Assembly: GCA_903855945.1 (NCBI GenBank)
Contig: CAIOAK010000020.1
Coordinates: forward strand, 1 to 60,501
DNA length: 60,501 bases
Source: an uncultured Anaeromyxobacter sp.
GTDB taxonomy: Bacteria > Myxococcota > Myxococcia > Myxococcales > Anaeromyxobacteraceae
Direction: 5' to 3'
The notes beneath the pieces were generated by a model. The model did not search any database, was not told the origin of the DNA, and saw nothing but the letters and a program-made list of their open reading frames with translations. Positions 1 through 60,501 of the stretch are shown here, one piece after another. The stretch's first letter is position 1; the number at the start of each line of letters is the position of its first letter. Made by a program: the position numbers and the translations under genes.

Positions 1-512
1 AGCGCCAGGTGGGCTCCGGGATCGTTGCCTCCGGCGTCCGCGGCACGGGCCGCCTCGCCGGGTTGCCCGGCCGCCAGCCAGGCGCGAGCCTCCGCGGTTG
101 CGAGCGCGGGGGCCAGGGTCGGATCGCCCTCGCGGCGCGCCAGCGCGGCTGCGGCGGCAGCCTCGGCGGGGTGGCCCGCCGCCAGGAGATCCGACGCGAG
201 CCGCGCCCGCGCCGGGGCCCGGATGGTCACTGGGAGTGAATCGACGACGGAGGCGATGCGGGCGGCGGCCTGGTCGTGCCGGTGGTCGAGTTCCAGGGCG
301 CGGGCTTCGAGGAGGGCGGTCCGTGCGCTCCATGCACCCGTGGTGAATATGGGAATGGAGGAGGCGGCGGAGAGGGCGCCGGCGGCGTCGCCGGCCGCGA
401 TCGCCGCAGCGGCCCGGCCCGAACCTTCCGCCCACGCCGTGAAGGGCGTCTCCGCCCGGGCTTCCACGGTGACGGTCAGTGACAGCAGGAATGTCACGAA
501 TGGGGCGCGCAA
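1..512 (-). CDS. Exported alpha-helical repeat protein, C-terminus outside window (possibly lytic transglycosylase N-terminal part)
   Basis: An open minus-strand frame runs off the left edge. It begins at TTG 512 or GTG 497; an in-frame TGA lies just upstream, so the start must be close by. The first residues (LRAPFVTFLLSLTVTVEARA, then ETPF) form a plausible signal peptide with an AxA-type cleavage site. About 150 Ala/Arg/Leu-rich residues follow in repeated helical segments, as in TPR-like solenoids. The N-terminal superhelix of Slt-type soluble lytic transglycosylases looks like this, but the catalytic domain would lie outside the window, so the identity is only a suggestion. No good Shine-Dalgarno sequence is visible for either start. 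Confidence 0.45.
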   Translation of the reverse strand, partial: MRAPFVTFLLSLTVTVEARAETPFTAWAEGSGRAAAAIAAGDAAGALSAASSIPIFTTGAWSARTALLEARALELDHRHDQAAARIASVVDSLPVTIRAPARARLASDLLAAGHPAEAAAAAALARREGDPTLAPALATAEARAWLAAGQPGEAARAADAGGNDPGAHLA

Positions 513-549
513 ATCGCGCTGGATGATGCCACAACCAGCCGATATTCAA

Positions 550-566
550 GAAGAAACTCTTTCTTC
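550..566. repeat. Short perfect inverted repeat
   Basis: GAAGAAA and TTTCTTC are separated by CTC. The element is AT-rich in a GC-rich background and lies between the divergent genes ending at 512 and starting at 681. It could be an operator or a curved promoter element. It is not a convincing terminator, because no GC stem is present. Confidence 0.35.
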
Positions 567-597
567 ACAATCCGGCAAATCGTGCGGGGACGGGGGG

Positions 598-627
598 TTG
601 ACACCCTGCGCCAACGGGGAGGATAAC
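598..627 (+). promoter_or_regulatory. Sigma-70-type promoter for the small cysteine protein gene
   Basis: A perfect -35 TTGACA (598-603) is followed by an 18-base spacer and GATAAC (622-627, 4 of 6 matches to TATAAT). The start codon is at 681, which gives a leader of about 45 bases. Confidence 0.6.
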
Positions 628-680
628 CGCCGCGATTCCCTGGGAGATCGCTACCGCGACACGCACGGAAGGAGAACACC

Positions 681-905
681 TTGTTCACCAAGCCAACGCC
701 CGCAGAGCTCAACGCGCCCATCAATCCGGAGAGGGGCGTCGAAGGTCACCGGAACCTCTTCTGTGGCAACTACGACGCCTGCCTCGACGAGGCAGTCAAG
801 CGGGCCTGGAACAGCTGGACCTGCACGCGCTGCACCCTCTTCGCCATCCAGCCCCAGATCGAGTCGAGCATCGAGAACTACGCGACCCAGCGCCGCCTGG
901 CCTAG
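681..905 (+). CDS. Small four-cysteine protein of unknown function (74 aa)
   Basis: I cannot assign a function. The start is TTG, supported by a GGAAGGAG ribosome site about 7 bases upstream and by the TTGACA promoter further up. There is no signal peptide or membrane segment. Cysteines at 28, 34, 48 and 51 (C-x5-C and C-x2-C), with intervening His and Asp, suggest a small zinc or metal-binding fold. The N-terminal half is polar (TPAELNAPINPERGVEGHRN) and the C-terminus is helical. It stands alone between two minus-strand genes, with its own promoter. I believe similar short proteins occur in other deltaproteobacteria, but that is from memory. Confidence 0.7.
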   Translation: MFTKPTPAELNAPINPERGVEGHRNLFCGNYDACLDEAVKRAWNSWTCTRCTLFAIQPQIESSIENYATQRRLA

Positions 906-911
906 CCGGCG

Positions 912-2066
912 TCAGCGCACCCCGGCGGGAGCATCCTCCGCCGGGAGGGGGGCGCGGGGGGCGAGGAGGATCTCCGCCAGGTAGACCACCGGCTGTCCGC
1001 CGGGAAGGGCGCCGCGGGCGATCCCGAGCCCCAGGAGTTGCATCTCCGGATCGAGCAGGCTGGCGAGGTGTGCCGGGCTCCCGACGGTGGCTCGATGGGA
1101 GTCGAGAGCGCCGTCGCCTCGAGCCAGGTTCTCCCGGGCAGCTCGGAACGGGACCCCCTCGCCTGCGAGGCGGCCGGACAGATCGGGCGTGCCGTCCAGG
1201 CGATGGGCGAGGGTTCCCGCGGCGAGCATCGCCTCGGCGTGTCGGCGGGCCAGCCGGTCGAGCCGCGCGTCCCCCCGGAGGGGAGGGAGCCCCTGGCGCG
1301 CCCGGAGTTCGTCGATCGCGCCCCGGATGCGCAGCGCCGCCGCGGCGTCGTCGGGGGGCTCCACCTCGTCGGACGGCCGGGCCGCACGGGCCGTCTGGCC
1401 AACCAGGTTCGCCCCGCTCTCCACCACGAGCAGCGCCGCCATGGTGGCACCTCGAGGACCGGTTCCCCCGACCTCGACCCGCCAGGTCCCCGGTCCGGGG
1501 AAGGAGACCGGTGCGGAGAAGCGGTCCCCCTCCGTCTGGACCGGGACCTCCACGACCGCGCCGGACGGTTCGGACACCCAGACCCGCGGTCCCTCGAGCC
1601 GCAGGAGCCTGCCGCGGAGCGTGGCGCGGCTCCCCGGCACCACCCTCCGGGGAAACGGGTCGATCTCGGCCCGCTGCTCGGAGGCGAGGAGGACGGCCCA
1701 GGCGAGGTCCCCCTCGATCCACGCGCCGATGCCGAGGTGGGAGGCGCCGCGGAACCGGGCGGCGTCGGCCATCGCATCCGGGAGGGAGGACGGGCTCGCC
1801 GAGAGCAGCACCGCGGCAGGGGCCGGGTCGAAAACGCCAGCGTCGCCGAGGGCGGAGCGCAGCGCCGGCTCGGAGAGCGGACGAGGATCGCCCCGGGCGG
1901 CGGCGCGGGCCAGAGCCCGGGCGGCCTCGACGAGCGGCCCGGAGAGGGCGGGTACGGTGCGTTGCGGGAGCGAGGCCCGGACCCGTTCGAGCGTGCGGGC
2001 CTCGAGGGGCGTGAGCGCCGGCTGCGCGGTGGCCAGCGCGAGACACGCCGCGACGACGAGCGTCAT
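912..2066 (-). CDS. Secreted CAP/SCP-domain protein (384 aa)
   Basis: The N-terminus (MTLVVAACLALATAQPA) is a signal peptide, so the protein is exported. The middle part (about residues 100-220) is beta-rich with GTWRVEVGG-type Ig-like segments. The C-terminal 120 residues resemble the CAP superfamily: a helix with ARLDRLARRHAEAM, a later AHR, an internal ENLARG, and SHRATVGSPAHLASLL followed by GLGIARG and a terminal YLAEIL strand. Bacterial CAP proteins are secreted or envelope proteins of mostly unknown activity. The start ATG at 2066 overlaps the stop of the upstream dciA gene (ATGA), which implies translational coupling and an operon with it. Confidence 0.75.
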   Translation of the reverse strand: MTLVVAACLALATAQPALTPLEARTLERVRASLPQRTVPALSGPLVEAARALARAAARGDPRPLSEPALRSALGDAGVFDPAPAAVLLSASPSSLPDAMADAARFRGASHLGIGAWIEGDLAWAVLLASEQRAEIDPFPRRVVPGSRATLRGRLLRLEGPRVWVSEPSGAVVEVPVQTEGDRFSAPVSFPGPGTWRVEVGGTGPRGATMAALLVVESGANLVGQTARAARPSDEVEPPDDAAAALRIRGAIDELRARQGLPPLRGDARLDRLARRHAEAMLAAGTLAHRLDGTPDLSGRLAGEGVPFRAARENLARGDGALDSHRATVGSPAHLASLLDPEMQLLGLGIARGALPGGQPVVYLAEILLAPRAPLPAEDAPAGVR

Positions 2067-2380
2067 CCCCTTTGATCCCGGCGGACCCGCACGTCGATCG
2101 CCGTCACGGTGGGGCGTCCCAGCCGATCGTTCACCCGGGAGATCACGAGGGTGGCGATCTCCTCGATCTGCCGGGCCCACTCGGGGGAGGAGGCGACGAC
2201 CCAGAGGTGGCCATCGGGGCCGAGGCCCCGGACCGTGAGCTCGCGGGAGAGGGGCCAGCCGCATGCCTCGGCGAAGGCGGCCGCCGCGGCGGGGCGGCGC
2301 GCCTCCGGGCGCAGCGCCAGGGACTCGGCCACCACGCTGGCGATGGTCCTGCGTCGTCCCCGAGGTCCGCGGCGCTCCAT
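2063..2380 (-). CDS. dciA: DciA-like (DUF721) replicative helicase-associated protein (105 aa)
   Basis: This is a short, basic, Ala/Arg-rich protein. Its order of elements is typical of DUF721: an N-terminal helix with RRTIASVVAESLALRP, a WPLSRELTVRGLGPDGHLWVVASSPEWARQIEEI strand-helix core, and a VTAIDVRVRRD end. Characterised DciA proteins assist loading of the replicative helicase DnaB in bacteria that lack DnaC/DnaI. The length is at the short end but normal for the family. It is the first gene of a two-gene minus-strand operon with the CAP-domain protein. Confidence 0.7.
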   Translation of the reverse strand: MERRGPRGRRRTIASVVAESLALRPEARRPAAAAAFAEACGWPLSRELTVRGLGPDGHLWVVASSPEWARQIEEIATLVISRVNDRLGRPTVTAIDVRVRRDQRG

Positions 2381-2514
2381 CGCCCGACCCTAGGGGCCGT
2401 GGGCGCGGCCCGTCAAGGCGCCGGGAAGATCGCGAACCCTTTCGACATCCTCCGGCTCTAGAACGGGGAGAGCCGCTCGCGTCGATGGACGGCGCCCGGC
2501 CCCGAGGACTCCAG

Positions 2515-2892
2515 ATGAAGCCAACCGTGGACGTGACCGAGGCGAACTTCAAGGAGGTCGTGGAGAAGGACGGGATCGTCCTCGTCGACTGGTGGGCGCC
2601 CTGGTGCGGCCCCTGTCGCGTGTTCGGCCCCACCTTCGAGAAGGTGGCGGGGCGCCACCCCGACGTCACCTTCGCGAAGGTGAACACCGAGGATCAGCCC
2701 TCGCTCGCGGGGTCGTTCCAGATCATGTCCATCCCCACCCTGATGATCCTCCGCGACCGGGTCATGCTCTTCTCGCAGCCGGGCGCGCTGCCCGAGGCTG
2801 CGCTCGAGGAGATCATCCAGAAGGCCCGCGAGCTCGACATGGAGAAGGTCCGCGAGGAGATCGCCGCGCAGGAGACCGAGCAGAAGGGGTAG
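2515..2892 (+). CDS. Thioredoxin (125 aa)
   Basis: This is a single-domain cytoplasmic thioredoxin with the WCGPC redox motif (Cys31 and Cys34), the cis-proline segment MSIPTLMILRD, and a charged helical tail of about 20 residues (MEKVREEIAAQETEQKG) beyond the usual 105. I chose ATG 2515 because GAGG lies 7-8 bases upstream and the fold starts at once. An in-frame ATG at 2485 would add ten residues. A TAGAAC at 2459-2464 may be its -10 element. It is divergent from dciA. Confidence 0.9.
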   Translation: MKPTVDVTEANFKEVVEKDGIVLVDWWAPWCGPCRVFGPTFEKVAGRHPDVTFAKVNTEDQPSLAGSFQIMSIPTLMILRDRVMLFSQPGALPEAALEEIIQKARELDMEKVREEIAAQETEQKG

Positions 2893-3215
2893 GGCATCGC
2901 TGCGGGGATCGCCTTCGGCACCGCGGTCCGTGGTGCCGCCGGCGGGGTGGGCGCACCGCTCCGAGCAGCACGTCCTCGGGATCGAGTGTGCGCGGCCGTT
3001 CTGCGCCGGGGAACACCGAGCCCGAGTTTGGTCTCGTCCCGGCGCCCCTGCGGGCAGCTCGTCGCGCCGCGCCTCCCGCCGGCTGGCTCTCGTCGGGGCC
3101 GAAGGCGACTCGCTCGAGCCCGCTTCGTGGGGGGATCCGGGCGGTCGCGCCGCACGCGGAGGCCGCGTCTCCGCCCTCCCGCCGGCACCACGGAAGGGCG
3201 GCCTGTCAGACCCGC
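2893..3215. other. Intergenic stretch without a recognisable gene
   Basis: Reading frames here have no recognisable domain, and their composition is that of non-coding GC-rich DNA. A GGCACC/GGTGCC stem-loop near 2917-2937 may end the thioredoxin transcript, but it has no T-run. The regulatory elements of the imuA operon begin at 3216. Confidence 0.5.
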
Positions 3216-3244
3216 TTGCTACCTGAACGAACGAGCAGTATCGT
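3216..3244 (+). promoter_or_regulatory. Candidate promoter of the imuA-imuB-dnaE2 operon
   Basis: TTGCTA (3216-3221) and TATCGT (3239-3244), each 4 of 6 matches to consensus, are separated by 17 bases. The LexA-like dyad lies across the spacer and -10, an arrangement expected for repression. Confidence 0.5.
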
Positions 3245-3248
3245 TCAG
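3222..3248. promoter_or_regulatory. Candidate LexA operator
   Basis: Perfect 8-base arms CTGAACGA (3223-3230) and TCGTTCAG (3241-3248) flank a 10-base spacer. Read on the minus strand from 3238 to 3222, the 17 bases CTGCTCGTTCGTTCAGG match the Myxococcus xanthus LexA box as I recall it (CTRHAMRYBYGTTCAGS) at 16 of 17 positions. The dyad ends 10 bases before the imuA start. Damage-inducible imuA-imuB-dnaE2 operons are usually LexA-controlled, so context and sequence agree. Confidence 0.65.
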
Positions 3249-3258
3249 TCCGTGAGCC

Positions 3259-3903
3259 ATGGGCGCCACAACCCGCCAGCAAGAGATCCTCGAGGAGCTC
3301 CGTCGCCAGATCCGTCGCCTGGAGCATCGGCCGGCCCGGCGCGAGGGGCTGCTCTCCTGTGGCCGCCCCGAGGTGGACGCCCTGCTCCCCGGCGGCGGCT
3401 TCCCGCGGGGCTCTCTCTGCGAGCTGCGGGGTGGCCCCGCCAGCGGCAAGACCGGTCTCGCCCTCGCGGCGCTCTGCCAGGCCCAGTCGGAGGGGGGGCT
3501 GGCCGCGTTCGTCGACGGTCCCGGGGAGCTCTATCCTCCCGCGGCCAGTTCACTTGGAGTGAATCTATCGAGGCTGCTGTTCGTGCGTCCCGGACACATT
3601 CCTCGAGGCGGCGCCCGGGATGCCGCGCTGCCCGGGCTCTGGGCCGCCGAGGTCCTGCTCGGGAGCGGGGCGTTCTCCGCCGTGGCCGTCGACGTCTCCC
3701 TGTCCGGCCTGTCCTCGGCCCGCGCCGAACCCCTCCTGCGCCGGCTCCGGACGGCGGCCGAGAAGGGTGGCACGGTTGCGCTGCTGCTCTGCAGGCCCGG
3801 AGCTCCCACCATCCCGGCGGCCGTCCGTATCGACCTGGACGCGGTCCGGCTCCGGCCGTCGCTCCGCATTGCGCCGGACGAGGAGAGCCCCCATGTCGCG
3901 TGA
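3259..3903 (+). CDS. imuA: ImuA-like RecA-fold accessory protein of the mutasome (214 aa)
   Basis: This is a RecA-superfamily protein with a Walker A motif GGPASGKT at residues 58-65, preceded by the VDALLPGGGFPRGSLCEL lead-in typical of RecA/ImuA ATP-binding cores. A hydrophobic Walker B-like strand (FSAVAVDVSLSG) and an RRLRTAAEKGGTVALLL strand follow. In other bacteria ImuA works with ImuB and DnaE2 in error-prone synthesis after DNA damage. ATG 3259 lies just after the LexA-like dyad and has a weak ribosome site. The gene overlaps imuB by 11 bases. Deltaproteobacterial members are divergent, so the assignment rests on Walker A plus operon order. Confidence 0.8.
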   Translation: MGATTRQQEILEELRRQIRRLEHRPARREGLLSCGRPEVDALLPGGGFPRGSLCELRGGPASGKTGLALAALCQAQSEGGLAAFVDGPGELYPPAASSLGVNLSRLLFVRPGHIPRGGARDAALPGLWAAEVLLGSGAFSAVAVDVSLSGLSSARAEPLLRRLRTAAEKGGTVALLLCRPGAPTIPAAVRIDLDAVRLRPSLRIAPDEESPHVA

Positions 3904-5431
3904 ACGTGCCCCGCCGCGCGTCCTCGCCATCGCCGTCCCCGATCTGCCGCTGCAGCGATCCCTCCGCTCGCGCCCTCCGGCGGGTGCGCTCGCGGTGGTG
4001 TCGGAGGGGCTCGTCCTCCACGTCGTCGCCGTGGCGCGGGCAGCCGGAGTCCGGCCCGGCGACTCGCTCGTCCAGGCGCGCGCGGCCTGCGCCGGGCTCG
4101 AGGTCGTTCCGCTCGACGCCGCCGCGGACCGGGCAGCGCTGTGCGCGCTGGCCGAGGCGCTCCTCTCCCTCTCCCCCGCGGTCGAGGTTTCGCCCCCCGA
4201 CGCGGTGCTCCTCGATGCCACCGGAGCCCGCCTGTCCGGCGCCGACCCGGCGGAGGCGGAGCGGGAACTGGCGAACGGCGCGCTCCGGCTCTGCGCGGCG
4301 ATGGGGTTCGAGGGGCGGATCGCAGTGGCCGACGGCAAGGGGGTGGCGCTCGCGCTGGCACGCCACACCGGACGGGAGCGGACGCGGGCCGCGCCCGGGG
4401 AGGGGGCGCGCGTGCTCTCCTCGCTGCCGCTCGCGGCGCTCGAGCTGCCCGCCGGGATGGCGGGCTGGCTCGCCGCGGTGGGGGTGGAGAGCGTCGGCGC
4501 GCTGGCCGCCCTGCCGGCGGAGGGGCTGGCCCAGCGCTTCGGCGCAGCGGGCGCGGCGGCGGCCCGGCTGGCCCGTGGCATCGACCCGCGGCCGCTCGTC
4601 CCCTTCGCCCCCGAGACCTTCCCGCACGAGGAATGGGATCTCGAGGGGGAGGTGGGGGTGCTCTCCTCCGCCGAGCCGGTGATCTTCGCGGCGAAGCGAC
4701 TGGCCGACCGGGTTGCGGCGCGCCTCGCCGGGCGCGGCCTGGGGGCGAGCCGGCTGCGGCTCACCCTCCGGCTCGACCCGCGCGGCGAGGAGCGGCTCGA
4801 CCTCCCGCTGGCGCGGCCGAGCACCGACGCGGCGGCCTGGCTGGTTCCGCTGAGGGAACGGATCTCCGGCCTGCGCCTGCCCGCGCCGGTGCGCGCCCTC
4901 GACCTCGCCGTGGTGGAGGCGGCCGAGGTCCCCGCCGAGCAACTCGCCGTGGGGGACCGTCCCGAGGTGGCGCGGGCGCTCGAGGTGGCCCTTTCCCGCC
5001 TCTCGGCGCGGCTGGGCGAGCGCTCCCTCTTCGCAGCCGAGGCGGCCGACCGGCACCGGCCCGAGATGGCCTACCGGGCCACTCCGTTCCGGAGCGGCGC
5101 GCCTCCCGCCACCGCCATGCGCCATCCCGCATCGGGGGCGAAGCCGCTGCCGCCGGCGCCGGATCCACCGCCCGGACGCCCCACGCGGCTCCTCGATCCG
5201 CCGCGGCCGGTCGTCGCCACGGGAGAGGGGGGGCGGATCAGCACGCTCCGGATCGACGGTGTGCCGCGCGCCGTCCTCTCCCTCGTGGGACCCGAACGGC
5301 TCGCCGGGGAGTGGTGGCACGAGCCCTTCGAGCGGGACTACTACCGGGTCCGGCTCGAGGGGCTGGGCGAGGCCTGGATCTACCGCGACGGGCGCGACGG
5401 CCGGCTCTGGCTGCACGGCCTCTTCGACTGA
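3893..5431 (+). CDS. imuB: ImuB, Y-family polymerase homologue of the mutasome (512 aa)
   Basis: The N-terminus (VLAIAVPDLPLQRSL) aligns with the start of Y-family polymerases, but the usual metal-binding Asp pattern is replaced by PDLPLQ. ImuB proteins are catalytically dead and serve as adaptors. A helix-hairpin-helix-like segment (WLAAVGVESVGALAALPAEGLAQRFG) and a little-finger region follow. The C-terminal part contains the conserved ending GEWWHEPFERDYYRVRLEGL with a WLHGLFD terminus. Known ImuB binds the beta clamp, ImuA and DnaE2. The start overlaps the imuA end, and the stop lies 7 bases before dnaE2, so the three are one transcript. Confidence 0.9.
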   Translation: MSRERAPPRVLAIAVPDLPLQRSLRSRPPAGALAVVSEGLVLHVVAVARAAGVRPGDSLVQARAACAGLEVVPLDAAADRAALCALAEALLSLSPAVEVSPPDAVLLDATGARLSGADPAEAERELANGALRLCAAMGFEGRIAVADGKGVALALARHTGRERTRAAPGEGARVLSSLPLAALELPAGMAGWLAAVGVESVGALAALPAEGLAQRFGAAGAAAARLARGIDPRPLVPFAPETFPHEEWDLEGEVGVLSSAEPVIFAAKRLADRVAARLAGRGLGASRLRLTLRLDPRGEERLDLPLARPSTDAAAWLVPLRERISGLRLPAPVRALDLAVVEAAEVPAEQLAVGDRPEVARALEVALSRLSARLGERSLFAAEAADRHRPEMAYRATPFRSGAPPATAMRHPASGAKPLPPAPDPPPGRPTRLLDPPRPVVATGEGGRISTLRIDGVPRAVLSLVGPERLAGEWWHEPFERDYYRVRLEGLGEAWIYRDGRDGRLWLHGLFD

Positions 5432-5438
5432 AGCCCGC

Positions 5439-8400
5439 ATGCCCCCCCGCTACGCCGAGCTGCGGTGCCGATCCGCCTTCTCCTTCCTCGCGGGGGCCAG
5501 CCAGCCCGAGGAGCTGGTGGACCGCGCCGCCGACCTGGGGCTCGAGGCGCTGGCGCTCGCGGATCGCGGCGGCCTCTACGGCGTGGTCCGGGCCCACGCC
5601 CGGGCCCGGAAGCGGGGGCTGCAACTCGTCGTCGGCGCCGAGCTCTCCTGCGACGGGCTCGGGGCCGGCCCCACCGGGATCACGCTGCTCGCCCGGGACC
5701 GCGAGGGGTACGCCGGGCTCTGCCGCCTCGTCACGGAGGCCCACGCGGGGACGCCGCTGCGGGAGGGGGAGGCGCCGGACGGGACGGTGGTGCGCCCGGC
5801 CGAACCGCGCATCCCCTTCGCGTCGCTGGCCGCCCGATCCCGCGGACTGCTCGCGCTCCACGGCGGGTCCGACGCCGGGGTCGCCTCCCGGCTGCGGGAG
5901 GCGTTCGGCGACCGGCTCGCACTCACGGTGTCCCGCCACCGGGTCGCCGGCGAGGAGCCCCTCATCGACGCGGTGCGCTCGCTCGGGCGACGGCTCTCCA
6001 TCCCCGTGGCGGTGACGAACGACGTCCACACCCACGACCGGCGCCGGCAGCCCCTCCAGGACGTCCTCACCTGCATCCGGCTGGGCACCACCGTCGACCG
6101 GGTGGGGCGGCGTCTCTTCCCCAACGCCGAGCGCACGATGAAGGGGCCGGAGGAGATGGCGCGGCTGTGGCCCGACTTCCCCGATGGGCTGGAGACGGCT
6201 GCGGAGCTGGCCGCATCCTGCGCCTTCCGGCTCGAGGAGATCCGCGGCGAGCACCCGCTCCCGCCGGTGCGGGTCGAGGGGATCGAGGAGGACGGGGAGG
6301 GGAACGGCGGGGCGGGAGGGATGGAGCTGCTCCGGCGCCTCGTGCACCAGGGGGCCCGGAAGCGCTACGACGGGCCTCCTCCGGACGACGTGGAGCAGCA
6401 GCTCGCCCGGGAGCTCGCCCTCGTGGAGCAACTCGGCTACGCGAGCTACTTCCTCACCGTCTGGGACGTGGTCCGCTTCGCCCGCGAGCGGCGCATCCTC
6501 TGCCAGGGGCGGGGCAGCGCGGCCAACTCGGCCATCTGCTACGTGCTCGGCATCACCTCCATCGACCCGGTGCGCATGGGGCTGCTCTTCGAGCGCTTCC
6601 TCTCCGCCGAGCGGGGCGAGCCGCCCGACATCGACGTCGACTTCGAGCACGAGCGGCGCGAGGAGGTCCTCCAGTACGTCTACCGCCAGTACGGGCGCGA
6701 CCGGGCCGGGATGGTCTGCGAGGTCATCGCCTACCGGGCCCGCTCGGCCATCCGCGACGTGGGCAAGGCGCTGGGGCTCTCCCCCGACCAGGTGGACCGG
6801 CTCGCGAGGCTCGTGGGCAGCCACGATGCGGTGGGCGAGCTCCCCGCCCCGGTGCTCGCGCAGGCGGGCCTCGACCCGGAGGGGTCACCCGCGGTGCGCC
6901 ACGCGCTGCGCCTGGCGGCGGAGATCGCCCGGCTTCCCCGCCACCTCTCCATCCATGTGGGCGGCTTCGTCATCACGAGCCGCCCGCTCGTCGAGACCGT
7001 CCCGGTCCAGCCCGCCGCCATGCCCGGACGAACGGTGGTGCAGTGGGACAAGGACGACCTCGCCGAGCTGGGGCTCCTCAAGGTCGACCTGCTGGCGCTC
7101 GGCATGCTCACCGCGCTCTCCCGCTCGCTCGCGCTGATCGCGCGCCACCGCCCGGCGCCCGCCGGCCCGACCGCCGACCCCTGGCCCGACTCGCTGGCCG
7201 CCATCCCGGCCGAGGAGGCGGAGGTCTACGAGATGATCTCGCGGGCCGATACCATCGGCGTCTTCCAGATCGAGTCGAGGGCGCAGATGTCCCTGCTCCC
7301 CCGGCTTCGCCCGCGCCGATTCTACGACCTCGTCATCTCGGTGGCCATCATCCGCCCCGGCCCCATCCAGGGTGGGATGGTCCACCCCTTCCTGCGTCGT
7401 CGCGACGGACGGGAGGAGGTGCGCTACCCCTACGAGCCGCTGCGCCCGGTCCTGGAGCGAACCCTCGGCATCCCGCTCTTCCAGGAGCAGGCCATGCGGC
7501 TCGCGGTGGTGGCCGCCGGCTACACCCCGGGCGAGGCCGACGAGCTGCGGCGGGCCATGACCCACAAGCGTTCCCACGAGCGCATCGAGGAGATGCGCGA
7601 GCGGCTCGTGGCCGGCATGGCGGCGAAGGGCATCCCCGCGGCGGATGCCGACGCCATCCTGCGCCAGCTCCACGGCTTTGCCGGTTACGGCTTCCCCGAG
7701 TCCCACGCCGCCTCCTTCGCGCTGCTCGTCTACGCGTCGGCCTGGGTGAAGCGGAACCACCCGGCGGCCTTCGCGGCGGCGCTGCTCGACAGCCAGCCCA
7801 TGGGGTTCTACGCACCCCACACGCTCGTGGAGGACGCCAAGCGGCACGGGGTGGAGGTGCGCGGCGTGGACGCGATCCATAGTCACTGGGAGTGTACCCT
7901 GGAGGGGGCGACGGAGGGGGTACCGGCCGTCCCCGGGGAGCGGCCGGTGCTGCGGCTCGGCCTCTCCCGGGTGCGGGGACTTCCGCTGGCCGTGGGGGAG
8001 GGGTTGCTCGCGGCGCGCCGGGAGGCTCCCTTCGCCTCCGTGGAGGACCTGGCGCGGCGGGCGCGGCTCTCGCGGGCCTGGCTCGCGCGCCTCGCAGGGG
8101 CGGCGGCGCTGCGCTCGCTCGTGCCCGGTCGGCGGGCCGCGCTGTGGACGGCGCTGGGGCTCTCCCCGGGGGACGGGGGCGACCTGCTCGCCGGACGCCT
8201 GGCGCCGGAGCCGCCGGCCATGCTGGCCGAGCCGGCCGCGGCCGAGGAGGTGGCGAGCGACTACGCTTCCACGGGGCTCTCCGAGCGGGCCCACCCGATC
8301 TCCTTCCTCCGGGCGGCGCTGGCCGCACGCGGGGCCCGCACCGCCCGCGAACTCGCCCGGATGCGGGACCGGGCGGCGGTCGAGGTGGGGGGGATCGTCA

Positions 8401-8651
8401 TCGTCCGGCAGCGGCCGGAGACCGCGGCGGGGATCACCTTCGTCTCCCTGGAGGACGAGACCGGCATCGCCAACCTGGTGGTGATGCCCGACGTGTACGA
8501 GCGCTTCCGGCCGCTGGTGCGGAACAGTCCGTTCCTCCTCGCCCGGGGGCGGGTCGAGCGCAAGGGGAGGGTGGTGAACCTCCAGGTTCGCGAACTCCTC
8601 CCGCTCAGGCCGGCGGAGGAGGTGCGAACGCCCTCGCGCGACTTCCACTGA
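5439..8651 (+). CDS. dnaE2: Error-prone DNA polymerase DnaE2 (ImuC, 1070 aa)
   Basis: This is a C-family polymerase alpha subunit of the DnaE2 type. It has an N-terminal PHP domain beginning YAELRCRSAFSFLAGAS. The polymerase core carries the catalytic PPDIDVDF near residues 397-404 and the signature GRGSAANSAICYVLGI. Fingers and HhH regions follow, then an OB-fold near residues 980-1060. It ends in SRDFH, the terminus typical of DnaE2 rather than DnaE1. It carries out damage-induced mutagenic synthesis together with ImuA and ImuB. ATG 5439 was chosen because the PHP domain begins at once and it lies 7 bases after imuB. Full length for the family. Confidence 0.95.
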   Translation: MPPRYAELRCRSAFSFLAGASQPEELVDRAADLGLEALALADRGGLYGVVRAHARARKRGLQLVVGAELSCDGLGAGPTGITLLARDREGYAGLCRLVTEAHAGTPLREGEAPDGTVVRPAEPRIPFASLAARSRGLLALHGGSDAGVASRLREAFGDRLALTVSRHRVAGEEPLIDAVRSLGRRLSIPVAVTNDVHTHDRRRQPLQDVLTCIRLGTTVDRVGRRLFPNAERTMKGPEEMARLWPDFPDGLETAAELAASCAFRLEEIRGEHPLPPVRVEGIEEDGEGNGGAGGMELLRRLVHQGARKRYDGPPPDDVEQQLARELALVEQLGYASYFLTVWDVVRFARERRILCQGRGSAANSAICYVLGITSIDPVRMGLLFERFLSAERGEPPDIDVDFEHERREEVLQYVYRQYGRDRAGMVCEVIAYRARSAIRDVGKALGLSPDQVDRLARLVGSHDAVGELPAPVLAQAGLDPEGSPAVRHALRLAAEIARLPRHLSIHVGGFVITSRPLVETVPVQPAAMPGRTVVQWDKDDLAELGLLKVDLLALGMLTALSRSLALIARHRPAPAGPTADPWPDSLAAIPAEEAEVYEMISRADTIGVFQIESRAQMSLLPRLRPRRFYDLVISVAIIRPGPIQGGMVHPFLRRRDGREEVRYPYEPLRPVLERTLGIPLFQEQAMRLAVVAAGYTPGEADELRRAMTHKRSHERIEEMRERLVAGMAAKGIPAADADAILRQLHGFAGYGFPESHAASFALLVYASAWVKRNHPAAFAAALLDSQPMGFYAPHTLVEDAKRHGVEVRGVDAIHSHWECTLEGATEGVPAVPGERPVLRLGLSRVRGLPLAVGEGLLAARREAPFASVEDLARRARLSRAWLARLAGAAALRSLVPGRRAALWTALGLSPGDGGDLLAGRLAPEPPAMLAEPAAAEEVASDYASTGLSERAHPISFLRAALAARGARTARELARMRDRAAVEVGGIVIVRQRPETAAGITFVSLEDETGIANLVVMPDVYERFRPLVRNSPFLLARGRVERKGRVVNLQVRELLPLRPAEEVRTPSRDFH

Positions 8652-8671
8652 CCGGGAATCCCGCCACCCGT

Positions 8672-8677
8672 TATGAT
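8672..8677 (+). promoter_or_regulatory. -10 element of the cupredoxin gene
   Basis: TATGAT matches 5 of 6 positions and is followed by a leader of about 26 bases containing GGAGG nine bases before the ATG. A weak CTGACC about 18 bases upstream may be the -35. The gene therefore probably has its own promoter and is not just read through from dnaE2. Confidence 0.5.
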
Positions 8678-8709
8678 GTTCCGGTACTGAACCCCGGAGG
8701 GATTCCCGT

Positions 8710-9057
8710 ATGCGTCTCGTCGTTCTCGTAGCACTGCTCGTTGCCGTCCCCGTACTCGCCGCCGACAAGGCCCCGCCCGCCGCCGGAACCACGGGCATCG
8801 TCATCAAGGTCACCGAGAACGGATTCGAACCCCAGCAGGTGAAGGTGAAGAAGGGCGTACCCACGACGCTGACCTTCCTGCGCACCACCAACCGGACCTG
8901 CATCAAGGCCATCGACATCCCGGCGGAGAACGTGAAGGGGTTCCAGTTGCCGATCGACAAGCCGGTGACCGTCACCATCACCCCGACCAAGGCGGGCGTG
9001 GAGAAGTTCCACTGCACAGCGATGGCGATGGGGGACGGGAAGATCGTGGTGGAGTGA
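8710..9057 (+). CDS. Exported cupredoxin-like protein (115 aa)
   Basis: A signal peptide (MRLVVLVALLVAVPVLAAD) precedes a cupredoxin beta-sandwich. The potential ligands are Cys64 (RTCIKAIDIP) and the cluster His101, Cys102, Met105, Met107 (FHCTAMAMG). This differs from the classical blue-copper order, because Cys64 replaces the first His. The pattern with Cys in the early loop and FxC..M..M near the end is the same as in small cupredoxin_1-type proteins linked to copper or heavy-metal handling. It is probably periplasmic. Convergent with nrdJ across a shared terminator. Confidence 0.8.
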   Translation: MRLVVLVALLVAVPVLAADKAPPAAGTTGIVIKVTENGFEPQQVKVKKGVPTTLTFLRTTNRTCIKAIDIPAENVKGFQLPIDKPVTVTITPTKAGVEKFHCTAMAMGDGKIVVE

Positions 9058-9127
9058 CGGCGGCGCCTTCAGGCGCCGCAAGAACCGCGCACGGAACCGT
9101 TCCCAAGATCGGAACGTCCCGCAACGA

Positions 9128-9161
9128 CGAAGGGCGCCCGGGGGGATCCGAGCGCCCTTCG
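9128..9161. terminator. Bidirectional intrinsic terminator between the cupredoxin gene and nrdJ
   Basis: Perfect 10-base arms CGAAGGGCGC (9128-9137) and GCGCCCTTCG (9152-9161) enclose a 14-base loop and are followed by a short T-containing stretch on the plus strand. A second stem (CGGCGCC, TTCA, GGCGCCG at 9061-9078) lies right after the cupredoxin stop. Confidence 0.65.
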
Positions 9162-9226
9162 CGTTTCAAGTCCCTACGTTTGCCGGTACCGAGGTCCCGC
9201 TCTTGCGCCGGCCGAAGCAGGCGCCG

Positions 9227-12016
9227 CTACGAACACCCCGTCGTGCTCCCGCAGTTGAGGCACTTGTAGCAGGCGCCGTTGCGGACCGTGATGCTCCCGC
9301 AGTTGGGGCACGGGGGTGCGTCGGCCTGGGCCAGGAAGGGCGAGCTCTCCAGCGCCGGGACCGCGATGACCGGGGTGGAGACCACCGCCGAGGCGCTGAC
9401 CGTCTGGGTCGCCGCCCGGAGGCGGGGTGCCGCCGGGGCGGCGCCGGGCGTCAGGTCCTTCGCCACCGGCATGCCCTCCTCCGACGGCAGGAACTTCAGG
9501 GACAGCCACCGGAAGATGTAGTCGGTGATCGACTTCGCGATGGGGATGTCCGGGTTCCCCGTGAAGCCCGACGGCTCGAAGCGGGTGTGGCTGAACTTGT
9601 CCACCAGCACCTTGAGCGGAACGCCGTACTGGAGCGCCATGGAGATGGAGGTGGCGAAGCTGTCCATGAGGCCCGAGACCACCGAGCCCTCCTTCGCCAT
9701 GGTCACGAAGAGCTCGCCCGGCGTGCCATCGGCGTACATGCCGACGGTCATGTAGCCCTCGTGGCCCCCGATGGAGAACTTGTGGGTGATGGCGTTGCGC
9801 TCGTCGGGGAGGCGGCGCCGCTGCAGGCTGGCCGACGTCTCGGCCGAGACCTCGGCCTCCTCCTTCACCTCGGCCGCCTTGCCGGTGTTGAGCGGCTGGC
9901 TCCGCTTGCACCCGTCGCGGTAGATGGCGATGGCCTTCAGGCCCAGCTTCCACGCCTCGAGGTAGGCCGTCTCGATGTCCTTGGTGGTGGCCGTGCTGGG
10001 CATGTTCACGGTCTTGGAGATGGCCCCGGAGAGGAAGGGCTGCACCGCCGACATCATGCGGATGTGCCCCATGTAGTGGATCGTCCGGCTGCCGTTCTGC
10101 GGCTTGAAGGCGCAGTCGAAGACCGGGAGGTGCTCGCCGCGCAGGCCGGGGGCACCCTCGATGGTCTCCACCTCGTCGATGTACTGCAGGATGGATCCGA
10201 TCTCGGCGGAGGAGTAGCCGAGTCGCTGCAGCGCCAGCGGGACCGTGTTGTTCACGATCTTGAGCATCCCGCCGCCGACGAGCTTCTTGTACTTCACGAG
10301 CGCGATGTCGGGCTCGATGCCGGTGGTGTCGCAGTCCATCATGAAGCCGATGGTCCCGGTGGGAGCGAGCACCGTGGCCTGGGCGTTGCGGTATCCGTGC
10401 TGGGTCCCGAGCGTGACCGCGTCGGTCCAGGCGCGATGGGCCGCGTCGATGAGCTCGGGCGACGCGAGGCCGGTGTCGATGTGCTGGACGGCCGCGGCGT
10501 GCTTGCGCATCACCGACAGGAAGGGCGCCCGGTTGCGGGCGAACCCCTGGAAGGGGCCGGTGTGGGAGGCGATGCGGGCACTCTGGGCGTAGGCCTCGCC
10601 GGTCATCACCGCGGTGATGGCCGCGGCGGTGGCGCGCCCGGCGTCCGAGTCGTACGGCACGCCGGTGGCCATGAGGAAGGCGCCGAGGTTGGCGTAGCCG
10701 AGCCCGAGCGGCCGGAAGTCCTCGCTGTTCTTGCCGATGCCCTCGGTGGGGTAGCGGGAGTTGGAGACCAGGATCTCCTGGGCCAGGATGGTGAGGTTGA
10801 CGGCGTGCCGGAACGACTCGGCGTCGAAGCCGCCGTCGATCGACCGGAAGTGCATCAGGTTCAGCGACGCCAGGTTGCAGGCGCTGTCGTCGAGGAACAT
10901 GTACTCGGAGCACGGGTTGGACGCGTTGATGCGCGCCGTCTCCGGGCAGGTGTGCCAGGTGTTCACGGTGGTATCGAACTGGAGCCCCGGGTCGCCGCAG
11001 AGCCAGGCGGCCTCGGTGATCCGGTCCATGAGCGCCCGCGCGCGGATGCGGTGGAGCGGCTTGCCGTTCGTGCGGGCGAGCAGCGGCCACTCGGCGTCGT
11101 CCACCACGGCGTGCATGAAGGCGTCGGAGACACGCACGGAGTGGTTCGCGTTCTGGAAGAAGACCGAGTCGTAGGCCCCGCCGGGCACGTTGAAGCCGCC
11201 GTCGTAGCCGGCCTCGATGAGAGCCCAGGCCTTCCGCTCCTCGGTGGCCTTGGAGGAGACGAACTCCTCGATGTCCGGGTGGTCGGAGTCGAGGATGACC
11301 ATCTTGGCGGCCCGGCGGGTCTTGCCCCCCGACTTGATGACGCCGGCGAAGGCGTCGAATCCGCGCATGAAGGAGACCGGACCGGAGGCCTCTCCGCCGC
11401 CGGAGAGGTATTCCTTGGAGGAGCGGATGCGGGAGAGGTTGGAGCCCGCGCCGGAGCCGTACTTGAAGAGCATGCCCTCGGTGTGGGCGAGCCGGAGGAT
11501 CGAGTCCATCGAGTCGCTCACCGAGTTGATGAAGCAGGCCGAGCACTGCGGCCGCTCCTCGACCCCCACGTTGAACCAGACGGGGGAGTTGAAGCTCATC
11601 TTCTGCCGGTAGATGAGGTGGCCGAGCTCGGCCTCGAAGGCCTCGGCGTCGGCGTCGGAGGCGAAGTAGCCGTCCTTGCGCCCCCAGGCGGAGATGGTGC
11701 GGACCACGCGCCCGACCAGCTGACGGACCGAGGTCTCCCGCTGCGGGGTACCGAGCTGCCCGCGGAAGTACTTGGAGGCGACCACGTTGGTGGCGAGGAG
11801 CGACCAGCTCTTGGGGACGCCCACCTCCTTCTGCTCGAAGATGATCTTGCCACCCTCGCCGGTGATGGCCGCGGTGCGGGTCTCCCAGGCGAGCTCCTCC
11901 GCCGGGTCCACGCCGGGGGTGGTGAAGTACCGGGGGATGGCGATCCCCTTCCGCGCCGACTTGCGCTGCTGACGTGCGCCACGACGCTGCCCGGACACGC
12001 TCTCCCGCTCGATCAT
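9227..12016 (-). CDS. nrdJ: Adenosylcobalamin-dependent (class II) ribonucleoside-diphosphate reductase (929 aa)
   Basis: This enzyme makes deoxyribonucleotides with a B12 radical and needs no oxygen. The sequence shows the class II core: SFNSPVWFNVG near the N-terminus, GSGAGSNLSRIRSSKEYLSGGG, the NASNPCSEY cysteine region, LAPTGTIGFMMDCDTTGIEP, and a C-terminal zinc-ribbon-like CPNC...CYKCLNC with a final CS. ATG 12016 has GAGGAT just upstream; an alternative further upstream would add a non-conserved stretch. It is the only ribonucleotide reductase in the window. It is transcribed alone, divergent from lepA, behind a TTGACA promoter with a NrdR-like palindrome upstream. Confidence 0.95.
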   Translation of the reverse strand: MIERESVSGQRRGARQQRKSARKGIAIPRYFTTPGVDPAEELAWETRTAAITGEGGKIIFEQKEVGVPKSWSLLATNVVASKYFRGQLGTPQRETSVRQLVGRVVRTISAWGRKDGYFASDADAEAFEAELGHLIYRQKMSFNSPVWFNVGVEERPQCSACFINSVSDSMDSILRLAHTEGMLFKYGSGAGSNLSRIRSSKEYLSGGGEASGPVSFMRGFDAFAGVIKSGGKTRRAAKMVILDSDHPDIEEFVSSKATEERKAWALIEAGYDGGFNVPGGAYDSVFFQNANHSVRVSDAFMHAVVDDAEWPLLARTNGKPLHRIRARALMDRITEAAWLCGDPGLQFDTTVNTWHTCPETARINASNPCSEYMFLDDSACNLASLNLMHFRSIDGGFDAESFRHAVNLTILAQEILVSNSRYPTEGIGKNSEDFRPLGLGYANLGAFLMATGVPYDSDAGRATAAAITAVMTGEAYAQSARIASHTGPFQGFARNRAPFLSVMRKHAAAVQHIDTGLASPELIDAAHRAWTDAVTLGTQHGYRNAQATVLAPTGTIGFMMDCDTTGIEPDIALVKYKKLVGGGMLKIVNNTVPLALQRLGYSSAEIGSILQYIDEVETIEGAPGLRGEHLPVFDCAFKPQNGSRTIHYMGHIRMMSAVQPFLSGAISKTVNMPSTATTKDIETAYLEAWKLGLKAIAIYRDGCKRSQPLNTGKAAEVKEEAEVSAETSASLQRRRLPDERNAITHKFSIGGHEGYMTVGMYADGTPGELFVTMAKEGSVVSGLMDSFATSISMALQYGVPLKVLVDKFSHTRFEPSGFTGNPDIPIAKSITDYIFRWLSLKFLPSEEGMPVAKDLTPGAAPAAPRLRAATQTVSASAVVSTPVIAVPALESSPFLAQADAPPCPNCGSITVRNGACYKCLNCGSTTGCS

Positions 12017-12062
12017 ATCCTCAGACCTCCCACGGCCCTCTCCGGGCCTTCGTGTTCCAACC

Positions 12063-12094
12063 CCGGCCCCCGCGTCCACCGCGAGGGGGACCGG
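12063..12094 (-). promoter_or_regulatory. Strong stem-loop in the nrdJ leader
   Basis: CCGG-CCCCC-GC on one side pairs with GC-GGGGG-CCGG on the other, around a 7-base loop, with one unpaired base on each side of the stem. It sits about 50 bases upstream of the nrdJ start. It does not match a cobalamin riboswitch. It may be an attenuator or simply a stable GC leader structure. Confidence 0.3.
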
Positions 12095-12150
12095 AGGCTC
12101 TACCCGCCGCCTCTGACACGGAAGGCACTGGGCCCCCGCGGCGATGGCGG

Positions 12151-12178
12151 ACGATATCCGCGTGACTTTGCCTGTCAA
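12151..12178 (-). promoter_or_regulatory. nrdJ promoter
   Basis: On the minus strand, a perfect TTGACA (12178-12173), a 16-base spacer and TATCGT (12156-12151) lie about 130 bases upstream of the nrdJ start. Confidence 0.6.
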
Positions 12179-12186
12179 GGTGCCAA

Positions 12187-12202
12187 CCACAACCTGTTGT
12201 GG
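12187..12202. promoter_or_regulatory. Candidate NrdR box
   Basis: The 16-base perfect palindrome CCACAACCTGTTGTGG contains the NrdR-box core CACAA-N4-TTGTG. It lies 8 bases upstream of the nrdJ -35. NrdR represses ribonucleotide reductase genes in most bacteria through boxes of this form, usually paired about three helical turns apart. Only one clear box is visible here. Confidence 0.6.
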
Positions 12203-12384
12203 CGTCAGCTATTGACAGATACCAGATGCGGTGAAATGGGCCGAATTTCGACGTTCGAAAAGCTGCTCTTCCAGGTCCGAACTCCTGTGCGGCCCCATCA
12301 GGGTCGTGCCGGGCGAGCGCCGTTCCGGGGATGACGTCTTGCGTCAAGGTACGGATCGCGGGGAGTGTGTCCCGCGGTATCGCG

Positions 12385-12393
12385 TGCTAGAAA
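12385..12393 (+). promoter_or_regulatory. Extended -10 of lepA
   Basis: TGC-TAGAAA lies 11 bases before the lepA ATG. No convincing -35 lies at the right distance. Transcription would begin only about five bases before the start codon. Confidence 0.4.
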
Positions 12394-12404
12394 GCCCCGA
12401 CCCG

Positions 12405-14210
12405 ATGGCCGACTCGAACCAGAACATCCGCAACTTCTCGATCGTCGCGCACATCGATCACGGAAAGTCGACACTCGCCGATCGGCTCCTCGAGTTCACC
12501 GGGACCGTGTCGGCGCGCGAGGCCCAGGCCCAGTTCCTCGACAACATGGAGCTGGAGCGGGAACGCGGGATCACCATCAAGGCCCAGACGGTCCGGATGA
12601 ACTACCGGGCGCGCGACGGGAAGGATTACGTCCTCAACCTGATCGACACGCCGGGTCACGTGGACTTCGCCTACGAGGTCTCCCGGTCGCTCGCCGCCTG
12701 CGAGGGAGCGGTCCTGGTGGTGGACGCGACGCAGGGGGTGGAGGCGCAGACCCTCGCGAACGTCTACCAGGCCCTCGACCACGACCTGGAGATCATCCCG
12801 GTCATCAACAAGATCGACCTGCCCAGCGCCGACGTGGAGGGGGTGCGCCGCGAGATCGAGGAGGTCATCGGCCTCGACGCCGTGGACGCCGTCCCCACGA
12901 GCGCCAAGGAGGGCATCGGGATCGAGGAGATCCTGGAGCAGGTGGTGCGCAAGGTCCCGCCGCCGTCCGGCGATCCGGAGGGGCCGCTCAAGGCCATCAT
13001 CTTCGACTCCTGGTACGACTCGTACCGGGGCGTGGTCATGCTGGTCCGGGTCTTCGAGGGCACGCTCCGCCCCGGCCTGGAGATCATGCTCTTCCACAAT
13101 CGCAAGCAGTTCGAGGTGCAGGGGCTCGGCGTGTTCGCGCCCTTCTCCCAGCCGGTCCAGCAGCTCGTCGCCGGCGAGGTGGGGGTGGTGGTCGCGAACG
13201 TGAAGGACGTCACCGACGCCAAGGTGGGCGACACCATCACCGAGTTCCGGCGGCCGGTGGCGGAGCCCTTCCCGGGCTTCAAGGTCGTGAAACCCATGGT
13301 CTTCAGCGGCGTCTTCCCGGTGGATGCCGCGGACTACGACCAGCTGCGGGACGCGCTCGTGAAGCTCCGGCTGAACGATTCGGCCTTCACCTTCGAGCCG
13401 GAGACCAGCCAGGCGCTCGGGTTCGGATTCCGCTGCGGCTACCTGGGGCTCCTCCACATGGAGATCGTCCAGGAGCGGCTGGAGCGGGAGTACGGGCTCA
13501 CGCTCATCACCACCGCGCCCTCGGTCGTCTACCGGATCACCGACACGCAGGGGGAGACGCTCGAGATCGACAATCCGGCGCGGCTGCCTCCGGTGCAGCG
13601 GATCGCGCTCTTCGAGGAGCCGGTCCTCACCTGCCACATCCACGGTCGCACCGACGACGTGGGGGCCATCCTGAAGCTCTGCCAGGACCGGCGGGGCGTC
13701 CAGCGGGACCTCAAGTACATCGGCACGAAGCGGGTCCAGATCACCTACGAGATCCCGCTCGCCGAGGTGGTCTTCGACTTCTTCGACAAGCTGAAGAGCG
13801 TCTCGCGCGGGTACGCCTCCCTCGACTACGAGCTGAAGGGATACCAGGAGGCCGACCTCGTCCGCCTCGACATCCTCATCAACGGCGAGCCGGTGGACGC
13901 ACTCTCGGTCATCGTGCACCGGGAGCGGGCCTACCAGCGCGGCCGGGACGTCTGCCAGAAGCTGCGCGAGGTGATCCCGAAGCAGATGTACGAGGTGGCC
14001 ATCCAGGCGGCCATCGGGTCGAAGGTCATCTCCCGCGAGACCATCCGGGCCTACCGGAAGAACGTGCTCGCCAAGTGCTACGGCGGCGACATCAGCCGCA
14101 AGCGCAAGCTCCTCGAGAAGCAGAAGGAGGGGAAGAAGCGCATGAAGCAGGTCGGCCAGGTGGAGATCCCGCAGGAGGCCTTCCTCGCCGTCCTGAAGGT
14201 GGAGGACTGA
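12405..14210 (+). CDS. lepA: Elongation factor 4 (LepA, back-translocating ribosomal GTPase, 601 aa)
   Basis: This is a translational GTPase with G1 AHIDHGKST (residues 15-23), DTPGH, NKIDLP, and the LepA-specific C-terminal domain ending in [35 protein letters not shown]. Family members bind stalled ribosomes and influence elongation and 30S assembly. The length is exactly that of the family. ATG 12405 is fixed by the conserved N-terminus; there is no Shine-Dalgarno sequence, in line with a leaderless or very short leader. The next gene follows after two bases. Confidence 0.97.
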
Positions 14211-14212
14211 CC

Positions 14213-14710
14213 ATGGCTCGCCGGCGCCCGCAGGGCCGCTCGACCGGCCCGCGCTGTCGGAGGGGGAGGCTAGAACGTGGGGCGGCGAGCTGGGTGACGC
14301 TGCTCCTTCTCCTGGTCGTCGCCGGTGGGGTGTACGCGGCGGTGGTCTTCGTTCCGGCCGCGGTTCTCCACTACGAGGTGAAGCAGGTGGTGCGAGACTA
14401 CGGGAACCAGGCCATCAAGAACCCCGACGACGAACGGCTCATCGCGGACATGTTGACGAAGATCCGAAGCCTGAAATCGGAGCCGGGGGAGGATGCCGCC
14501 GGCCGAAAGGGGATGGTGCCGCTCATCGACGTCGATCGCCGGGACATCACCTGGGAGCGGAACCGGGAGGCGACGCCCGCCACGCTCCGCGTCGCGTTCG
14601 AGTACCCGCGGACGCTCCCGTTGCCCTGGCTCGACCGGGGCCTGGAGCGCATCTACCGGGTGGATCTCACGATGGATCAGGTTCGGGCCGACTGGGGCCC
14701 GGCGCGGTAG
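14213..14710 (+). CDS. Single-pass membrane protein of unknown function (165 aa)
   Basis: I do not recognise the family. A basic N-terminus (ARRRPQGR...CRRGRLERG) precedes one membrane helix (WVTLLLLLVVAGGVYAAVVFV). The outer part, with YEVKQVVRDYGNQAIKNPDDERLI near the membrane and ITWERN...LRVAFEYPR beta segments, should lie outside the cytoplasm. It starts two bases after the lepA stop, so it is cotranslated. Similar one-helix proteins next to lepA or lepB occur in deltaproteobacteria, but no role follows from that. Confidence 0.75.
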   Translation: MARRRPQGRSTGPRCRRGRLERGAASWVTLLLLLVVAGGVYAAVVFVPAAVLHYEVKQVVRDYGNQAIKNPDDERLIADMLTKIRSLKSEPGEDAAGRKGMVPLIDVDRRDITWERNREATPATLRVAFEYPRTLPLPWLDRGLERIYRVDLTMDQVRADWGPAR

Positions 14711-14732
14711 GGGGAAAGGGGACGGAGGGCAC

Positions 14733-15269
14733 ATGAACGCCGAGGCGGTGCAGCGAGCGGTGCAGCGGATCTCTCACGAGGTGCTGGAGCGGGCCCGGGC
14801 GCAGGGTGCCGTGGAGAAGCTGGCCTTCGTCGGGATCCGACGCGGTGGAGTGCCGCTCGCGGAGCGGATCCGGGCGGAGATCGCAAAGGTGACGGGCGCC
14901 CCGCCCCCCCTCGGAACCCTCGACATCGCGCTCTACCGGGACGATCTGGCGTCGCGCGGAGCCACCCCGGTGGTCGGCCCCACCGACGTGCGATTCCCCC
15001 TGGAGGGGCGCACCATCGTCCTCGCCGACGACGTCCTCTACACCGGGCGGACCATCCGTGCGGCCCTCTCCGAGCTGGTCGACTTCGGGCGGCCGCGGCA
15101 GGTGTGGCTCGCGGTCCTGGTCGATCGGGGTGGGCGGGAGCTGCCCATCACCGCCGACTTCGCCGGCGTCCGCCTGGACGTCGCCGAGGGGGACGACGTG
15201 CAGGTCCGCTGGCGCGAGAACGGAGCCGCGGAAGATTCGGTGGTGGTTCTCGAGGGGAGGAAGCCGTGA
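14733..15269 (+). CDS. pyrR: Bifunctional pyrimidine operon regulator / uracil phosphoribosyltransferase PyrR (178 aa)
   Basis: This is a type I phosphoribosyltransferase fold with the PRPP loop [16 protein letters not shown], the [15 protein letters not shown] segment and the [10 protein letters not shown] hood typical of PyrR. PyrR makes UMP from uracil and, in Gram-positives, binds pyr mRNA leaders. Here it heads the pyrimidine operon, and only 22 bases separate it from the upstream gene, so no leader attenuator of the Bacillus type is visible. The stop overlaps the pyrB GTG start by four bases. Confidence 0.92.
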
Positions 15270-16219
15270 TCGGACGACACCGACACCTCATCGCGCTCGA
15301 AGACCTCTCGCGCGAGGAGATCTTGCAGGTCCTCGACCTGGCGGTCTCCATGAAGGAGGTCCTCTCGCGCCCGGTGAAGAAGGTCCCGTCCCTGCGCGGG
15401 AAGAACGTGGTGAACCTGTTCTTCGAGACCTCCACGCGGACGCGCAGCTCGTTCGAGATCGCCGCCAAGGTGCTCTCCGCCGACGCCCTCAACTGGACGG
15501 CGGCCCAGTCCTCCACCACCAAGGGCGAGACGCTCCTCGACACCGCGAAGAACCTCGAGGCCATGCGCCCCGACATCCTGGTGGTCCGCCACTCGGCGAG
15601 CGGCGCCCCCCAGTTCCTGGCGCAGCACGTGAAGTGCTCGGTGGTCTCGGCGGGCGACGGCGCCCACGAGCACCCCAGCCAGGGGCTGCTCGACTGCTAC
15701 ACGCTCCGGGAGCGGTTCGGCTCCCTCGAGGGGCGCACGGTCGCCATCGTGGGCGACATCAGCCACTCGCGCGTGGCCCGATCCGATCTCCACTCGCTGC
15801 CGAAGCTGGGGGCCAAGGTCCGCCTGTGCGGCCCGCCCACCATGATCCCGCAGGGAGTCGAGCGGCTCGGCGCCACGGTCCACCACGACCTGCGCACCGC
15901 CGTCGACGGCGCCGACGCGGTCATCATGCTTCGCATCCAGCATGAGCGCATCGGCGACCCGCTCATCCCCAACACCCGGGAGTACTCGAAGTACTGGGGG
16001 CTGAACGCCAAGAAGGCGGCCGAGTGGCTCAAGCCCGAGGCGGTCATCCTCCACCCCGGCCCCATCAACCGCGGCGTCGAGCTCTCCTCCGACGTCGCCG
16101 ACGGGCCGCGCAGCGTCATCCTCGACCAGGTTCAGAACGGCGTGGCCGTTCGCATGGCCATCCTCTACCTCCTCGCCGGCGGCGCTGGCGAGGACCGAGC
16201 GGAGAAGGTTCCGGCATGA
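15266..16219 (+). CDS. pyrB: Aspartate carbamoyltransferase catalytic subunit (317 aa)
   Basis: It joins carbamoyl phosphate and aspartate in UMP synthesis. It shows the carbamoyl-phosphate loop [10 protein letters not shown], the [10 protein letters not shown] segment, and [10 protein letters not shown] near the C-terminus. The start is GTG 15266, which overlaps the pyrR stop (GTGA) and has GAGGGGAGG upstream. Length is normal for the catalytic chain; no pyrI regulatory chain is nearby. The stop overlaps the pyrC ATG. Confidence 0.97.
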
Positions 16220-17519
16220 GCAACGACAGCGGAGTGATCGTCATCCAGGGCGGCCGGGTCCTCGACCCCGCAAGTGGTGTGGACGGGATCCGCACCGTCG
16301 TGCTGCGCGATGGCAAGGTGGCGGCGGTGGCCGAGCGGGCGGAGGCGCCCGCCGGGGCTCGGATCGTCGATGCCCGGGGGAAGTGGGTCACGCCCGGCTT
16401 CATCGACCTCCACGTCCATCTGCGCGAGCCCGGCCAGGAGTACAAGGAGAACGTGGCCACCGGTACGCGTGCCGCGGTGGCCGGCGGCTTCACCGCCGTC
16501 TGCGCCATGCCCAACACCGTGCCGGCCAACGACAACACCAGCGTCACCGAGCTCATGCTCGCACGGGCCACGGCCGCCGGGCTCGCCCGGGTCTATCCGG
16601 TGGGGGCGGTCACCAAGGGACGCAAGGGGGAGGAGCTGGCCGAGTACGGGGAGCTCAAGGCGGCCGGTTGCGTGGCCCTTTCCGACGACGGCAGCCCGGT
16701 GATGTCCTCCGCGATGATGCGCCGGGCTCTCGAGTACTCGCGCGCCTTCGGTCTCCCCGTCGCGGTCCACGAGGAGGATCTCCACCTCGTCGGCAAGGGG
16801 GTCATGAACGAGGGTCCCGTCGCCACCCGCATGGGCCTGAAGGGCGCCCCCGCCCAGGCCGAGGACGTGATGGTGCTCCGGGACATCTCGCTGCTCGAGC
16901 TCACCGGGGGACGGCTGCACCTCTGTCACGTGTCCACCGCCGGGAGCGTCCGGGCGCTGCGGGAAGCCCGGCGGCGCGGCCTGCCCGTCACCGCCGAGGT
17001 CACTCCCCATCACCTCGCCCTCACGGACGAGGACGTGGCCCGGAGCAACTACGATCCCGACTTCAAGATGAACCCCCCGCTTCGGAGCTCCGAGGACGTG
17101 AAGGCGCTCCGGGAGGGGCTCGCAGACGGCACCATCGACGCCATCGCCACCGACCACGCCCCGCACGCGCCGGAGGAGAAGCGGCTCGAGTTCGACGCGG
17201 CCATGAACGGCGTGCTCGGGCTGGAGACCGCCTTCCCGGTCTGCCTCGACCTCGTACGGCAGGGGGTGCTCACCGAGCGGCGTCTCGTGGAGGCGCTCAC
17301 CATCGGGGCGGCCCGCTGCTTCGGGCTCCCGGGAGGTACGCTCGCCGTGGGGGCTCCGGCCGACGTCGCCGTCCTCGATCCCAGCCTCTCCTGGGTGGTC
17401 GATCCCATGAAGGGCTTCAGCAAGAGCCGGAACACGCCCTGGAAGGGGCGCACCCTCACCGGTCGCTGCACGCACGCCTTCGTGGGCGGCCGGCTCGTGC
17501 ACGAGGAGGGGGCCGCCCG

Positions 17520-17523
<4 letters not shown>
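16216..17523 (+). CDS. pyrC: Dihydroorotase (435 aa)
   Basis: It cyclises carbamoyl aspartate. Zinc ligands are visible in [21 protein letters not shown] and the [11 protein letters not shown] segment, and [11 protein letters not shown] is also characteristic of class I dihydroorotase. The post-translationally carboxylated Lys of some family members appears to be absent, as in the PyrC class that partners with PyrB. ATG 16216 overlaps the pyrB stop and the gene stop overlaps carA, both as ATGA. Confidence 0.96.
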
Positions 17524-18637
<1,114 letters not shown>

Positions 18638-18641
<4 letters not shown>

Positions 18642-19300
18642 CCCTGGAGGAGCTCCAGGAACGTCTGCTCGCCTGGGCGGCCGCCGACGAGCGTCAGCCG
18701 TGGCTCCTCGAGGCCCGGCGTGCATGGTTCGCGCTGGTGGGCGAGCCGCACGACGAGGACAAGAGCTTCGAGCAGCGCATGAACGGGTTGCTCGACCACT
18801 ACCTCTTCGACTTCCGTCCGGATGGCACCCATCCCACGCTCGAGCTCTTCCTGCGGGACGGCGCCGGTGACCTCACCACCGACGCGCGGGCGCAGGTCCG
18901 CGAGATGGGGCGGGCACGCCGGGCGCTCTTCGAGGTGCGCAAGATCCACCCCGGAAAGGTGGACCTGGAGGAGGTCCTCGGAGGGGCGCGCCACGAGGTG
19001 GTGGAACGGCGCACGCTCGCCGCCCTGGCCAAGGGAGACATCATCGAGGCCCGCCTGCTCCCCCACGCCGGCCAGCTCTACTTCTCCGCCTCCTTCGTCT
19101 ATCACCCCCGCGAGGTCCGGAAGGCCATCCTGAAGGAGGCGCGCCGACGTGTGAAGGAGGCCCCACGCGAGGTTCCGCCCGAGCCGGACGAGTTTCTCGC
19201 GGTGCTGTCGCGGATGGCGCTGCGCCTGGAGCGCTACCGGAACGTGCGCGTCGAGTCGATCTACGACTTCGACGCCCCGGCTCCGCGCGGCGCCGGCTGA
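18638..19300 (+). CDS. Uncharacterised protein coupled to carA (220 aa)
   Basis: I do not recognise the family. The protein is soluble, charged and mostly helical. Recognisable stretches are [20 protein letters not shown], a [12 protein letters not shown] segment, [10 protein letters not shown] and a C-terminal [18 protein letters not shown]. There is no signal peptide or catalytic motif that I can name. It begins with GTG 18638 overlapping the carA stop (GTGA), the fourth such overlap in a row, so it is translated with the pyrimidine genes. Confidence 0.75.
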
Positions 19301-19320
19301 GCCTGGCCGGGAGGCGCTCC

Positions 19321-20394
19321 GTGGACTTCTCCCTCCTCGAGTCCGTGCCCGACGGCATCGTCGTCGTGGACGAGAGCGGATCGGTCGTCTACCTGAACGG
19401 CGTGGCCGAGCGGCTCTTCGGCTGGTCCCGGGAGGAGCTCACCGGACGGCCCGTCGAGGTGCTCCTGCCTGGACGCTTCCAGGCGCGTCACGTGGGGGTG
19501 AGAGAGGCCTACGCCGACAATCCGCGTCCGCGGCCGATGGGGATCGGAAGTGACCTCGCCGGGCTTCGCAAGGATGGCAGCGAGTTCCCGGCCGAGATCA
19601 GCCTCTCCCCGCTGCAGGCCGAGGGTCGCTCCTGGGCGATGGCCGCCGTCCGCGATTCGACGGAGCGCCGGCGCATCGAGGCGAAGGCGTTGCTCTACCG
19701 GCAGGCCCAGGAGGAGGTCCGGGCGAGGGACGAGTTCCTCTCGGTCGCCTCCCATGAACTGCGAACCCCGGTGACCGCACTCCACGTCCAGGTCCAGATG
19801 CTGGGACGGGTGGTGGAACGGGCCGCCTCGCCCCCCTTGGTGCGGGATCGGGTCGTGGCGCTGGAGGGTCAGGTTCGGCGGCTGGCGGGACTCGTCGAGG
19901 CCCTCCTCGATCTCTCTCGCATCCGGCTGGGGCGGATGGAGCTGGCCCGGGAGTCCACCGACCTCTCCGCGCTGGTGCGCGAGGTGGCTGCGCCGTACCA
20001 GGCCGACGTCGACCTGGCCCGCGGCTCGGCCATCCGGGTCATCGCCCGGGACCCGGTGGTGGCATCGATCGATCGCGTCCGGATCGAGCAGGTGATCGGC
20101 AACCTCGTCGGGAACGCCGTGAAGTTCGGGGAGGGGAAGCCGATCGAGATCCGGGTCGAACGGACGGCCAACGGGGTGCGGGTGGAGGTGTCGGACTGCG
20201 GCGTGGGGATCGATCCCGTTCACGCGGAGCGGATCTTCGGCCGCTTCGAGAGGGCGGCCCCGGCCCAGCACTACCCGGGACTCGGCCTCGGACTCTACGT
20301 GGCGCGGGAGATCGTGGAGGCCCACGGAGGGCGGATCCACGCGCGCGGGGAACCGGGCAAGGGCGCAGTCCTCTCGGTCGAGCTCCCACCGTGA
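19321..20394 (+). CDS. Soluble PAS-domain sensor histidine kinase (357 aa)
   Basis: An N-terminal PAS domain (residues 1-120; LLESVPDGIVVVDESGSVVYLN, GWSREEL, RKDGSEFPAEISL) precedes a HisKA domain with the phosphoacceptor His145 (SHELRTP) and a HATPase domain with N, G1 (DCGVGID) and G2 (GLGLGLYVAREI) boxes. No membrane segment is present, so it senses a cytoplasmic or diffusible signal. GTG 19321 has GGGAGG seven bases upstream. No response regulator is adjacent: it is an orphan. Its stop overlaps the next gene (GTGA). Confidence 0.92.
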   Translation: MDFSLLESVPDGIVVVDESGSVVYLNGVAERLFGWSREELTGRPVEVLLPGRFQARHVGVREAYADNPRPRPMGIGSDLAGLRKDGSEFPAEISLSPLQAEGRSWAMAAVRDSTERRRIEAKALLYRQAQEEVRARDEFLSVASHELRTPVTALHVQVQMLGRVVERAASPPLVRDRVVALEGQVRRLAGLVEALLDLSRIRLGRMELARESTDLSALVREVAAPYQADVDLARGSAIRVIARDPVVASIDRVRIEQVIGNLVGNAVKFGEGKPIEIRVERTANGVRVEVSDCGVGIDPVHAERIFGRFERAAPAQHYPGLGLGLYVAREIVEAHGGRIHARGEPGKGAVLSVELPP

Positions 20395-21053
20395 TCGCCC
20401 GGCGGGCCATCGTCGTGGCCGACGACCTCGGCTATGACCCGGCCATCGACGAGGGGATCCTCCGCGCCCACCGGCAAGGCGTGGTGACCGCCGCGAGCGC
20501 GCTCGTCGTCGGTCCGTTCGCGGAGGGTGCGCTCGCAGCCGCGCCCTCGACGCTCCCCCTGGGGCTGCACCTCGCCCTGGTGCCAGGGATGGACGCGGCC
20601 CAGGCGGAGGCGGAGATCCGCTGGCAACTGGAGCGTTTCATGGTCCTCCGGGGGGCACTCCCGGTCCACCTGGACGGCCACCGGCACATCCATGCCGAGC
20701 CCCCCGTGCTGGAGGGGCTCCTGCGCGTCGCCGCTCCGCTGCGCCTCCGGGTGAGAGCACTCGACGTGTCCATGCGGGAGCGGGTACGTGCCTCGGGCGC
20801 CAGGGCCTGCGATGCCTTCCTGGGCGATGCCGACCTGCGACCCTGCTGGACCGCGGAGAGGCTCCTGGCAGCCATTCCTGGACTCGTGCCCGGGACCTCC
20901 GAGATCATGATGCATCCGGGGCTCGCCCCCGTTCACGTGCGCACGAGCTTCGGCGCGGAGCGGGAGGTGGAGCTCTCGGCGGCCGTCGACCCCCGGGTGC
21001 GTGCGGCCTTTCGAGCGAACGGGATCGTCCTCTCCGGTTTCCTCCCGGAGTGA
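20391..21053 (+). CDS. YdjC/ChbG-family carbohydrate deacetylase (220 aa)
   Basis: The start motif VVADDLGYDPAIDEGI (Asp11, Asp12), His60 in GLHLALVPG, the DGHRHIH cluster (residues 95-101) and EIMMHPG near the C-terminus are the metal and catalytic motifs of YdjC/ChbG. Family members remove acetyl groups from chito-oligosaccharides and related sugars. It is shorter than ChbG (about 250), but the motifs are complete. GTG 20391 overlaps the kinase stop, so the two are coupled. The substrate is unknown. Confidence 0.85.
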   Translation: MIARRAIVVADDLGYDPAIDEGILRAHRQGVVTAASALVVGPFAEGALAAAPSTLPLGLHLALVPGMDAAQAEAEIRWQLERFMVLRGALPVHLDGHRHIHAEPPVLEGLLRVAAPLRLRVRALDVSMRERVRASGARACDAFLGDADLRPCWTAERLLAAIPGLVPGTSEIMMHPGLAPVHVRTSFGAEREVELSAAVDPRVRAAFRANGIVLSGFLPE

Positions 21054-22043
<990 letters not shown>

Positions 22044-22140
22044 CCGCTCCAGTTTTTCTCGCCGCTGCGCGTCAAAACGAGTAAAAGGGAGGCCCGCGGG
22101 AGGCGCGATGCCCCCGCAGGGCGACCATCAGGAGATCCCG

Positions 22141-23313
22141 GTGAAGATCCACGAGTACCAGGCCAAGGAAATCCTCAAGCGCCACGGTGTCGCCATCCCG
22201 CGCGGCATCCTCGCGACCACCCCGCTGCAGGCCGAGGGAGCCGCTCGGCAGCTGGGCGGGGGCATCTGCGCGGTGAAGTCCCAGATCCACGCCGGCGGCC
22301 GTGGCAAGGCCGGCGGCATCAAGCTGGCCCGTTCCCCCGAGGAGGCCAGGCTCCACGCCGAGGCCCTTCTCGGAATGGTCCTCCACACGCCGCAGACCGG
22401 GCCCGAGGGGCAGGAGGTCCGCAAGCTCTACATCGAGGAGGGGGTTCGCATCGCGCGCGAGCTCTACCTCGCGGTCACCCTCGACCGGGAGCGGGCCCGG
22501 ATGACGGTGATGGCCTCCTCCGAGGGCGGCATGGACATCGAGGAGGTGGCCCACAAGCACCCCGAGAAGATCCTGAAGGAGACGGTCGATCCCCTCCTCG
22601 GCCTCATGCCCTTCCAGGCCCGGCAGCTGGCGTTCCGGCTTGGCCTGCAGGGGGACAGCGTCGCCGCCTTCGTCCGCTTCGCGACCGGCCTCTTCCAGGT
22701 GGTGATGGCCACCGATGCGTCGCTCGTCGAGGTGAACCCGCTCGTGGTCACCGCCACCGGCGGCGTGATCGCGCTCGACGCCAAGATGAATTTCGACGAC
22801 AACGCGCTCTTCCGCCACCCGGAAGTGGCGGCCATGCGCGACCCGGGCGAGGAGGATCCCAAGGAGACGCAGGCCAAGGAGTACGACCTGGCCTACATCG
22901 CCCTCGACGGGAACATCGGCTGCATGGTGAACGGGGCGGGGCTCGCCATGGCGACCATGGACGTGATCCAGCTCGCGGGGGGGTCGCCGGCCAACTTCCT
23001 CGACGTCGGCGGTGGCGCCGACGAGAAGAAGGTCACCGAGGCCTTCAAGATCATCCTCCAGGACCCCAAGGTGAAGGCGGTGCTGGTGAACATCTTCGGC
23101 GGCATCATGAAGTGCGACGTCATCGCCAACGGGGTGGTGGCCGCCGCGCGCCAGGTGGGACTCACGATGCCGCTCGTCGTTCGTCTCCAGGGAACCAACG
23201 TCGAGCTGGGCAACGAGATCCTCGCCAAGAGCGGGCTCGACATCATCGCCGCCGAGGACCTCGGAGACGCCGCCTACAAGGTCGTGGCGTCCATCCAGGC
23301 AGCCGGGGCCTAG
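22141..23313 (+). CDS. sucC: Succinyl-CoA synthetase beta subunit (390 aa)
   Basis: This is the nucleotide-binding subunit of the TCA-cycle ligase. An ATP-grasp N-terminus ([21 protein letters not shown]) is followed by [17 protein letters not shown], and the C-terminal ligase-CoA domain with [10 protein letters not shown] and [13 protein letters not shown] 22141 was chosen because family members start with MKIHEYQAK and AGGAG lies 10 bases upstream. An in-frame ATG at 22108 would add 11 unconserved residues. It is followed by sucD after 14 bases. Confidence 0.97.
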
Positions 23314-23327
23314 GCGGGAGGAATATC

Positions 23328-24353
23328 GTGAGCATCCTCGTCGATCGAAACACCCGCGTCGTCGTCCAGGGCATCACCGGCTCGGCCGGTAGCTTTCACT
23401 CCGAGCAGATGCTCGCCTACGGAACCCAGCTCGTCGCCGGCGTCACGCCGGGGCGCGGCGGGACCCGATTTCACGGACAGGTGCCCATCTTCAACACCGT
23501 GGACGAGGCGGTCCGGGAGACCGGCGCGAACGCATCGGCGGTCTTCGTGCCGCCGCCCTTCGCCGCCGACTCGGTCCTGGAGGCGGCCGACGCCGGGATC
23601 CCGCTCGTGGTGGCCATCACCGAGGGCATCCCCGTCCTCGACATGGTGAAGGTGAAGCGCTACCTGCAGGATCAACCGGGCGTGAAGCTGCTCGGGCCAA
23701 ACTGCCCGGGCGTCATCACCCCGGGTCAGTGCAAGATCGGCATCATGCCCGGGCACATCCACCGCCCCGGCCGCGTCGGCGTCATCTCCCGCTCCGGCAC
23801 GCTCACCTACGAGGCGGTGCTCCAGCTCACCCAGATCGGTCTGGGGCAGACCACCGCGGTGGGCATCGGCGGCGACCCCGTCCACGGCTTCGACTTCATC
23901 GAGGTCCTGCGCCTCTTCGAGGCCGACCCGGAGACCGAGGGCGTCATCATGATCGGGGAGATCGGCGGCACCGAGGAGGCTCGCGGCGCCGAGTGGGTCA
24001 AGGCCCACATGACCAAGCCGGTGGTGGGATTCATCGCCGGTCGCACCGCCCCTCCCGGAAAGCGCATGGGTCACGCCGGCGCGGTGATCTCCGGAGGCGG
24101 GGACACGGCCGAGGCCAAGATGGCCATCATGCGCGACGCCGGGATCGTGGTCTGCGAATCGCCGTCCACCCTCGGCAAGGCGATGAAGGACATGCTGGCG
24201 GCGCGGAAGCCTCGAGGACAGGAGGTCCCGGTCCAGCCCCGACCGGCGGTGAAGTCCCCGTCGAAGGCGGTGCCCCGGGCGCCGGCGAAGGGTTCGAAGT
24301 CCGGGAAGGCGGCCCCCCGTGGGGCGACCGGCAAGAAGGCTCCCAGGCGTTAA
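23328..24353 (+). CDS. sucD: Succinyl-CoA synthetase alpha subunit with a basic C-terminal tail (341 aa)
   Basis: This subunit binds CoA and carries the phosphohistidine ([12 protein letters not shown]). [35 protein letters not shown] and SRSGTLTYE are canonical. Family members end soon after a helix like [11 protein letters not shown], about residue 290. This one continues for about 49 residues rich in Lys, Arg, Pro, Ala and Ser ([20 protein letters not shown] and similar), which resembles a histone H1 tail. The start is GTG 23328 with GGGAGGA upstream. The tail is in frame up to the TAA and ndk follows after 15 bases. Confidence 0.96.
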
Positions 24354-24368
24354 CGACAGGAGAGAGAC

Positions 24369-24812
24369 ATGGCGATCGAGAGAACCTTTTCCATCATCAA
24401 GCCCGACGGCGTCGAGAAGGGCGTCATCGGCCGGGTCATCGCCCGCTTCGAGTCGGTGGGTTTGAAGCCCGTGGCGATCAAGCTGAAGCGGCTGTCCCAG
24501 GGCGAGGCGGAGGGCTTCTACGCGGTCCACAGGGCCCGGCCGTTCTTCGCCGACCTGGTCAAGTTCATGACGAGCGGACCGGTGGTCCTCATGGTCCTCG
24601 AGGGCGAGGGGGCCATCGCGAAGAACCGCGAGGTGATGGGAGCGACCGATCCCAGGAAGGCCGCCCCCGGGACGATCCGCGCCGAGTTCGCCACCGACAT
24701 CGAGAAGAACACGGTGCATGGCTCCGATGCTCCGGAGACCGCCAAGGGGGAGATCTCCTACTTCTTCCCCGAGATCGAGGTCCATCCGTACGAGTGGCAG
24801 GGTAAGCGCTAA
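24369..24812 (+). CDS. ndk: Nucleoside diphosphate kinase (147 aa)
   Basis: It exchanges the terminal phosphate between nucleotides. [18 protein letters not shown] at the N-terminus and the active-site NTVHGSDA with phosphohistidine His117 are canonical; [12 protein letters not shown] closes the fold. The length is a few residues above the usual 140. AGGAGAG precedes the ATG. Close to sucCD, it can recharge the GTP/ATP made by succinyl-CoA synthetase. Confidence 0.97.
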
Positions 24813-24840
24813 GCTCCTGCTTTCACATGCTGTTTCTGAC

Positions 24841-24874
24841 GCGCCCCGCCCCGGTCAAGCCCGGCGCGGGGCGC
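24841..24874 (+). terminator. Strong stem-loop after ndk
   Basis: GCGCCCCG (24841-24848) pairs with CGGGGCGC (24867-24874), with an inner CCGG/CCGG pair around a 6-base loop. There is no T-run, so it may attenuate rather than end transcription before the CNNM gene. Confidence 0.4.
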
Positions 24875-24892
24875 GGCGCTATAGGGAGCCAC

Positions 24893-26230
24893 GTGCTGGG
24901 CGTACCGACATGGGAGTGGCTGGCGGCCCTGGTAGTCGTCCTGGGCTCGGCCGGCGCCTCGGCGTCGGAGACGGCGCTGACGGCGCTCGGCGACCTGAAG
25001 GCCCGACAGCTGTTCGAGGCGGGCGGGAAGCGCGCCCGGATGCTCCGCCTCTGGGTGGAGCACCCGGAGCGGGTGCTCTCGTCCGTCCTCGTCACCAACA
25101 CGCTCCTCAACGTCGGCGGTGGCGTTCTCGCGGGGGAGATCGCGGCCGGGGTGGCCGAGGCGCACGGCTTCTCTCCCGCCAAGGCCCTCGGCGTGGCCAC
25201 CGCGCTCGCCACGGTGGCGATCCTGTTCGCCGGGGAGGTGGTGCCGAAGACCCTCGCCAAGCGCCATCCCATCCGCTTCTCGCTCGCACTCATCCCGTTC
25301 GTCAGGGCCCTGTGCTGGGTGCTCTGGCCGGTGTCCCTGGCCCTCGTCCGGGCCACCCACGCGCTCCTGCGCCTGTTCGGCGGCGGGAAGGTGGCCCCGG
25401 GACCGGCGGTCACCAGCGAGGAGATCGAGTACATCATCGAGATGGGGACCCGGGAGGGCGTCCTGGACGAGGTGAAGGAGGAACTCCTGAACAGCGTCCT
25501 GGAGTTCGCCGACCGCGTCGTGAAGGAGATCATGGTCCCGCGCACCCGCATGGTGGCCATCGACCGGGACGCGCCCCCCGAGGAGATCGTACGCATCGTC
25601 ACGAGCAACCCCTACAGTCGCATGCCGGTATACGAGGGTTCGGCCGACAACATCCTCGGCATCCTGATGGTCCGGGACATCGTGCTCGAGGTGATCCGCG
25701 GACCCGCACCCATCCCGTGGGATCGCGTGCTCAAGCCCGCCTTCTTCGTCCCCGAACAGATGAAGGTCTCGCGCCTGCTGAAGGAGATGCAGCGACGGAA
25801 GACCCACCTGGCGGTGGTCGTGGACGAGTTCGGAGGCACGAGCGGCGTCGTCACGCTCGAGGACGTCCTCGAGGAGATCGTGGGGGAGATCCAGGACGAG
25901 GGGGACGCCGAGGCCGCCCCGGTGAAGACGGTCGAGCCGGGCGTCTGGATGGCGGACGCCACGGTCCCGCTCCGGGAACTCGAGGAGTTCCTCGACCGGG
26001 AGACCGGCGCGGAGCCCGGCGGGCGAGGCACGCTTCGCTTCCCGGACGAGGGGGACTACGAGACCCTCGGGGGATTCGTCACCGCGAGCACCGGCCGTGT
26101 GCCCGCGGTGGGCGCCCACGTGGACCTGGAGGGGTTCCGTTTCACGGTGCGCGGGGCGGACGAGCGGCGGGTGACCCGGGTGGAGATCGCCCGGCGGGAG
26201 CCCATCCCGGCGGCGGTGGGAAGCGTGTGA
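24893..26230 (+). CDS. CNNM/CorC-HlyC family membrane protein with CBS pair (445 aa)
   Basis: Domains in order: a DUF21/CNNM membrane domain (about residues 1-170; SASETALTALGDLKARQL, GEVVPKTLAKRHP), a CBS pair (about 200-320; IMVPRTRMVAIDRDAP, NPYSRMPVYEG, LAVVVDEFGGTSGVVTLEDVLEEIVGEI), and a CorC/HlyC C-terminal domain. Related proteins are Mg2+ or Co2+ efflux factors. GTG 24893 has AGGGAG six bases upstream; the in-frame ATG at 24827 lacks a ribosome site and lies before the stem-loop. The stop overlaps rlmN (GTGA). Confidence 0.88.
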   Translation: MLGVPTWEWLAALVVVLGSAGASASETALTALGDLKARQLFEAGGKRARMLRLWVEHPERVLSSVLVTNTLLNVGGGVLAGEIAAGVAEAHGFSPAKALGVATALATVAILFAGEVVPKTLAKRHPIRFSLALIPFVRALCWVLWPVSLALVRATHALLRLFGGGKVAPGPAVTSEEIEYIIEMGTREGVLDEVKEELLNSVLEFADRVVKEIMVPRTRMVAIDRDAPPEEIVRIVTSNPYSRMPVYEGSADNILGILMVRDIVLEVIRGPAPIPWDRVLKPAFFVPEQMKVSRLLKEMQRRKTHLAVVVDEFGGTSGVVTLEDVLEEIVGEIQDEGDAEAAPVKTVEPGVWMADATVPLRELEEFLDRETGAEPGGRGTLRFPDEGDYETLGGFVTASTGRVPAVGAHVDLEGFRFTVRGADERRVTRVEIARREPIPAAVGSV

Positions 26231-27369
26231 GCACGCCGTCCCCGGAACGGTCCGACCTCCGCTCGCTCTCCCGGAGCGAGGTCGACGCGCTCGTGGTGCG
26301 GCTGGGCGAGAAGCCCTACCGGGCGCGCCAGATCTTTCGATGGCTCCACCAGAAGGGGGCCGCGTCGTTCGAGGAGATGAGCGACCTGCCGGCGGCGCTC
26401 CGGGCACGCCTGGCCGGCGAGACCCGCCTCGTCACGCTGGAACGGGCGGAGGAGCGCCGCTCCAGCGACGGGACCATCAAGTGGACCTGGCGCACCGAGG
26501 ACGGAAAGCTGGTGGAGTCGGTCTACATGCCCGAGCCAGGCCGCAAGACGCTCTGCGTCTCGACGCAGGCCGGTTGCGCGGTGGGATGCACCTTCTGCAT
26601 GACCGGGACGATGGGGCTCGTCCGGAACCTCACGTCGGGCGAGATCGTCGATCAGGTGGCTCGCGTGAACCGCAGGCTGCTCGAGCTGGGGGAGGGTGCC
26701 CCACCTCGGCCGCTCACCAACCTCGTCTTCATGGGCATGGGAGAACCGCTCCACAACTACGCCTCGGTCAAGGCGGCGCTCGACGTCCTCCTCTCCGAGG
26801 ACGGCCCCAACTTCTCGAACCGGCACGTCACGGTCTCCACGTCGGGCATCGTCCCGGAGATGCGACGCTTCGGGGAGGAGACCGACGTGAAGCTCGCGGT
26901 CTCCTTGAACGCGACCACCGACGAGGTTCGCGACGTCCTCATGCCGCTCAACCGGCGCTGGCCGCTCGGGGTGCTCCTGGCGGCCTGCCGCGACTTCCCC
27001 ATGAAGCGGGGCCGGCGGATCACCTTCGAGTACGTGATGCTCGGCGGCGTGAACGACTCCGACGAGGATGCGGAGCGGCTGTCCCGCCTCGTGCGGGGCA
27101 TCCCCGCGAAGGTCAACCTCATCCCCTACAACGAGAACCCGGGGCTGGGATACCGGGCTCCGGCCTCCGGGCGCGTGGAGGCGTTCCGGGACCGGCTCCT
27201 CGCCGCGAACGTCACGGCGGTGGTCCGGCGCAACCGGGGAGCGGACATCGCGGCAGCCTGCGGCCAGCTGGCCGCCGAGGGGGGGCCGGGAGACCCGCGC
27301 CGGCGTCCCCGGGGTGGGATCGGGCCCGGTGGGACTGGGCCGTTGACCGACGGTCGGCCCACGGGGTAG
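26227..27369 (+). CDS. rlmN: Dual-specificity 23S rRNA/tRNA adenine C2-methyltransferase RlmN (380 aa)
   Basis: This is a radical SAM methyltransferase for A2503 of 23S rRNA and A37 of some tRNAs. The radical SAM cysteines are 117, 121 and 124 (C-AVG-C-TF-C-MTG), preceded by KTLCVSTQAG. NLVFMGMGEPLHNY, VTVSTSGIVPEMRRF, VSLNATTDEVRDVLMPLN, and RRNRGADIAAACGQL with the second catalytic Cys are all present. A tail of about 25 residues rich in Gly, Pro and Arg follows. GTG 26227 overlaps the upstream stop. Confidence 0.96.
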   Translation: MSTPSPERSDLRSLSRSEVDALVVRLGEKPYRARQIFRWLHQKGAASFEEMSDLPAALRARLAGETRLVTLERAEERRSSDGTIKWTWRTEDGKLVESVYMPEPGRKTLCVSTQAGCAVGCTFCMTGTMGLVRNLTSGEIVDQVARVNRRLLELGEGAPPRPLTNLVFMGMGEPLHNYASVKAALDVLLSEDGPNFSNRHVTVSTSGIVPEMRRFGEETDVKLAVSLNATTDEVRDVLMPLNRRWPLGVLLAACRDFPMKRGRRITFEYVMLGGVNDSDEDAERLSRLVRGIPAKVNLIPYNENPGLGYRAPASGRVEAFRDRLLAANVTAVVRRNRGADIAAACGQLAAEGGPGDPRRRPRGGIGPGGTGPLTDGRPTG

Positions 27370-27381
27370 AGCACCGGCACC

Positions 27382-28323
27382 ATGTCACTTCTCGCGGTGG
27401 GTTCGGTGGCGCTCGATTCTCTCCAGACGCCCTTCGGCGTCCGGGAGGACGTGCTCGGCGGCTCGGCGACGTACTTCTCCACGGCGGCCAGCTTCTTCAC
27501 GCCCGTCCGGGTGGTGGCGGTGGTCGGGGAGGACTTCCCCCAGGAGCACGTCGAGTTCCTGCGCAGCCGCGGGGTCGATCTGTCGGGCCTGGAGCGGCGT
27601 CCGGGGCGGACCTTCCGCTGGAAGGGGCGCTACGAGTTCGATCTCAACCAGGCTCACACGCTCGACACGCAGCTCAACGTCTTCGCCGACTTCCGGCCGG
27701 ATCTCCCGGAGAGCTTCCGGGATTCGACCCACGTCTTCCTCGGCAACATCGACCCGGATCTGCAGCTCCGCGTCCTCGAACAGACCCGGGCCCGGCGGAT
27801 CGTGGCGGCCGACACCATGAACTTCTGGATCACCTCCAAGCGCGCCGCGCTGCTCGAGGTGCTCCGCCGGGTGGACCTGCTCTTCGTGAACGACGCGGAG
27901 GCGCGGCAGCTGGCCGGCGAGCACAACGTCGTCCAGGCGGCCCGCGCCATCCTCTCCATGGGCCCCAAGGCACTGGTCGTGAAGCGGGGCGAGTACGGCG
28001 CCCTCTTCTTCTCGGGGGACGAGGTCTTCGCGAGCTCGGCGTATCCGCTCGCCGAGCTCTTCGACCCCACCGGCGCGGGGGACAGCTTCGCGGGCGGGTT
28101 CATGGGCTACCTGGCCCGCTCCGGCTCGCTCGACCTCGCCGCCATGCGACGGGCGATCGTGGTGGGAAGCGTGCTGGCGAGCTACGCGGTGGAGAAGTTC
28201 AGCCTCGACCGGCTCCGCGAGCTGGGGCCACACGAGATCCGGGCCCGGTACGCCGAGTTCCGGAGGCTGGCGCACTTCGATGACCTGGACGTCGACGTCC
28301 TCCCGGTGGCCCCCCGACCCTGA
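27382..28323 (+). CDS. PfkB-family sugar kinase (313 aa)
   Basis: The N-terminal LAVGSVALDSL, GGSATYFSTAASFF and the C-terminal PfkB signature DPTGAGDSFAGGFMG (about residues 228-242, with the catalytic Asp) place it in the ribokinase/PfkB family. FVNDAEARQLAGE and VVKRGEYGALFF are normal parts of this fold. The substrate cannot be read from sequence; adenosine, ribose or another sugar is possible. It follows rlmN by 12 bases and precedes the phosphoesterase by three. Confidence 0.9.
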   Translation: MSLLAVGSVALDSLQTPFGVREDVLGGSATYFSTAASFFTPVRVVAVVGEDFPQEHVEFLRSRGVDLSGLERRPGRTFRWKGRYEFDLNQAHTLDTQLNVFADFRPDLPESFRDSTHVFLGNIDPDLQLRVLEQTRARRIVAADTMNFWITSKRAALLEVLRRVDLLFVNDAEARQLAGEHNVVQAARAILSMGPKALVVKRGEYGALFFSGDEVFASSAYPLAELFDPTGAGDSFAGGFMGYLARSGSLDLAAMRRAIVVGSVLASYAVEKFSLDRLRELGPHEIRARYAEFRRLAHFDDLDVDVLPVAPRP

Positions 28324-28326
28324 CGA

Positions 28327-29061
28327 ATGCGCATCGCGGTCCTCAGCGACGTCCACGCCAACCTCGAGGCGCTGACCGAGGTGGAGCGGGCGATCGCCGA
28401 GCGGCGAGTCGACCTCGTCGCCTCGCTCGGGGACGTGGTCGGCTACGGCGCGAGCCCGAACGAGTGCTGCGACATCGTTCGGCGGCTCGCCAAGGTGGCC
28501 CTCGTCGGCAACCACGACGCCGCCGTCTCGGGCCGGATGGACTACGGATTCTACTACGACGCGGCCAGGCAGGCCCTCGACTGGACCGCGGGCGTCCTTC
28601 GCCCTGCCAACCGGGACTGGCTTGCCGGGTTGCCCTACGCCGACCGGCTGGGGGAAGTGGGCTTCAGCCACGGCTCGCCGCTGCGCCCCGAGTCCTTCGA
28701 CTACATCCTGGCGCGGGAGCAGGCGGCCGAACTGTTGCCTGTGGTGGAGACCTTGCCGCGGGTCACGTTCATCGGCCACTCCCACCTCACCAAGGCCTTC
28801 GCCCTGCGGGCCGGGAGCCAGGCGCTGGAGGTCTCCGGGCATCGCTTCCGGATGCGGCCGGGCTACCGGTACGTGGTGACGGTGGGGGCGGTGGGGCAGC
28901 CGCGGGACTACGACAACCGCGCCTGCTTCGTGGTGCACGACACCGAGGAGGCGACGGTCGAGTACGTCCGCGTCCCCTACGACATCGAGACCGCGGCCCA
29001 GCGGATCTTCGCGGCCCGGGTGGCGCCCAACTTCGGCAGACGGCTCTTCCTGGGGGTGTGA
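28327..29061 (+). CDS. Calcineurin-like metallophosphoesterase (244 aa)
   Basis: Metal ligands are in order: SDVHAN (Asp8, His10), SLGDVVGYG (Asp36), GNHDAAV (Asn62, His63), a later GFSHGSP, and IGHSHLT. This is the YfcE/YmdB-like compact class, often active on cyclic nucleotides or phosphodiesters in vitro. There is no signal peptide, so it acts in the cytoplasm. It is translationally close to the PfkB kinase. Convergent with the next gene. Confidence 0.88.
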   Translation: MRIAVLSDVHANLEALTEVERAIAERRVDLVASLGDVVGYGASPNECCDIVRRLAKVALVGNHDAAVSGRMDYGFYYDAARQALDWTAGVLRPANRDWLAGLPYADRLGEVGFSHGSPLRPESFDYILAREQAAELLPVVETLPRVTFIGHSHLTKAFALRAGSQALEVSGHRFRMRPGYRYVVTVGAVGQPRDYDNRACFVVHDTEEATVEYVRVPYDIETAAQRIFAARVAPNFGRRLFLGV

Positions 29062-29076
29062 TGCCCCGGCCGGTGC

Positions 29077-31314
29077 CTACGGGCGCGGCGGGGAGTTCAG
29101 GGCCGAGAGGAATCCGCGCAAGCGGGCGCCGGTGAGGAGACCGTCGGCGTCGAGCGTCCAGGTCGTGAGATCGGGCGCCACGATGAACCGAGCCGGTGCG
29201 TGTCCGGGGAGGCATCCGACCGGTGCCCCCGAGGTGGCGTCGAGGAGGGCGACCTCGCTGGAGGGGACCAGCACGAGCCCGTGAGCGGCCACCGGGGCGA
29301 GGTTACCGGGAACTGCCTCGCGACCCTCGCAGGACCGGAGCCATGCCGGGTGGCCGCTCCGGTCGAGCGACGCGCAGGTCCCGTCGGAGCCCTTCGCGAG
29401 GAGTCCGGTGGGACGCTCGGCCAGGACGGGTACGGAACCGGTCGGGGAGTGCTCCACCCACGCCTGCGAGCCGTCCTCCTCGAGGGCAGCCACCACGCCA
29501 TCGCCGGCGACCCGGCCGGCGAGCCCGATCCGGCCGGCGAACCGAACGGGCGCCCCCGCAGGCGTGAAGTCCAGCGGAGCGTCGAAGATGCGCCGGCCGG
29601 TTCCCGATTCCACGCTGGAGAGCACTGTCCCGGCGTGGGATCGAAAACAGAGCAGGCAGGAGCGCGCCGAGGCGGAGGGCAATCCGGTGAGGGTGCCGGC
29701 GCCTCGGAGACGCCAGACCACGTCCCCGTGCGCGTCGAGCGCGTGGACCAGGCCGGCGTGCGAGGCGACGAGGGCGAGGCCGCCGAGAGGGAGGAGGAAG
29801 ACGCGGGCGGCCCCGGGCGAGCGGAAGCTCCACAGCGAAGCGCCGTCCCCCAGGGCATACGCGTGGACGGACGGGCCCGAGGAGGCGAGGAACCGCCCCT
29901 CCGGGAGGATCGTGATGGTGGGGCGAGGTCCCAGGTCCGGAGGGGTTCGCCGCCTCCAGGCGAGCTCGCCCGTCTCGGCTCCCCGCAGCTCGAACCATCC
30001 GTCGCGAAGGAGGGCGACGCTCCGTCCCGCCGCCGTGCAGAGGCGGGCCCCGGGAGCCTCCCAGAGCGGTGCGCCGGTGCGAGCATTCACGGAGAGTGTT
30101 CGTCCACTCCCGCTTGCGATCAGACGCTCGCCGTCGAGGAAGAGGGCTCCCCCTGCGGGGGGGCCGACGTCGAACGCGGGGAGGGGCTCGAAGGTGACGC
30201 TCCGGAGCGTCCCCGGGGCAATCGGCGCCCCAGGGTGCCGGGCGCGTCGGCTCCGGACGTTCCTCCGTCGATGGGCGCGTCGGTCGCCCTCCCGCAACTC
30301 CTTCACCTGCGCGAGCGCCTGGGTGGAGAAGGCCTCGAGATCGACGAGGAGCGCGTTCCTGCGCTGAGCGGGGGCGCGCCGCCTCACCACGGCACAGAAG
30401 TCGGCCGATCCCTCGAGCACGGCCTGGGCGAAGGCCAGGGGATCGCATCGCACGGCCCCCGCGCGGTCCACGGCGACGGCTCCGTCGGCGACGAGGACGC
30501 GTGCCGTCGCACGCCGACCGGGGCGGGCGAGGTCGAAGGAGACGGGGGCGCCGTGCGACAGTGCGATGCGCGCCGCGGCGGCGGAGAGGTCGCGGAGGAG
30601 CAGGTACGGGACGCCGCCGACGGAGAGGATCGACTCGCCGGCCGGGGAGCGAACGGCGACCCGTCCGGGGACGAGGAGCGAGGTGAGGTCGGGGGCCTCG
30701 CCGCGGAACGAGGAGAGGCGCCCGGAGTCGTCCACGATCTCGAAGCTGCACGCGGCGTCACGGCGCAGCCGCGGGGGACGTCCGGACCGGGTGGATTCGA
30801 TCGCCCGGACCCCTTCCCGGGGGGAGACCGTCCGCCCGATGGTGGCGCGCAGGAGCGCCCGCAGCTCCGGAAGCGCCCGGGCAGCGGGGGAGATCTCGGC
30901 GACCCGGTCGTGGAGTGCCGCGGCGGCCGCGCGGGCCGCATCGGAGAGGCCGGCGAGGTCGACCTCGACATCGTGGGCGAGCACCCGGGCCGGTCGGGAC
31001 AGGCTGGCGACGGAGAGGAGGGCGTTCCCTCCCCGCCGGTGCAGGAGGAGCTCCACCGCCCCGTCGTCGAAGGGGACCGAGGCGTGCTCCTCCCCCTGCG
31101 CCAGCCGCTCCACGGCTCCGAGGAGGGCCAGGACACCCCCCGCCAGGGCTCCCTCGGTCCGGCCGGCGCCGATATCGACCCCCTCGACCTCGACGGCCAG
31201 GACGTCCACGATGGAGCGGACGGCGGCTCGCCGGGTCCTCGCGACGGCGGACCGGAGGCCGGCCCGGACCGCCGGGTCGGACACCCATCCCTCGCCGATC
31301 CGGATGCGAACCAT
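29077..31314 (-). CDS. Large cytoplasmic PQQ/WD-like beta-propeller protein (745 aa)
   Basis: The C-terminal half (about residues 380-745) consists of repeated blades of the PQQ-like type: GERLIASGSGRTLSVNARTGAPLWEAPG, LVHALDAHGDVVWRLRG and AALEEDGSQAWVEHS. The N-terminal 370 residues have mixed alpha/beta composition and two related segments of unknown fold (for example SFEIVDDSGRLSSFRGE and GVPYLLLRDLSAAAARIAL). No signal peptide is seen, unlike most PQQ-propeller proteins of the envelope such as BamB. GGAGGGG lies eight bases before ATG 31314. Stands alone and divergent from the HARE-HTH gene. Function unknown. Confidence 0.8.
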   Translation of the reverse strand: MVRIRIGEGWVSDPAVRAGLRSAVARTRRAAVRSIVDVLAVEVEGVDIGAGRTEGALAGGVLALLGAVERLAQGEEHASVPFDDGAVELLLHRRGGNALLSVASLSRPARVLAHDVEVDLAGLSDAARAAAAALHDRVAEISPAARALPELRALLRATIGRTVSPREGVRAIESTRSGRPPRLRRDAACSFEIVDDSGRLSSFRGEAPDLTSLLVPGRVAVRSPAGESILSVGGVPYLLLRDLSAAAARIALSHGAPVSFDLARPGRRATARVLVADGAVAVDRAGAVRCDPLAFAQAVLEGSADFCAVVRRRAPAQRRNALLVDLEAFSTQALAQVKELREGDRRAHRRRNVRSRRARHPGAPIAPGTLRSVTFEPLPAFDVGPPAGGALFLDGERLIASGSGRTLSVNARTGAPLWEAPGARLCTAAGRSVALLRDGWFELRGAETGELAWRRRTPPDLGPRPTITILPEGRFLASSGPSVHAYALGDGASLWSFRSPGAARVFLLPLGGLALVASHAGLVHALDAHGDVVWRLRGAGTLTGLPSASARSCLLCFRSHAGTVLSSVESGTGRRIFDAPLDFTPAGAPVRFAGRIGLAGRVAGDGVVAALEEDGSQAWVEHSPTGSVPVLAERPTGLLAKGSDGTCASLDRSGHPAWLRSCEGREAVPGNLAPVAAHGLVLVPSSEVALLDATSGAPVGCLPGHAPARFIVAPDLTTWTLDADGLLTGARLRGFLSALNSPPRP

Positions 31315-31367
31315 GCGCCGTTCCCCTCCGAGGCCGGAAACATCCGGTGATCCAGAGGATTTCCACG

Positions 31368-31396
31368 TTGACAGCCAGCGAACCCCGACACAAGAT
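31368..31396 (+). promoter_or_regulatory. Promoter of the HARE-HTH protein gene
   Basis: A perfect TTGACA (31368-31373), a 17-base spacer and CAAGAT (31391-31396, 3 of 6) precede a leader of about 50 bases. Confidence 0.5.
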
Positions 31397-31453
31397 AAAG
31401 GATCCTCCGCGACGACGCCCGTCGCCGAAAGTTCAAGGAATCCCGAGACCTTC

Positions 31454-33139
31454 ATGACCTTCACCGAAGCGGCCGTCGAGGTGTTGAAGCGGGAAGGCAA
31501 ACCGCTCCACTTCCGGAAGATCGCCGAGATCGCGATCCGCGAAAACCTGCTCGACCATGTCGGGAAGATCCCCGAGGACACGATGGCCGACCAGTTGACC
31601 TCCCACTGCAAGCTGCCGCGGCCCGATCGGGCCATCGTGGCGATCCAGCACGCGACCTTTGCGCTGGAGGAGTGGGGCCTTCCCGAGGACCCCGCAGGAC
31701 TCGAGAAGCTGGTGGATCCGCCGCCGGCCGACGAGCCGCCCTACCGGCCTCGCGAGCGCCATCCCATCCCCACGCGGGAACTCGCCCGCAGTCCCGGGCG
31801 CGAAGCGGGACGTGGGCGCCGCCGCGAGGAGGGGGACGAGAAGCGCCGTCGCTTCCCGCCTCCGGCCGAGGTGGCCTACGAGATCCTCTCCGGCGCCGAG
31901 CGACCGCTCACCCTCCGGGAACTCGCGGCGCTGGGGGCCGAGCGAATGCTCATGCCCGAGGCGTTCGTGCGCGACGCCGGGTCGCTGGCAGCCGCGCTGC
32001 GGGAGGACAACCGCCGCCGCGAGCTGGCCGGTCGCAAGCCGCTCTTCAGCGTCGACGGCGACACGGTGACGCTGGGTGCGATTCCGGAGCCGGGCGATCG
32101 CCCGGCACCGGTCGTGGCCGCGCGTGCACCGGTCAGCTCATCCGAGATGCGGCAGACCGCGCTCGCGGTGCTGCGTCGCCGGCTTCGCGAGTGCGACGGC
32201 CCCACGGTCGAGTACCTGGTGGCCCGTCTGCTCGAGAAGATGGGGCTCCGGGAGGTCAAGGTCGCGAAGCGCGGCCGGGAGAGCGTGGTCTTCACGGGGC
32301 GGCTGCGCATGGGGCTCGTCGAGGTCCGACACGCCATCCGCGTCCTCCGGACGGGAGGCGATGTCGGACGCCGGGACGTGGCCGACGTCCGGCGCGACCT
32401 CGGGCACTACGGGGCGCAGATCGGCATGCTCGTGACGTCGGGCGAGGCCCAGCGGGATGCCCGTGGCGAGGCCGCGGCGGCGGGGCAGATGCCCGTCCTG
32501 CTCCTCGCGGGAGAGGCCTTCGCGGAGGCCTTCGCCGACGCAGGTGTCGCCTGCCGGATCGTGTCCATCCCGGAGGCCGACGAGGAGTTCCTGGCGTCCG
32601 CCGCCGAGGTTGCACAGCGGGAGGAGGCGGTTCGAAAGGCACGGCGCGAGGAGCGGGACCGACGCGACGGGCCGGAGGAGAGGGAGGAACGGAGTCGAGA
32701 GCGGCGAGACGATCGCCGCCCCCCGGCCCAGGGGGAGGCCGCCACGCCTCCCACGCCATCCCCCGCGACGGAGGAGACGACGCAGGCGGAGCCGGTCACC
32801 GCCCTCGTCCCGGCGCCGGTGGTGGCGCTCGTCCGGATCGAGGAGCCCGGCGAGGAAGGCGAAGGGCCGGACGACGAAGGGGACGACGAGGAGGACGATG
32901 GCTCGCCCGAGCCTTCTTCCGTGCCGGGGGAGGCGTCTGCCGACCCCGCCAAGGAAGGTGCGCCCGGCGAGGGGCGCCGTCGGCGCAGGCGCCGACGGAG
33001 GCGTGGAGGGCGTGGGCGAGGTGAGCGTCGTCCGGACGGAACCGCGGCTCCGGAGGCCAACGGTGGTGGCGGTGGCCCCGCTGCCGTGGCAGCGCCTCCG
33101 GGTGACGGACCGCCGCCCGGCGAGAATCCGGGCAACTGA
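31454..33139 (+). CDS. HARE-HTH / REase-fold protein with Arg-rich tail (561 aa)
   Basis: Domains in order: an HARE-HTH-like winged helix at 1-70 (FTEAAVEVLKREGKPLHFRKIAEIA); a second related HTH at about 137-210 (AYEILSGAERPLTLRELAALG); and a fold at about 240-375 that recalls Mrr-type restriction endonucleases (VEYLVARLLEKMGLREVKVAKRG, then GMLVTSG and PVLLLAG). The expected catalytic Q/E-x-K is EVR here and no matching Asp precedes it, so nuclease activity is doubtful. A Glu/Asp-rich linker and ten consecutive Arg plus RG repeats (about 505-525) follow. HARE-HTH domains occur in DNA- and chromatin-linked proteins. A nucleic-acid-binding role is likely; the target is unknown. Confidence 0.8.
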   Translation: MTFTEAAVEVLKREGKPLHFRKIAEIAIRENLLDHVGKIPEDTMADQLTSHCKLPRPDRAIVAIQHATFALEEWGLPEDPAGLEKLVDPPPADEPPYRPRERHPIPTRELARSPGREAGRGRRREEGDEKRRRFPPPAEVAYEILSGAERPLTLRELAALGAERMLMPEAFVRDAGSLAAALREDNRRRELAGRKPLFSVDGDTVTLGAIPEPGDRPAPVVAARAPVSSSEMRQTALAVLRRRLRECDGPTVEYLVARLLEKMGLREVKVAKRGRESVVFTGRLRMGLVEVRHAIRVLRTGGDVGRRDVADVRRDLGHYGAQIGMLVTSGEAQRDARGEAAAAGQMPVLLLAGEAFAEAFADAGVACRIVSIPEADEEFLASAAEVAQREEAVRKARREERDRRDGPEEREERSRERRDDRRPPAQGEAATPPTPSPATEETTQAEPVTALVPAPVVALVRIEEPGEEGEGPDDEGDDEEDDGSPEPSSVPGEASADPAKEGAPGEGRRRRRRRRRRGGRGRGERRPDGTAAPEANGGGGGPAAVAAPPGDGPPPGENPGN

Positions 33140-33165
33140 CGGAGGCGGGATCCCGGTCGCACCCC

Positions 33166-34056
33166 ATGCGCACCGTTGCATGGCTCATCCTGGGGTGCCT
33201 CCCAGTCGTCCTCGCGGGCTGCCGCAAGGCGCCCGAGTCCTGCGTGGTGACGGGAGTGACCGTCGAGGAGAGCAAGGGGCCGTCGATCCTGCTCGCCGTG
33301 GGGATCGACCGGGAGGAACTCCGGAAGCTCGCGCTGGAGGCGTTCGCCGCCGCACCCGGCTTCGAGGTGCCCGCCCAGCCGCCTCGAAAAGGCGCTCCGC
33401 GCTGCCGTGGAACCGTTTCGCTCCTCGACGCCCGCCTCGTACCGAAGGGGGCCCTCGGGCAAGTGGAGGTTCTCCTCCGGCTGGAGGTGGAGCCAGGCGA
33501 GGAACAGGACGTCATCGGTGAATCGGTGAGGGGCGCAGAGGGGCTCGAGCCCGGAGAGGCTCGAGCGAGCGGATTCCGGAGGGCGATCCGGACGAGCGCC
33601 GGCCGGGCGGCCCGGGCGCTCTCCGCCGCGCTCGCCGAGTCCCGGAAGCCCGACGCGGAGGTGATCCGCGACCTGGAATCGTCCGACGCCCGGCTTCGCG
33701 AGCTCGCGGTGGGTGTGCTCGCCGACCGGAAGAACGTCGCAGCCGTGCCTGGCCTCATCGCCCGGCTCCTGGACCCGAACCCCGAGGTGGCCGACAGGGC
33801 AGTGGGCGCCCTGGCGCAGATGGGCGATCCGCGCGCCGTCGGGCCGATCATCGAGCTCTCGCGGCGCAGGGAGGGCGCCTTCGTGGCGCAGATGGTCCGC
33901 GCGGTCGGGGACATCGGTGGGCCCGAGGCGGAGGCCTATCTCGAGACGATGTCCAGCGGACACCGGGACCCGGTGGTGGCGGAGGCGGCCCAGGAGGCGC
34001 TCCGGGACGCGCGGCGGCGCCGCGCGGGCGGCAGGGGTGCCGGCGCAGGACCGTGA
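33166..34056 (+). CDS. Lipoprotein with HEAT-like repeats (296 aa)
   Basis: A lipoprotein signal with lipobox LAGC (MRTVAWLILGCLPVVLAGC) places it in the membrane. The middle region has beta strands (SILLAVGIDREELRKLALEAFAA; VEVLLRLEVEPGEE). The C-terminal 130 residues carry two or three HEAT/PBS-lyase-type helical repeats (DLESSDARLRELAVGVLADRKN, LLDPNPEVADRAVGALAQMGDPRAV), which mediate protein contacts. It is the gene after the HARE-HTH gene, 26 bases away. Confidence 0.8.
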   Translation: MRTVAWLILGCLPVVLAGCRKAPESCVVTGVTVEESKGPSILLAVGIDREELRKLALEAFAAAPGFEVPAQPPRKGAPRCRGTVSLLDARLVPKGALGQVEVLLRLEVEPGEEQDVIGESVRGAEGLEPGEARASGFRRAIRTSAGRAARALSAALAESRKPDAEVIRDLESSDARLRELAVGVLADRKNVAAVPGLIARLLDPNPEVADRAVGALAQMGDPRAVGPIIELSRRREGAFVAQMVRAVGDIGGPEAEAYLETMSSGHRDPVVAEAAQEALRDARRRRAGGRGAGAGP

Positions 34057-34081
34057 GGGTCGCACCGAGGGGCTTTGAGGG

Positions 34082-34087
34082 TAAGAT
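34082..34087 (+). promoter_or_regulatory. -10 element of hom
   Basis: TAAGAT lies 57 bases before the hom ATG, with only a weak -35. A CCCG-rich stem-loop is present in the leader, and GTGAGGACGACGAG before the ATG contains the ribosome site. Confidence 0.35.
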
Positions 34088-34144
34088 GCCCGCCGTGCTC
34101 GGGCGCGTGCGCGTCGGGACCAAACGCATCGTGAGGACGACGAG

Positions 34145-35458
<1,314 letters not shown>

Positions 35459-35462
35459 CTCC

Positions 35463-35867
35463 ATGGTCCGCTGCGAACTGCGGGTGATCTACGGCGACAC
35501 GGACCAGATGGGGGTCGTGTACTACGCCAATTACCTGCGCTGGTTCGAGGCCGGACGGACCGAGTTCCTGCGTGCGAAGGGGCTCTCCTACGGAGAATTC
35601 GAGGCCCGGGAGAACCTGACGCTCCCGGTCTCCGAGGCCGGCGTCACCTATCTCCGCCCTTCACGGTACGACGACCTGGTCGGGATCGAGACGAGCCTGG
35701 TCCAGGCCCGCCGAGCTTCCGCCCGTTTCGAGTACGCGATCCGGCGGGGCGAGGACCTGCTCGCCACCGGCTTCACGGTCCACGCGTGCGTGGACCGGGC
35801 CGGAAGGATCCGGAGACTTCCTGAGGACTTCCTGGCCGGGATCAAGGCCGGGGAGAACGTCGGCTGA
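35463..35867 (+). CDS. YbgC-type acyl-CoA thioesterase (134 aa)
   Basis: This is a hot-dog fold protein with the 4-hydroxybenzoyl-CoA thioesterase/YbgC signature YGDTDQMGVVYYANYLRWFE, where the Asp in GDTD is catalytic. The rest of the fold (YDDLVGIETSLVQARRASARFEYAI) is full length. YbgC sometimes belongs to the tol-pal locus; here it stands between hom and glpX, with no Tol genes. Confidence 0.9.
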   Translation: MVRCELRVIYGDTDQMGVVYYANYLRWFEAGRTEFLRAKGLSYGEFEARENLTLPVSEAGVTYLRPSRYDDLVGIETSLVQARRASARFEYAIRRGEDLLATGFTVHACVDRAGRIRRLPEDFLAGIKAGENVG

Positions 35868-35882
35868 CCGAGGGGAGGGCCC

Positions 35883-36848
35883 GTGGACCGAAACCTGGCG
35901 CTCGAGGGGGTCCGGATCACCGAGGCGGCGGCGCTCGCGTCGGCCCGGCTCATGGGTCGCGGCGATACGAACGCGGCCGACCACGCGGCCACCGAGGCGA
36001 TGCGGGGCGCCTTCAACGATCTGGACGTGGCCGGTGAGGTGGTGATCGGGGAGGGGGAGCGGGACGAGGCCCCCATGCTCTACATCGGGGAGCGGGTGGG
36101 GCGCGCCGGACCCGGGGCGGTGGAGATCGAGATCGCCGTGGATCCGCTGGAGGGGACGAACCTGTGCTCCACCGGCGGAGCCAACGCCATCAGCGTCATC
36201 GCCATGGGGCCGAAGGGGTCTCTCCTCCGGGCGCCCGACACCTACATGGAGAAGATCGCCGTGGGTCCGGGTGCCCGCGGTGCCATCGACCTCGCCCGCC
36301 CCGCCCGCCAGAATCTGCGGGCGGTGGCCGATGCGCTGGGTCGTTACGTGGAGGACCTGACGGTCGTCATCCTGGATCGGCCGCGTCACGACGCGCTCAT
36401 CCGGGAGGTGCGGGAGGCCGGGGCGCGCATCCGGCTCATCAGCGACGGGGATGTCTCGGCAGCCATCAACACCTGCCTGCCGGATACGGGCATCGACATG
36501 CTCATCGGCATCGGCGGCGCCCCGGAGGGGGTGATCAGCGCCGCCGCGCTGCGCTGCATGGGGGGCGACATGCAGGGCAAGCTCCGCTACCGGAGCGACG
36601 CCGAGCGGGAGCGAGCCCGGGCCATGGGGATCGAAGACGACGAGCGGATCTTCCGCATCGACGAGATGGCGCGGGGCGACGTGATGTTCGCGGCGACCGG
36701 CGTGACGAACGGCGACTTCCTGAAGGGGGTCCGCTTCACGGGTGACGGGGCCCGTACCCACTCGGTGGTGATGCGAAGCCGGACCGGAACGGTCCGCTAC
36801 ATCGAGACGGAGCACCACTTCCAGCAGAAACCCAACTACGGCTGGTAG
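35883..36848 (+). CDS. glpX: Fructose-1,6-bisphosphatase class II (GlpX, 321 aa)
   Basis: It dephosphorylates fructose 1,6-bisphosphate in gluconeogenesis. GRGDTNAADHAATEAMR, VIGEGERDEAPMLYIGE, and the metal-binding AVDPLEGTNLCSTGG are canonical. IGGAPEGVISAAALRCMGG and GVTNGDFLKGVRF close the fold. The start is GTG 35883. The length is that of the family. No class I fbp gene is in the window, so this may be the main enzyme. Confidence 0.95.
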   Translation: MDRNLALEGVRITEAAALASARLMGRGDTNAADHAATEAMRGAFNDLDVAGEVVIGEGERDEAPMLYIGERVGRAGPGAVEIEIAVDPLEGTNLCSTGGANAISVIAMGPKGSLLRAPDTYMEKIAVGPGARGAIDLARPARQNLRAVADALGRYVEDLTVVILDRPRHDALIREVREAGARIRLISDGDVSAAINTCLPDTGIDMLIGIGGAPEGVISAAALRCMGGDMQGKLRYRSDAERERARAMGIEDDERIFRIDEMARGDVMFAATGVTNGDFLKGVRFTGDGARTHSVVMRSRTGTVRYIETEHHFQQKPNYGW

Positions 36849-36866
36849 GCCAGGAGGCGGAACGAG

Positions 36867-37316
36867 ATGGCGGCGAAGGTGTCGAAGGAGATGGTGGTGG
36901 ACGTGCCCGTGGAGAAGTTCTGGGAGATCGTGGCCGACTACGCCGCCTACCCCGGATTCGTCCCCTCGGTGAAGGCGATCCGCCTGGTCCGGACCGAGAA
37001 GGGGGTGAAGGACGTGGAGTACGAGGTGGATCTGGGGGTGAAGACCGTCAGATACACTCTCCGTCACATCGAGCAGGCGCCCACCAAGATGACCTGGTCG
37101 CTCATCAAGGGCGACATGATGAAGGTGTCGAACGGCGCCTGGGAACTCCAGAACCACGCCGGGAAGACTCTTGCCCGGTACACCGTCGAGGTCCAGGTTC
37201 AGAAGCCGCCGCTCGTGCCCCAGTCCATCGTCGATCGGGTGAGCGACGAGTTGACCAAGGTCCAGCTCCCGAAGACGCTGGAGGCCTTCAAGGCGCGCGC
37301 CGAGAAGAAGCGCTGA
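36867..37316 (+). CDS. SRPBCC/START-like (Coq10-type) protein (149 aa)
   Basis: The pattern VDVPVEKFWEIVADYAAYPGFVPSVKAIRLV, followed by alternating strands and a C-terminal helix (VPQSIVDRVSDELTKVQLPKTLEAFKAR), is that of polyketide cyclase/Coq10-like START domains, which bind hydrophobic ligands such as quinones. GGAGG lies ten bases before the ATG. The ligand is not predictable. It follows glpX by 18 bases. Confidence 0.85.
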   Translation: MAAKVSKEMVVDVPVEKFWEIVADYAAYPGFVPSVKAIRLVRTEKGVKDVEYEVDLGVKTVRYTLRHIEQAPTKMTWSLIKGDMMKVSNGAWELQNHAGKTLARYTVEVQVQKPPLVPQSIVDRVSDELTKVQLPKTLEAFKARAEKKR

Positions 37317-37379
37317 TCGGCGCTGCTTGACCGCCCCGATCGGCGCGTGTTACCGGGATCGGGGGGAGGGGGCTGGGAG

Positions 37380-37553
37380 ATGCTCGACGCTTTCATCATC
37401 GAGGAGATCCGGCGCCGGGAGCGGGAGGGCGCGAGGGACGACCGTCCCGCCATCCAGATCCCCGTTCCCGGGCCCGAGGTGCCTCCCGACGACGAGGATC
37501 CGTCGGAGAAGCCGCCCCGGAGCGGCAACGTCATCATCATCGATTACGGATAG
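37380..37553 (+). CDS. Small conserved-looking acidic protein (57 aa)
   Basis: No family is recognised. The N-terminus MLDAFIIEEIRRRERE is an amphipathic helix, followed by IQIPVPGPEVPPDDEDPSE and a final strand SGNVIIIDYG. The alternative start at 37347 adds GlyGly-rich residues that look non-coding. A GGGGGAGG stretch lies upstream of ATG 37380. Codon use is like the neighbours. It has no signal peptide, is convergent with the SDR gene, and its stop is 13 bases from that gene's end. Confidence 0.6.
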   Translation: MLDAFIIEEIRRREREGARDDRPAIQIPVPGPEVPPDDEDPSEKPPRSGNVIIIDYG

Positions 37554-37566
37554 GTTCTTCGCCGCT

Positions 37567-41332
<3,766 letters not shown>

Positions 41333-41336
41333 GGAC

Positions 41337-41352
41337 CGGTCGGCGCCGACCG
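41337..41352. terminator. Stem-loop between thiC and the rhodanese gene
   Basis: The 16-base palindrome forms CGGTCG-GCGC-CGACCG in the 21 bases between two convergent genes. No T-run follows, so termination is only inferred from position. Confidence 0.4.
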
Positions 41353-41353
41353 A

Positions 41354-41749
41354 TCAGGGCTTCGACGGTCCCGTCTCGACCGGTTTGCCGGCCTTGACCC
41401 AGCCGAAGATCCCCTCCGACATCACCCACACGTCGGTGTATCCGAGCTTGGCCGCCTCACGGGCGGCCGAGTGGCTCGCGGTTCAACGTGTGTTGGAGCA
41501 ATAGAAGACGAGGCGCGCCCCCTTCTCGGCCGGAAGCGTCGCCGTCCATCCCTTCCCCTCGAGGTGGCGCGCGCCGGGCACGTGGTTCTTCCGGAACAGG
41601 TCCGCATCGTTCACGTCGTAGACGATGGCCGTCTTCGCGGCGACCCACCCCTGTACCTGGTCGAGGGTGGCCTCCTGGTACGGGTCGGTGGCGAGGGCGG
41701 CGGAGGGGAGAGCCAGGGCGAGCAGCAGGGTGAGTTTCGAGAGCATCAT
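41354..41749 (-). CDS. Exported rhodanese-like protein, predicted selenoprotein (131 aa, Sec at 89)
   Basis: The frame starts MMLSKLTLLLALALPSAALA, a signal peptide with ALA cleavage, and continues as a rhodanese fold (QVQGWVAAKTAIVYDVNDAD, HVPGARHLEGKG, RLVFYC). Cys84 is the usual rhodanese nucleophile (CSNTR). The next codon is TGA (41485-41483). Reading through it gives TASHSAAREAAKLGYTD and then VMSEGIFGWVKAGKPVE, the complete C-terminal part of the fold, ending at a real TGA at 41356. The TGA is the sixth residue of the active-site loop (C-x4-U), where homologues, as I recall, have Cys. A bSECIS-like stem-loop follows (listed). GGAGG is five bases before ATG 41749. Downstream of moaA by 46 bases. 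Alternatives: disrupted gene or sequencing error. Confidence 0.7.
41444..41485 (-). promoter_or_regulatory. Candidate bacterial SECIS element in the rhodanese mRNA
   Basis: Fourteen bases after the in-frame TGA (41485-41483) a perfect 7-bp stem begins: GGCCGCC (41468-41462), loop CGTGA (41461-41457), GGCGGCC (41456-41450). An outer GAGC (41477-41474) pairs with GCTC (41447-41444). The apical loop lies about 21 bases after the TGA, has a G at loop position 2 and 5 loop bases. These meet the usual bSECIS criteria (stem close behind UGA, apical loop with G in the first two positions). The stem also codes for amino acids, as in other bacterial SECIS. Confidence 0.65.
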
Positions 41750-41795
41750 TGCAACCTCCACTCCGGCCGGGCCGGGCTTCGCCTTACGTAACGGG

Positions 41796-42779
41796 TCAGC
41801 CGCCGATGTGCACCATCGAGTCGAAGGAGTCCTCCTCCATGCGGTGACGGTCGGCCTTGCGGGAGAGCCCGAGGCGGATGGCATCCTCCACCTCCTCGTC
41901 CGTCCCGGTTCCGAGGAGCGGGGCCAGCGAAACCTCGTCCCGCCCGCCCAGGCACGCTCGGAGCGCACCCGCCGCGCTCACGCGCACCCGGTTGCAATCG
42001 CCGCAGAAGTTCTCGGTGATGGCGCCGATGAAGCCGAGGAGCCCCCGGACCTCCGCGCCGCCCTCGAACGACACGCCACGCATGTGGCGCGCGGGGCCCC
42101 AGCCGCGGGTCTCGTCCGGTTCGAGCCGTACCCCCTGCTCGCCGAGGAGGCGCGCCATCTCGGCCACCGAGACCGGATCGCCACCCCCGAAGGGCATGAG
42201 CTCGATGTACCGGGCGATGGCGCCATGGCTCCAGGCGAAGCGGGCGAGGTCGCCAAGTTCCCCGTCATTGACGCCGCGAAGAACCACCGTGTTGACCTTG
42301 AGGGAGGGGAATCCAGCCTTGGCCGCGGCCGCGATGCCACTCCGGATGCGCTCCACGTCGGCGCCCCGACCGGCGATCTGCGCGAGCCGGCCTTCGTCGA
42401 AGGTGTCCAGGGAGACGTTGAGGCGCAAGAGCCCGGCGCGCCGGAGGGGCAACGCGAGCTCCTCGAGTCGGTGGCCGTTGGTGGTGAGGGCGACCTCCTC
42501 GATCCCCGGCGTGGCGTGTATGTCGGACACCACGTCCACGAGGTCCCGACGCAGGGTGGGCTCTCCGCCGGTGAGGCGCACGCGCCGGATCCCCATCCGG
42601 GCGAAGATCCGGACGAGGCGGGCCACGGCGGGGCGGTCGAGGGCGTCGCCCTGGCTGGCGGCGAGGCCGGGGCTGCAGTAGCTGCAGCTGAAGTTGCAAC
42701 GGTCGGTGAGGGAGAGGCGGAGGTAGACGATCCGGCGCCCCTGGGGGTCCACGAGGTGGCTCGAAGACGGACGCGTCAT
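41796..42779 (-). CDS. moaA: GTP 3',8-cyclase MoaA (327 aa)
   Basis: This radical SAM enzyme starts molybdenum cofactor synthesis. The N-terminal cluster is Cys28, Cys32 and Cys35 (RCNFSCSYC). RLTGGEPTLRRDL, LTTNGHRLEEL and NVSLDTFDEGRL belong to the core. The C-terminal second cluster FCGDCNRVRVSAAGALRACLG holds C-x2-C-x13-C, and the protein ends in the double Gly needed by MoaA. ATG 42779 has GAAGG upstream; an in-frame ATG at 42800 is the alternative. Other moa genes are not adjacent; the rhodanese follows 46 bases downstream. Confidence 0.96.
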   Translation of the reverse strand: MTRPSSSHLVDPQGRRIVYLRLSLTDRCNFSCSYCSPGLAASQGDALDRPAVARLVRIFARMGIRRVRLTGGEPTLRRDLVDVVSDIHATPGIEEVALTTNGHRLEELALPLRRAGLLRLNVSLDTFDEGRLAQIAGRGADVERIRSGIAAAAKAGFPSLKVNTVVLRGVNDGELGDLARFAWSHGAIARYIELMPFGGGDPVSVAEMARLLGEQGVRLEPDETRGWGPARHMRGVSFEGGAEVRGLLGFIGAITENFCGDCNRVRVSAAGALRACLGGRDEVSLAPLLGTGTDEEVEDAIRLGLSRKADRHRMEEDSFDSMVHIGG

Positions 42780-42824
42780 GCAAGTGCCTTCATAGCCCAT
42801 GCCTGGGTAGATTCGAAAGGCGCG

Positions 42825-42853
42825 TTGAACCCCGTGAGGTTAGCGGATAGATA
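42825..42853 (+). promoter_or_regulatory. Promoter of the lipA-E1-E2 operon
   Basis: TTGAAC (42825-42830), a 17-base spacer and TAGATA (42848-42853) form a strong match. The -10 ends seven bases before the lipA GTG, so the transcript should begin at or within one base of the start codon. Confidence 0.6.
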
Positions 42854-42860
42854 GCCAAAG

Positions 42861-43850
42861 GTGGGAGAGAACCGGTCGAGATTCCAGGTGATCCCGGACG
42901 GCCCGGCGCTGCAAGGCGCGGGGGACGTGCTCCGGGCCATCCGCTCGGCCGGCCTCCCGATCGACGCCCGCAAGCCGCGCTGGCTCCGGGTGGGCGTTCC
43001 GGGAGGCGAGCGCTACGGTCGAGTGCGGGACACGCTCTCCGGCCTGAATCTGCACACGGTCTGCGCCGAGGCCCACTGCCCCAACGTCGCGGAGTGCTGG
43101 GGTGGGGGTACCGCCACGGTCATGCTCATGGGGGACACCTGCACCCGCGGATGCCGTTTCTGCCAGGTGAAGACGGCAGCGCACCCACCGTCCCTCGATC
43201 CCGACGAGCCGCGCCACGTGGCGGACGCGGTCCGGAAGCTGGACCTCGACTACGTGGTGGTGACGAGCGTGGATCGGGACGATCTCCCCGACGGTGGCGC
43301 GGCACACTTCGCGGAGGCCATCCGCCTGCTCCAGGAGGTCCCCGACCTCCTCGTGGAGGTGCTGACGCCGGATTTCCAGGGGGACGCCGAGGCGGTGCGA
43401 ACGGTGGGACGGGCGGCGCCGGACGTCTTCGCGAACAACATCGAGACCGTTCGGCGGCTCACCCCGGCGGTCCGGGACGCCCGAGCCGGCTACGATCTCA
43501 CCCTCGGGGTTCTCGAGCGGATGCATCGCGAGTTTCCGGGCGTGGCGACCAAGTCCTCCGTCATGGTGGGGCTCGGCGAGACCGCGGCCGAGGTGGAGGA
43601 GACGATGCGGGACCTCCGGAGCGTCGGCGTCGAGATTCTCACGCTGGGGCAATACCTCCGTCCGTCGGCCTGGCACCTGCCGGTGGTCGAATTCGTCCCG
43701 CCGGAAGCTTTCGCCGCCTACGAGCTGGTCGGACGGCGTCTGGGATTCCGGTACGTGGCCAGCGGTCCGCTGGTCCGCTCCAGCTACCGTGCCGGCGAGC
43801 TCTTCCTGCGCGGGATGCTGGAAGAGCGCGCCACCCCGGAGCGGCGATGA
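42861..43850 (+). CDS. lipA: Lipoyl synthase (329 aa)
   Basis: This radical SAM enzyme inserts two sulfurs into octanoyl groups on E2. The auxiliary cluster has Cys68, Cys73 and Cys79 (CAEAHCPNVAEC); the radical SAM cluster has Cys94, Cys98 and Cys101 (CTRGCRFC). ERVRDLRSVGVEILTLGQYL-type and HLPVVEFVPPEAF elements and the terminal SSYRAGELF (with the conserved Arg-Ser-Ser-Tyr) are all present. The start is GTG 42861 without a Shine-Dalgarno sequence, consistent with leaderless translation. The stop overlaps the E1 alpha ATG (ATGA). Confidence 0.96.
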   Translation: MGENRSRFQVIPDGPALQGAGDVLRAIRSAGLPIDARKPRWLRVGVPGGERYGRVRDTLSGLNLHTVCAEAHCPNVAECWGGGTATVMLMGDTCTRGCRFCQVKTAAHPPSLDPDEPRHVADAVRKLDLDYVVVTSVDRDDLPDGGAAHFAEAIRLLQEVPDLLVEVLTPDFQGDAEAVRTVGRAAPDVFANNIETVRRLTPAVRDARAGYDLTLGVLERMHREFPGVATKSSVMVGLGETAAEVEETMRDLRSVGVEILTLGQYLRPSAWHLPVVEFVPPEAFAAYELVGRRLGFRYVASGPLVRSSYRAGELFLRGMLEERATPERR

Positions 43851-44983
43851 CGGACCCCGTCAACGTGCCCGGGCGCTGGGAGCGTGAGTTTCCGCTCCAG
43901 ACGGTCATCGAGGAGGACGGCTCCGCCGACCCGGCGCGTGTCACCCTCACGGACGCGAAGGCGCTCGACCTCTTCCGGTGGATGATCCTCTCGCGCGAGA
44001 TGGACGAGCGCATGGTGCAACTGCAGCGCCAGGGCCGGATCGCCTTCTACATCGGCGCCATCGGGGAGGAGGCCACGGTCCTCGGCACCGTCGCGGGGAT
44101 GGAGGAGCGGGACTGGCTCTTCCCGTCCTACCGCGAGCACGCCGGAGCCCTCTACCGGGGCATGCCGTTCGTCACCTTCGTGTGCGACCTGCTCGGCAAC
44201 GCCGGCGACCGGATGCTGGGGCACCAGATGCCCTGCCACGAGGCCTGGGCGCCGGGACGCTTCGTCTCCATCAGCGCCCCCATCGCCACGCAGGTGCCCC
44301 AGGCGGTCGGCGCGGCATGGGCCGCCCGCATCCGGGGCGACGACATGGTGTCCCTCACCTGGTTCGGAGAGGGGGCGACCAGCGCCAACGACTTCCACAC
44401 CGGGGCCAACTTCGCCGGGGTCCACAAGGTCCCGGTGATCATGGTGTGCCGGAACAACGGATGGGCCATCAGCGTCCCCCGCGAGCTCCAGACGGCCTCC
44501 GAGACCATCGCCCAGAAGGCCGTGGCGTACGGCATTCACGGGGAGCGCGTGGACGGGAACGACCTCCTCGCGGTCCACGCAGCCACGCAGCGGGCGCGCG
44601 TCCGGGCCGCGTCCGGCCTGGGCCCCACGCTCCTCGAGTGCGTCACCTACCGTGTGGAGGGGCACTCCACGTCCGACGACCCGCGCGCCTACCGCGGGGC
44701 GGAGGAGGTGGACGCCTGGCGGGATCGGGACCCCATCCTGCGGCTGGGGCGGTACCTCACGTGGCGGAAGCTCCTCCCTCCCGATGAGGTCGAGGCGCTG
44801 CGGGCCGAGGCGCGCGAGCGGATCCGGCGTGCCGTGGAGGACGCGGAGACCTTCGCCCCGAAGCCGTCCATCCAGACCCTCTTCCAGGGTGTCTACGCGG
44901 AGCCGCTCTGGCAGCAGCGCGAGCAGCTCGACGAGTTGCGGGCGGCGGTGGCCGAGGACCCGCGGACGTCCCACCCGCGCTGA
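43847..44983 (+). CDS. 2-oxoacid dehydrogenase E1 alpha subunit, branched-chain type (378 aa)
   Basis: This is the thiamine-diphosphate subunit that decarboxylates the 2-oxoacid. SREMDERMVQLQRQGRIAFY, GAIGEEA, WLFPSYREH, GHQMPCHEA, the ThDP-binding GEGATSANDFH...VCRNNGWAISVP and the YRVEGHSTSDDPRAYR phosphorylation-loop region resemble BCKDH E1 alpha rather than classic PDH E1 alpha. Substrate assignment is inference. The gene is coupled to lipA and lies nine bases before E1 beta. Confidence 0.92.
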   Translation: MTDPVNVPGRWEREFPLQTVIEEDGSADPARVTLTDAKALDLFRWMILSREMDERMVQLQRQGRIAFYIGAIGEEATVLGTVAGMEERDWLFPSYREHAGALYRGMPFVTFVCDLLGNAGDRMLGHQMPCHEAWAPGRFVSISAPIATQVPQAVGAAWAARIRGDDMVSLTWFGEGATSANDFHTGANFAGVHKVPVIMVCRNNGWAISVPRELQTASETIAQKAVAYGIHGERVDGNDLLAVHAATQRARVRAASGLGPTLLECVTYRVEGHSTSDDPRAYRGAEEVDAWRDRDPILRLGRYLTWRKLLPPDEVEALRAEARERIRRAVEDAETFAPKPSIQTLFQGVYAEPLWQQREQLDELRAAVAEDPRTSHPR

Positions 44984-44992
44984 GGGAGCCCC

Positions 44993-45967
44993 GTGCCCAC
45001 CCTGAACATCATCCAGGCGGTGAACGACGCGCTCCGGCAGGAGATGCGCCGGGATCCCACCGTGGTCATCCTGGGGGAGGACGTCGGCAAGTTCGGTGGG
45101 GTCTTCCGGGCCAGCCAGGGGCTCCAGGAGGAGTTCGGGAAGGACCGGGTCATCGACACGCCGCTCGCGGAGAGCGGCGTGATCGGCACGGCCGTCGGCA
45201 TGGCCCTCTACGGGCTGCGCCCCGTCCCCGAGATCCAGTTCGCCGACTTCATCTTCCCGGCCATGGACCAGATCGTGAGCGAGGTGGCCAAGTTCCGCTA
45301 CCGCTCGGGTGGTCAGTACACCTGTCCGATGGTCATCCGGACCCCGTACGGCGGTGGGATCCGCGGAGGTCACTATCACTCTCAGTCACCGGAGGCACAC
45401 TTCATCCACACGGCTGGCCTGAAGGTGGTGGTGCCCTCCAACCCGCACGACGCGAAGGGGCTGCTCACCTCCGCCATCCGGGATCCCGACCCGGTCCTCT
45501 TCTTCGAGCCGAAGCGGATGTACCGCGCGGCCAGGGGCGAGGTTCCCGACGGCGAGGTGGTCGTCCCGATCGGCAAGGCGCGCGTCACCCGCGAGGGGAG
45601 GCACGTCACCCTCATCGCCTGGGGGGCGATGTGGCACGAGGCCGACCAGGCCGCGCGGGAGGCCGCCGACCTGGGGATCGAGTGCGAGGTGCTCGACCTC
45701 CGGACGCTGCAACCGCTCGACATCGATGCCATCGTGGAGTCGGTGCAGAAGACGGGACGGGCGGTGGTGGTGCATGAGGCGCCGCGCACGTGCGGTTTCG
45801 GCGCCGAGATCTCCGCGCTGATCCAGGAGCGCTGCTTCCTGCACCTGGAGGCGCCGGTGGCCCGCGTCACCGGCTTCGACACGCCGTTCCCGTACACGCT
45901 GGAGAGCGAGTATCTTCCGCGCGCCCCGCGCATCCTGAAAGCCGTTCGTGAAGTGATGGCCTTCTAG
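44993..45967 (+). CDS. 2-oxoacid dehydrogenase E1 beta subunit (324 aa)
   Basis: It pairs with E1 alpha. NIIQAVNDALRQEM, GEDVGKFGGVFRAS, DTPLAESGVIGTAVGMALYG, RTPYGGGIRGGHYHSQSPEAHF and PSNPHDAKGLL are conserved. ARVTREGRHVTLIAWGAMWHEA is the C-terminal domain. The start is GTG 44993. The motif GGGIRGGHYHSQSPE is that of PDH/BCKDH beta chains generally. Confidence 0.95.
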   Translation: MPTLNIIQAVNDALRQEMRRDPTVVILGEDVGKFGGVFRASQGLQEEFGKDRVIDTPLAESGVIGTAVGMALYGLRPVPEIQFADFIFPAMDQIVSEVAKFRYRSGGQYTCPMVIRTPYGGGIRGGHYHSQSPEAHFIHTAGLKVVVPSNPHDAKGLLTSAIRDPDPVLFFEPKRMYRAARGEVPDGEVVVPIGKARVTREGRHVTLIAWGAMWHEADQAAREAADLGIECEVLDLRTLQPLDIDAIVESVQKTGRAVVVHEAPRTCGFGAEISALIQERCFLHLEAPVARVTGFDTPFPYTLESEYLPRAPRILKAVREVMAF

Positions 45968-45987
45968 CCACCCGTACCCGGAGCCAC

Positions 45988-47211
45988 ATGATCTACTCGT
46001 TCCTGCTGCCCGACATCGGCGAGGGGGTCGTGGAGGCGGAGGTGCTGAAGTGGCACGTGAAGCCCGGCGACGCCGTGGAGGAGGACCAGCCTCTGGCCGA
46101 GGTGATGACCGACAAGGCCACCGTCACGATCCCATCCCCGAAGCGGGGAAGGGTCACGCGCCTCCTCTGGAAGGAGGGGGAGATCGCCAGGGTCCACGAG
46201 CCGCTCGTCGAGATCGAACTCGCGGACGGCGCGCCACAGGCGGCAGAGGTGCCGATCGTGAGGATGCCCGCCCCGCCCCCCCCGCCGCGGACCGAGACAC
46301 GAGCCGCGGTGGCGGAGGTGATCGAGCGGACCGCCCGCTTCGCGCCGGGGAAGGCGCTCGCCACGCCGGCGGTGCGGGCGCTCGCACGAAAGCTGGGGAT
46401 CGATCTCCAGCGGGTGCACGGGACCGGCCCCGACGGCAGGGTACGGAAGGAGGACGTCGAGGCGCCCGGTTCCGCCTCCGGTACGGCTCCGGCAACTCCG
46501 GCCGACGATCGCATCGAGGTGGTCCCGGTTCGAGGGCTGCGCCGGCGCATCGCGGAGAAGATGGCCCGGTCCTCGCGGACCGCGGCCCATTTCACCTTCG
46601 TGGAGCAGCTGGACGCGACCGAACTCGTGGCCCTGAAGGCCCGGATGGCCCGGGCTGCCGCTCCGGAGGGCGCGAAGATCACCTTCCTTCCCTTCGTGCT
46701 CAAGGCGACCGTCGCGGCGCTGCGGAAGTTCCCGCAGCTGAACGCCTCCTTCGACGAATCCCGCGGGGAGATCCACCGGAAGCGCTGGTACGACATCGGG
46801 ATCGCCGCCGCCACCGACCAGGGGCTCACGGTCCCGGTCGTCCGCCACGTGGACCGGCGTTCCATCGTCGACCTGGCCCGGGAGGTCGAGCGGCTCGGCG
46901 TGGAGAGCCGTGCGGGACGGCTCCGACCGGAGGACGTCGGAGATTCCACCTTCACCGTCACGAGCCTCGGCGCGCTGGGCGGCATGTTCGCCACCCCGGT
47001 TCTCAACCACCCCGAGGTGGGGATCCTGGGCATCCACCGGATCCGCCCCACGCCCGTGGTCCGGGAAGGGCAGGTGGTGATCCGGGAAGTTATGTACGTC
47101 TCGCTCACGAGCGACCACCGGGTGGTCGACGGCTCGGAGGCCGCCGCCTTCACCTACGAGTTCATCCGGCAACTCGAGGACCCTTCGCTCCTCTTCCTCC
47201 ACTCGGTCTAG
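45988..47211 (+). CDS. Dihydrolipoyl acyltransferase E2 (407 aa)
   Basis: This is the core of the complex. A single lipoyl domain has Lys43 as lipoylation site (MTDKATV). A Pro/Ala linker, a peripheral-subunit-binding domain (ATPAVRALARKLGIDLQRVHGTGPDGRVRKEDV) and an acyltransferase domain with catalytic His377 and Asp381 (SDHRVVDGSEA) follow. It begins 20 bases after E1 beta. The lipoyl domain substrate is provided by LipA and LipB encoded in the same cluster. Confidence 0.95.
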   Translation: MIYSFLLPDIGEGVVEAEVLKWHVKPGDAVEEDQPLAEVMTDKATVTIPSPKRGRVTRLLWKEGEIARVHEPLVEIELADGAPQAAEVPIVRMPAPPPPPRTETRAAVAEVIERTARFAPGKALATPAVRALARKLGIDLQRVHGTGPDGRVRKEDVEAPGSASGTAPATPADDRIEVVPVRGLRRRIAEKMARSSRTAAHFTFVEQLDATELVALKARMARAAAPEGAKITFLPFVLKATVAALRKFPQLNASFDESRGEIHRKRWYDIGIAAATDQGLTVPVVRHVDRRSIVDLAREVERLGVESRAGRLRPEDVGDSTFTVTSLGALGGMFATPVLNHPEVGILGIHRIRPTPVVREGQVVIREVMYVSLTSDHRVVDGSEAAAFTYEFIRQLEDPSLLFLHSV

Positions 47212-47213
47212 GG

Positions 47214-48005
47214 TTGATCGACACCCACTGCCACATCGACGGGCCTGCCTTCGAGGCCGATCGCCGGCAGGTGGTCGAGCGGGCCCGCGCGGCGGGCGTC
47301 ACCGACATCGTGGTTCCGGGGGTCGCTCCTTCCGGGTGGGAGGGGATCGTCGAACTCTGCAGGGGTGAGGATTGCCTCCATGCGGCGCTGGGCATCCACC
47401 CGCAGGCGCTCCCGGACCTCGACCCGGGCGACGACGACAGGCACCTCGCGGATCTGGAGACCTGGCTGACCGGTTCCGGTGCGGTGGCGGTCGGCGAGTG
47501 CGGGCTGGACGGCCCCGCCGCTGCGGCGGGCGCGTCGCTCGATCGACAGCGCGCCGTCCTGCGAGGACACCTCGCCATCGCGCGACGGCTCGCCCTCCCT
47601 GTGCTGCTCCACTCGCTCCGGGCTCAGGACGCGATGCGGGAGGAACTGGAACGGGACGGCCTTCCTTCCGGAGGGGTTCTCCACTCCTTCTCCGGGAGCG
47701 CGGAGCAGGTGGCGCCGTTCGCCGCCCTGGGGCTTCACTTCTCCTTCGCCGGCCCCGTCACCTGGGGTTCGGCCCGGAAGCCGCTGGCGGCGGCACGGGC
47801 CATTCCCCTGGCGCGACTTCTGGTGGAGACCGATGCACCCGACCAGACGCCGCACCCGCACCGGGGCGGACGGAACGAGCCCGGATACCTCCCGCTCGTC
47901 GTGCGGGGGCTGTCCGACGCGCTCGGCCTTCCCGCAGACGACGTGGAGCGCGTCACCACCGCGAACGCCAGGAGACTCTTCCTGCTCCCGGAGGAGAGAC
48001 CGTGA
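47214..48005 (+). CDS. tatD: TatD-family DNase (263 aa)
   Basis: This TIM-barrel metal-dependent hydrolase has IDTHCHIDG (His5, His7 from the TTG start), the VGECGLD Glu, LPVLLHSLRA His, GVLHSFSGS, and LLVETDAPDQTPHPHRG with the catalytic Asp. TatD proteins are 3'-5' DNases in vitro. TTG 47214 is the only start consistent with the fold, three bases after the E2 stop; no ATG is available. It is inserted within the dehydrogenase operon without an obvious functional link. Confidence 0.9.
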   Translation: MIDTHCHIDGPAFEADRRQVVERARAAGVTDIVVPGVAPSGWEGIVELCRGEDCLHAALGIHPQALPDLDPGDDDRHLADLETWLTGSGAVAVGECGLDGPAAAAGASLDRQRAVLRGHLAIARRLALPVLLHSLRAQDAMREELERDGLPSGGVLHSFSGSAEQVAPFAALGLHFSFAGPVTWGSARKPLAAARAIPLARLLVETDAPDQTPHPHRGGRNEPGYLPLVVRGLSDALGLPADDVERVTTANARRLFLLPEERP

Positions 48006-48892
48006 CGGGTGGCAGGAGGGTCTCGCCCCGGCTCGACCGGAACGCCCGCCTGCTGGGGGAGGAGGGGGTGGATCGGCTCGCCGCGGCACGGGTGGTGGTG
48101 CTGGGGCTCGGGGGTGTCGGTTCCTTCACCGCGGAGGCCCTCGCGCGCGCCGGTGTCGGGCACCTCGTCCTGGTGGACGGCGAGCGGGTGGACGAGACAA
48201 ACGCCAACCGACAGCTTCACGCCCTGGATGGCGAGTTCGGCCGTTTCAAGGCCGACGCGCTGGCGGAGCGGCTCCGACGGGCAGCGCCGGCGGCCGTCAT
48301 CGAGTCCTTCCCGGAGCCCTACGACGAGGCGAGCGCGGCGCGGATCGTCCCTCCCGGAACGTCCTACGTGGTGGACGCGATGGACACCGTCGTGGCGAAG
48401 CTTCACGTCATCGCCCGATGCCTCGACCTCGGAATCCCGGTCGTCACCTCCCTCGGGGCGGCGCGCCGGGTCGATCCCACGGCCGTGCAGCTCACCGACC
48501 TCTCGGAGACCCACACGGACCAGCTGGCGAAGGACGTCCGGAAGTACCTGCGCCGCCGCCACGGCATCTCCGCGACGGCCCCGCTCGGCGTGAAGGCGGT
48601 CTGGTCGGTGGAGGAGCCACGCGCCACGCTCTCCCTCCCGGGGGACGAGGACGGCATCCCGGGCACCCGCGCCCGGCCGGCCGGGGAGCGGCGACGGGAC
48701 CCGCGCTGCTACGGGAGCGTGGCCTTCGTGACCGGGGTCTTCGGGCTCGTGGCGGCCGGGGCGGTGGTCCAGGACCTCACCGGGGTCCTTCCGCGCACCC
48801 CCCGGCTTCTCGACGAAGCCGAGCAGTCAAGGCGCCGGAAGCGCGATATATCGAGGGAGACAGGAGACGGGAATGACGACCAAGACCTTTGA
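48002..48892 (+). CDS. tcdA: tRNA threonylcarbamoyladenosine dehydratase TcdA-like (296 aa)
   Basis: This E1-like/ThiF-fold protein has GLGGVGSFTAEALARAGVGHLVLVDGERVDETNANRQLHA, an Asp in VVDAMDTVVAK, and CYGSVAFVTGVFG near the C-terminus, the arrangement of TcdA (CsdL), which cyclises t6A37 of tRNA. GTG 48002 overlaps the tatD stop. A charged tail (SRRRKRDISRETGDGNDDQDL) runs 20 bases into lpd; it may be dispensable. Confidence 0.85.
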   Translation: MTGGRRVSPRLDRNARLLGEEGVDRLAAARVVVLGLGGVGSFTAEALARAGVGHLVLVDGERVDETNANRQLHALDGEFGRFKADALAERLRRAAPAAVIESFPEPYDEASAARIVPPGTSYVVDAMDTVVAKLHVIARCLDLGIPVVTSLGAARRVDPTAVQLTDLSETHTDQLAKDVRKYLRRRHGISATAPLGVKAVWSVEEPRATLSLPGDEDGIPGTRARPAGERRRDPRCYGSVAFVTGVFGLVAAGAVVQDLTGVLPRTPRLLDEAEQSRRRKRDISRETGDGNDDQDL

Positions 48893-50318
48893 CGCGGTGG
48901 TGATCGGTGGGGGACCCGGCGGCTACGTCGCGGCGATCCGGCTCGCCCAGCTCGGCAAGAAGACGGCGCTCGTGGAGAAGGAGTCCCTCGGCGGCGTGTG
49001 CCTCAACTGGGGGTGCATCCCTTCCAAGGCGCTCATCGCCGTGGGGAACCTCATCGACGAGATCAAGGGCGCCGCGGCACGCGGGATCCTGGTCGAGGAG
49101 CCCAGGGTCGACGTGGCGAAGCTGCGCGCCTACAAGGAGGGGGTCGTGAAGAAGCTCGTCTCGGGCATCGGTGCGCTCGAGAAGGGCAACGGGGTCGAGG
49201 TGCTGAAGGGGACGGCCACCTTCGTCGGTCCGAACGCCGTCGAGGTGGCGGGGGCGGGGGAGAAGGTCCGCGTGGAGGCCGGTGCGTTCATCCTGGCCAC
49301 CGGTGCGCGCCCGCTCGCCATCCCGGGATTCGCGTACGGAAAGGACATCTGGGGAGCCCGGGAGGCGCTCGATCTCCCCGAGATCCCCGGCCGGCTCGTC
49401 GTCATCGGCGGCGGCATCATCGGCCTCGAGCTCGGAACGGTCTACGCCAAGCTGGGTTCCAAGGTCACCGTCGTCGAGGCACTCCCCGGCATCCTCACGG
49501 GTGTCGATCCCGAGGCGGTCCGGATCGTCCAGAAGCGACTTCGCCATCTCGGCATCGACGTCCATGTGAACGCCAAGGCGAAGGGCCTCGACGCGGCGAA
49601 CGGCGCGAGCTCCGTCCGGATCGAGCTGGACGGCAAGGAGCAGTCGATCCCCGCCGACAAGGTCCTCGTGGCCGTGGGATTCCGGCCGAACAGCGAGGGG
49701 CTCGGGCTCGATGTCGCGGGCGTGAAGGTGGACGGGAAGGGGTTCGTGCAGGTGGACGATCAGCTCCAAACCTCCAACCCGGCGGTCTTCGCCATCGGCG
49801 ACGTGGTGGGCCCGCCATTCCTGGCCCACAAGGCCTCCAAGGAGGGCGAGATCGCCGCCGAGGTGATCGCCGGGCACCGCGCGGCCCGCGACTGGGTGGC
49901 CATGCCGGGGGCCATCTTCACCGACCCGGAGGTGGCCACGGCGGGGCTCTCCGAGGAGCAGGCCCGGGCGAAGGGGCTCGATCCCCTCATCGGAAAGTTC
50001 GCCTTCGCCGCGCTCGGCCGGGCCATCGCCATCGACCACACCGAAGGATTCGTGAAGGTGGTGGTGGACCGGGAGTCGAAGGTGCTCCTCGGGGTCACCA
50101 TGGTGGGGCCGGAGGCGTCGGACCTCATCGCCGAGGCCACGCTGGCCCTCGAGATGGGCGCCTACGCCGAGGACGTCGCGCTCACCATCCACGCGCACCC
50201 CACGCTCGCGGAGGCGTTCATGGAGGCCTGCAAGGCCGCCCTCGGGGAGGCGATCCACGCCATCAACCGGCCCGAGCGACCCCGCAAGGAGAAGGCCGGC
50301 GCACCCGCGCCAGGGTAG
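48873..50318 (+). CDS. lpd: Dihydrolipoamide dehydrogenase E3 (481 aa)
   Basis: It re-oxidises dihydrolipoamide using FAD and NAD. VVIGGGPGGYVAAIRLAQLG is the FAD site, SLGGVCLNWGCIPSKA the redox disulfide, VVIGGGIIGLELGTVYAKLG the NAD site, and the C-terminal HAHPTLAEAF carries the catalytic His-Glu. Length is normal. ATG 48873 overlaps the tcdA tail. It completes the E1-E2-E3 set of this cluster. Confidence 0.97.
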   Translation: MTTKTFDAVVIGGGPGGYVAAIRLAQLGKKTALVEKESLGGVCLNWGCIPSKALIAVGNLIDEIKGAAARGILVEEPRVDVAKLRAYKEGVVKKLVSGIGALEKGNGVEVLKGTATFVGPNAVEVAGAGEKVRVEAGAFILATGARPLAIPGFAYGKDIWGAREALDLPEIPGRLVVIGGGIIGLELGTVYAKLGSKVTVVEALPGILTGVDPEAVRIVQKRLRHLGIDVHVNAKAKGLDAANGASSVRIELDGKEQSIPADKVLVAVGFRPNSEGLGLDVAGVKVDGKGFVQVDDQLQTSNPAVFAIGDVVGPPFLAHKASKEGEIAAEVIAGHRAARDWVAMPGAIFTDPEVATAGLSEEQARAKGLDPLIGKFAFAALGRAIAIDHTEGFVKVVVDRESKVLLGVTMVGPEASDLIAEATLALEMGAYAEDVALTIHAHPTLAEAFMEACKAALGEAIHAINRPERPRKEKAGAPAPG

Positions 50319-50324
50319 GCCGGC

Positions 50325-51461
<1,137 letters not shown>

Positions 51462-51465
51462 AGAG

Positions 51466-52857
51466 ATGATCACCGTCGAGAAGATCGGCGGCACGTCGAT
51501 GTCCAAGTTCGACGACGTGCTCGCGAACATCATGCTGCGCGACCCGAAGCAGGTGAACGGCCGGGTCTACATCGTGTCGGCGTACGCCGGCGTCACGAAC
51601 GAACTGCTCGAGCACAAGAAGACCGGTCAGCCGGGCATCTACGCCCGGTTCGCCTCGGGCGACGACTACCACGGCGCCCTCGCGGCCCTCCTCGGGAAGC
51701 TGAAGTCGATCAACGCCGGGTTCGCCTCCATCGGCCTCGACGTCACGGTGGCCGACGACTTCCTCGACCGACGGATGCGGGAGTTGCGGGCTTACCTCGA
51801 CTCCATGCGCCACGTGCTGGCGAGCGGCTACCTGCGCAGGGACAACGTGCTGCTCGCCGCTCGCGAGATGCTTGCCGCCATCGGCGAGGCCCACAGCGCG
51901 TTCAACAGCGTGGCCATCCTTCGCGCCAAGGGGATCCGGGCGCAGCTCCTCGACCTCTCCGGCTTCGACGACGACGATCCGCTCACCATCGATCAGCGCA
52001 TCCACGCGAGCTTCCAGGGAGTGGACGTGGCAGGGCAGGTGGTCGTGGTCACCGGATACACGAAGGGGACCGAGGGCATCATGCGGGAGTTCGACCGCGG
52101 GTACTCCGAGGTGACCTTCAGCAAGGTGGCGGTGGAGCTTCGCCCCGCAGAGGCCATCATCCACAAGGAGTTCCACCTCTCGTCTGCCGACCCCGAGATC
52201 GTCGGAGCGCAGAACACCGTCCTCGTGGGGATGACCAACTACGACGTGGCGGACCAGCTCGCCGACGTGGGGATGGAGGCCATCCACCCCAAGGCCGCCA
52301 AGCCGATGGAGCTCGCCGGGATCCCCATCCGCCTCAAGAACACCTTCGAGCCCGACCACCCCGGCACCCTCATCACGAAGGAATACGTCGGCAGCAAGGC
52401 GCGCATCGAGGTGATCGCCGGCTCCCCCAAGGTGACCGCCATCGAGATCCACGATCCATCGATGGTCGGGGCGGTGGGCTTCGACGCGAAGGTGCTGGAG
52501 ATCTTCGGGCGCCACTCGGTCTCGTACATCCTGAAGGCGACCAACGCGAACTCGATCACCCACGTGGTCTGGGACAAGGCGGTCACCCCGAGCTTCATCG
52601 AGGAGCTGGAGAACGCCTACGAGACCGTGACGGTCGTCCCCTCGGCCATCGTCTGCGCCATCGGGACCAACATCGCCTTCCCGGGCGTGCTGGCCCGCGC
52701 CACCGAGGCGCTCGCGACTCAGCGGATCAACGTGAATGCGGTATCCCAGTCGCTGCGACAGACCAACATCCAGTTCGTCATCGACCGGGGCGACTACAAG
52801 AGGGCGATCGCCGCCCTGAACGACGCCCTCTGCCTTCACCCGCCCACCGCCGCGTAG
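51466..52857 (+). CDS. Aspartokinase, variant type (463 aa)
   Basis: It phosphorylates aspartate. The kinase start is VEKIGGTSMSKFDDVLANI instead of the usual VxKFGGTS; this form resembles the Ask type known from ectoine clusters. GFDDDDPLTIDQRI, VVVTGYTKGTEGIM, the EFDRGYSEVTFSKVA region, and a C-terminal ACT pair (VGAVGFDAKVLEIFGRHSVSYILKATNANSI; SAIVCAIGTN) are seen. No ectABC genes are nearby. ATG 51466 lies four bases after the lipB stop, so it may be cotranscribed with the lipoate cluster. Confidence 0.92.
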   Translation: MITVEKIGGTSMSKFDDVLANIMLRDPKQVNGRVYIVSAYAGVTNELLEHKKTGQPGIYARFASGDDYHGALAALLGKLKSINAGFASIGLDVTVADDFLDRRMRELRAYLDSMRHVLASGYLRRDNVLLAAREMLAAIGEAHSAFNSVAILRAKGIRAQLLDLSGFDDDDPLTIDQRIHASFQGVDVAGQVVVVTGYTKGTEGIMREFDRGYSEVTFSKVAVELRPAEAIIHKEFHLSSADPEIVGAQNTVLVGMTNYDVADQLADVGMEAIHPKAAKPMELAGIPIRLKNTFEPDHPGTLITKEYVGSKARIEVIAGSPKVTAIEIHDPSMVGAVGFDAKVLEIFGRHSVSYILKATNANSITHVVWDKAVTPSFIEELENAYETVTVVPSAIVCAIGTNIAFPGVLARATEALATQRINVNAVSQSLRQTNIQFVIDRGDYKRAIAALNDALCLHPPTAA

Positions 52858-52869
52858 CGGGGGCATCGG

Positions 52870-54375
<1,506 letters not shown>

Positions 54376-54448
54376 GTGCACCTCCGGCGTGGGATGCATC
54401 GCATGTTTCCGGGGCGATTCCCACCCCGCCCGGTCGTGGCGCGCCGCT

Positions 54449-54457
54449 TGCTATGAA
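54449..54457 (+). promoter_or_regulatory. Extended -10 of the ComEA-like gene
   Basis: TGC-TATGAA lies eight bases before the ATG at 54466, between the divergent hutH and comEA genes. The transcript would start at or very near the start codon. Confidence 0.4.
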
Positions 54458-54465
54458 GGCAGGGC

Positions 54466-54861
54466 ATGGCCCACCGCGTGGCGATCGCCCTCCTCGTCCT
54501 GGCAGCCCTCCTCCCGACCGCCTTGCGCCGCCTCCCCTCACGCCGCGCCCGTCCATGCGAGATCGAGGGGCGCGGGACCGAGCCGTTCCACTGGCTCGGG
54601 TGCCGGGGGGATTCCGGCGCGGAGCGTCCGCTGCGCGGTCTCGAACTCGTCCTCCTCGGCCGTACGGTGGACATCGATCGGGCCACCGCGGAGGACCTGG
54701 CTGCGGTGCCCGGGATCGGTACCTCCCTCGCCGTGGATGTGGTCCGGGACCGGGAGGAGAGGGGCCCGTTCCTGCATCCGGATGAGCTGCGCAGGGTCAG
54801 GGGGATCGGTCCGGTGCGCCTCGAGCGAGCCCGCCCTTACATCCGGGCCTCGTCACCTTGA
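54466..54861 (+). CDS. Membrane-anchored ComEA-like helix-hairpin-helix protein (131 aa)
   Basis: An N-terminal hydrophobic segment (VAIALLVLAALLPTAL) is followed by a linker with two Cys (CEIEG, WLGCRG) and a C-terminal HhH domain (VDIDRATAEDLAAVPGIGTSLAVDVV, LRRVRGIGPVRLERARPYI). ComEA in Gram-positives and Gram-negatives binds incoming DNA in the envelope, so a periplasmic DNA-binding role is likely. No other competence genes are near. Confidence 0.8.
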   Translation: MAHRVAIALLVLAALLPTALRRLPSRRARPCEIEGRGTEPFHWLGCRGDSGAERPLRGLELVLLGRTVDIDRATAEDLAAVPGIGTSLAVDVVRDREERGPFLHPDELRRVRGIGPVRLERARPYIRASSP

Positions 54862-54869
54862 GGAGCGAA

Positions 54870-55553
54870 TCAGAGGAAGGTGGCGACGCCGACGACCAGG
54901 CTGCCGGCGGATGCCGAGCTCTTCCCGACCTGAAGGGTGTCGTTGAGTCGCTTCCCGGTCGCCGGATCGTTCAGCCGGGACGGGTAGCCGAGGTTGACGC
55001 GCATCTTTCCCACGCCGCGGGCGAGCCGGTGCACCACGAGCGCCGTACCGTCCGGCTCCACGCGCGTCACGAGCCCCACGTGCGCAGGAGCCCCGCCCGG
55101 CCTGTCCGCGAGGAAGACCACGTCGCCGGGGGCGGAGCGGATGCCCGTCCTCAAGGCGCCGCGCCCCTTCGCGAGGTCGAGCAGTGCCACCGCGTTCTTC
55201 GCGTCGGTGGGCAATGGCTTGCCGGCGTGGTCGAAGGCGGCACGCACGACAGCCGTGCAGCCGGCGCCGTAGTTGCGTCCATCCACGACCACGTCCCGGT
55301 GGCCGACGAGCGACTGGGCGGCGTCCACCGCGAGCTGGACGTCCGGCTTCAGCGGGGGTTCAGCGGGCGAGGTCTTGGCGCCCGAAGCGAGAGCCGGGCC
55401 GGCACCGCGTGCGTCACGGGTACCGGCCCGGCCATCACCGGCGGGCGGGGGCAGGGGTCGGCGGGCCGCGGCCGCCTGGCTGGACGCGCAGGCGAGGTTT
55501 CCCATCGCCAGGGCCAGCAGGAGAACCGCTCGAGTTGCCGCCATGGGCGCCAT
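54870..55553 (-). CDS. NlpC/P60-like lipoprotein (about 227 aa)
   Basis: A lipoprotein signal with lipobox NLAC (AVLLLALAMGNLAC) and a Pro/Ala-rich linker precede a C-terminal papain-like domain: NYGAGCTAVVRAAFDHAG with the putative catalytic Cys, APGDVVFL, and AHVGLVTRVEPDG with the putative catalytic His. NlpC/P60 or CHAP-type hydrolases cut peptidoglycan peptides. The start is ATG 55553 or 55544. It is convergent with the ComEA-like gene and divergent from the helicase. Confidence 0.75.
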   Translation of the reverse strand: MAPMAATRAVLLLALAMGNLACASSQAAAARRPLPPPAGDGRAGTRDARGAGPALASGAKTSPAEPPLKPDVQLAVDAAQSLVGHRDVVVDGRNYGAGCTAVVRAAFDHAGKPLPTDAKNAVALLDLAKGRGALRTGIRSAPGDVVFLADRPGGAPAHVGLVTRVEPDGTALVVHRLARGVGKMRVNLGYPSRLNDPATGKRLNDTLQVGKSSASAGSLVVGVATFL

Positions 55554-55635
55554 GCTAACCGGGACCGATCCCACGTCCAGTTCCCGATCGTGCGATATCG
55601 CCCTGTCGGACGGCGATGCTAGTTGTGCCGGCTCG

Positions 55636-57762
55636 ATGACGCGCCGCTACCAGCTCAAGTCCGCCACCGGCGCGCCGCGCCCGTTCGACTCCGGTGGGAA
55701 GCTCAACGACGAGCAGCTGGCGGTCGTCGAGGCACCCGACGGTCCGCTCCTCGTCATCGCCGGCGCTGGATCCGGAAAGACCCGCACGCTCACATGGCGC
55801 GTGGCCCGGTTGCTCCACGCCCACCTCGAGCCCGAGTCGCTCCTCCTCCTCACCTTCACCAACAAGGCGGCCCGGGAGATGCTCGGGCGGGTCGAGGAGG
55901 TGGCCCGCATCGACACCCGGCGAATCTGGGGCGGAACCTTCCATCACGTGGCGCATCGGGTCCTGCGGGAGCACGCGGGGCTGCTCGGCTACGAGAAGGG
56001 CTACTCCATCCTCGACCGGGAGGACGGTCGGGACGTCATGTCGGCGGCCATCGCCGACTGCGGCCTGGCGGTGGGAGCGCGCCGCTTCCCGAAGGCCGAC
56101 GTCCTCATCGACCTCGTCTCCATGGCGGTGAACACGCAGACGCCGCTCTCCGACGTGCTCATCGACCGCCGCCCCCAGTTCGCCCCGCTCCTGGAGGACG
56201 TCCTGCGGGTGGCGCGCCGCTACGCCGAGCGGAAGCACGGCATGAACGCCATGGACTTCGACGACCTGCTCCTCAACTGGAAGGTGCTCCTCGTGGAGCA
56301 CGAAACGGTGCGCAGGCTCCTCGCCGAGCGTTTCCGGCACGTCCTCGTGGACGAGTACCAGGACACGAACCGCCTCCAGGGGGACGTGGTGGACCTGCTC
56401 GCCTCCCACCACCGCAACCTCTGCGTCGTCGGTGACGACGCCCAGAGCATCTACTCCTTCCGGGGTGCGCACTTCGCCAACATCCTGGAGTTCGAGAAGC
56501 GCTACCCGGATGCACGGCGGTTCCACCTCACGGTGAACTACCGCTCCACGCCCCAGATCCTCGACCTCGCCAACGCCTCCATCGAGAACAACTTCAAGCA
56601 GTTCAAGAAGGAGCTCCGCAGCGTGCGTCCCAACGGGTCCTTGCCGGGCCTCGTGCCGTGCCGCGACGTGGAGCAGCAGGCCGCCTTCGTGGCCCAGCGG
56701 GTGCTCGAGCTGCGCGACGAGGGGATCCCCCTCCCGGAGATCGCGGTCCTCTACCGGGCCCACCATCACTCCATGGAGATCCAGTTCGAGCTGGCCCGCC
56801 GCGGGATCCCCTTCGTGGTGCGCAGCGGTGTCCGATTCTTCGAGGCGGCCCACATCAAGGACGTCCTCGCCCACGTCCGGTTCGCCCACAACCCCGGGGA
56901 CGAGCTGGCGCTGAAGCGGGTCCTCAAGCTCTTCCCGGGCATGGGGAGCATGACCGCCGACGCGGTCTGGAACGCGCTCGCGGCCCGTCGGCGAGGCGGG
57001 GCCGGGTCGGTGGACGAGCTCGCATCCCCCGATGTGGCGAGCCAGGTGCCGCCGAAGGCCAGGGAGGGTTACCGGCGAGCGACCGAGCTGCTCCGTGCCA
57101 TCTCTCGACCGCCCACCCGGGACCTTCCGGGAGAGTCGATCGACCGGATCCTCGAGGGCGGGTACGAGGAATACCTGCGCAGCGCCTTCCTGAACTCCGA
57201 CGCCCGGGTGGAGGACATCCGGCAGCTCGCCGACTACGCGAGGGGTTACGAGGACGGGGAGACCTTCCTCTCGGAGATCGCGCTCCTCACCGAGCTCACC
57301 GCGGAGACGGTGGCCGAGGGGGAGGAGCCGGACGAGAAGATGGTCCTCTCCAGCGTCCACCAGTCGAAGGGGCTGGAGTGGCGGGCCATCTTCGTGGTCT
57401 GGCTCGCCGACGGGCGCTTCCCGAGCGCCCAGGCCCTGCGCGACCCGGAAGGGGAGGAGGAGGAGCGGCGCCTCTTCTACGTGGCCTGCACCCGGGCGAA
57501 GGACGAACTCACGCTCTGCCATCCGCTGGTGACAGCGCCGCGGGACCGGGAGCGGGTGGTCCTCAAGGCCTCCCGGTTCCTGGAGGAACTGCCCGGGGAG
57601 CCGGCCGTGTACGAGCGCTGGCAGCTGGATGACGTCGCCGGTCCCCCGGCGCTCGGCCCCGGGATCCCTCCTGCCGGCACCGCGCTCCCGGCCATGGCGA
57701 TGCCGCGCCTCTTCGCCTCCGGATCGGGTGAGGACGAGGGGGGCGAGGACGTTCCCTTCTAG
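55636..57762 (+). CDS. UvrD/Rep/PcrA-type superfamily 1 DNA helicase (708 aa)
   Basis: Helicase motifs in order: Walker A AGAGSGKT (residues 42-49), FTNKAAREM, DEYQDTN (239-245), GDDAQSIYSFRGA, NYRSTPQIL, SVHQSKGLEW, and YVACTRAKDEL. It translocates 3' to 5' on single-stranded DNA and acts in repair and replication. The tail is short and acidic (GEDEGGEDVPF), unlike the C-terminal RNAP-binding Tudor of UvrD. ATG 55636 was chosen; a TGC-TAGTTG extended -10 lies ten bases upstream. Confidence 0.95.
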   Translation: MTRRYQLKSATGAPRPFDSGGKLNDEQLAVVEAPDGPLLVIAGAGSGKTRTLTWRVARLLHAHLEPESLLLLTFTNKAAREMLGRVEEVARIDTRRIWGGTFHHVAHRVLREHAGLLGYEKGYSILDREDGRDVMSAAIADCGLAVGARRFPKADVLIDLVSMAVNTQTPLSDVLIDRRPQFAPLLEDVLRVARRYAERKHGMNAMDFDDLLLNWKVLLVEHETVRRLLAERFRHVLVDEYQDTNRLQGDVVDLLASHHRNLCVVGDDAQSIYSFRGAHFANILEFEKRYPDARRFHLTVNYRSTPQILDLANASIENNFKQFKKELRSVRPNGSLPGLVPCRDVEQQAAFVAQRVLELRDEGIPLPEIAVLYRAHHHSMEIQFELARRGIPFVVRSGVRFFEAAHIKDVLAHVRFAHNPGDELALKRVLKLFPGMGSMTADAVWNALAARRRGGAGSVDELASPDVASQVPPKAREGYRRATELLRAISRPPTRDLPGESIDRILEGGYEEYLRSAFLNSDARVEDIRQLADYARGYEDGETFLSEIALLTELTAETVAEGEEPDEKMVLSSVHQSKGLEWRAIFVVWLADGRFPSAQALRDPEGEEEERRLFYVACTRAKDELTLCHPLVTAPRDRERVVLKASRFLEELPGEPAVYERWQLDDVAGPPALGPGIPPAGTALPAMAMPRLFASGSGEDEGGEDVPF

Positions 57763-57787
57763 CCGGACCGTGTTACCGTCGTCGGGC

Positions 57788-59398
<1,611 letters not shown>

Positions 59399-59400
59399 CG

Positions 59401-59829
59401 TTGCGCTTCGCTTCCCCCGAGTGGCTCGAGGCGGTGGTACGGGAGGTGAACGATCATCCGGACCTGTCCCGCGCGCTGGAGGGGCTCGGAGCCGATTTCG
59501 CGGCCGTGGTCGAGCGGGATCCCCGCCTGCTTCCCCGGGGCGCAGCGGCGTGGGGGCGGCAATCGGGCGGACGGATCGTGGAGCAGCGGGTCCTCGAGGA
59601 CGAGGACGACATCCTGGAGCTGGACCCGGCTTACGTGGTCCGGGCGCCGCTCGCGACCTGGCGGGCGCTCCTCGACGGGCGGGAGGACCCTGTCCGGGCG
59701 GCGCTCTCCGGTCGGGTGAAGGTGAAGGGCGACCTCGACGCGCTGGTGCGGCGCGCCGGATACCGCTACATCGTGGAAGGGGCGATCGGGCGGATTCCGA
59801 CCGAGTTCCCCGGAGAGGAGGGTCGATGA
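59401..59829 (+). CDS. SCP2-like sterol/lipid-carrier domain protein (142 aa)
   Basis: LRFASPEWLEAVVREVNDHPDLSRAL at the N-terminus, FAAVVERDPRLL and the long C-terminal segment WRALLDGREDPVRAALSGRVKVKGDLDALVRRAGYR (the SCP2 pattern of an amphipathic helix after a GRxKVxGD) indicate an SCP2-like lipid-binding fold. TTG 59401 is the preferred start, directly after the Hsp70 stop; TTG 59395 and GTG 59380 are in-frame alternatives. It overlaps the next gene (ATGA). Confidence 0.75.
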   Translation: MRFASPEWLEAVVREVNDHPDLSRALEGLGADFAAVVERDPRLLPRGAAAWGRQSGGRIVEQRVLEDEDDILELDPAYVVRAPLATWRALLDGREDPVRAALSGRVKVKGDLDALVRRAGYRYIVEGAIGRIPTEFPGEEGR

Positions 59830-60119
59830 GCAAGGGACCGAAGGGAATCCCGGAGGCGATCCGGGAGCAGGGGGTCGCGCTCGCTTCACGCGCAGTGAAG
59901 GCCGTGCTCGAGGATCCCCGGGGGCAGGAGTTCCTCGCCGCCGCGGTCGGGGCCGCGCAGAAGGGGAAGCGGCGCGTCGAGGAGGTCCAGGGCCAGGTGC
60001 TCCGCGCCGCCGGCCTGCCGACCAAGGGCGACTACGACGACGTGGCGAAGAGCATGGCCCGGATGAAGCGGAAGCTGCGCGATCTGGCCCGGCAGGTGGA
60101 CGACGAGCGGAAGCGTTGA
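59826..60119 (+). CDS. Small helical protein, phasin-like by length and composition (97 aa)
   Basis: The family is not recognised. The protein is Lys/Arg/Ala-rich, with helices VALASRAVKAVLEDP, EFLAAAVGAAQKGKRRVEEVQGQVLRAAG and DVAKSMARMKRKLRDLARQVDDERKR. No signal or membrane segment is seen. Coiled-coil-like ends and small size resemble phasins or granule-associated proteins, but there is no direct evidence. The ATG overlaps the SCP2-like stop, so Hsp70, SCP2-like and this protein form one translational unit. Confidence 0.7.
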   Translation: MSKGPKGIPEAIREQGVALASRAVKAVLEDPRGQEFLAAAVGAAQKGKRRVEEVQGQVLRAAGLPTKGDYDDVAKSMARMKRKLRDLARQVDDERKR

Positions 60120-60171
60120 CAGGGTGGGGGTGCACCGGCATACTCCGCGGCCGTTTTCGAATTCAGGTTCA

Positions 60172-60246
60172 GGGCGCTTAGCTCAGCGGTAGAGCACTGC
60201 CTTCACACGGCAGGGGTCGAAGGTTCGAAACCTTCAGCGCCCACCA
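60172..60246 (+). tRNA. tRNA-Val (CAC)
   Basis: The acceptor GGGCGCT pairs with AGCGCCC. The D arm (GCTC, loop AGCGGTA, GAGC) is followed by an anticodon stem CTGCC/GGCAG with loop TTCACAC, giving anticodon CAC, which reads GUG (Val). The T arm is GAAGG-TTCGAAA-CCTTC. The CCA end is encoded (60244-60246). Confidence 0.97.
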
Positions 60247-60263
60247 AAAAACAGAAGAAATCA

Positions 60264-60296
60264 GGGCGGTTAGCCGAGAGGCCGACCGCCTTTTTT
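60264..60296 (+). terminator. Intrinsic terminator after tRNA-Val
   Basis: GGCGGT (60265-60270), then TA, GCC, loop GAGA, GGC, CG and ACCGCC (60285-60290) form a stem directly followed by TTTTTT (60291-60296). This is a classical Rho-independent terminator. Confidence 0.9.
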
Positions 60297-60501
60297 CTTG
60301 CCTCCGGGAGGAGGGTGCTCCGGGGTACCAGCCGGGGTACCAAATTTCACCCGCTTGGGGCGTGTCGCCCCCCGGCGCCCTCCTAGCACTCGCTACCCTG
60401 GGCCGGCATGGCGTAGACGCCAAGGACGGGGCCGCGGGGGCCACAGGGGCAACAGGTCGAGGTCGGGGTGAGCCGAAGTCCTCGACACGGTCTTGTCGGG
60501 G
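60297..60501. other. Distal end of the window, no gene recognised
   Basis: No coding frame with a recognisable product is seen. Two copies of CCGGGGTACCA (60320-60330 and 60332-60342) stand side by side. Beyond them the sequence is G-rich and unremarkable. Confidence 0.5.

Follow-up and report, generated by a model that had tools for sequence, protein, structure and literature searches.

Introduction

Single-domain rhodaneses such as GlpE, YgaP and BH2092 possess a catalytic cysteine in their active-site loop, and the loop cysteine of proteins of this type carries a persulfide. To our knowledge, none of the three contains selenocysteine (Sec), and canonical rhodaneses generally have an arginine at the +5 place.

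Rhodanese selenoproteins as such are already known. A 2026 catalogue lists five forms, with the motifs UxxS, UxxG, CxU, UxxG and, in the case of TsoB, UxxxxU (PMC13188914). Form 1 is a rhodanese-like selenoprotein of Geobacter (WP_010941598.1) with the motif UxxS (Zhang and Gladyshev 2005, as given in PMC13188914). A CxxxxU layout is absent from the forms catalogued in that text, the literature that we searched gave no rhodanese entry under 'CxxxxU' or 'CxxxxC', and the 2006 selenoproteome of A. dehalogenans gives 11 selenoproteins with no rhodanese among them (PMC1794560).

The window analysed here is a stretch of 60,501 nucleotides from an uncultured Anaeromyxobacter sp. (contig CAIOAK010000020.1). 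We propose that its minus-strand gene 41749-41354 very probably encodes a selenoprotein whose rhodanese loop contains the pair Cys84-x4-Sec89 (probability about 0.93), because a conserved TGA/Cys column, a covarying hairpin and the presence of the sel machinery all point to this reading.

Results

The locus and its product

The frame opens with the ATG at 41749, is interrupted by a TGA at 41485-41483 and ends with a TGA stop at 41356-41354 (Table 1). A sequence-only reading of the window had described rhodanese sequence on both sides of the internal TGA and a proper terminal stop, and both are as it described them; it had also foreseen that a standard annotation would lose the C-terminal third of the protein, and a gene caller taking TGA as a stop would indeed end it at residue 88. 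The internal TGA lies five codons 3' of the Cys84 codon, in an active-site loop that reads C84-S-N-T-R-TGA89. The read-through product passes the curated cut-off of PF00581 (47.6 bits vs 22.2), and its AlphaFold model (pLDDT 91.6) has the alpha/beta rhodanese fold, a fold in common with GlpE, YgaP and BH2092; Foldseek on this model gave 6mxv (7.8e-9) and 1gmx (1.4e-6), the nearest solved chains being 6mxv, 3tp9, 3nhv and GlpE. The N-terminus, read by eye, presents a lysine, a hydrophobic run and ALA ahead of the predicted cleavage, and the N-termini of the relatives are signal-peptide-like or lipobox-like, which suggests that the rhodanese would be exported to the periplasm. The arrangement of moaA and the rhodanese gene is also present in the nearest relative (G001), and ThiC homologues adjoin the rhodanese gene in G005 and G006; both neighbours are kept in close relatives only.

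Table 1. Coordinates of the rhodanese gene, its elements and its neighbours in the window
Feature	Position	Strand	Basis or remark
Predicted rhodanese selenoprotein gene, 131 aa with Sec89	41354..41749	minus	PF00581 match, full-length homologues, AlphaFold rhodanese fold
In-frame TGA, predicted Sec89	41483..41485	minus	TGA in 37, TGC/TGT in 30 aligned genes
Catalytic Cys84 (TGC), opens the active-site loop	41498..41500	minus	invariant column in alignment A1
Probable Sec-type signal peptide, MMLSKLTLLLALALPSAALA followed by T, residues 1-20/21	41687..41749	minus	read from sequence
Apical bSECIS-type hairpin; 41468-41462 pairs with 41456-41450, loop 41461-41457	41450..41468	minus	folding and family alignment
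Outer 5-bp stem CGAGC/GCUCG: 41478-41474 with 41447-41443	41443..41478	minus	not conserved in relatives
moaA, 46 nt upstream of the rhodanese gene	41796..42800	minus	gene name read from sequence
thiC, convergent neighbour, inside ORF 39392-41332; start approximate	39952..41332	plus	neighbour listing

Comparison with the catalogued forms

Form 1 and the window protein are both PF00581 proteins with one Sec, and the U-T-A-S of the latter fits UxxS; form 1 could be of the same family, the comparison being one of motif descriptions only, in which its Sec could be either the catalytic or the +5 residue. The best NCBIfam match is TsoB (NF045694, rhodanese/DsbD fusion-like), with 43.6 bits over residues 48-129 against a model cut-off of 805, a score that leaves the window protein outside that family. 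The two proteins share the spacing of their two reactive residues, but TsoB has two Sec and a DsbD-like fusion, whereas the window protein, with its 131 residues, has just one rhodanese domain and one Sec, and the first of its two reactive residues is Cys. Form 3 (NF041203, rhodanese_LYCAU) is likewise a small rhodanese-related (seleno)protein; its Sec follows the Cys by two residues (CxU), in contrast to five in the window protein (CxxxxU), which at 35.1 bits stays below the cut-off (115) and falls outside this family too. Forms 2 and 4 (UxxG) also have a rhodanese domain with Sec, but their motif makes it probable that Sec stands in place of the catalytic Cys, which the window protein keeps.

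A residue 89 that is either Cys or TGA

The read-through protein was searched against 146 related genomes, and the matches were extracted and aligned. Close relatives were found, many of them with one internal TGA, and 35 of the 146 genomes carry the TGA version. The sequence-only reading had expected a cysteine at residue 89 in homologues. Among 67 aligned CxxxxC/U proteins from Myxococcota, counting that of the window, 37 have TGA at codon 89 and 30 have TGC/TGT, so that the column is Cys or TGA throughout, and Cys84 is invariant in the aligned relatives (56 rows of alignment A1). Left out of this set were L081 and L093, two ordinary rhodaneses that alone show Arg at the position of residue 89, as well as L096 and L097 (Cys at 89) and L102, which were weak or misaligned matches. 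Beyond this set, the genome_contigs scan gave two relatives only, both with Cys, and the plasmid search gave distant relatives only (the best with 48% identity over 69% of the query).

When the Sec/Cys label is placed on the maximum-likelihood tree, it changes 8 times, and at least 6 of the changes are forced by well-supported branches. Recurrent exchange between Sec and Cys is typical for selenoproteins and unexpected for dead genes.

Both versions are found together in some genomes: L066 and L083 (G069), L067 and L088 (G090), L074 and L086 (G103), and L069 and L092 (G142). These natural Cys versions offer a direct comparison of what selenium contributes to the rhodanese loop.

In the Sec relatives of family f7 (and f2), a Cys stands three residues after Sec and is followed by His, giving C-x4-U-x2-C-H. 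This U-x-A-C-H segment (in L035, L039, L043, L045-L047, L049, L051, L052, L060 and L063) is reminiscent of a CxxCH haem motif whose first place is taken by Sec; its location is the rhodanese loop/helix.

A bSECIS-type hairpin that tracks Sec

After the internal TGA, the 7-bp stem with a 5-nt loop (CGUGA) and a G at loop position 2 (41460), announced by the sequence-only reading, was found again; together with the outer stem it folds at -22.2 kcal/mol (z -2.3). The outer stem has 5 bp instead of the 4 bp first given. In synonymous recodings of the window gene alone, P was 0.07 for the 7-bp stem and 0.007 for the folding energy. The window hairpin by itself is only suggestive and, because hairpins form easily in GC-rich coding sequence, the case for a SECIS element rests on the family.

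We used our own criterion rather than bSECISearch: a stem of 6 bp or more, a G at loop position 1 or 2 and a register set by the TGA. The hairpin, 15-33 nt downstream of the TGA (16-37 nt in the search by this criterion), is found in every one of the 37 TGA genes, where synonymous recoding with the family codon usage would yield 12.8; in the Cys genes it is found in 8 of 30, against 3.9 expected. RNAalifold gave -10.0 for the Sec set vs -0.2 for the Cys set. The stem variants covary (GGCCGCC/GGCGGCC, GCTGCC/GGCAGC, CGCCGCC/GGCGGCG): in 32 Sec sequences, 97.8% of the stem cells pair and 10 cells are changed on both sides, a value reached in none of 500 shuffles; pairing falls to 24-59% when the partner strand is shifted by 1-3 columns. 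The conserved G stands at the aligned loop position in 34 of the 37 TGA genes, the loop being shorter in the three most diverged. The stem that had been called bSECIS-like on inspection of a single gene is therefore one that covaries among relatives and tracks Sec.

The Rfam scan of the rhodanese gene gave no credible match; a mir-150 match below the gathering score was taken as chance.

Selenium machinery in the genomes

All four genes selA, selB, selC and selD, whose presence had been raised as a check on the reading, are found in the same genome: SelA (486 bits joined), SelB (298 bits), SelD (381 bits, with a GUACK motif) and a tRNA-Sec with a UCA anticodon (78.5 bits). A second match that passes the tRNA-Sec cut-off, C108 with 50.7 bits, proved to be a tRNA-Ser. 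SelB exceeds its cut-off in 31 of 31 TGA-bearing genomes that are at least 85% complete vs 10 of 18 Cys-only genomes (Fisher p 1e-4), and the only three TGA-bearing genomes without SelB are incomplete (66, 61 and 82%).

The selD gene (L026:1501-2427; G000:C194:45568-46494) has its own in-frame TGA, in GUACK; its product is a selenocysteine-containing selenophosphate synthetase of a known type.

Discussion

The model we propose combines the decoding of the internal UGA with the chemistry of the loop in which it lies. SelB and Sec-tRNA-Sec would read this UGA as selenocysteine via the apical hairpin, and translation would stop at the terminal UGA. The loop Cys84-Ser-Asn-Thr-Arg-Sec89 would then most likely act as a thiol/selenol pair in the periplasm: Cys84 would take up sulfane sulfur as a persulfide, or an oxidised thiol, and Sec89 would attack the Cys84 persulfide or disulfide, thereby releasing the product and forming a Cys-Sec bond. 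An exported thiol reductant would then reduce this bond, and the DsbD-type membrane proteins encoded in the same genome are a possible source of reductant. A working pair of Cys84 and residue 89 is proposed because the second chalcogen is kept, as Cys or as Sec, in every aligned relative.

The myxobacteria would thereby gain a well-supported and widespread selenoprotein. We see even chances that these proteins, which occur widely across Myxococcota, constitute a subfamily of exported rhodanese selenoproteins not yet catalogued, with the layout C-x4-U (in one family C-x4-U-x2-C). Its members would keep the catalytic Cys and would have Sec, at the sixth loop position, as its partner in a dedicated Cys-Sec resolving pair subject to repeated Sec/Cys exchange.

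As to what the pair would do, sulfur transfer receives about half of our confidence. A little under an even chance goes to a selenoprotein with a thiol/selenol redox role, such as disulfide or peroxide reduction, in place of sulfane-sulfur transfer; a redox function is assumed for most selenoproteins (PMC9312934, PMC13188914) and the f7 loop extends to the classic redox spacing C-x4-U-x2-C, yet the domain is a rhodanese with an invariant Cys84 and the standard rhodanese fold, not a thioredoxin fold. It is improbable that selenium, as a loop perselenide, is what the protein binds or delivers instead of sulfur. With selenite and glutathione, rhodanese can give a selenium-substituted (perselenide) form (Ogasawara 2001, cited in PMC5877670), and the genomes do use selenium; however, Cys-only versions are present in genomes without selB, and the neighbourhoods examined contain no link to sel genes. 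These neighbourhoods share no operon beyond the genus and no substrate-indicating neighbour beyond close relatives. In each of the four f7 genomes examined (L136, L140, L141, L142), the Sec rhodanese gene has an OPT-family transporter gene as its neighbour; the f4 neighbours are VWA-domain or kinase genes, and thiC is the neighbour in the Anaeromyxobacter-like family.

Two further explanations would dispense with selenocysteine. That the TGA terminates a functional product of 88 residues, the hairpin having arisen by chance from GC-rich Ala-Ala-Arg codons or serving another role, is very improbable: high GC favours hairpins, and about one third of synonymous recodings reach a stem length of 6 bp or more, but the residues after the TGA are conserved (A96, A99, G103, G113 and W117 are invariant), the hairpin covaries and the Cys orthologues are full length. 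Next to negligible is the view that the gene is dead, its TGA having arisen by nonsense mutation from a Cys (TGC/TGT) or Arg (CGA) codon, or that the TGA is a read error as the sequence-only reading had considered, since, even if a single base separates TGA from these codons and the genome is a 213-contig draft, the same TGA recurs in 36 further genes from 34 further, independent genomes, some of them finished single contigs, with intact flanks and no other shared stop.

The predicted selenoprotein gene is followed, directly after its stop and ahead of the convergent thiC, by a GC-rich palindrome (CGGTCGGCGCCGACCG, 41334-41353). It has no T run, and a scan for a canonical terminator found none. 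On the plus strand, a 409-codon open frame (41625-42854) runs antisense to moaA and the rhodanese gene and is most likely a GC-rich shadow frame.
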